From a virus: a stretch of DNA of 21,960 nt. Both the position numbers and the translations under genes were made by a program. This document shows positions 1 to 21,960 of the stretch, piece after piece (position 1 is the stretch's first letter; every line of letters starts with the position of its first letter). Location of the stretch: positions 1 through 21,960 of the IMG/VR virus record IMGVR_UViG_3300004805_000038; one strand, written 5' to 3'. The notes below the pieces were generated by a model. That model was given only the letters and a program-made list of their open reading frames with translations. It was not told the origin of the DNA and made no database searches.

Positions 1-19
1 GAACTAACACTACAATTTT

Positions 20-235
20 TTAAAGCAACTCATAACTAACAATATTCTTAACTTTCTTGATTTGTTTGATTTTACCTCTTAATTCCAATTCATTGAGTTT
101 TGTGTGAATTGTTTGAGGTGTTACCTTAAATACTCCAGCCATAAAACCCGCTCCAGGTGTTACTTTATATTCTGTATAGAATCTAACAATAAAAGCATAC
201 ATTTCTTCAGGAGTGATCTTTGTTACAAATGTCAT
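20..235 (-). CDS. Small LexA-like winged-helix DNA-binding protein, 71 aa
   Basis: This 71-residue protein looks like an isolated winged helix-turn-helix of the LexA N-terminal type. An N-terminal helix (about residues 9-22, with PEEMYAFIVRFY) is followed by a loop with V-T-P. A second helix and a recognition helix follow (about 38-52, VTPQTIHTKLNELELRG), then a basic wing (KIKQIKKVKN, 54-64). LexA has the same order, but the dimerisation/protease domain is absent, so this is not a self-cleaving repressor. It is the only clear transcription regulator in the window and lies in a short minus-strand pair pointing away from the late genes. A sigma70-like promoter with a dyad over its -35 lies just upstream (265-305), so autoregulation is likely but inferred. 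No Shine-Dalgarno sequence precedes the ATG. The fold is fairly sure; the target and whether it represses or activates are unknown. Confidence 0.75.
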   Translation of the reverse strand: MTFVTKITPEEMYAFIVRFYTEYKVTPGAGFMAGVFKVTPQTIHTKLNELELRGKIKQIKKVKNIVSYELL

Positions 236-264
236 ATGTTTCTTGCTTATTTACTTATATTACC

Positions 265-293
265 ATTATACTACATAATGATAAATTTGTACA
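265..293 (-). promoter_or_regulatory. Minus-strand promoter of the winged-helix gene
   Basis: Read on the minus strand there is a perfect -10 TATAAT (plus-strand 265-270). Exactly 17 bases upstream is TGTACA (288-293), matching four of six bases of TTGACA. Transcription would start near 258, about 23 bases before the ATG at 235. The spacing and the perfect -10 make this a good vegetative promoter. It is a motif match only. Confidence 0.6.
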
Positions 294-305
294 CAGCCAG
301 GCTGT
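293..305. promoter_or_regulatory. Operator-like dyad over the -35
   Basis: ACAGCC and GGCTGT form a perfect inverted repeat around a single central base. It directly abuts and shares one base with the minus-strand -35 element (288-293). A protein bound here would block the promoter, so it is a natural operator for the LexA-like protein encoded just downstream. Which protein binds is inference. Confidence 0.5.
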
Positions 306-315
306 TAATAACTAA

Positions 316-359
316 AATAGGTATAGTTATACATAAATTATACGTATTCTATACCTATT
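316..359. repeat. 11-bp inverted repeat with nested GTATA/TATAC dyad
   Basis: The arms AATAGGTATAG (316-326) and CTATACCTATT (349-359) are perfect reverse complements separated by 22 bases. The left arm overlaps a second dyad, GTATA-GT-TATAC (321-332). The right arm overlaps the stop codon of the upstream minus-strand gene (355-357). There is no T-tract, so a protein-binding site is likelier than a terminator. The nested dyad recurs at 1151-1162 upstream of the late promoter. Confidence 0.55.
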
Positions 360-582
360 CTACAAATCTTGATCCTGGTATTATATCTAAAGCACTCGTT
401 AACAACTCTGAATCCTTCTCGTTACGCACTCCTCGAAGCTTCTGGAGCGCGTTCTCTATGTTTTCTACATCTTCTTTAGATAACATCCATTTACTAAGTT
501 GATACATATTCTGGAATGATTTAAAGTCACGTTTTCGCCAGTATTCTCTTAGTGCTTTCATAAGTATCTCATTGCTCGCCAT
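355..582 (-). CDS. Hypothetical 75-aa helical protein
   Basis: I do not recognise this 75-residue protein. It is rich in charged residues and predicted helix (ILMKALREYWRKRDFKSFQNM near the start, then SKEDVENIENALQKLRGVRNEKDSELL). It has no cysteine pair, membrane segment or signal peptide. It is the first gene of the leftward pair, 119 bases upstream of the winged-helix gene, which has its own promoter. The ATG has no Shine-Dalgarno sequence and is preceded by an A/T-rich leader, as elsewhere in this genome. A longer + strand reading frame across 104-502 is judged a shadow. Coding is likely from the charged, regular composition, but the function is unknown. Confidence 0.55.
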   Translation of the reverse strand: MASNEILMKALREYWRKRDFKSFQNMYQLSKWMLSKEDVENIENALQKLRGVRNEKDSELLTSALDIIPGSRFVE

Positions 583-716
583 AATTGTATTGTTTTAATG
601 TTTTATGTTGTAATAATATATTAGATACAATGCGTTTATCTGTATCTATATAGAATGCAGATTGAGAGAAGAGACTATGAAGAAACAAAACTTTCGGATT
701 TTAGGTTTAAGTAGAG

Positions 717-992
717 CTTCTAAACAGAATACAGTCTAGGTTGCTCGCCAGCAGAGCCTAGAATTTTGTTCTATTTAGAAGGGTGGTTCGGTCTGAGGCC
801 GGATGCTTAACCTTCCGCATATGAATATCTTGGAGTTTTTGATATTAGAGAATCCCCATAAACTCGTCATTGTTTCGTTGTACAAGACGCCTTTATTTCT
901 ATGTCGAACTCATCGCCGTTTTTTATGTCCAAGCATCCATATTATGTATCTATCATGCTATCTGGGGAAAATAACATAATAGATACATAATA
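717..992. ncRNA. Gene-free, heavily folded region; candidate structured RNA
   Basis: Several base-paired elements follow one another. First, CTTCTAAACAGAA (717-729) pairs with TTCTATTTAGAAG (769-781) in 12 of 13 positions. Inside it TCTAGG (735-740) pairs with CCTAGA (757-762), around a small GCT/AGC hairpin (743-752). Next, CGGTC/GGCCG (789-801) is flanked by GGTT/AACC. GGATGCTT (801-808) is complementary to AAGCATCC (931-938) and would close a 120-base domain. That domain contains AATATC/GATATT (824-846) and a bulged CGTC-TTGT/ACAAGACG hairpin (865-889). A 14-bp inverted repeat ends it (940-992). Bases 778-782 can pair with 717-720 or alternatively with CCTTC at 811-815, so the folds compete. 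No tRNA, known ribozyme core or convincing gene was found. The expressed strand is unknown. Confidence 0.35.
940..992. repeat. 14-bp perfect inverted repeat
   Basis: TATTATGTATCTAT (940-953) and ATAGATACATAATA (979-992) are exact reverse complements around a 25-base loop. There is no adjacent T-tract on either strand, so it is not a standard terminator. A shorter relative, TAGATACA with TGTATCTA, lies at about 623-649. A similar core appears in the hairpin at 18183-18221. It could be a cruciform, a protein site or an RNA hairpin. Confidence 0.65.
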
Positions 993-1012
993 CGAAGCTG
1001 TAAATTGAGACC

Positions 1013-1045
1013 AAAAAAGCAACATACTTAAAAAGTAGTTGCTTT
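1013..1045 (-). terminator. Minus-strand factor-independent terminator
   Basis: Arms AAAGCAAC (1016-1023) and GTTGCTTT (1038-1045), plus TACTT (1025-1029) and AAGTA (1033-1037), make a 13-bp stem with one bulged base and a three-base loop. On the minus strand the stem runs into six T residues (1018-1013), the usual intrinsic terminator form. It would stop leftward transcripts arising between here and the late genes. No minus-strand gene is seen there, so it may insulate against antisense read-through. Confidence 0.6.
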
Positions 1046-1104
1046 AGTGGATATGATACACCATCCAAGACACATATTTAATTGTGGATTGTAGTTGTAG
1101 CATA

Positions 1105-1113
1105 TGATATAAT
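1105..1113 (+). promoter_or_regulatory. Extended -10 promoter, upstream late-region copy
   Basis: TGATATAAT is a perfect extended -10 (TGnTATAAT). No good -35 lies at 17 bases, which extended -10 promoters tolerate. A transcript starting near 1120 would run through the operator-like cluster and the second promoter to the terminator at 1291-1351. The same nine bases occur at 6065, 13256 and 18065. Confidence 0.45.
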
Positions 1114-1133
1114 AATAGCATGTTACGAGTAAA

Positions 1134-1195
1134 TTGTACACAGTCTAGAGGTATATGTATACGATAAGATATTAACAAGTTATTAACAGTCTGTT
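1134..1195. promoter_or_regulatory. Operator-like cluster upstream of the late promoter
   Basis: Four elements lie here: TTGTACACAG (1134-1143), AGGTATATGTATAC (1149-1162, a GTATA/TATAC dyad), AGTTATTAACAG (1178-1189) and the dyad AACAG-T-CTGTT (1185-1195). The first three each have a counterpart in the control region of the winged-helix gene: 287-296, 319-332, and 302-313 on the opposite strand. The cluster ends eight bases before the -35 of the main late promoter, so binding here could activate or repress it. The shared motifs are visible in the sequence; the binding protein is inferred. Confidence 0.45.
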
Positions 1196-1202
1196 TAAGT
1201 TG

Positions 1203-1231
1203 TTTACACTTATTGAGAAGTATGCTACAAT
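1203..1231 (+). promoter_or_regulatory. Main late promoter candidate
   Basis: TTTACA (-35, five of six bases), a 17-base spacer, an extended TG one base before the -10, and TACAAT (-10, five of six bases) make this the best complete promoter in the window. Transcription would begin near 1238, about 150 bases upstream of the small terminase gene. The transcript would pass through the terminator at 1291-1351. Confidence 0.7.
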
Positions 1232-1279
1232 GAAATTACATAATAGTTATTTATGCTATTCAGGGAAGCTTAGCAATAA

Positions 1280-1327
1280 ATGATCAATCAAGAGACTATC
1301 AAGAAGCAAGTTAAAAGGGTTTTTTAA
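1280..1327 (+). CDS. Possible 15-aa leader peptide
   Basis: A 15-codon frame (M-I-N-Q-E-T-I-K-K-Q-V-K-R-V-F) starts 42 bases after the predicted late transcription start. It stops inside the descending arm of the terminator's inner stem. CAGGG lies upstream (1261-1265), as it does before the capsid and 8179 genes, although here the gap to the ATG is 14 bases. Ribosomes translating this frame would open the terminator hairpin, as in attenuation. There is no run of one amino acid to act as a nutrient sensor, and so short a frame can arise by chance. Confidence 0.25.
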   Translation: MINQETIKKQVKRVF

Positions 1328-1351
1328 CTGTCTGAATGATGGTCTTTTTTT
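1291..1351 (+). terminator. Factor-independent terminator in the late leader
   Basis: The outer stem GACTATCA (1294-1301) pairs with TGATGGTC (1337-1344), with one G-U pair. It can extend three pairs into AGA/TTT. An inner stem GTTAAAA/TTTTAAC (1310-1316 and 1322-1328) has a five-base loop. Seven T residues follow (1345-1351), then ATTTT. It lies 40 bases before the small terminase gene and 60 bases after the best promoter. The late operon must therefore be expressed by read-through or antitermination. Confidence 0.75.
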
Positions 1352-1390
1352 ATTTTAGTTAATAGAAATAATCGTGTTAGGTTTATAAAT

Positions 1391-1690
1391 ATGGCTGGTA
1401 CTAAAGGAAACAGAAATTCAGTCGGCAATAAGGGTGGAAAATCACTTAACGATAGAAAACTCGCCGCGAAAGTAAGAACCTTGGCATTAACAGAGATTGC
1501 GAAGGTTTTAATGGCACCTCAAGATAATCCAGATCTATATAAAGGAGTATTACTCAGGCTTGCTGGAACAGTTTTGCCTAGACTTAATGAACACACTGGA
1601 GAAGACGGAGAGAGTTTAGTGATAACTATTAGTAAAGAAATAGCAGAAAAGAATGAAACTACACAAGACACAAGCGATAGTAGCAACTGA
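1391..1690 (+). CDS. terS: Terminase small subunit
   Basis: This 99-residue protein is the likely DNA-recognition subunit of the packaging motor. It would bind the genome's packaging site and bring it to the large subunit. The N-terminus (GNRNSVGNKGGKSLNDRKLAAKV) is the Gly/Asn/Lys-rich segment common at the start of small terminases. A helical core (VRTLALTEIAKVLM, LYKGVLLRLAGTVLP) and an acidic C-terminus follow. It is short for the family, but position and overlap support the call: the large-subunit gene starts 38 bases before this gene ends. The start has no Shine-Dalgarno sequence and follows an A/T-rich leader. It is the first gene downstream of the leader terminator. Confidence 0.8.
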   Translation: MAGTKGNRNSVGNKGGKSLNDRKLAAKVRTLALTEIAKVLMAPQDNPDLYKGVLLRLAGTVLPRLNEHTGEDGESLVITISKEIAEKNETTQDTSDSSN

Positions 1691-2852
1691 TAGACACCGT
1701 TTCAGGGTGTTGTGTAATGGTAGGCGTTGGGGAAAGACAACACTTGCTATTGAGGAGATTAAAGGTAAAGCTCTTTATAAAAAGACAAGGATTGCGTATA
1801 TTGCACCAACGTTTCAGCAGGCAAGAGATATTGCTTGGCAAATGTTGGTGAAAGAACTTGGGCCAATAGCAAAAAAGATAAATGAATCTCGTTTGGAATT
1901 AGAGGTTCATAATAATGTTGGAAGCACAAGTATAATCCAATTACGTGGTTGGGAAGCAATTGAGACACTTCGCGGTCAATCATTTGACTTCATCGTAATA
2001 GATGAGGTTGCAATGATGAGAAACTTCTGGCTTAATTGGCAAGAAGTTATTCGCCCTACATTGACAGACCGCAAAGGTGAAGTGATGTTTATATCAACTC
2101 CTAAAGGTTTTAATCACTTTTATGATTTATATAATTTCGAAGCGAAAGATGAAGATTTTAAGAGTTTTCATTTTACTAGTTACGACAATCCTCTTATTCC
2201 TAGTGATGAAATAGATAAAGCCAGAGTAGAACTACCGGAAGATAGATTTAGTCAGGAGTACATGGCAGACTTTAGAAAGACCGAAGGATTAGTATATAAA
2301 GAGTTTGATCGTACTCAGCATGTTACAGACATGCAGCCAAAGACAGTGATAGATACCCTTGCAGGAATCGACTGGGGATATACCAATCCAGCAAGTTCAC
2401 ACAGAATTAGAATAGATGCAGATAGAAGATACTATATAGATGATGAATTTTATCAAGCGAATAAAACTACTGAGCAGATTGTTGAATCAGTGAAACTAAA
2501 GAAAGCAACGAAAGTATATCCTGATCCTGCTGAACCAGATAGAAATGAAGTAGCGAATAGAATGGGACTCAATGTGATGCAGGTTTCGAAAGACATTAGG
2601 GCAGGCATAGATACGGTGAGAATGCTTCTCAAACAAGGAAGACTATTCATTCACCCTGATTGTCTAAACCTCATAATGGAATTAGAAACTTATCATTATC
2701 CTGATCGTAAGCCTGGACAAAATGAATATGAGAATCCAGTGAAAGAAAACGATCATTGTTTAGATGAGATAAGATATGTTTTGCATAACATTGAACATAA
2801 TCAAGTACAAGATATTTCTGGTCAATTCCCTAAGGAAGAGTTGACTTGGTAA
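1653..2852 (+). CDS. terL: Terminase large subunit
   Basis: This is the ATPase and nuclease of the head-filling motor. Walker A is GRRWGKTT (23-30), Walker B is FIVIDEV (113-119) and the coupling motif is ISTP (147-150). The RNase H-like nuclease begins with GIDWGYTNP; its acidic residues are likely D240, D291 (YPDPAEPD) and D371 (DHCLDEIRY). At 399 residues it is at the short end of the family because the N-terminus begins only 22 residues before Walker A. All catalytic motifs are intact. The ATG lies inside the small-subunit gene with no good ribosome site, which suggests translational coupling. The portal gene starts six bases after the stop. Confidence 0.96.
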   Translation: MKLHKTQAIVATDRHRFRVLCNGRRWGKTTLAIEEIKGKALYKKTRIAYIAPTFQQARDIAWQMLVKELGPIAKKINESRLELEVHNNVGSTSIIQLRGWEAIETLRGQSFDFIVIDEVAMMRNFWLNWQEVIRPTLTDRKGEVMFISTPKGFNHFYDLYNFEAKDEDFKSFHFTSYDNPLIPSDEIDKARVELPEDRFSQEYMADFRKTEGLVYKEFDRTQHVTDMQPKTVIDTLAGIDWGYTNPASSHRIRIDADRRYYIDDEFYQANKTTEQIVESVKLKKATKVYPDPAEPDRNEVANRMGLNVMQVSKDIRAGIDTVRMLLKQGRLFIHPDCLNLIMELETYHYPDRKPGQNEYENPVKENDHCLDEIRYVLHNIEHNQVQDISGQFPKEELTW

Positions 2853-2858
2853 AACATT

Positions 2859-5012
2859 ATGAAAGTAAAAGAAGAAAAAACAATAGCCAAAGATGAAGAC
2901 AGTAAGCTCCTTGCTGATCTTATTCATCATTGGAATGAATCAGATAAGTATCTAGAACCAATAAGAAATGGTGCTTTTAGTTGGGACGAACGTGAGAATC
3001 TTTTGGTTGGTAATTTGAAAGATGCAGGATCACAGAAGACTAAGTCTAAGATCAATACTCAAGACTTAGTGAATCTTGTTCTTGATGGAGCATCACGTGT
3101 CATGGCACAGTTTCCTACTGGTACTATTCAAGCACTTACTGAAGATGACAAAGGAAAAAGTATTCTTATGAATATTGTTCATGAGAAATATATTGTTCCA
3201 AATGCAGACAGTCAATATGACTTTCTTACTAAGCTTCGTATCTGGGACATATATTCTCGTGTGTTTGGTTCTATGCCTGCGTTAGTTGACTACAGGATTG
3301 ATGACGACTACATTGGACCTGATATGTGGATCATTCACCCAAGATCATTCTTCCCACAAGCTGGTTGTACTAATATCTCTGAGATGCAGTTCGCTCAAGT
3401 TTCAACTTGGGTATCCGTTGAATTTTTAGAGCGTCAAAGCAAAGGAACATGGAAGAACTTAGATAAACTCATCAAAAAGGTAAAAGATGGAGACAAGACC
3501 AAACAACAGCAAGACAGTAAATATCTTCCAGTGAATGAACGTCTTAATGGTGATCTTGCACCTGAATCTGGCGAATATGCTCAATGTGAACTTTTGACTG
3601 AATATAGACGTGATCGTTGGATTACCTACTCGAAGGATCATTCTTTGATTGTTCGTGACATTCCAAATCCTCAACACAACAATGAACTTCCAATTGTAAT
3701 GAAACATTGTTTTCCTTTATTGGATAGACTTTATGGACTTGCTGAGTTTGAAAGAGGCTACACATTGCAGTATGCAGCGAACAGTCTCATCAACCTCTAC
3801 ATGGACGGCGTTCAAATGTCAATCTTTCCACCGCTTATCATCGATCAGAATGGCGTTGTTGCATCTTCTATTGAATACAAAGCAAAAGCTAAGTGGCTTA
3901 TCACTAAGCAAGGAGCTATTGACCAATTGAAGTTGACTCCTCAAGGAATGAATACTTTCAATAGCACTTACTCATTCATTAAGTCTCAAATGTTGAATCT
4001 TGGTGCTACTACTGATACGACTGTCTCAACAGACACGGACCCAGGTGCAGGTAAAACTCCAGAAGCGTTGAAGCGCCAAGGAGCTCGTGAAGGTGCTAGA
4101 GACAATTGGGATAGGTTCATGATGGAGAAAGCTCTTGAACAAGTAAATCAGAAGTTCATTGATCTTTTGACTACCAAGCAAGAGAAACCTATTGAAGTAA
4201 ATCTTTTCAAATCTGATATTGAGAAACTTTCGGCAGCTTATCCTAATGAAGACTTGACTACATTGTTTGGAGGTTCAGTAAAACTGTTTGACTCTAAGAA
4301 TGCTGGCAAAGTAACAATCGCATCAAGTTCTTGGAGGGACTCAAATAGTAAGAAGAAAGATGAGCCGAATACAATCAAATTCAAGTACACTATTGATTCT
4401 GGTTCTACTATGAGAACGGATGAAGATGCTGAACATACTGCACTTACAGATATTATGGCTTTAGTGTTGAAGTTTCCGAATGCTGCAGAACAAATTGCAC
4501 AATCTGGAAAAGTAACACTTGGAGACAAGACTTTCAACTTCGGTGAAGCATTAAAACGTTACATTATCACTTCTGGTGTTCAAGACGGAGAAAAGATCAT
4601 CTCAGACAATAAAGAACAAGGTCAAGAAACTGGGCAGCAAGAGCAAGACAGTAAAGCACAGATTGCACAACTTACTCAACAAATGCAGCAAATGACACAG
4701 TTAGTGACACAACTTTCTGACGAGCTTAAGAAACCTAAAGGCAAAGCACCAAGTGAATCACTCAACTATAAAGATGCTCCAGAATCAGTTAAAAGACAAA
4801 TAGAAGCGCAAGCAGGACTTGCTCCTGCGGTCGAGATGACACCAACTCCAGATGGCAAAGATCCAATATCACATGCTATGGACTACTTACATAGTCAGAA
4901 TGCTGTGAATATGCCAGTGCCTCAAAACAATCAAACAATAACACCTCAACCTCAAGGACAACCACTTCAGGATCAAAGTGCTGAACAATTGTTAGGAGGA
5001 AGTCCTCAATAA
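2859..5012 (+). CDS. Portal protein
   Basis: This 717-residue protein sits immediately after the large terminase and has the size and shape of a short-tailed-phage portal, the dodecameric ring through which DNA enters and leaves the head. The N-terminal part (LLADLIHHWNESDKYLEP, then an FSWDERENLLVG segment) and the central SLINLYMDGVQMSIFPPLII and GKTPEALKRQGAREGARDNW stretches are typical of the clip, wing and stem region of P22-like portals. The last 130 residues are different. They are Gln-rich, with a coiled-coil segment (IAQLTQQMQQMTQLVTQLSD) and a Pro/Gln/Asn-rich tail that may form the barrel or a flexible end. No enzyme motifs are expected. The call rests on position, size and local resemblance, not on a diagnostic residue. 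Confidence 0.85.
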   Translation: MKVKEEKTIAKDEDSKLLADLIHHWNESDKYLEPIRNGAFSWDERENLLVGNLKDAGSQKTKSKINTQDLVNLVLDGASRVMAQFPTGTIQALTEDDKGKSILMNIVHEKYIVPNADSQYDFLTKLRIWDIYSRVFGSMPALVDYRIDDDYIGPDMWIIHPRSFFPQAGCTNISEMQFAQVSTWVSVEFLERQSKGTWKNLDKLIKKVKDGDKTKQQQDSKYLPVNERLNGDLAPESGEYAQCELLTEYRRDRWITYSKDHSLIVRDIPNPQHNNELPIVMKHCFPLLDRLYGLAEFERGYTLQYAANSLINLYMDGVQMSIFPPLIIDQNGVVASSIEYKAKAKWLITKQGAIDQLKLTPQGMNTFNSTYSFIKSQMLNLGATTDTTVSTDTDPGAGKTPEALKRQGAREGARDNWDRFMMEKALEQVNQKFIDLLTTKQEKPIEVNLFKSDIEKLSAAYPNEDLTTLFGGSVKLFDSKNAGKVTIASSSWRDSNSKKKDEPNTIKFKYTIDSGSTMRTDEDAEHTALTDIMALVLKFPNAAEQIAQSGKVTLGDKTFNFGEALKRYIITSGVQDGEKIISDNKEQGQETGQQEQDSKAQIAQLTQQMQQMTQLVTQLSDELKKPKGKAPSESLNYKDAPESVKRQIEAQAGLAPAVEMTPTPDGKDPISHAMDYLHSQNAVNMPVPQNNQTITPQPQGQPLQDQSAEQLLGGSPQ

Positions 5013-5034
5013 TCAATCAATTAATAATAAAACT

Positions 5035-5202
5035 ATGAAAAAAGCGATCAATCTGAAGAGTATCAATATGAGCAAAGGCGGTGCAAAAGTTGTTAAATCT
5101 GCACCATTCAGCGATGGTATGAATTCAATTTCAAATCCAAAGATGAAACCAATGATGAGTCCAGCCAAACAAGAAGCAAAAAAAGAAAGGTCCAGCATAT
5201 AA
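5035..5202 (+). CDS. Small basic protein, possibly frameshifted to 5290
   Basis: The frame from ATG 5035 codes for 55 residues rich in Lys, Ser and Met (MKKAINLKSINMSKGGAKVV at the start) and ends at TAA 5202. Just before the end is a run of seven A (GCAAAAAAAGAAAGG). One frame over, the reading stays open to TGA at 5290. It codes for a similar Lys-rich, Pro/Ser-containing stretch (GPAYKKSFSNKKV, then KPCKSC at the end). Joining them by a +1 or -2 shift, or one fewer A, would give a basic protein of about 84 residues ending in C-x-x-C. It would overlap the next gene by 50 bases. Function is not recognised; a DNA- or capsid-associated basic protein is a guess. Confidence 0.5.
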   Translation: MKKAINLKSINMSKGGAKVVKSAPFSDGMNSISNPKMKPMMSPAKQEAKKERSSI

Positions 5203-5240
5203 GAAAAGTTTTTCTAATAAAAAAGTAACGATTAAATCAA

Positions 5241-5615
5241 ATGGAAAACGCACTTCAACCCCAAATGTTAAACCTTGCAAGAGTTGCTGAAGACGTCAAT
5301 CCTGAGATTGAAAAGATTGTCACTGAAGATGATCTTATCTCACAATTGGCAAATCAAGCTGGTTGGGAAGCTCTTAAGGATAGAATACATCGCAAGATGC
5401 AAATGATTGAGAATAATGCCAAGGTAACAAATGCTACTATTGGTGCTATTGATTCAGTAGAGAATTTTGGTTTTAAGTGTATGGTTAAAGATCTTTTAAT
5501 TGAAGCCTACCAGGGTATCATCGATGATGTAGATGAAACTTATAAATTCCTTAAAGAGAAAAAAGATGCAGAATCAGCAGAATTACAATCACCAGAATCA
5601 ACACCAGCAGAATAA
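5241..5615 (+). CDS. Hypothetical 124-aa helical protein between portal and scaffold
   Basis: I do not recognise this protein. It is predicted mostly helical (ISQLANQAGWEALKDRIHRK, ENFGFKCMVKDLLIEAYQGI). The C-terminal tail is acidic and Pro/Ser/Glu-rich (EKKDAESAELQSPESTPAE) and may be disordered. It has no membrane segment. It lies in a run of four small genes between portal and scaffold, a place where many tailed phages keep head-accessory or assembly factors. The start has no Shine-Dalgarno sequence (GATTAAATCAA precedes the ATG). The end overlaps the next gene. Confidence 0.65.
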   Translation: MENALQPQMLNLARVAEDVNPEIEKIVTEDDLISQLANQAGWEALKDRIHRKMQMIENNAKVTNATIGAIDSVENFGFKCMVKDLLIEAYQGIIDDVDETYKFLKEKKDAESAELQSPESTPAE

Positions 5616-5820
5616 CGAGGAAGAAATTCCTCTATATGAAGAGAATGTTGTTATGCATCAAGTATCTTCACCTACTACTGGAAAGAAGCATTCGTGGCAT
5701 CAAGAAGGACCACATGTGATATGCGACAGTTGCGAAAGTACTCATGGTTTCTATATAGGAATGAATAAGAGAATCAAGTCAATAGATGAAGAAGGTAATA
5801 TCATAATTGAAAACGTATGA
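5566..5820 (+). CDS. Small zinc-binding-type protein
   Basis: The conserved part has a compact Cys/His arrangement, KHSWHQEGPHVICDSCESTH then GFYIG, fitting a small zinc-binding site (H, H, C-x-x-C, H). Short proteins of this look are frequent in phage genomes and have no agreed function. The start is uncertain. ATG 5533 would lie 83 bases inside the previous gene, ATG 5566 gives 84 residues with a Gln/Asn-rich N-terminus, and ATG 5653 gives 55 residues containing only the Cys/His core. I chose 5566 because E-E-E-I-P-L-Y-E-E-N-V-V before the core looks like real protein. The stop overlaps the next start (ATGA at 5817-5820), suggesting translational coupling. Confidence 0.6.
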   Translation: MQNQQNYNHQNQHQQNNEEEIPLYEENVVMHQVSSPTTGKKHSWHQEGPHVICDSCESTHGFYIGMNKRIKSIDEEGNIIIENV

Positions 5821-6062
5821 CAGATGAAATAAAAGATGCTGAGATTTTGGAAGTTCATAAGGAAGGCGGTGATGATTCTTTGTTTGTTGCAGGTATTGTT
5901 AAAGAAGGAGAAAACAAAGGACAATACATTGCAATTCAAGTAAGAAACATGATGCAACTAAATCCAGTTGAACCAATTTTTGCACAATATCCTGATATGG
6001 AATTCCTTATTGTTGGAAAGTCTGAAGAAATTGTGAAAAAGTATTTTCAAAAATTAATATAG
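5817..6062 (+). CDS. Hypothetical 81-aa protein
   Basis: This is an acidic 81-residue protein of unknown function. Its pattern is alternating strands and one terminal helix (IVKEGENKGQYIAIQVRNMM, MEFLIVGKSEEIVKKYFQKL), consistent with a small alpha/beta domain. Its ATG overlaps the TGA of the zinc-binding-type gene by four bases, so the two are probably translated together. Its stop codon is followed at once by the strong extended -10 promoter at 6063, so it is the last gene before the scaffold/capsid unit. Confidence 0.6.
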   Translation: MTDEIKDAEILEVHKEGGDDSLFVAGIVKEGENKGQYIAIQVRNMMQLNPVEPIFAQYPDMEFLIVGKSEEIVKKYFQKLI

Positions 6063-6076
6063 TGTGATATAATATT
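6063..6076 (+). promoter_or_regulatory. Extended -10 promoter of the scaffold/capsid unit
   Basis: TGTGATATAATATT holds a perfect TGnTATAAT. The identical 14 bases occur at 18063-18076. No good -35 is present. Transcription would start near 6080, and the first bases fold into a small hairpin (GTG-TGG at 6084-6089 with CCA-CAC at 6094-6100, one bulged base). The scaffold gene begins about 60 bases downstream. An extra promoter here would raise capsid protein output over that of terminase and portal. Confidence 0.65.
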
Positions 6077-6138
6077 AATGTAAGTGTGGCGCTCCAGCAC
6101 AAGTGAGTGGATGCGATTAATCATTAGTCCAAAAAACA

Positions 6139-6933
6139 ATGGAACTAAGAGACTTAGACGTAAACGAACCTGCAGAGGTTGAGGAATCGTCTACCCCAGA
6201 ACCTGAAAATGTGGAGACACATGTGGAACCTGCAAAGGAACCCGAACACGTTGAAGAGCCAACGAATGAGCCTGCTGAGGTGCCAGCTAAAGCACAAGAG
6301 GAAACTCCTGCTCCTGAATCTGAGGAACATCAGCAACCAAAGCGTTCTCGTGCTGCAGATCGAATCCAAGAAGTTCTACGTGAGAACAAAGAACTTAAGG
6401 AGAAAATGGAAAACTTTTCGCAACAAGTTGCTCCTGAACTGCAGAAAGAAGAAATTGCTTACGATGACCTTAATAAAGTTATCAATCAAAGAGCCATGCA
6501 AGCGGCTGAACTGCTCGTTGCGAGTAAACAAGTTGAGTCTAAGATGAAGGAACAAGCACAAGTCTGGCAAGATGATTTAGAGCAATCTGTTAAGGACAAT
6601 CCTCAACTCGATCCTAAATCTCCAGAGTATGATCCTGAATTAAACTTGACGCTTGCAAGACTTTTGGACGACGGAAACGGAATGCCTAGAACAGATATTC
6701 TAGTTTCAGATGTTCTTAAAACGTTTCAAAAACGTGAATCTCAAGTCGTTGCAAAAGCACAAGAAGAAGGAAAGAATGATGCTACAGTTAAAATCGCGAA
6801 ACAAATTGCGGAATCTGCCATCACTCCTACGGCGAAAGCTCCTTCCGATGCACAAGAATATTCTGATGAAGAACTCTCTGAATTAAGAACAAAGAATCCT
6901 AAAGAATATATGAGAATAATTGACAAAATCTAG
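6139..6933 (+). CDS. Capsid scaffolding protein
   Basis: This 264-residue protein is placed directly before the major capsid gene and has the usual scaffold character. The N-terminal 70 residues are very acidic and rich in Glu, Pro and Ala (repeats of E-P, probably disordered). A central coiled coil follows (RAADRIQEVLRENKELKEKM, then the Q/E-rich helix to about 150), and a charged helical C-terminus ends the protein (SDEELSELRTKNPKEYMRII). Scaffolds guide coat assembly and then leave or are degraded. No protease motif is seen here or nearby, so exit of the intact protein is likelier, as in P22. The call rests on position and composition. The start has no Shine-Dalgarno sequence. Confidence 0.8.
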   Translation: MELRDLDVNEPAEVEESSTPEPENVETHVEPAKEPEHVEEPTNEPAEVPAKAQEETPAPESEEHQQPKRSRAADRIQEVLRENKELKEKMENFSQQVAPELQKEEIAYDDLNKVINQRAMQAAELLVASKQVESKMKEQAQVWQDDLEQSVKDNPQLDPKSPEYDPELNLTLARLLDDGNGMPRTDILVSDVLKTFQKRESQVVAKAQEEGKNDATVKIAKQIAESAITPTAKAPSDAQEYSDEELSELRTKNPKEYMRIIDKI

Positions 6934-6952
6934 TTTCAGGGCAAACTAAGAC

Positions 6953-8032
6953 ATGGCTAATCTAGCAACAAACGTTGGCGAGAAGTTCGCAAAGAATTCG
7001 CTTCGTCGTTTCAAGCAAACAGCTTGCGCTCCGATGATTACGAATGATAAGTATGAAGGTGAAATTAAAGGTGGTGGTGCTGATCGTGTAAATATCTTGA
7101 CCTATGGAGTTCCAGCAATTACGAACTACACTGGTGCTGATTTCACGTTCGATACTGTTACTGAAGTTGAAGGAATTTTGGTTGTTGACCAACTTAAATT
7201 GTGGAAATTTCAAATTCTTGATTGGGATCGTTTCAAAACCTATGCAGGTGATGTGAACTCAGTTGAGATGCAAAATGCTGGCGATCAGTTGGAAAGACTT
7301 ATCGATCAGTTCGTTCTTGGTTTTTATGCAAAAGCAGGAAACAGAGTAGCTACTGATTATGTTACTGGTACCATCGCAGTTGATGTTTCTGGAAACGTAA
7401 CTGGAACAGGTACAACTTTCCCAGCTACTTGTGTTGGTTCTAAATTCAAAATTCCTGGTATCGCTACTATTTTCCGCGTTAAGACTTATACTTCTGCCAC
7501 AGTGATTGTGATTGAAGATGACCTTGACGATGTTGCAAGTCAGTACACTGGTGGTGTTGTTGCTGCTTTGACTTCATATGTAATGTATGGATATGCAAAA
7601 CTTCAAGTGACTTCATCTACTATTGATGCACAAGTTTTGAAAGCAAAAGAATTGTTGGATGCAGCTTATGTTCCAACAACTGAAAGGTTTATTGTGTTCC
7701 CTTCAAAGATTATCTCTTTGATCCTGCAGTCTGGACAACTTACCCCTTACACTCCATCTGCTTATGAAGATGTTGTAAAATTGGGAATCGTTGGACAATA
7801 CCGTGGATTTAAGATCATCTCTAATGAACAAGTAGCTGGTGATAACTCAAATGGTTACCACTGTGTTGCTGGTCACCCATCTGCAATCTGCTTTGCAATG
7901 GCTATGACAAAATCTGAGATTGTTGATCGCGAAGCAAACTTCGGAAAAGGTTACAAAGGTCTTACATGTTACGGTGCTAAAGTTCTTGATCTTCGTCGAT
8001 CAGCTTTGGTTGACATGTGGCTATATGTCTAA
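6953..8032 (+). CDS. Major capsid protein
   Basis: This 359-residue protein has the look of an HK97-fold coat protein of the type seen in short-tailed phages. The N-arm (FAKNSLRRFKQTACAPMI) is followed by YEGEIKGGGADRVNILTYG (34-52), a stretch often conserved in coat proteins. Then come the long helix region (VEMQNAGDQLERLIDQFVLG) and C-terminal segments typical of the A-domain (RFIVFPSKIISLIL, YRGFKIISNEQ). Between about residues 137 and 214 lies a Gly/Thr/Val-rich beta segment (TGTGTTFPATCVGSKFKIPG and on). It resembles an inserted Ig-like domain and may project from the capsid surface. CAGGG lies 11 bases before the ATG; no true Shine-Dalgarno sequence is present. Confidence 0.9.
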   Translation: MANLATNVGEKFAKNSLRRFKQTACAPMITNDKYEGEIKGGGADRVNILTYGVPAITNYTGADFTFDTVTEVEGILVVDQLKLWKFQILDWDRFKTYAGDVNSVEMQNAGDQLERLIDQFVLGFYAKAGNRVATDYVTGTIAVDVSGNVTGTGTTFPATCVGSKFKIPGIATIFRVKTYTSATVIVIEDDLDDVASQYTGGVVAALTSYVMYGYAKLQVTSSTIDAQVLKAKELLDAAYVPTTERFIVFPSKIISLILQSGQLTPYTPSAYEDVVKLGIVGQYRGFKIISNEQVAGDNSNGYHCVAGHPSAICFAMAMTKSEIVDREANFGKGYKGLTCYGAKVLDLRRSALVDMWLYV

Positions 8033-8059
8033 TCTAAGTTACAACTAAATATTCTTTTA

Positions 8060-8139
8060 GCGAGCGGACTAACCATCTGCTCGCAAATAAGTACATTTAG
8101 CAAAGACTTCCTACAGACGCAAACTTTTGCGTAGAGGTC
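8060..8139 (+). promoter_or_regulatory. Two hairpins after the capsid gene
   Basis: Hairpin one has arms GCGAGCGGA (8060-8068) and TCTGCTCGC (8076-8084): nine pairs including one G-U, with a seven-base loop. Hairpin two pairs GACTTC and TA (8105-8113) with TA and GAGGTC (8132-8139), and CGCAA (8118-8122) with TTGCG (8127-8131) around ACTT. Neither is followed by a T-tract, so they may be partial terminators, RNA-stability elements or RNase sites that set a high capsid level. They are the most GC-rich structure in the intergenic DNA here. Confidence 0.6.
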
Positions 8140-8178
8140 GGAATAATAATTTATATTTTCTTCAGGGATATAATAACT

Positions 8179-9285
8179 ATGGGTCTTTTCGACAATAGTA
8201 GTCTAGGTTTCAGTTCAGCAAATCCGTTTTTAAACAATCAACCAGTTACAAATATTAAAGTTGACAGTAATGGCAATGGAATGTCCGTTGCTGGCGGTAC
8301 TGATTATCCGACATCAGCAGGCTCATCTAATGGATCTTCTGGAAGTACTAAACTTCAAGCGCCAGCAAAAACTTCTGGATCATCTTCAAATTCATCTTCT
8401 TCTTCAAAAACACTTCAAGCTCAGCAAGATAAACTTAGAAAATCTCTAGGTAATTCTTTTGGTTCAACAATTGATGCATACAAGAATATGATTGGTTGGC
8501 TTCCAGACCAACAGAATGATGTTCAATCTCAAGTTAACAATCTTGCAGATACTCAGAAACAATCTATTTCTGATGCACTTACTTCCGCCCTTCAAAAATT
8601 TGGAGGTTATCGCGATGAAGTTGCAACAAATCAGAAGCAAACACTTCAAGACTTGTCAGATAATACTAGAAACCTTTTCCAAGCTGGTAACAACTATTTG
8701 GGAGCACGTGGTGCTGGAGACAGTTCTGCAACTGGTATGTATTCTGCAGCAATGACGCAGCAAGCGAACAAGCAAAGAGCAGATGTCCAGAATCAGACAA
8801 ACACAATGTATAATGACTTGAATACTAAAGAAGCAGATACTCAGTCAGCAGCTCAACAGCAATTAGATGCAGTTGAAACATGGAAGGCAACACGAACTTC
8901 TGAAATTGTTCAACAATATCAAGACTTGAAGAGACAACTTGAAACAGCAAAAGCACAAGCGAATGACAGTCAGAAACAAGCCCTTGCAAATCTTGATGCT
9001 TCTTTGTTCCAGTCTGCCGTAAATAACTTGAATACACTTCAACAATCAGCTTCTCAATATAAACAACAAGTTGCTGCTACTCTTCAAACACAAAATCAAC
9101 AATTGTCTGGAGCATTGGATAATGTTAATAAGAGTGCACAATATGATGTTCAGAAGCAAACAACTGTTCCACTTTCTGGCATTGAACAAGCTACTCCTCA
9201 ATCAGACGGTTCTGTTGTTGGCTACTACAATGGAAGAAAAGTACAAGTTGATAAAAATGGAAACGTTCTTGCTTATTTAGACTGA
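8179..9285 (+). CDS. Coiled-coil virion protein, likely internal
   Basis: The first 90 residues of this 368-residue protein are Ser/Asn/Gly-rich and look disordered (for example GSSNGSSGSTK). The rest is a long Gln/Ala-rich helical and coiled-coil region, roughly residues 90-330, broken by a Gly-rich turn (YLGARGAGDSSATGMYSAAM). A short beta-like tail ends it (VVGYYNGRKVQVDKNGNVLA). Helical Gln-rich proteins placed between the capsid and a very large internal protein are usually minor virion or ejection proteins in short-tailed phages. No enzyme motif is seen. GATATAAT lies four bases before the ATG, but the leader would then be almost absent. The assignment to ejection is an inference from position. 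Confidence 0.7.
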   Translation: MGLFDNSSLGFSSANPFLNNQPVTNIKVDSNGNGMSVAGGTDYPTSAGSSNGSSGSTKLQAPAKTSGSSSNSSSSSKTLQAQQDKLRKSLGNSFGSTIDAYKNMIGWLPDQQNDVQSQVNNLADTQKQSISDALTSALQKFGGYRDEVATNQKQTLQDLSDNTRNLFQAGNNYLGARGAGDSSATGMYSAAMTQQANKQRADVQNQTNTMYNDLNTKEADTQSAAQQQLDAVETWKATRTSEIVQQYQDLKRQLETAKAQANDSQKQALANLDASLFQSAVNNLNTLQQSASQYKQQVAATLQTQNQQLSGALDNVNKSAQYDVQKQTTVPLSGIEQATPQSDGSVVGYYNGRKVQVDKNGNVLAYLD

Positions 9286-9301
9286 TTAATAAACAAATAT
9301 C

Positions 9302-12300
9302 ATGACTTTACAAGACTTATACGACAATATAAAAAAGTTTGCCGGTTCTGCCAATGATGTTGTTCAGAATACTGCAAATTTTATTGGTCAACCAGGTACT
9401 GCTGCAGGTCAAGGTCTTCGTAATTTTGGTTCTCAAGTACAGCAAAACATTCAATATGCTGCGCCTTCACAGGATCAAAGATATGATTCTAATGTTCCTC
9501 AGTTTTTCAAAAACATGGGAGACTATCAGTGGGCAATTTCGAAAGCAATGGAAGGTGCCAAGACTGTTGACTATTCAAAGAATGTACAAAATCCAATAGG
9601 AAAGTTTGCAATTGATGCTGTGACTACTCCAATTAATGCTATTCCAAAATTCATCAATGCTGTGGGAGATGCTGGACAAGTGGCAGGTCAACAAGGAGGG
9701 CCGACTGCTTCTGATCTTGCTAGAATAGGAGGAAAATCTGCTGGTGTTGGACTTGACTTGATGTCACTTTATGGAGGAGGTGCTGCTGCAAAAACCGTAG
9801 GTGCTGAATCTTTAGGTAAGATTGGACTTCAACAAGCGATAAAAGACGGACTCATTACTGGTGCAAAGGCTGGTGGTGGTTTTGGCCTTGCTTATGGTGC
9901 CTCTCAAGGTATCCAACAAGGAGATAATCTTCCAGATCAATTCAAGAATATGGTTGAGCAAGCAGGTCTTCAAGGATTATTCGGTGCTGGTATTGGTGCT
10001 ATTTCAGGTGGAGCTATTGGCGGTGCTGGACACGAAATTGGGGCTATTGGAAGAGATGTCATGCAAGCAAGAAACCCAGAAACAATCTTAAATAAAAATC
10101 AGAAGTACATTAATACTGGATCACTTATATCTTCAGATGGTTCTCATCCTAAGATGGTTGATCCTAATTTCTTTAATCCTGAATCACTTTTAGGAAAAGG
10201 CATCATGAAACTTGAAGGAGGAGGTCTTTCTATCAGAGATGTAGCAACAGGTGCATCAGATATTCCAGGTCAAATGAAAGTTCCGCCAGTTAGGACTACA
10301 ATGAATAAAGAAATTGCTGCTATTGTCAGAAAGAACCTAAAAGCAGGAAAAGAGCCTTTTGCAGGCGTAGATCAGCCAATTCCAGCTGAAAATGCTGTAG
10401 AAAGAGGGTTGGTGAGCTCTGTAAAAACTTCTGGGAACCCAAATATCACACCAGAAGCTAAATTACAGACAAATGGTACATATATACCAAAGGCGAATGC
10501 AGACACGTTAGGTGAAGCCCAGGCACTTCTCACGGAAGGTGGATCAATAGACTTCCATAATGTCAAAGACCTTGATAAAAAGGTCATGGCTACTATTCAA
10601 CAAGCCATTAATCTTGATAAACAAGGGAACCATCAAGCCGCTGCTAATCTCTACAATAATTTGTCAATTCATGGGACTGAATTAGGGCGCGGCGTTCAAG
10701 CATTTTCAATGCTAGACAAAATGAGTCCAGAAGCATTGTCTCTTTCATTAGCTGGGCACATCAAAAAGTATAATGCAACACATTCAACTCCAATTCCAGA
10801 ACTTGGACCAGAACATCAACAGATGATCTCAGACTTCATTAGTAAAATTGATGGATTACCAGCCGGAAGAGAAAAGAACATTGCAATCAATGAATTCAAC
10901 AAACAACTTAGCAATTTATTCCCATCTAGTTTTGCAGACAAAGCAATTACTGTCTGGAAAGCAGGACTTTTGACAAGTCTTAGAACACATGAAAGAAACT
11001 TACTTGGAAATGCTGTCATGCTAGGATCAGAAGTTGCTAAAGATTTACCAGCAACACTTGCAGACAAAGCAATGTCTATAGTGACTAAACAAAGAACAGT
11101 CACACCAACGCTTTCTGGAATGAGAGAGTTTGGATCTAAAGAAACTAGACAACAAATTAAAGATTTAGTAATGAGAGGATATGACCCATCGGAAGACGTA
11201 GGTAAATTTGACGTGCATAGAAATATTACTTGGGCAAATACTCCAATACAGAAATTCTTGAAAGGATATACTGAAGCAGTATTTAGACCACTTGGAGCTG
11301 AGGATAAAGCATTCTTCAATGCAGCATTTAAACGTTCGCTTTACGATCAAGCTGGAGCTGAAGCTATCAACGCTGGTAAAAAAGGTGATGCTGAATTTAT
11401 TAAGAGTTTAGTATCAAGTCCAAACGAAAATATGCTCGCTAATGCGACTAAAGATGCAAACTATGCAACATTCCATGACAAGACTGCTCTTTCAGGACTA
11501 GCTACATCTGGAAAACAATTCTTATCACGTCAACAAGGTTTGAAAGGCGAAGTTGGAAAACTTGTTTCTGAAATGGTTGCACCTTTTACTGGTGTACCTT
11601 CTTCAATTGTTGGAAAGACTGTTGCATATTCGCCACTTGGATTAATTCGTGGAGTTTATCATGCTGGAAAAGTTATGGTAAAAAATGTACCAGAACTTCA
11701 GAGACAAGCTGCTCAAGAAATTGGAAGAGGTACAATGGGTTCTGGCATGTTTGCATTAGGTTCTTATTTAATGAGTAAAGGATTGATGACTGGACAACCT
11801 AAAGATGCAAAAGAAGCTGATCTTTGGGCAGCACAAGGAAAACAAGCAAATTCTGTATTAGTTGGAGGAAAATGGAGAAGTATTAATTCAATTGGACCTC
11901 AAAATCTTGTTGTTCTTGCTGGTGCAAAATACAATGAAGAAATGAACAAACCAGATGGATCTTTTGGTGAATATGCAATGGGATTAGGAAAAGATCAATT
12001 AAGTCAAACATTTTTGCAGGGTGTACAAGGACCACTTAATGCATTATCTGATCCAGGAAGATATGGCGCTAATTACTTTGGAAACCAATTATCTTCTGGA
12101 GTTCCTAACATTATTAAAGATATGTCAAAGGCTGGTGATACTGTTCAAAGAGAAAACAACACACCACTTGATTTTGTTACTAACTCAATCCCAGGACTAA
12201 GAAACCAGAACATTGAGAAGCGTGATGTTATGGGACAACCCCTTCCGCAAGAACCAACAGGAGCAGCTGCATTCTATGATTTATTCAATTCAAAAGAACA

Positions 12301-13240
12301 AAGAGATACTCCAGTAACATCAGAATTAAATAGACTTTATAATTCAGGAAATGATGCAACGCCATCTAGACTTCAGAAGTCACAAACAGTATATGGCCAG
12401 AAGCTTAAATTGAGTCCACAAGAACTTAATACTTTTGAAGGTGCTTCTGGAGCGCAAATGCAACCAATGCTTCAACAAATTATCACTTCACCACAATATC
12501 AAGGACTGTCAGACGAAGATAAAAAATCACTTATTGATAAAATTGTTACTGATTCTAAGAAGAATGCAAAACAACAATTATTTAGTGGTCAACTTCAGAC
12601 AAATGATAGTTCAAATGTAGCTGGACAATCGGCTGCAGCACTTCCTGGAGGTTTTGATCCTAGTCAATTGAAAGGTAAATATAATGTTCAAATGAACAAA
12701 GACGCTTTTGCTTCTTCAGATCAGAATTTTGTCAAGAAAGACGGTTATGTTTATAGAAAAGGAATAGATGGTACTGTGACTGCAGTTACTGAAAATCAAT
12801 TCAATTCTCAAATGAATGATGCCAAACTTACTAACCAAAAGAAAAATCTTGATATGGCAGGTTGGCAGAAGACTGCAGAAGATCAGTTCCAAACACTTCA
12901 GAATCAATTGCAAGATCCAAACGTTGATGAACTTGATAGAACAACTATTCAGAATAAGATTGAGACTTTAGTTGCTGAATATCAGAAGTACAAGCAATAT
13001 GGCGGATTTACAAAAGGAAAAGCAGGAAAAAAGACTAAACCTCTTAAAATTAATCTTGCTGGCATAATTAAGAAGGTAAAGACAACTACACCTAAACTAG
13101 CAAAGACTTCAGTAAAAGAGGCGCCGCTCAGACTTCCTAAAATAGTTGCAAGCAAACCATTATCATCGACAGGACATATTCAAAAAATTAAACTTAAACC
13201 TAGCGTCAGCACCATTCCTGGGGCTAAACGTTTAGCATAA
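9302..13240 (+). CDS. Very large internal virion / DNA-ejection protein
   Basis: This is the largest gene, 1312 residues. The N-terminal quarter has several Gly/Ala-rich, weakly hydrophobic segments (GVGLDLMSLYGGGAAAK near 150, GLFGAGIGAISGGAIGGAG near 230) that could insert in or cross a membrane. The middle contains WKAGLLTSLRTHERNLLGNA (near 550), a segment I associate with large internal phage proteins. The C-terminus has a coiled coil (near 1190-1230) and then about 60 very Lys-rich residues, suggesting DNA binding. No lysozyme or transglycosylase motif was recognised. Proteins of this kind in short-tailed phages are carried in the head and form a channel for DNA entry. A 14-base palindrome, GCTAAACGTTTAGC (13223-13236), lies in the last codons. 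Confidence 0.75.
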   Translation: MTLQDLYDNIKKFAGSANDVVQNTANFIGQPGTAAGQGLRNFGSQVQQNIQYAAPSQDQRYDSNVPQFFKNMGDYQWAISKAMEGAKTVDYSKNVQNPIGKFAIDAVTTPINAIPKFINAVGDAGQVAGQQGGPTASDLARIGGKSAGVGLDLMSLYGGGAAAKTVGAESLGKIGLQQAIKDGLITGAKAGGGFGLAYGASQGIQQGDNLPDQFKNMVEQAGLQGLFGAGIGAISGGAIGGAGHEIGAIGRDVMQARNPETILNKNQKYINTGSLISSDGSHPKMVDPNFFNPESLLGKGIMKLEGGGLSIRDVATGASDIPGQMKVPPVRTTMNKEIAAIVRKNLKAGKEPFAGVDQPIPAENAVERGLVSSVKTSGNPNITPEAKLQTNGTYIPKANADTLGEAQALLTEGGSIDFHNVKDLDKKVMATIQQAINLDKQGNHQAAANLYNNLSIHGTELGRGVQAFSMLDKMSPEALSLSLAGHIKKYNATHSTPIPELGPEHQQMISDFISKIDGLPAGREKNIAINEFNKQLSNLFPSSFADKAITVWKAGLLTSLRTHERNLLGNAVMLGSEVAKDLPATLADKAMSIVTKQRTVTPTLSGMREFGSKETRQQIKDLVMRGYDPSEDVGKFDVHRNITWANTPIQKFLKGYTEAVFRPLGAEDKAFFNAAFKRSLYDQAGAEAINAGKKGDAEFIKSLVSSPNENMLANATKDANYATFHDKTALSGLATSGKQFLSRQQGLKGEVGKLVSEMVAPFTGVPSSIVGKTVAYSPLGLIRGVYHAGKVMVKNVPELQRQAAQEIGRGTMGSGMFALGSYLMSKGLMTGQPKDAKEADLWAAQGKQANSVLVGGKWRSINSIGPQNLVVLAGAKYNEEMNKPDGSFGEYAMGLGKDQLSQTFLQGVQGPLNALSDPGRYGANYFGNQLSSGVPNIIKDMSKAGDTVQRENNTPLDFVTNSIPGLRNQNIEKRDVMGQPLPQEPTGAAAFYDLFNSKEQRDTPVTSELNRLYNSGNDATPSRLQKSQTVYGQKLKLSPQELNTFEGASGAQMQPMLQQIITSPQYQGLSDEDKKSLIDKIVTDSKKNAKQQLFSGQLQTNDSSNVAGQSAAALPGGFDPSQLKGKYNVQMNKDAFASSDQNFVKKDGYVYRKGIDGTVTAVTENQFNSQMNDAKLTNQKKNLDMAGWQKTAEDQFQTLQNQLQDPNVDELDRTTIQNKIETLVAEYQKYKQYGGFTKGKAGKKTKPLKINLAGIIKKVKTTTPKLAKTSVKEAPLRLPKIVASKPLSSTGHIQKIKLKPSVSTIPGAKRLA

Positions 13241-13244
13241 AAAT

Positions 13245-13898
13245 ATGCAGATATATGATATAATGAAAAGTGTGTATAGACGTTTCGAGAAGTCTTCAGA
13301 TACTCCTGATTCAACAACTGAAGATTTCATTATTCGCCTTGAGTATGCTAATGCTGCAATTGATAAATGGGAGAATGAACAAGGAATTGAATGGAAAGAA
13401 TTGTATGGAACTATTTCAGGAGCAATGGTGAATGGTGTGTTTAATAATCAGACAACTTTGAATGATTTTAAACGTCCTGCTGGTTACTTAAGAATAGGAT
13501 CAGACAAGTATCAATATGTTAGACCTGAGAACATTGAAGTTGAGCAAAGGCTAAGACCAACGCACCAAGTTTATACTGTTACCGGTTCAGATGGTTCATA
13601 CTCAATTAATGTTTATCCTGCAGTAAGTGATAATTTCACATTGGATTATAGAAAGAGAGCTACCAAATATACTTTAGGAACTGAAACAACTCCAGAAATT
13701 CAAATGTCTGATCCAGAATTTATCATTAATGACGTGCTGGCACAATTATATTTAGACGATGACAATGGTACTCAAGCTAATGTTTCTATGCAAATAGCAA
13801 CTGGAAAAATGGAAGCGATGAGACTTGCGAATGAAACAGATCCATTCAATAATAATTCTAATTTTCCCGACGATGACTTTGCCGGGTTTGGAAACTAA
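13245..13898 (+). CDS. Head-tail connector (adaptor) protein
   Basis: The N-terminal half of this 217-residue protein is helical (YRRFEKSSDTPDSTTEDFII, then LEYANAAIDKWENEQGIEW). The second half is beta-rich (YLRIGSDKYQYVRP, VYTVTGSDGSYSINVYPAVS), ending in an Asp/Asn-rich tail. Size, layout and position before the propeller protein fit the ring that joins portal to tail, as gp4 does in P22. No gp4-like glycan-hydrolase residues can be pointed to. ATG 13263 (MKSVYRR) is a possible alternative start, and TGATATAAT overlaps it (13256-13264), so an internal promoter here is possible but not convincing. The stop overlaps the next start (TAATG). Confidence 0.6.
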   Translation: MQIYDIMKSVYRRFEKSSDTPDSTTEDFIIRLEYANAAIDKWENEQGIEWKELYGTISGAMVNGVFNNQTTLNDFKRPAGYLRIGSDKYQYVRPENIEVEQRLRPTHQVYTVTGSDGSYSINVYPAVSDNFTLDYRKRATKYTLGTETTPEIQMSDPEFIINDVLAQLYLDDDNGTQANVSMQIATGKMEAMRLANETDPFNNNSNFPDDDFAGFGN

Positions 13899-15865
13899 TG
13901 AAAATTACAATCCCAACAGGATCAACAAAGAAACACCCGCTTATTATTGCTGATAAGTTTGATAAAGGAACTGTCACATTAATAGATGAGGCTCGTATAC
14001 TGCCGACGATGGCAAAAGAATCAAAGAACTTGATACAAACTCAAGATGGTTTATGGTCTCAACGTTGGGGACAAGCATTTTACGGAAGTGCTATTGCAAG
14101 TGAATTAATTATTGATGGTGGTGAAGAATATGTTGCTTCTGCAACAACTAGACATATTATTGTTGTTGGTGGTACTACTGGAAATTTATATAGATCAATT
14201 GATGATGGAAAGACTTGGACTATTTTGACAGGTGCAACAATGACGCCAGGTAAAAAACCATTCTTTATTCAGATTAATTCCATTATGCTTATTGCTAATG
14301 GTGTTGATAATCTTATCCAATATAATGGTACAACTGTTTTGGCAACATATGCATCACTATCGGCGCCTGTTGGAGTAGGATTAGCACGTACGGTTTTAGT
14401 AGCTGGAAGTTATACAATGTACTATCAGATTACCGCTTTGAATGCTGTAGGTGAAACTGTAGGATCAACAGAGGCATCTATTACTGTAAACAAAGTTAGA
14501 GATAATTGGGTAACTGGAGAAAATGTTACTGTAACATGGACAGCAGTTGGAGGAGCTACTAGATACCAAATATATTGGGCAGATGAATCAGGACATGAAG
14601 CTTATATTGATTCTATTACTTCAAATAGTTATATTGATGATGGTTCGGTTCAACAAAATCCTTATATTGTTGTGCCAAATGATAATACAACAACTGCACC
14701 TAAATTCAGACAAATGGAATTATCGATGAATCGTATTTGGGCTACAGGAGATTTAAACAATCCTTACCGTGTCCACTTCACTGGTGTTGGACAGGATATA
14801 AATAAGTTCTCTGCATGGTATGGTGGTGGTTGGGTCGATCTTGATAAAGGAGGTCGTGAAATGCCACTCGCTATAAAACATTATAGAACAGGAAAGGGCG
14901 ATTCTGCTGCAACAGTGCTTTGCAATAATCCAGAAGGTGAAGGTACTATTTGGCAAGTAACATTGGAATCAGTAACCGTTGGATCTACTTCTTTCACAGT
15001 ACCAGTTCCAGTAAAAATTGTAGGATCAGTTGGAACAACATCTCCATATGGTGTTGTTAAGACTGGTAATGATTTAATATTTCCTAATAAACAAGGTGTT
15101 TTCACACTGGGTACGCCGATTCAAACTTTAAATATTCTTGCCACAGCTGAAAAGTCACAATTAATTCGTCCATCATATCGTGGAATGAATCAATCTAAGG
15201 TTGGTGATATTTGTGGTATTACTCATGATGCTAAGGTTTTCTTCTCATGTGCTATTGGAAGTGTCAATGATACAACATTTATATATGATGCAGAAAGAAA
15301 AAACTGGAATTGGTCATGGGACTTCGGTGCAAAACAATGGTTTAAGACAACCGACACATCTGGCAAAACTCATTTATTATATATTCCTCCTACCGGTGGA
15401 AAACTTGTTGAAGTTTCTGAAAGTTTCAATACTGATTTTGGACAACCAATAAAAACATCATATATTTCTGGTCTTATTCCATTCTCAAAAGATGATACTA
15501 CATTTGCAAAAGTAAAAGAAGTTGTTGTTACTATCGGAAGGCTTAAAGGAACAATACTTGTTGAAATTCTTGGCATTGAAGCAAAACGTGGTTTTTCTAC
15601 TGTTGGTACAAAACAAGTCTCCGATGCATCTTCTTCTATTATGTTTACTGAGAATATTTTTGGGTCATATAAGTTCTCTCATAGAAATGGCGCACCTAAG
15701 ACATTCTCACAAGCAAATATTAAGAAGAGAATTAGAGTTGGAAAAAAACTTAATAAAATTCAAATTCATATATCATCAGCAAATGCAGGAACAGAATTTA
15801 CATTATTGAATTTTCAAGTAACAGGTGCAATTATACCAACAGCTTTACCTAGTCAATGGAAATAA
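13898..15865 (+). CDS. Tail-hub beta-propeller protein
   Basis: This 655-residue protein is nearly all beta-strand, consistent with a propeller. An Asp-box lies near residues 99-106 (SIDDGKTW, matching S-x-D-x-G-x-T-W). A fibronectin-III-like domain is inserted at about 168-255 (YYQITALNAVGETVGST, then VTWTAVGGATRYQIYW). Further blade-like stretches follow, ending with a beta-sandwich-like C-terminus (VVVTIGRLKGTILVEILGI). In P22-type tails, gp10 follows the adaptor and forms the hub; position here is the same and size is broadly comparable. Enzymatic activity is not indicated by the Asp-box alone. Its ATG overlaps the previous stop, so the two are probably co-translated. Confidence 0.65.
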   Translation: MKITIPTGSTKKHPLIIADKFDKGTVTLIDEARILPTMAKESKNLIQTQDGLWSQRWGQAFYGSAIASELIIDGGEEYVASATTRHIIVVGGTTGNLYRSIDDGKTWTILTGATMTPGKKPFFIQINSIMLIANGVDNLIQYNGTTVLATYASLSAPVGVGLARTVLVAGSYTMYYQITALNAVGETVGSTEASITVNKVRDNWVTGENVTVTWTAVGGATRYQIYWADESGHEAYIDSITSNSYIDDGSVQQNPYIVVPNDNTTTAPKFRQMELSMNRIWATGDLNNPYRVHFTGVGQDINKFSAWYGGGWVDLDKGGREMPLAIKHYRTGKGDSAATVLCNNPEGEGTIWQVTLESVTVGSTSFTVPVPVKIVGSVGTTSPYGVVKTGNDLIFPNKQGVFTLGTPIQTLNILATAEKSQLIRPSYRGMNQSKVGDICGITHDAKVFFSCAIGSVNDTTFIYDAERKNWNWSWDFGAKQWFKTTDTSGKTHLLYIPPTGGKLVEVSESFNTDFGQPIKTSYISGLIPFSKDDTTFAKVKEVVVTIGRLKGTILVEILGIEAKRGFSTVGTKQVSDASSSIMFTENIFGSYKFSHRNGAPKTFSQANIKKRIRVGKKLNKIQIHISSANAGTEFTLLNFQVTGAIIPTALPSQWK

Positions 15866-15888
15866 TTAATTTATTATAAAAAAATAAT

Positions 15889-16581
15889 ATGGCAGCGCAA
15901 AATACAGACAAATTCATAAAAGCAGCAGTTGACTTCACAACAGCTATAGGTGCTGGTGGAGTTTCTGATGCTGTTGGTACAACTATCCCATTAATTTCTA
16001 TTACTGGACTCCCAACAGATACAGCTATAGAAATAACAGTTGATCGTGTTGATTCAAATGGAACAGCAACACCAACAAAAAAAGAAGTAATAAAAGGAAT
16101 AGTTTCAGGAAGCAATTTAATAAATTGTATTCGTGGTGTTGAAGGTACCGCTCAAGCGCATGCAGCTGGATCAATTGTTGAAATTATGTTGACAGCAGAT
16201 ATGTGGAATAATTTTGCAAATGCGATGATTGCAGAACATGGACAAAGTGGTATTCATAAGGGGCCAGTGGTAAATTCATATTCGCCAATTTCTGGAGGCA
16301 CAGCAACAATAGATTTAAGTCTTGGCAACAGAAATAAGGTAAATTTTCCAGCAGGTAATATTACAATTGCATTGTTAAATGAAACAGTCGGACAAGTGTT
16401 TATGCTTGAGCTAAAACAAGATGCAGTCGGTGGAAGAACTGTTACATGGTTTAATACTATAAAATGGACAGATGGTATAGCACCAGTATTATCAGCCGGA
16501 GCAAACAAAATTGATACATTTGGTTTTGTTGTTGACAGTGCCGGAAATTACATTGGATATATTATGGGTCAAAATATATAA
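15889..16581 (+). CDS. Tail or fibre structural protein
   Basis: This 230-residue protein has two beta-rich parts. Residues 1-110 (TTIPLISITGLPTDTAIEIT, then a KGIVSGSNLINCIRGVEGTA stretch) resemble an N-terminal module common to many phage virion proteins. It ends in TADMWNNFANAMIAEHGQSG, a helix and turn. Residues 130-230 are a Gly/Thr/Val-rich sandwich with NITIALLNETVGQVFMLELK and WFNTIKWTDG, similar to short-fibre tips. The stop is followed one base later by the next gene's start. A virion attachment role is inferred from composition and from the fibre genes beside it. The A/T leader has no ribosome-binding sequence. Confidence 0.6.
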   Translation: MAAQNTDKFIKAAVDFTTAIGAGGVSDAVGTTIPLISITGLPTDTAIEITVDRVDSNGTATPTKKEVIKGIVSGSNLINCIRGVEGTAQAHAAGSIVEIMLTADMWNNFANAMIAEHGQSGIHKGPVVNSYSPISGGTATIDLSLGNRNKVNFPAGNITIALLNETVGQVFMLELKQDAVGGRTVTWFNTIKWTDGIAPVLSAGANKIDTFGFVVDSAGNYIGYIMGQNI

Positions 16582-16582
16582 T

Positions 16583-17845
16583 ATGAAAATTACAAATGGT
16601 ATTGTATTTATATGGTCAAGTACTAATGCGAGCATCCCTAGTGGTTGGTCGCGTGTTACTGCTCTTGATAGTAAATATCCTAAAGGAACAACTGCTGGTG
16701 TTTCTCCAGGAAGTAATGGTGGTGCAGATACTCATTCACACACATCACCGGCACATACTCACACAGGACAAAACCATACTCATCAAATTACAATAGCTGC
16801 AGGTTCAGGAAGTACACATGCTGTAGGCACAAATAGTACTGGAACACCTCCAAACCATACTCACCCAGCATTTACGTCTGGAACAATAACAGGATTTTCC
16901 GCATCTTCTGTTTCTGGTGCATATGGATTATTATCTAATCACCCTCCATATTATACTGTTATTTATATTACACCTACTACATTTGTATCTTCACTTCCTG
17001 CTGGCATTATAGCTCTTTCTGATGCTACTCCACCATCAGGATTTAATGTTTGCGATGGAAATAATTCAACACCTAATTTAGTTGATAAATATTTATTAGG
17101 AGCTGCTACAAGTGCTGATGCAGGATCAACAGGTGGATCTTTAACAAATACACATACACTTTCCCATGTTCATACAACAACACATTCTCATGTAGCTGCA
17201 ACATCTACAAATGCAACACCATTGAATTTGGATGCTCCATCATCTGGACCAACAGCTGTAAACTCACATACTCATTCAGTAACACTTCCCGCTGTCACAC
17301 CTTCTACAGTAGATAATATTACGCTAGGGGTAAGTGCTGAAACTGTTGAACCTGCATATACAAAACTTTTAGCAATGAAAAGTTCTGCAATATCAAATGT
17401 CCCATATAAAACAATTGCATTATGGTTAGGTGCATTAAATTTAATTCCTAGGGGTTGGGTATTGTGCGACGGAACAGGAGGAACAATTGATATGAGAGAT
17501 AGACATTTAAAGGTTACTGCAACTGCTGGTGCAGTAGGAAATACCGGTGGAAGCAATACTCATACACATGCCGCACAAACACATAGTCATACTATTGCGC
17601 ATACTCATTCAGCTGGGGCATTAGGGCATTCTAATAATGGTAATACTATAAACTCTGGACAAGCAGTTGCAGATGCAAGCACAGTACATGCTTCTGCATC
17701 TACTGATTCTGTAAACTTAGTTACTGATTTATCATCTACAACAGCAGATAGTGCAAGTAATGAACCACGATATTCTACAGTTGCGTTTATTAAATTAGTT
17801 TCAATATCTAATCCTAATGTAATTTTAATGAAATTATTTAATTAG
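16583..17845 (+). CDS. Triple tail-collar fibre protein with HxH metal-binding motifs
   Basis: From ATG 16583, one base after the previous stop, this codes for 420 residues (an upstream ATG at 16511 lies inside the previous gene). It is built of three similar modules of about 130-150 residues: 1-132, 133-269 and 270-420. Each begins with a G-x-I-like strand and an I-P-x-G-W or P-S-G-F turn, then a short D-G segment, a His-rich stretch, and a closing strand. The His stretches contain H-x-H motifs (THSHT, AHTHT, NHTHQ; THSHV, SHTHS; THTHA, THSHT, AHTHS). In T4-type short fibres such motifs bind metal along the trimer axis. Receptor binding is therefore likely. A single protein carrying three copies is unusual. 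Confidence 0.75.
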   Translation: MKITNGIVFIWSSTNASIPSGWSRVTALDSKYPKGTTAGVSPGSNGGADTHSHTSPAHTHTGQNHTHQITIAAGSGSTHAVGTNSTGTPPNHTHPAFTSGTITGFSASSVSGAYGLLSNHPPYYTVIYITPTTFVSSLPAGIIALSDATPPSGFNVCDGNNSTPNLVDKYLLGAATSADAGSTGGSLTNTHTLSHVHTTTHSHVAATSTNATPLNLDAPSSGPTAVNSHTHSVTLPAVTPSTVDNITLGVSAETVEPAYTKLLAMKSSAISNVPYKTIALWLGALNLIPRGWVLCDGTGGTIDMRDRHLKVTATAGAVGNTGGSNTHTHAAQTHSHTIAHTHSAGALGHSNNGNTINSGQAVADASTVHASASTDSVNLVTDLSSTTADSASNEPRYSTVAFIKLVSISNPNVILMKLFN

Positions 17846-17857
17846 TAATATATAATT

Positions 17858-18067
17858 ATGATGAAAAAAGAAGTAAAAAGCATCGGAATTTATAAACCTA
17901 TGGAAACAGTGTCATTTTCAATAGGCTCTAAAGTAAGCATAGGCGGAGTAGAAACAGAAAACACTGTTGAAAAAATTATAGTTGGACCATTTAGAAAATC
18001 TGAAGTGTATATGTCTGGAGGTATGATTTTGGTATTCGAAGGATTTCCTATCAGTTATGAATTGTGA
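17858..18067 (+). CDS. Hypothetical 69-aa protein
   Basis: This small protein looks beta-rich: VSFSIGSKVSIGGVE, then KIIVGPFRKSEVYMSGGMIL, a pattern of short strands with Gly turns, like a small barrel. Starts at 17858 or 17861 (adjacent ATGs) are equally possible. There are no Cys residues or membrane segments. Its stop codon TGA (18065-18067) lies inside the next promoter, so transcription of the following unit begins just as this gene ends. Function is unknown; a virion or assembly role is suggested only by its neighbours. Confidence 0.55.
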   Translation: MMKKEVKSIGIYKPMETVSFSIGSKVSIGGVETENTVEKIIVGPFRKSEVYMSGGMILVFEGFPISYEL

Positions 18068-18076
18068 TATAATATT
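18063..18076 (+). promoter_or_regulatory. Extended -10 promoter, exact copy of that at 6063
   Basis: TGTGATATAATATT is identical to 6063-6076. No clear -35 is present. A transcript starting near 18080 would begin with a possible stem ATGTAA/TTACAT. It then passes the micro-ORF at 18117 and the double hairpin at 18161-18221, and enters the 366-residue tail gene. Fourteen identical bases in two intergenic junctions are unlikely by chance. Confidence 0.65.
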
Positions 18077-18116
18077 GGTATAAATAGTCATGTAATTCTT
18101 AAACTTACATACTCCT

Positions 18117-18155
18117 ATGGCGAAGAAGAAAAAAGGCGGAAAAAAGGGTTGCTAA
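18117..18155 (+). CDS. Possible 12-aa Lys/Gly micro-ORF
   Basis: ATG GCG starts a 12-codon frame (M-A-K-K-K-K-G-G-K-K-G-C) that ends at TAA 18155, between a strong promoter and a double hairpin. Its composition (six Lys, three Gly, one terminal Cys) is far from random AT-rich sequence and recalls the Lys-rich end of the 5035-5290 reading. It might be a virion-packaged basic peptide or a leader peptide. No Shine-Dalgarno sequence is visible and the frame is very short, so coding is uncertain. Confidence 0.35.
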   Translation: MAKKKKGGKKGC

Positions 18156-18160
18156 ATACA

Positions 18161-18221
18161 ATAATAAGAGCTTCGTGCTCTTATTATGTAGCACTATAAC
18201 CCTGAGATAGTGCTACATAAT
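18161..18221 (+). promoter_or_regulatory. Two overlapping perfect hairpins before a tail gene
   Basis: Hairpin A has arms ATAATAAGAGC (18161-18171) and GCTCTTATTAT (18177-18187): 11 perfect pairs with loop TTCGT. Hairpin B has arms ATTATGTAGCACTAT (18183-18197) and ATAGTGCTACATAAT (18207-18221): 15 perfect pairs with a nine-base loop. They share bases 18183-18187, so the lowest five pairs of one exclude those of the other. No T-tract follows either, so an ordinary terminator is unlikely. The pair may act as a switch, an RNA-stability element or a pausing site in the 5' leader of the gene at 18242. Confidence 0.7.
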
Positions 18222-18241
18222 TAAGATCATGACTAACAACT

Positions 18242-19342
18242 ATGGTAAAAACACCCTGGGATAAAACAGATCAAGAATTGAATCAAGAACTTTCTAAGAA
18301 TACGTCTTCAGAAGTCCATAAACAGACCGTCTTTCTGATGGAGATTTTAAGACAAGTCGGTGAAGCAATTCAAGCAAATAAGACTGTAAAAGTTGAGAAT
18401 ATTGTCCGTCAAGTAGTAGGAAAAGTTGCTATTGAAAGGCCAGATTGGATCAAAGAACTTAAAATTGATCCTACACAGATTGAAAAGAAGCTTGATTATA
18501 TTGCTTCTGCTATTATTAGAAAAGAAGTTGTACGAAAAGTTGATGTAAATAGGCCAGAATGGCTTAGCGAACTTATCCCAAAAGAAAAAGAAAATCCAGA
18601 ACCTCAAGACTTTTCTGCACCAATTGTTGATCTTTTAAAAGAGATTATCCATATTTTGCTTATAGAAAAGGAAAAAGATATAGAAAGTGTCATTATTGCC
18701 GAACCAATTGAAGTGAAGAAACCTTCTTGGTATATCCCATTGGATATATCTCAACCATTAGTATCATTCGGATCATTCCTTAAAAAACTATTAGATCAGA
18801 CTATTTTCAAGTCTAAAATTGAAGGTAAAGTTGATGTAGAAATTAAGAACGAAAAGCTTGATGTGACTGTTTTGAATCCACAGACTGAGATTGCAATGAA
18901 GAATGTCAAGGAAATTACTAAAAGACTTGATCTTTTGTCTGCGCAACTTGTCGCTGCAGGAAATACAGGATCAAATGCTGCGGCAGGCGGCTCAAGTGGT
19001 GGAGGCACTGATGTTTCTACTTTGAATAAAGAAACTACCCAGCAAGCACTTTTGACAAATGAACAAAGTGTCTTGACTGAAGTTCAACAATTACATATCA
19101 TTGAAGAATCAATTAATGAATTAGTAAATAGATTAGATTTTCTCCCTTCTGTTCGCGGTATCGCTGCTGATTTAAGAGTGACTTTACTTTCTGGAGCAGT
19201 GACTACTGTGGGTACAATTACGACACTTTCAACACTCACTAACCAAACTCAGAATGGAGGTTATAATACTAATCAAATTGTGCCAGCAGCACAAAACGGA
19301 TTAGCTATTCAATCTAATATAAATAATATAATCATTACTTAA
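18242..19342 (+). CDS. Tail/fibre protein with three RP-x-W repeats
   Basis: The N-terminal half of this 366-residue protein repeats a helix-plus-strand unit. The most conserved parts are GKVAIERPDWIKEL (60-73), RKVDVNRPEWLSEL (98-111) and EPIEVKKPSWYIPL (154-167). They align without gaps and keep an R/K-P pair, the Trp and the final Leu. A Ser/Gly/Ala linker follows (about 239-256), then a helix. The C-terminal segment, ADLRVTLLSGAVTTVGTITT, and Asn/Thr-rich strands resemble a module common in phage virion proteins. This looks like an oligomeric stalk with a beta tip. It follows the double hairpin and precedes a second fibre-like gene by one base. Exact role unknown. Confidence 0.6.
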   Translation: MVKTPWDKTDQELNQELSKNTSSEVHKQTVFLMEILRQVGEAIQANKTVKVENIVRQVVGKVAIERPDWIKELKIDPTQIEKKLDYIASAIIRKEVVRKVDVNRPEWLSELIPKEKENPEPQDFSAPIVDLLKEIIHILLIEKEKDIESVIIAEPIEVKKPSWYIPLDISQPLVSFGSFLKKLLDQTIFKSKIEGKVDVEIKNEKLDVTVLNPQTEIAMKNVKEITKRLDLLSAQLVAAGNTGSNAAAGGSSGGGTDVSTLNKETTQQALLTNEQSVLTEVQQLHIIEESINELVNRLDFLPSVRGIAADLRVTLLSGAVTTVGTITTLSTLTNQTQNGGYNTNQIVPAAQNGLAIQSNINNIIIT

Positions 19343-19343
19343 T

Positions 19344-20786
19344 ATGGCTACAATAGTAAATAAAAATACGCCACTTATTCACAAGAAAGAGTTTCAGATG
19401 ATGAATCCTGCTCCATTAGCTTCTGGCGCTGGTATGTTTATGATAGCACCAGATAGTGGAAACTTTGATATTGCAATGTATGTTACTTCTGCAGTTTTGC
19501 AATATTTGTATATGCATACAGAAGATGGTTTTGTTGCTATTCCATCTGGAGCACTCGCCGGAACTTTTGGAACGGGTTCTTGCGGTGTTTATCACCCATG
19601 GTCAATTCCTTATACTGCTAATGGAGGTTCCACTACTACTGTGACTGTTGCTGCTGCGACATACAATATTTCTGGAGTTGCTATTGGATCTATTATTGAG
19701 TTTATTTCTGCTGGAACTGCTTCTGGATATAGAAGAACTGTTACAAATATTATCACTGATGCTGGTGGAAACAATATTACACTTTTTCTTGACTCTGCTG
19801 TAAATACTGCAATTTTGACTTCACATACTTTTAGACTAACAACTGGAAGATTTTTTATAATGAATGCTGGTACCATTGCTGCCGGTATTTTTAAAGTTTT
19901 TGATGTTGCTACACTTTCATGGCAAGCTTCACTCGGAACAACTAATCTTCCTGCTACTTGGGGAACAGATGGAAAATTAGTACTGGCATACAACTATGGA
20001 GAAATAATGGAATCAAGTATTGCGACAGCTGGTGCAAGTAATACTCTTACTAATGGTGTGAAAAACTGGGGTGTCAACCAATGGACAAACTATCAAATAA
20101 GAATTTCAGGAGGTACTGGTATTGGTCAAGTAAGAACAATAGCATCTAATACATCTACCGCCTTGACACTTTCTGCTGTTTGGACAACTATTCCAGATGC
20201 AACATCTACTTATGAAATTACAGCAAATGAAGATTATCTATATCTATTAGGAAATAATGCTGTGACAATGTATCGCTACTCAATATCTGGAAATACTTGG
20301 ACAGTTATGGCACCAACAACAGCAAGAGCTGCTGCCCCAGTAGCTGGAATGACTGCTAATGCTTTTGGAACGACTGGAGATACTGGTTGGGCTGATACTA
20401 CAAACATAAAAGATGGAAGGTATATATTTTCATTAAGAGGGGGTGCTGTTGGTACTATGGATCGTTTCGATATTGCTGGTGGTACTGCTGGCGCCGGTGC
20501 TTGGACTAATGTTGTATATGTAGCCGGTGAAACATTCACTACTGGAACTTCTGCATTCAACATGGGAAGACACTTATATATTAAGAAAGATGCTACGCAC
20601 CGCTTCTTTAAATTTGATGTGTGTGGAAATTATCTAGAACCGCTTGCTGTCAACTTATATCCTGATGGAACTGCAGTTCTTGGAAATAAACTTTGGATTA
20701 AAAACTATGACACGACTAGAAACATTATGTGGTTGTATTCACTAGGAAACACATTGACAGTTTTACATAGACTTCTAATATTCTAA
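19344..20786 (+). CDS. Beta-rich fibre / kelch-like virion protein
   Basis: This 480-residue protein is Gly/Thr/Ala-rich and almost all beta. It contains two related sandwich modules: one from about residue 95 to 166 (VAIGSIIEFISAGTASGYRR) and one from about 228 to 292 (WTNYQIRISGGTGIGQVRTI), each ending in a strand like FRLTTG or YEITAN. After these come kelch-like blades (LYLLGNNAVTMYRYSISGNT with W-T-V-M-A, then a similar one near 380, MDRFDIAGGTAGAGAWTNVV). This layout fits an adhesin or head-decoration fibre that contacts the host surface. No hydrolase motif is seen. It starts one base after the previous stop and is the last structural gene before lysis. Confidence 0.65.
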   Translation: MATIVNKNTPLIHKKEFQMMNPAPLASGAGMFMIAPDSGNFDIAMYVTSAVLQYLYMHTEDGFVAIPSGALAGTFGTGSCGVYHPWSIPYTANGGSTTTVTVAAATYNISGVAIGSIIEFISAGTASGYRRTVTNIITDAGGNNITLFLDSAVNTAILTSHTFRLTTGRFFIMNAGTIAAGIFKVFDVATLSWQASLGTTNLPATWGTDGKLVLAYNYGEIMESSIATAGASNTLTNGVKNWGVNQWTNYQIRISGGTGIGQVRTIASNTSTALTLSAVWTTIPDATSTYEITANEDYLYLLGNNAVTMYRYSISGNTWTVMAPTTARAAAPVAGMTANAFGTTGDTGWADTTNIKDGRYIFSLRGGAVGTMDRFDIAGGTAGAGAWTNVVYVAGETFTTGTSAFNMGRHLYIKKDATHRFFKFDVCGNYLEPLAVNLYPDGTAVLGNKLWIKNYDTTRNIMWLYSLGNTLTVLHRLLIF

Positions 20787-20812
20787 TTTTTATTTTATCA
20801 GGATCAAAACTC

Positions 20813-21301
20813 ATGGAATGGCTCACTAATAAATGGCAAGAATTATTTAGTAATTTTTGGATAAAATCAGCCGCTTTAATACCTGCTTCTATGATTGCAA
20901 TAGAACTCAGAGAAAAAGTAATGCTAATAACTTTTGCAGTAATAATCACTATCGACTGTATTTTTGGGGCAATGGTTGCAATATACTGCGATAATAATTT
21001 CGATTTCTCTGTTTTAGGAAAGAAGTTTAGCAAGAAATTCTTATTGTATTTCTTCACATTGTTTGCTTCTTTTTTGCTTTCTAACGCATACGATTTTATG
21101 GAGTGGTGGTTTTACACTATCGGAACAATTATTTTGTTCTCTGAGTTCGGATCATTGATGGCAAAAGCTGAGAAATTAGGACTTCCTATAAAAAATGAGT
21201 ACATAAATGCGATAAATAAGAAAATTGATGCTGGCATTAGGTTATTTTTAAATATCCAATGTGACGTAGTTCCACCAAATAAAGAGGAGGATCAAAAATG
21301 A
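20813..21301 (+). CDS. Holin
   Basis: This 162-residue membrane protein has the form of a phage holin of the toxin-secretion/phage-lysis type. Hydrophobic segments lie at about 36-58 (VMLITFAVIITIDCIFGAMV), 76-91 (FLLYFFTLFASFLLSN) and 98-114 (WWFYTIGTIILFSEFG). An amphipathic N-terminus and a charged, cytoplasmic-looking C-terminus flank them. Holins form the membrane lesions that release the endolysin and set lysis time. The call fits its place just ahead of a C39-like hydrolase. CAGGATC lies ten bases before the ATG but is not a proper Shine-Dalgarno sequence. The stop overlaps the next start as ATGA. Confidence 0.8.
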   Translation: MEWLTNKWQELFSNFWIKSAALIPASMIAIELREKVMLITFAVIITIDCIFGAMVAIYCDNNFDFSVLGKKFSKKFLLYFFTLFASFLLSNAYDFMEWWFYTIGTIILFSEFGSLMAKAEKLGLPIKNEYINAINKKIDAGIRLFLNIQCDVVPPNKEEDQK

Positions 21302-21447
21302 AAGCCAAATGGTTTGCTAAGTCACTCGTTCCTCATGGAATGGGAATGAAAAACAAGTGGGTGTGTTCACAATGTCCTGGCAAAACTTGCCACATTTTAC
21401 TTCATTTAAATGAAGAACCTACTAACCAATGCAAGGAGGAGTTATGA
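21298..21447 (+). CDS. Small Cys-rich protein, 49 aa
   Basis: The ATG overlaps the holin stop (ATGA) and follows the strongest ribosome site in the window, AAAGAGGAGG (21281-21290), seven bases upstream. The 49-residue product is basic at the start (MKAKWFAKSLVPHGMGMKNK). It has Cys23, Cys26, Cys31-His32 and Cys45 (WVCSQCPGKTCHILLHLN), a spacing that could bind zinc. It lacks a signal peptide, lipobox and membrane segment, so it is not a spanin in any known form. Its stop overlaps the next ATG, making a tight translational chain. Function unknown; good ribosome site and coupling make coding likely. Confidence 0.7.
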   Translation: MKAKWFAKSLVPHGMGMKNKWVCSQCPGKTCHILLHLNEEPTNQCKEEL

Positions 21448-21611
21448 AACCGATAGTTATTTTCTGCGTATGTGGAAGAGTTAAGAAGTTCGGCGAATGG
21501 ATAAAACCAACAGTCGGACAACTTCACTCAATAAACAATGGAACGTATGACCGTCGGTACGAAACATGTAAACCTTGTCGCGACAAAGTCGAGATAAGCA
21601 AGATGTTTTAA
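21444..21611 (+). CDS. Small zinc-ribbon-like protein, 55 aa
   Basis: I chose ATG 21444, preceded by AAGGAGGAG (21433-21441) and overlapping the previous stop, rather than ATG 21429. The 55-residue product has C-x-C-G near the start (FCVCGRVKKFGEW) and C-x-x-C near the end (YETCKPCRDKVE). This is a classic small zinc-ribbon arrangement. The second Cys-rich gene in a row, it lies between holin and endolysin. Phage zinc ribbons often bind nucleic acid or another protein. It may be a late regulator or an inhibitor of a host protein. There is no signal or membrane segment. Confidence 0.7.
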   Translation: MKPIVIFCVCGRVKKFGEWIKPTVGQLHSINNGTYDRRYETCKPCRDKVEISKMF

Positions 21612-21612
21612 G

Positions 21613-21663
21613 GTAGTGGCCACAAGTCACTGCAACGAGTTCGAGGGAACTCTAAAATCCCTC
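21613..21663 (+). promoter_or_regulatory. Folded leader of the endolysin gene; possible pseudoknot
   Basis: GTAGTG (21613-21618) pairs with CACTGC (21628-21633), one G-U included. GAGTTC (21637-21642) pairs with GAACTC (21647-21652) around the loop GAGG. That loop, with two stem bases, forms GAGGGA (21643-21648), a perfect partner for TCCCTC (21658-21663). The loop may join in a pseudoknot, or the two pairings may alternate. The element ends 27 bases before the endolysin ATG, which lacks a Shine-Dalgarno sequence. A role in setting endolysin translation is possible. Confidence 0.45.
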
Positions 21664-21690
21664 ACCAATTAACTTCTAACTTTAAAAACT

Positions 21691-21960
21691 ATGATCTATC
21701 TATCTCAACGTGATCCTAGATGGGGAGGAAAAACAATCGGAAAATCAACATCTTTAATTAAAGATTTTGGTTGCACAATAACTTGTTTATCAATGTTATC
21801 TGATTATTTTGGAGGATATAAAGATCCAGCATGGATGGCAAAAAACCTTGAATTTTTAGGAGATAAAGTATTATGGCCAAGTATTGGAAAAGTATTGAAT
21901 TTTGACTTTGTTTGGAGATTCTATACATATCAAGAAACAAGAATAAATGATGCATTGAAA
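21691..21960 (+). CDS. C39-like cysteine peptidase endolysin, 5' part
   Basis: Only the first 90 codons lie in the window. The start MIYLSQRDPRWGGKTIGK has the Q-x-D-x-x-W of C39-like peptidases. SLIKDFGCTITCLSM holds the G-C of the active site, with Cys28 the likely nucleophile and Gln6 the likely oxyanion residue. The catalytic His and Asp/Asn should lie beyond position 21960. Proteins of this family in phages cut peptide cross-bridges in the cell wall and commonly follow a holin, as here. There is no signal peptide, so release needs the holin. The start has no Shine-Dalgarno sequence. An alternative is a virion-associated wall hydrolase; position favours an endolysin. Confidence 0.75.
   Translation, partial: MIYLSQRDPRWGGKTIGKSTSLIKDFGCTITCLSMLSDYFGGYKDPAWMAKNLEFLGDKVLWPSIGKVLNFDFVWRFYTYQETRINDALK

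Follow-up and report, generated by a model that had tools for sequence, protein, structure and literature searches.

Introduction

The Q-controlled late promoters of lambdoid phages combine a strong vegetative promoter with a terminator in the leader and the late genes beyond it. A passage of PMC7171158 names the Pfam entries PF03589, PF06530 and PF06323 for the Q family and mentions a pause at the Q-controlled late promoters. In the switch of the CI/Cro type known from phage lambda, palindromic sites that repeat one operator are common to two control regions, and a small regulator gene adjoins them. Further comparison is offered by promoters regulated by DnaA, at which a box-like element lies near the -35 hexamer; a passage of PMC3985674 describes DnaA-box-like sites downstream of lambda pO as bound by DnaA, and the reference list of that paper names DnaA-stimulated transcription at ori-lambda. 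Finally, LexA and HrcA carry a winged helix together with an S24 peptidase domain or an HrcA C-terminal domain, respectively. Full-text literature searches gave two papers that name phages of CPR, Saccharibacteria or Patescibacteria, and no paper combining phage, Patescibacteria and late promoter.

Here, we analysed a 21,960-bp stretch of viral DNA, the whole of which is called the window below. It resembles the lambdoid arrangement in its predicted strong vegetative promoter, predicted leader terminator and late genes beyond. However, Pfam recognised no Q-family protein (PF03589, PF06530, PF06323) among the 17 distinct proteins scanned from the window, which is a fragment without early genes, and no Q-binding element can be named in it. 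We know of no counterpart in lambdoid Q systems of the three shared motifs and the divergent promoter described here. With the CI/Cro type, the window shares palindromic sites common to two control regions and an adjoining small regulator gene, but it has three unlike palindromes in place of one repeated operator, two of its motifs overlap a -35 hexamer and a terminator-like stem, and its regulator is a candidate only. As in DnaA-regulated promoters, a box-like element is present near the -35; relatives of the window have exact TTATCCACA, whereas the element of the window, TTATTAACA, is inexact, lies directly 5' of the -35 and belongs to a late and a regulator promoter, not to an origin. The winged helix of LexA and HrcA can be aligned with a 71-aa protein of the window, at 28-33% identity to five winged-helix domains; however, this protein is a stand-alone domain and lacks the S24 peptidase and the HrcA C-terminal domain.

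A predicted divergent promoter region precedes the late genes

The window runs rightward through the small and large terminase subunits, a portal-like protein, the major head protein and tail genes. Bases 1-582 are taken up by two small leftward ORFs, of 75 and 71 aa, and the late genes follow after some 800 bases of non-coding DNA. The features of this part, with their source in brackets, are:

20-235, minus strand: 71-aa ORF, candidate stand-alone winged-helix DNA-binding protein (ORF call, weak matches)
265-293, minus strand: predicted leftward promoter P_A, of the 71-aa gene (promoter scan, 10/12)
355-582, minus strand: 75-aa ORF, no detectable family (ORF call, family searches)
1112-1140, minus strand: predicted leftward promoter P_L (promoter scan, 9/12, TG before the -10)
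1203-1231, plus strand: predicted rightward late promoter, TTTACA-17-TACAAT (promoter scan, 10/12, TG before the -10)
1391-1690, plus strand: TerS-like small terminase subunit, 99 aa, first late gene (phmmer relatives beside TerL elsewhere)
1653-2852, plus strand: large terminase subunit (profile and relative searches)

P_A is composed of the -35 TGTACA (293-288), 17 nt and the -10 TATAAT (270-265), and P_L of the -35 TGTACA (1140-1135), 17 nt and the extended -10 TGC-TATTAT. Judged by the predicted promoters, 1061-1240 is a divergent promoter region and not the late promoter alone. An earlier, sequence-only reading of this DNA had set one vegetative-type promoter against each of two control regions; promoters are indeed predicted at both, but they number three and not two. 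In the first bases of the predicted late transcript, CATAAT (1239-1244) was noted by eye; it is a candidate for the -10-like element of a sigma-dependent pause such as that of lambda-type Q-controlled late promoters. A tRNA scan found none, an Rfam search of positions 1-3000 of the window gave nothing convincing, and DNA likeness in phage records amounted to 22 weak short matches, none of which spans the motif region.

Two control regions share three palindromic motifs

The computed matches of the three motifs are:

287-296, plus strand, and 1134-1143, plus strand: M1, TTGTACACAG (exact-match scan)
319-332, plus strand, and 1149-1162, plus strand: M2, AGGTATANNTATAC (exact-match scan)
1178-1189, plus strand, and 302-313, minus strand: M3, AGTTATTAACAG (exact-match scan)
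1167-1178, plus strand: imperfect M3, AGATATTAACAA, with 2 mismatches (mismatch scan)

The sequence-only reading had placed the motifs at the positions of the exact copies, correctly in every case, and had named commonness of the motifs as an argument against its own view; they are not common in the window, since each has two exact copies and none besides. The order and orientation of the motifs differ between the regions, as had been noted, and the spacing of about 850 bases is borne out by an M1-to-M1 distance of 847 nt. Palindromes lie within all three, namely TGTACA within M1, GTATAnnTATAC within M2 and the odd-length GTTATTAAC within M3. M2 reads AGGTATAGTTATAC at 319-332 and AGGTATATGTATAC at 1149-1162, so that the copies agree in their arms and have GT in the centre of the one and TG in that of the other; the second copy sits between the divergent promoters. 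When at most 2 mismatches are allowed, M2 has 8 copies in the window in comparison to a shuffle mean of 2.1. The likeness of M3 runs longer than the motif itself, with 15 of 16 bases agreeing between 298-313 and 1178-1193.

Chance sharing was assessed with dinucleotide shuffles, in which the 119-nt intergenic stretch 236-354 was compared with 583-1390, these being the two non-coding stretches. The three-match score of 33.0 was reached by 0/400 and then by 1/6000 shuffles. An unrestricted k-mer coincidence test of the whole window was not significant, and shuffled windows usually give two or three shared 9-10-mers per paired 70-bp stretches; the significance of the trio rests on the non-coding comparison, because such shared 9-10-mers are ordinary over the whole window. 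The best single motif match is weak when taken alone (10/400 shuffles; 0.055). With the trio at 1/6000 shuffles, the claim that two control regions, at the regulator and the late promoters, have three palindromic elements in common holds up. We conclude that M1-M3 very probably belong to jointly regulated promoter regions, and that the co-regulation is probably real.

For M1, a simple role can be proposed. Its copies hold, on the minus strand, the -35 hexamer TGTACA of P_A (287-296) and of P_L (1134-1143). TGTACA has 10 strand-occurrences in the window, and only the two leftward M1 copies are followed at 16-18 nt by a -10 that scores 5/6 or better, with both pairs spaced exactly 17 nt. Since only these copies have a well-placed -10, the simplest reading of M1 is as the -35 hexamer shared by P_A and P_L.

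A terminator-like hairpin lies in the late leader

Two terminator-like hairpins bear on the control regions:

318-357, minus strand: terminator-like hairpin followed by TTTT, containing M2 (dG -15.4, T score 3.7)
1290-1355, plus strand: terminator-like hairpin 1290-1348 with a T-rich tail, in the late leader before TerS (two-strand scan)

On either strand of the window, no terminator-like site is stronger than the hairpin at 1290-1348 (-19.9 kcal/mol), and an equal or better hairpin occurs anywhere in 5/60 shuffled windows. For the hairpin at 318-357, which starts where the 75-aa ORF has its stop codon, the support comes from this place, since shuffled windows hold about one hairpin of such quality. 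The stretches 669-688 and 1290-1309 share 18/20 bases (AAGAGACTATnAAGAAnCAA), and the second copy forms the 5' arm of the late-leader hairpin. The predicted layout, a late promoter and then a leader terminator, is thus found here as in lambda-type Q-controlled late promoters. Since an intrinsic terminator is predicted in the late leader, late expression would also need read-through, and an early/late switch operated by a repressor only would be incomplete. In the compact switch that had been suggested earlier, the shared elements at both promoters stand, while the repressor-only version falls short for this reason.

Relatives of the terminase were taken from viral contigs, of which 80 loci were kept out of 192 (53-71% identity), and from genome contigs, which gave 3 loci (one labelled Candidatus Nomurabacteria and two from MAG nzgw467). 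A terminator (dG -15 or better) follows 9/67 promoter-like sites upstream of TerL in comparison to 5/159 elsewhere, in a count covering 65 relatives and the window. The 9 sites correspond to 7 distinct loci, i.e., the window, L006, L008, L023, L038, L051 and L060 (L024 is a copy of L023, and L038 contributes two sites with one terminator). By eye, L012 and L108 have a like layout, the terminase of L108 being only 28% identical, and promoter-terminator pairs ahead of terminase are present in eight loci besides the window. Most relatives have no leader terminator at the thresholds used. The recurrence of this pair before terminase points to antitermination or attenuation of late genes; an antiterminator was not recognised in the phages with the pair.

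In five leaders the element CUGMCCG-n-CGGAGG was seen by eye before the terminator stem (L006 at about 1279, L012 at about 404, L023 at about 3890, L060 at 2720 and L108 at 379). The late leader of the window does not contain it, and the leaders that do gave no convincing match to an Rfam family. A 126-nt stretch of the L108 leader folds at -68.6 kcal/mol. Rfam searches of six relatives gave nothing convincing, except that L023 has a stretch resembling a group I intron (9770-9925; 40.8 bits, just short of the gathering score of 50).

The leader terminator also enters an explanation without any shared regulator. According to it, M1 would be only a -35, the M2 in the terminator stem would be alike by chance, M3 would be a chance repeat, and leader read-through alone would control the late operon. 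The non-significant unrestricted k-mer test and the weakness of the best single match speak for this possibility, as does the fact that M1 and one M2 copy have regulator-independent roles. However, it has to account for the joint occurrence of the motifs (1/6000), and for M3 standing at a near-equal place and in like orientation before two promoters, with a gap to the -35 of 8 nt at P_A and 13 nt at the late promoter. We give it a low probability.

The 71-aa protein is a candidate regulator

The 71-aa protein has only weak Pfam and PHROG matches. It finds matches in 36/379 genomes of the phylum in comparison to 11/379 for the reversed sequence (E 0.1), the best at 4.6e-4. In each of the 8 loci returned for it, the matched part is a winged-helix domain (according to Pfam in six, and judged by their resemblance to L097 in L098 and L099), and they comprise HrcA-like proteins (4), LexA (1), an ArsR-like protein (1), a small winged-helix protein (1) and a LexA-like-methyltransferase fusion (1). 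An AF2 single-sequence model is of low confidence (pLDDT 54.6) and shows three helices and no wing. The Pfam family LexA_DNA_bind did not match the protein at E 10, and Pfam did not find the C-terminal S24 domain (Peptidase_S24) in the ORF. Judged by sequence, the protein is probably a winged helix; of the label "LexA-like winged-helix" given to it before, the winged helix is thus retained, and the LexA protease domain is absent. No relatives of the 71-aa protein were detected by tblastn in phage records or in 39 relative contigs, peptide patterns gave none for the 71-aa and 75-aa proteins, and a fold search with the 75-aa model gave no PDB match below E 0.001. In one bacterial genome (L103), a LexA-like winged-helix domain is fused to an N6/N4 DNA methyltransferase.

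The motifs could be classic operators, in which case the 71-aa protein, or another phage repressor or activator, would bind M2, M3 and perhaps M1, repress its own gene and set late expression. This is consistent with three palindromic elements being common to two control regions beyond chance, with the adjoining regulator-like gene that reads from one of these regions, with the resemblance of its product to a winged helix, and with the kept arms and varying central bases of M2, as in dimer sites. On the other hand, three unlike palindromes demand more than one protein or a very loose specificity, the M2 copy at 319-332 lies inside a terminator-like stem and M1 is a -35 hexamer. Moreover, nothing in the sequence evidence ties the protein directly to the motifs, and the searches gave no relative of the 71-aa protein that would allow a comparison of its sites. 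We regard operators of this kind as possible, on the unlikely side. The more specific proposal that the 71-aa protein is the binder of the motifs gained no support, given the lack of a tblastn relative, the low-confidence model, the simpler roles available for two of the motifs and the likeness of the third to a DnaA-type box present at promoters of the relatives.

DnaA-type boxes stand before predicted promoters in terminase relatives

The sequence TTATCCACA, which we take to be the DnaA box, has 37 exact copies upstream of TerL and 4 downstream of it when 60 non-redundant relatives are counted, whereas 40 permuted control 9-mers average 2.3 copies upstream and 4.2 downstream (64 loci). The exact box lies within 60 nt of a promoter-like -35 in 18/37 cases in comparison to 13/162 for the control 9-mers, and all but one of the 18 listed pairings have the box on the 5' side of the -35, with a gap of 1-9 nt in 11. 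Of the 37 upstream copies, 9 are inside ORFs of at least 80 aa; such ORFs account for 70.6% of this DNA. Counted from the promoters, TTATCCACA is found at most 45 nt 5' of the -35 at 16/173 upstream promoter-like sites (14 loci) and at 0/96 downstream sites. Its one-mismatch variants are barely enriched (102 upstream and 115 downstream, 1.4-fold per base). Exact boxes right before strong sigma-70-type promoters upstream of TerL were observed in L007, L017, L038, L005, L013, L043, L055 and others.

The window has no exact TTATCCACA; M3 has TTATTAACA and M1 has TTGTACACA, and these two variants stand beside 0 promoters in the relatives. Counterparts of M1-M3 are conserved in none of 16 terminase relatives (of 83 loci), and an element common to the late-promoter upstream DNA and other upstream DNA was significant in 0/13 testable relatives; this test comprised 14 loci with the window, and 3 more relatives had too little DNA. 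M3 nevertheless fits the DnaA-type boxes of the relatives in its placement beside a promoter -35, and it agrees with the extended box AGTTATCCACAG at 10/12 positions. Among the 16 promoter-like sites of the window scoring at least 10/12, only the late and regulator promoters are preceded, in the 35 nt before the -35, by a sequence that departs from AGTTATCCACAG at no more than 2 bases, and the remaining sites show at least 4 mismatches. Shuffles of 1-1400 gave one such match in 3/1000 and two in 1/1000, a figure that is weakened because the 12-base consensus was adopted after its likeness to M3 had been noticed.

We also considered use of the M3 box elsewhere and rejected it, since viral contigs show no clear excess over the reversed control: GTTATTAACA upstream of a consensus promoter is found in 23 stretches vs 14 in the control, or about 12 vs 10 after near-identical copies were merged by eye. 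The exact composite M2...M3 occurs in 10 stretches of viral contigs, which are unrelated and by eye mostly coding, and none of them has a terminase relative at E 1e-3.

DnaA-type boxes together with AT-rich DNA could also mark a replication origin and have nothing to do with transcription control. M1 and M3 are each one base off TTATNCACA, the DnaA box consensus, and the intervening non-coding DNA (590-1060) contains four copies of TAGATACA as well as a near-perfect inverted repeat of 22 nt. However, a cluster of exact boxes is missing, and transcription control fits better because the boxes of the relatives stand singly by promoters, mostly 1-9 nt from the -35. An origin seems to us very improbable.

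Shared sites may co-ordinate the regulatory and late units

From the computed motifs, promoter and terminator predictions and box enrichment we infer binding, its agent, the direction of regulation and read-through in the following manner. The two regions would be the promoter regions of a leftward (regulatory) and a rightward (late) unit, co-ordinated by the shared sites. M1 would supply the -35 hexamer for the two leftward promoters, and M2 would be an extra palindrome between the divergent promoters, with its other copy in the terminator-like hairpin of the 75-aa gene. M3 would be a box close before the -35 of both the regulator and the late promoter, as the counterpart of the DnaA-type box of the relatives, and DnaA, or a protein of such specificity, probably touches polymerase there; M3 is equated with this box because of its position and its 10/12 bases, which makes a DnaA-like binder probable. 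Late expression would in addition need read-through, by antitermination or attenuation. That the promoter-linked sites M1-M3 co-ordinate both units, with M3 being of the DnaA type and the leader terminator acting as a second gate, has in our judgement a little less than an even chance.

A wider and doubtful extension of this proposal takes in all of the phages related by their terminase, a part of which may live in Patescibacteria. Such phages might tie their promoters to the replication initiator of the host via a DnaA-type box immediately before the -35, in most cases at 1-9 nt; the diverged M3 of the window would do likewise at the regulator and late promoters, with the late genes past the leader terminator, and the phage would read the replication state of the host as a switch. 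For the phage of the window, we infer a host in Patescibacteria from the terminase relatives in genome contigs. Should the boxes have the function indicated by the relatives, they would offer a testable handle on early/late timing in phages of poorly cultivated bacteria with tiny genomes.

Further observations in the window and its relatives

The non-coding stretch 590-1060 has, on either strand, a more stable predicted fold than its shuffled versions (z -3.8 and -6.0), contains a near-perfect hairpin at 940-992 and holds all four copies of TAGATACA in the window; it could be the leader of a leftward transcript. In L010, of which L011 is a near copy, GGTTAGCAT is present in 23 copies. In L005, an integrase-like gene and then a partial tRNA-like sequence were seen by eye upstream of terminase (2908-3960), which suggests a temperate relative.

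Follow-up and report, generated by a model that had tools for sequence, protein, structure and literature searches.

How are the packaging genes of a virus expressed when the promoter ahead of them is followed at once by a terminator? This arrangement lies near the left end of a partial virus record of 21,960 bases (the window). The initial annotation took it as a sign that the late operon is controlled by antitermination. Antitermination is also our best reading of the locus, with a constitutively leaky terminator as its main rival. Specifically, we lean toward the view that the terminator close to the promoter acts as a gate on the packaging and portal genes, with read-through most likely provided by a phage factor other than a Q protein.

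Promoter and terminator ahead of the terminase genes

The window contains a recognizable large terminase gene (TerL; Table 1). The gene before it, a putative small terminase (TerS), returned no match in family searches. Portal, scaffold, capsid, and tail genes are also encoded, as is the beginning of what may be a lysis enzyme. Matches to the terminase reached only about 33% among isolated phages, compared with as much as 71% among viral contigs from uncultured sources. Its bacterial matches were three metagenome-assembled genome contigs; one of these was labeled Candidatus Nomurabacteria, which hints at a Patescibacteria host without proof. The promoter and terminator region had no DNA similarity to isolated phages.

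Table 1. Coordinates of features in the window and of loop-complementary modules in its relatives
Feature	Coordinates	Strand	Basis or remark
Sigma70-type promoter, TTTACA-17-TACAAT	1203-1231	+	Sequence and scans, activity predicted; -35 at 1203-1208, 17-base spacer, -10 at 1226-1231, extended -10 TATGC immediately upstream of the -10
First transcribed stretch	1238-1289	+	Predicted transcription start at ~1238, from the -10
15-codon leader frame MINQETIKKQVKRVF	ATG 1280, stop 1325-1327	+	Overlaps the terminator
Terminator hairpin	1290-1348	+	Arms 1290-1316 and 1322-1348
T-tract TTTTTTTATTTT	1345-1356	+	Sequence; expected RNA 3' end at ~1350
20-base element AAGAGACTATCAAGAAGCAA, direct-repeat copy 1	1290-1309	+	Forms the 5' arm of the terminator
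20-base element, copy 2	669-688	+	2 mismatches; 8 bases ahead of a hairpin at 697-765
TerS, putative small terminase	1391-1690	+	Position and relatives; first gene past the terminator
TerL, large terminase	1653-2852	+	PHROG 2, E = 1.4e-49
Internal promoter-like site, TGTGATATAAT at 6063-6073	6044-6073	+	Scans; no terminator after it
Second internal promoter-like site, TGTGATATAAT at 18063-18073	18045-18073	+	No terminator
Holin-like protein	20813-21301		Pfam PF05105
Loop-complementary module, L275-L274/G001	5247	-	
Loop-complementary module, L280/G007	9840	+	
Loop-complementary module, L307/G004	7726	+	
Loop-complementary module, L301/G009	17136	-	
Loop-complementary module, L283/G003	31281	-	

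The promoter had been called the best in the window, a claim that is defensible and uncertain. It is the only site to score 12 when the extended -10 is counted. By its hexamers (10/12) it is level with 14 other sites, and two further sites have a perfect -10. The terminator hairpin has a predicted energy of -19.9 to -20.5 kcal/mol (z = -3.1 against shuffles) and runs into seven Ts (1345-1351), an A, and four more Ts. When energy and T-tail were considered together, it was the top plus-strand terminator in the window, and a simple pattern scan missed it because its stem has interior loops. The hairpin begins 58 bases after the -10 and ends 42 bases before TerS. In an 808-base noncoding region (583-1390) shuffled 200 times, we recovered an equally good promoter in 0.5% of shuffles, an equally good terminator in 1%, and both together in none. 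The proposed layout, with the terminator within 60 bases of the promoter and about 40 bases from the terminase genes, was thus borne out, as was the presence of the leader frame. A search of viral contigs with an exact 17-mer from the terminator arm returned 48 matches, which we took as chance.

On this layout, host RNA polymerase would start at ~1238, directed by a sigma70 promoter close to consensus, and transcription would mostly stop within the T-tract. The resulting RNA would extend to ~1351 and be ~114 bases long, in line with the roughly 115 bases first predicted. It is predicted to fold as a small hairpin (1246-1284, -9.6 kcal/mol) within the first transcribed stretch, followed by the terminator. 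Polymerase that read through would transcribe TerS, TerL, portal, and the genes up to ~6062. Read most simply, the promoter would be constitutive and silenced by its own terminator until a phage factor permits read-through.

How far such gating could reach depends on the two internal promoter-like sites. Both have a perfect -10 and a poor -35, and they share 14 identical bases (TGTGATATAATATT at 6063-6076 and 18063-18076). By its sequence, the first could drive transcription of scaffold, capsid, and tail genes. Since neither site is followed by a terminator, the strictly gated part would run only from 1391 to ~6062, and read-through need not be a condition for making capsid and tail. The "late operon" of the initial annotation is therefore too broad. 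Terminator-free internal promoters were also found in one relative (G002). They would equally suit a constitutive attenuator, in which a leaky terminator keeps terminase and portal below capsid with no regulator, while capsid and tail genes are transcribed from the internal sites. Such a stoichiometry would be sensible for terminase and portal. We regard this explanation as a serious rival, although an unlikely one; it leaves unaccounted for both the recurrence of hairpin-foot elements in one and the same genome and the constant small-protein neighbor described below.

Recurrence of the module in relatives

We gathered loci around relatives of the terminase and obtained a nonredundant set of 113, which together with the window made 114 contigs. 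These were scanned under strict settings for strong plus-strand terminators outside genes and for a strong promoter within 130 bases. A strong promoter lay upstream of 15 of the 45 strong noncoding terminators, the window being among the 15, and downstream of none (0/45). Chance alone would give 2.4% on each side, or about one apiece. The order of terminator then promoter, absent at the strict threshold, appeared in some cases at looser ones. About a quarter of the contigs have the module, and many of the contigs are fragments. It is missing from several close relatives (L001, L002, L004, L006, and L010).

The position of the module differs among the loci that carry it. It precedes the small terminase in L003, L009, L005, L020, L057, and L035, with small genes between them in L020. 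In L030, L054, L058, L067, L074, L241, L252, and L039, it lies 3' of the large terminase, ahead of portal or a neighboring gene, and the start codon comes only 4 to 12 bases past the stem. This spacing leaves no room for a promoter, so expression of the gene would require read-through of the T-run.

A hairpin immediately before a start codon, as in this group of relatives, might instead stabilize the 5' end, act in RNase processing, or move the ribosome site near the start codon, without causing termination. We consider this improbable. The stems of the listed modules are followed by a T-run, and the hairpin is 40 to 290 bases from the gene in the window, L003, L009, L020, and L005. Across 17 records and loci, a Shine-Dalgarno sequence was found at 10.7% of genes compared with 12.2% in a control stretch, and a T-run ahead of the ATG was found in 9% of genes, module genes included. 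The lack of Shine-Dalgarno use and the rarity of T-runs before start codons weaken translation-related readings in general, and on these numbers we rejected both Shine-Dalgarno bridging and U-rich translation start.

A small-RNA gene would likewise take the form of a promoter and a terminator with no gene between them. The ~114-base RNA could then be the product itself, a phage small RNA, with the late genes transcribed from elsewhere. Several results make this highly improbable. Leader sequences are not conserved among relatives, short elements excepted, and Rfam returned no match for the window or eight relatives. A strict scan found no strong promoter between the terminator and TerS, and the module in relatives usually heads an operon.

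The leader could also act in cis, with its translation or an alternative RNA structure deciding termination. The leader frame of the window overlaps the terminator, and in six relatives (G001, G003, G004, G005, G007, and G009) the leader contains 8 to 11 bases complementary to those of the terminator loop. This complementarity looks like a conserved competing structure; in the three relatives tested, a complement of at least 8 bases arose in 0.6% of shuffles. We nevertheless give cis-acting attenuation very little credence. The longest complement between leader and hairpin in the window is 6 bases (P = 0.63), no better than chance, which speaks against the purely cis-acting RNA switch that had been suggested there. 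The suggested control by the 15-codon frame fared no better: most relatives have no ATG in the corresponding stretch, and Shine-Dalgarno sequences are not used. Moreover, the loop-complementary class often stands ahead of HNH or NUMOD-like genes. The pairing sequence is different in each of the loop-complementary modules listed in Table 1.

Hairpin-foot element, small protein, and known systems

Short elements recur at the foot of the hairpin. In the 33 kb of G003, AC[AG]GAAG[CT]AC occurs three times, each time (3/3) at the hairpin foot of a module, and these modules head different operons. Both modules of G033 have AGAAGAACT in common. Among genomes encoding the small protein described below, GAAGNAC was present in 9 of 14 modules (0.3 expected), and CGGAG was present in 6 of 10 other modules (0.34 expected); these statistics, like those of the G003 motif, are optimistic, the motifs having been spotted by eye before they were counted. 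GAAGNAC ends at the earliest one base ahead of the hairpin and at the latest seven bases into it; the interval separating it from the promoter or -10 is more variable. Spacing that is fixed to the hairpin and looser to the promoter suggests that recognition takes place on RNA and not on promoter DNA. Exact GAAGNAC and CGGAG are both absent from the window. Instead, the 5' arm of its terminator begins with a 20-base element whose second copy, upstream, is identical at 18 of 20 positions; a repeat as good occurred in 1 of 300 shuffles.

Modules located 3' of the large terminase usually have a small open reading frame immediately ahead of them. In nine relatives, a profile search identified a protein of 50 to 65 residues encoded directly upstream of the module, one of the nine being a weak match. 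Each of the nine open reading frames is succeeded by a -10 site and a short leader, then by a hairpin and its T-run. When viral contigs were searched with the small protein alone, using a four-row alignment as the query, we recovered two contigs, each with the module: L270, which was new and independent, and one nearly identical to L030. There is one copy of the gene per whole record. AlphaFold predicted a helix-strand-strand fold (mean pLDDT of 78.5), and no match to the protein was found in PHROG, Pfam, NCBIfam, PDB sequences, folds, or isolated phages. Different small open reading frames, outside the profile, precede the modules of L003/L009 and L020/L057. Neither the small protein nor these other small frames were found in the window, which is a partial record.

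We infer termination, regulated read-through and its timing, the factor, and the factor's target from these sequence patterns. The factor, most likely phage encoded and not a Q, would recognize an element in the nascent RNA at the base of the terminator hairpin, on its 5' side. In the window, its target is probably the repeated 20-base element at 1290-1309. The candidate for the factor, in about ten relatives, is the small protein encoded directly upstream of the module. Tentatively, and with more doubt than confidence, we propose a new antitermination system in which this alpha-beta-beta protein binds purine-rich RNA of the GAAGNAC type at the hairpin foot and switches on several late operons together. 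If true, it would represent a new family of antitermination proteins and suggest that this form of late control arose more than once. The module could also provide a sequence signature for locating the late switch where a phage is represented by metagenomic sequence alone.

In lambdoid phages, late genes are controlled by a promoter-near terminator through Q proteins. The locus resembles, at the sequence level, the PR'-tR' region of lambda, 21, and 82 on which Q acts: a strong promoter, a short terminated RNA, and a terminator directly ahead of the late genes. A small gene also lies immediately upstream of the module in relatives, as Q does. The initial annotation saw no Q homolog, and profile searches of the relatives' records agree. 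PF06530 had no match over the cutoff in 32 records and PF03589 had none in 23, the partial window record being included only in the latter set. Because Q families were absent from the searched records, we did not file the module under Q-type control. Q uses promoter DNA elements and a -10-like pause site (PMC6606751), whereas the shared element here keeps to the hairpin. A -10-like pause element was present in 4 of 20 modules compared with 1.6 expected, which is not clearly above chance; in the window it reads CATAAT (1239-1244).

A second precedent for bypass of a promoter-near terminator is AlpA of Pseudomonas aeruginosa, which lets polymerase bypass an intrinsic terminator just past its target promoter and recognizes a DNA site between the -35 and -10 (PMC7969949). 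In contrast, we noticed no conserved site between the -35 and -10 of the modules, whose promoters, judged by eye, seemed to have nothing conserved beyond the extended -10. The put RNA of HK022 is ~70 bases long, comprises two stem-loops, and acts on later terminators without any protein. The window leader shares with it only a predicted fold of two consecutive stem-loops near the 5' end. Whereas put suppresses terminators further downstream (PMC9378689), the second stem-loop of the window is the terminator itself. By layout alone, the candidate element, which overlaps the 5' side of the terminator, is also like the recognition elements of RNA-binding antiterminators. LicT/SacY (RAT) and ANTAR proteins recognize elements that overlap the terminator on its 5' side. 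A search of 23 records for the NusG-family protein that NusG/LoaP-type antitermination would require gave no match over the cutoff.

Late control by a promoter-proximal terminator is already known, and its use without Q in this lineage would be a variant. Searches of the literature, incomplete in coverage, turned up no account of this kind of control in these viruses. What the module adds is a similar late-control layout in a distant uncultured lineage where searches for Q came up empty, and candidates for both the factor and its target.

Other structured regions and the divergent upstream region

Downstream of the terminator in L003 (1323-1400) and L009 (447-520), a hairpin lies between CCGGCG and ACGGC. 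Its stem bases differ between the two loci yet still pair, which suggests a structured leader ahead of the small terminase. Elsewhere in the window, a 59-base intergenic hairpin (18145-18203, -22 kcal/mol) has a T-run on one strand only, the minus, which carries no gene there.

The genes upstream of the window module are on the minus strand. One 71-residue open reading frame on that strand (20-235) had the look of a small winged helix by eye and no family match above the cutoff, and a small open reading frame at 355-582 found no relative when used as a search query. The noncoding stretch at 640-1060 has strong predicted structure on both strands (z = -6.2 on the minus strand and -4.4 on the plus strand) and contains a near-perfect inverted repeat (940-992). 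It had no Rfam match; the leftward genes may have a structured leader here, or a noncoding RNA. Finally, a leftward promoter-like site (TGTACA-17-CATGCTATTAT) is followed by a weak terminator (1044-1017), both on the minus strand within 1017-1140. As predicted from sequence, this leftward pair is the mirror image of the module, and the region is divergent.
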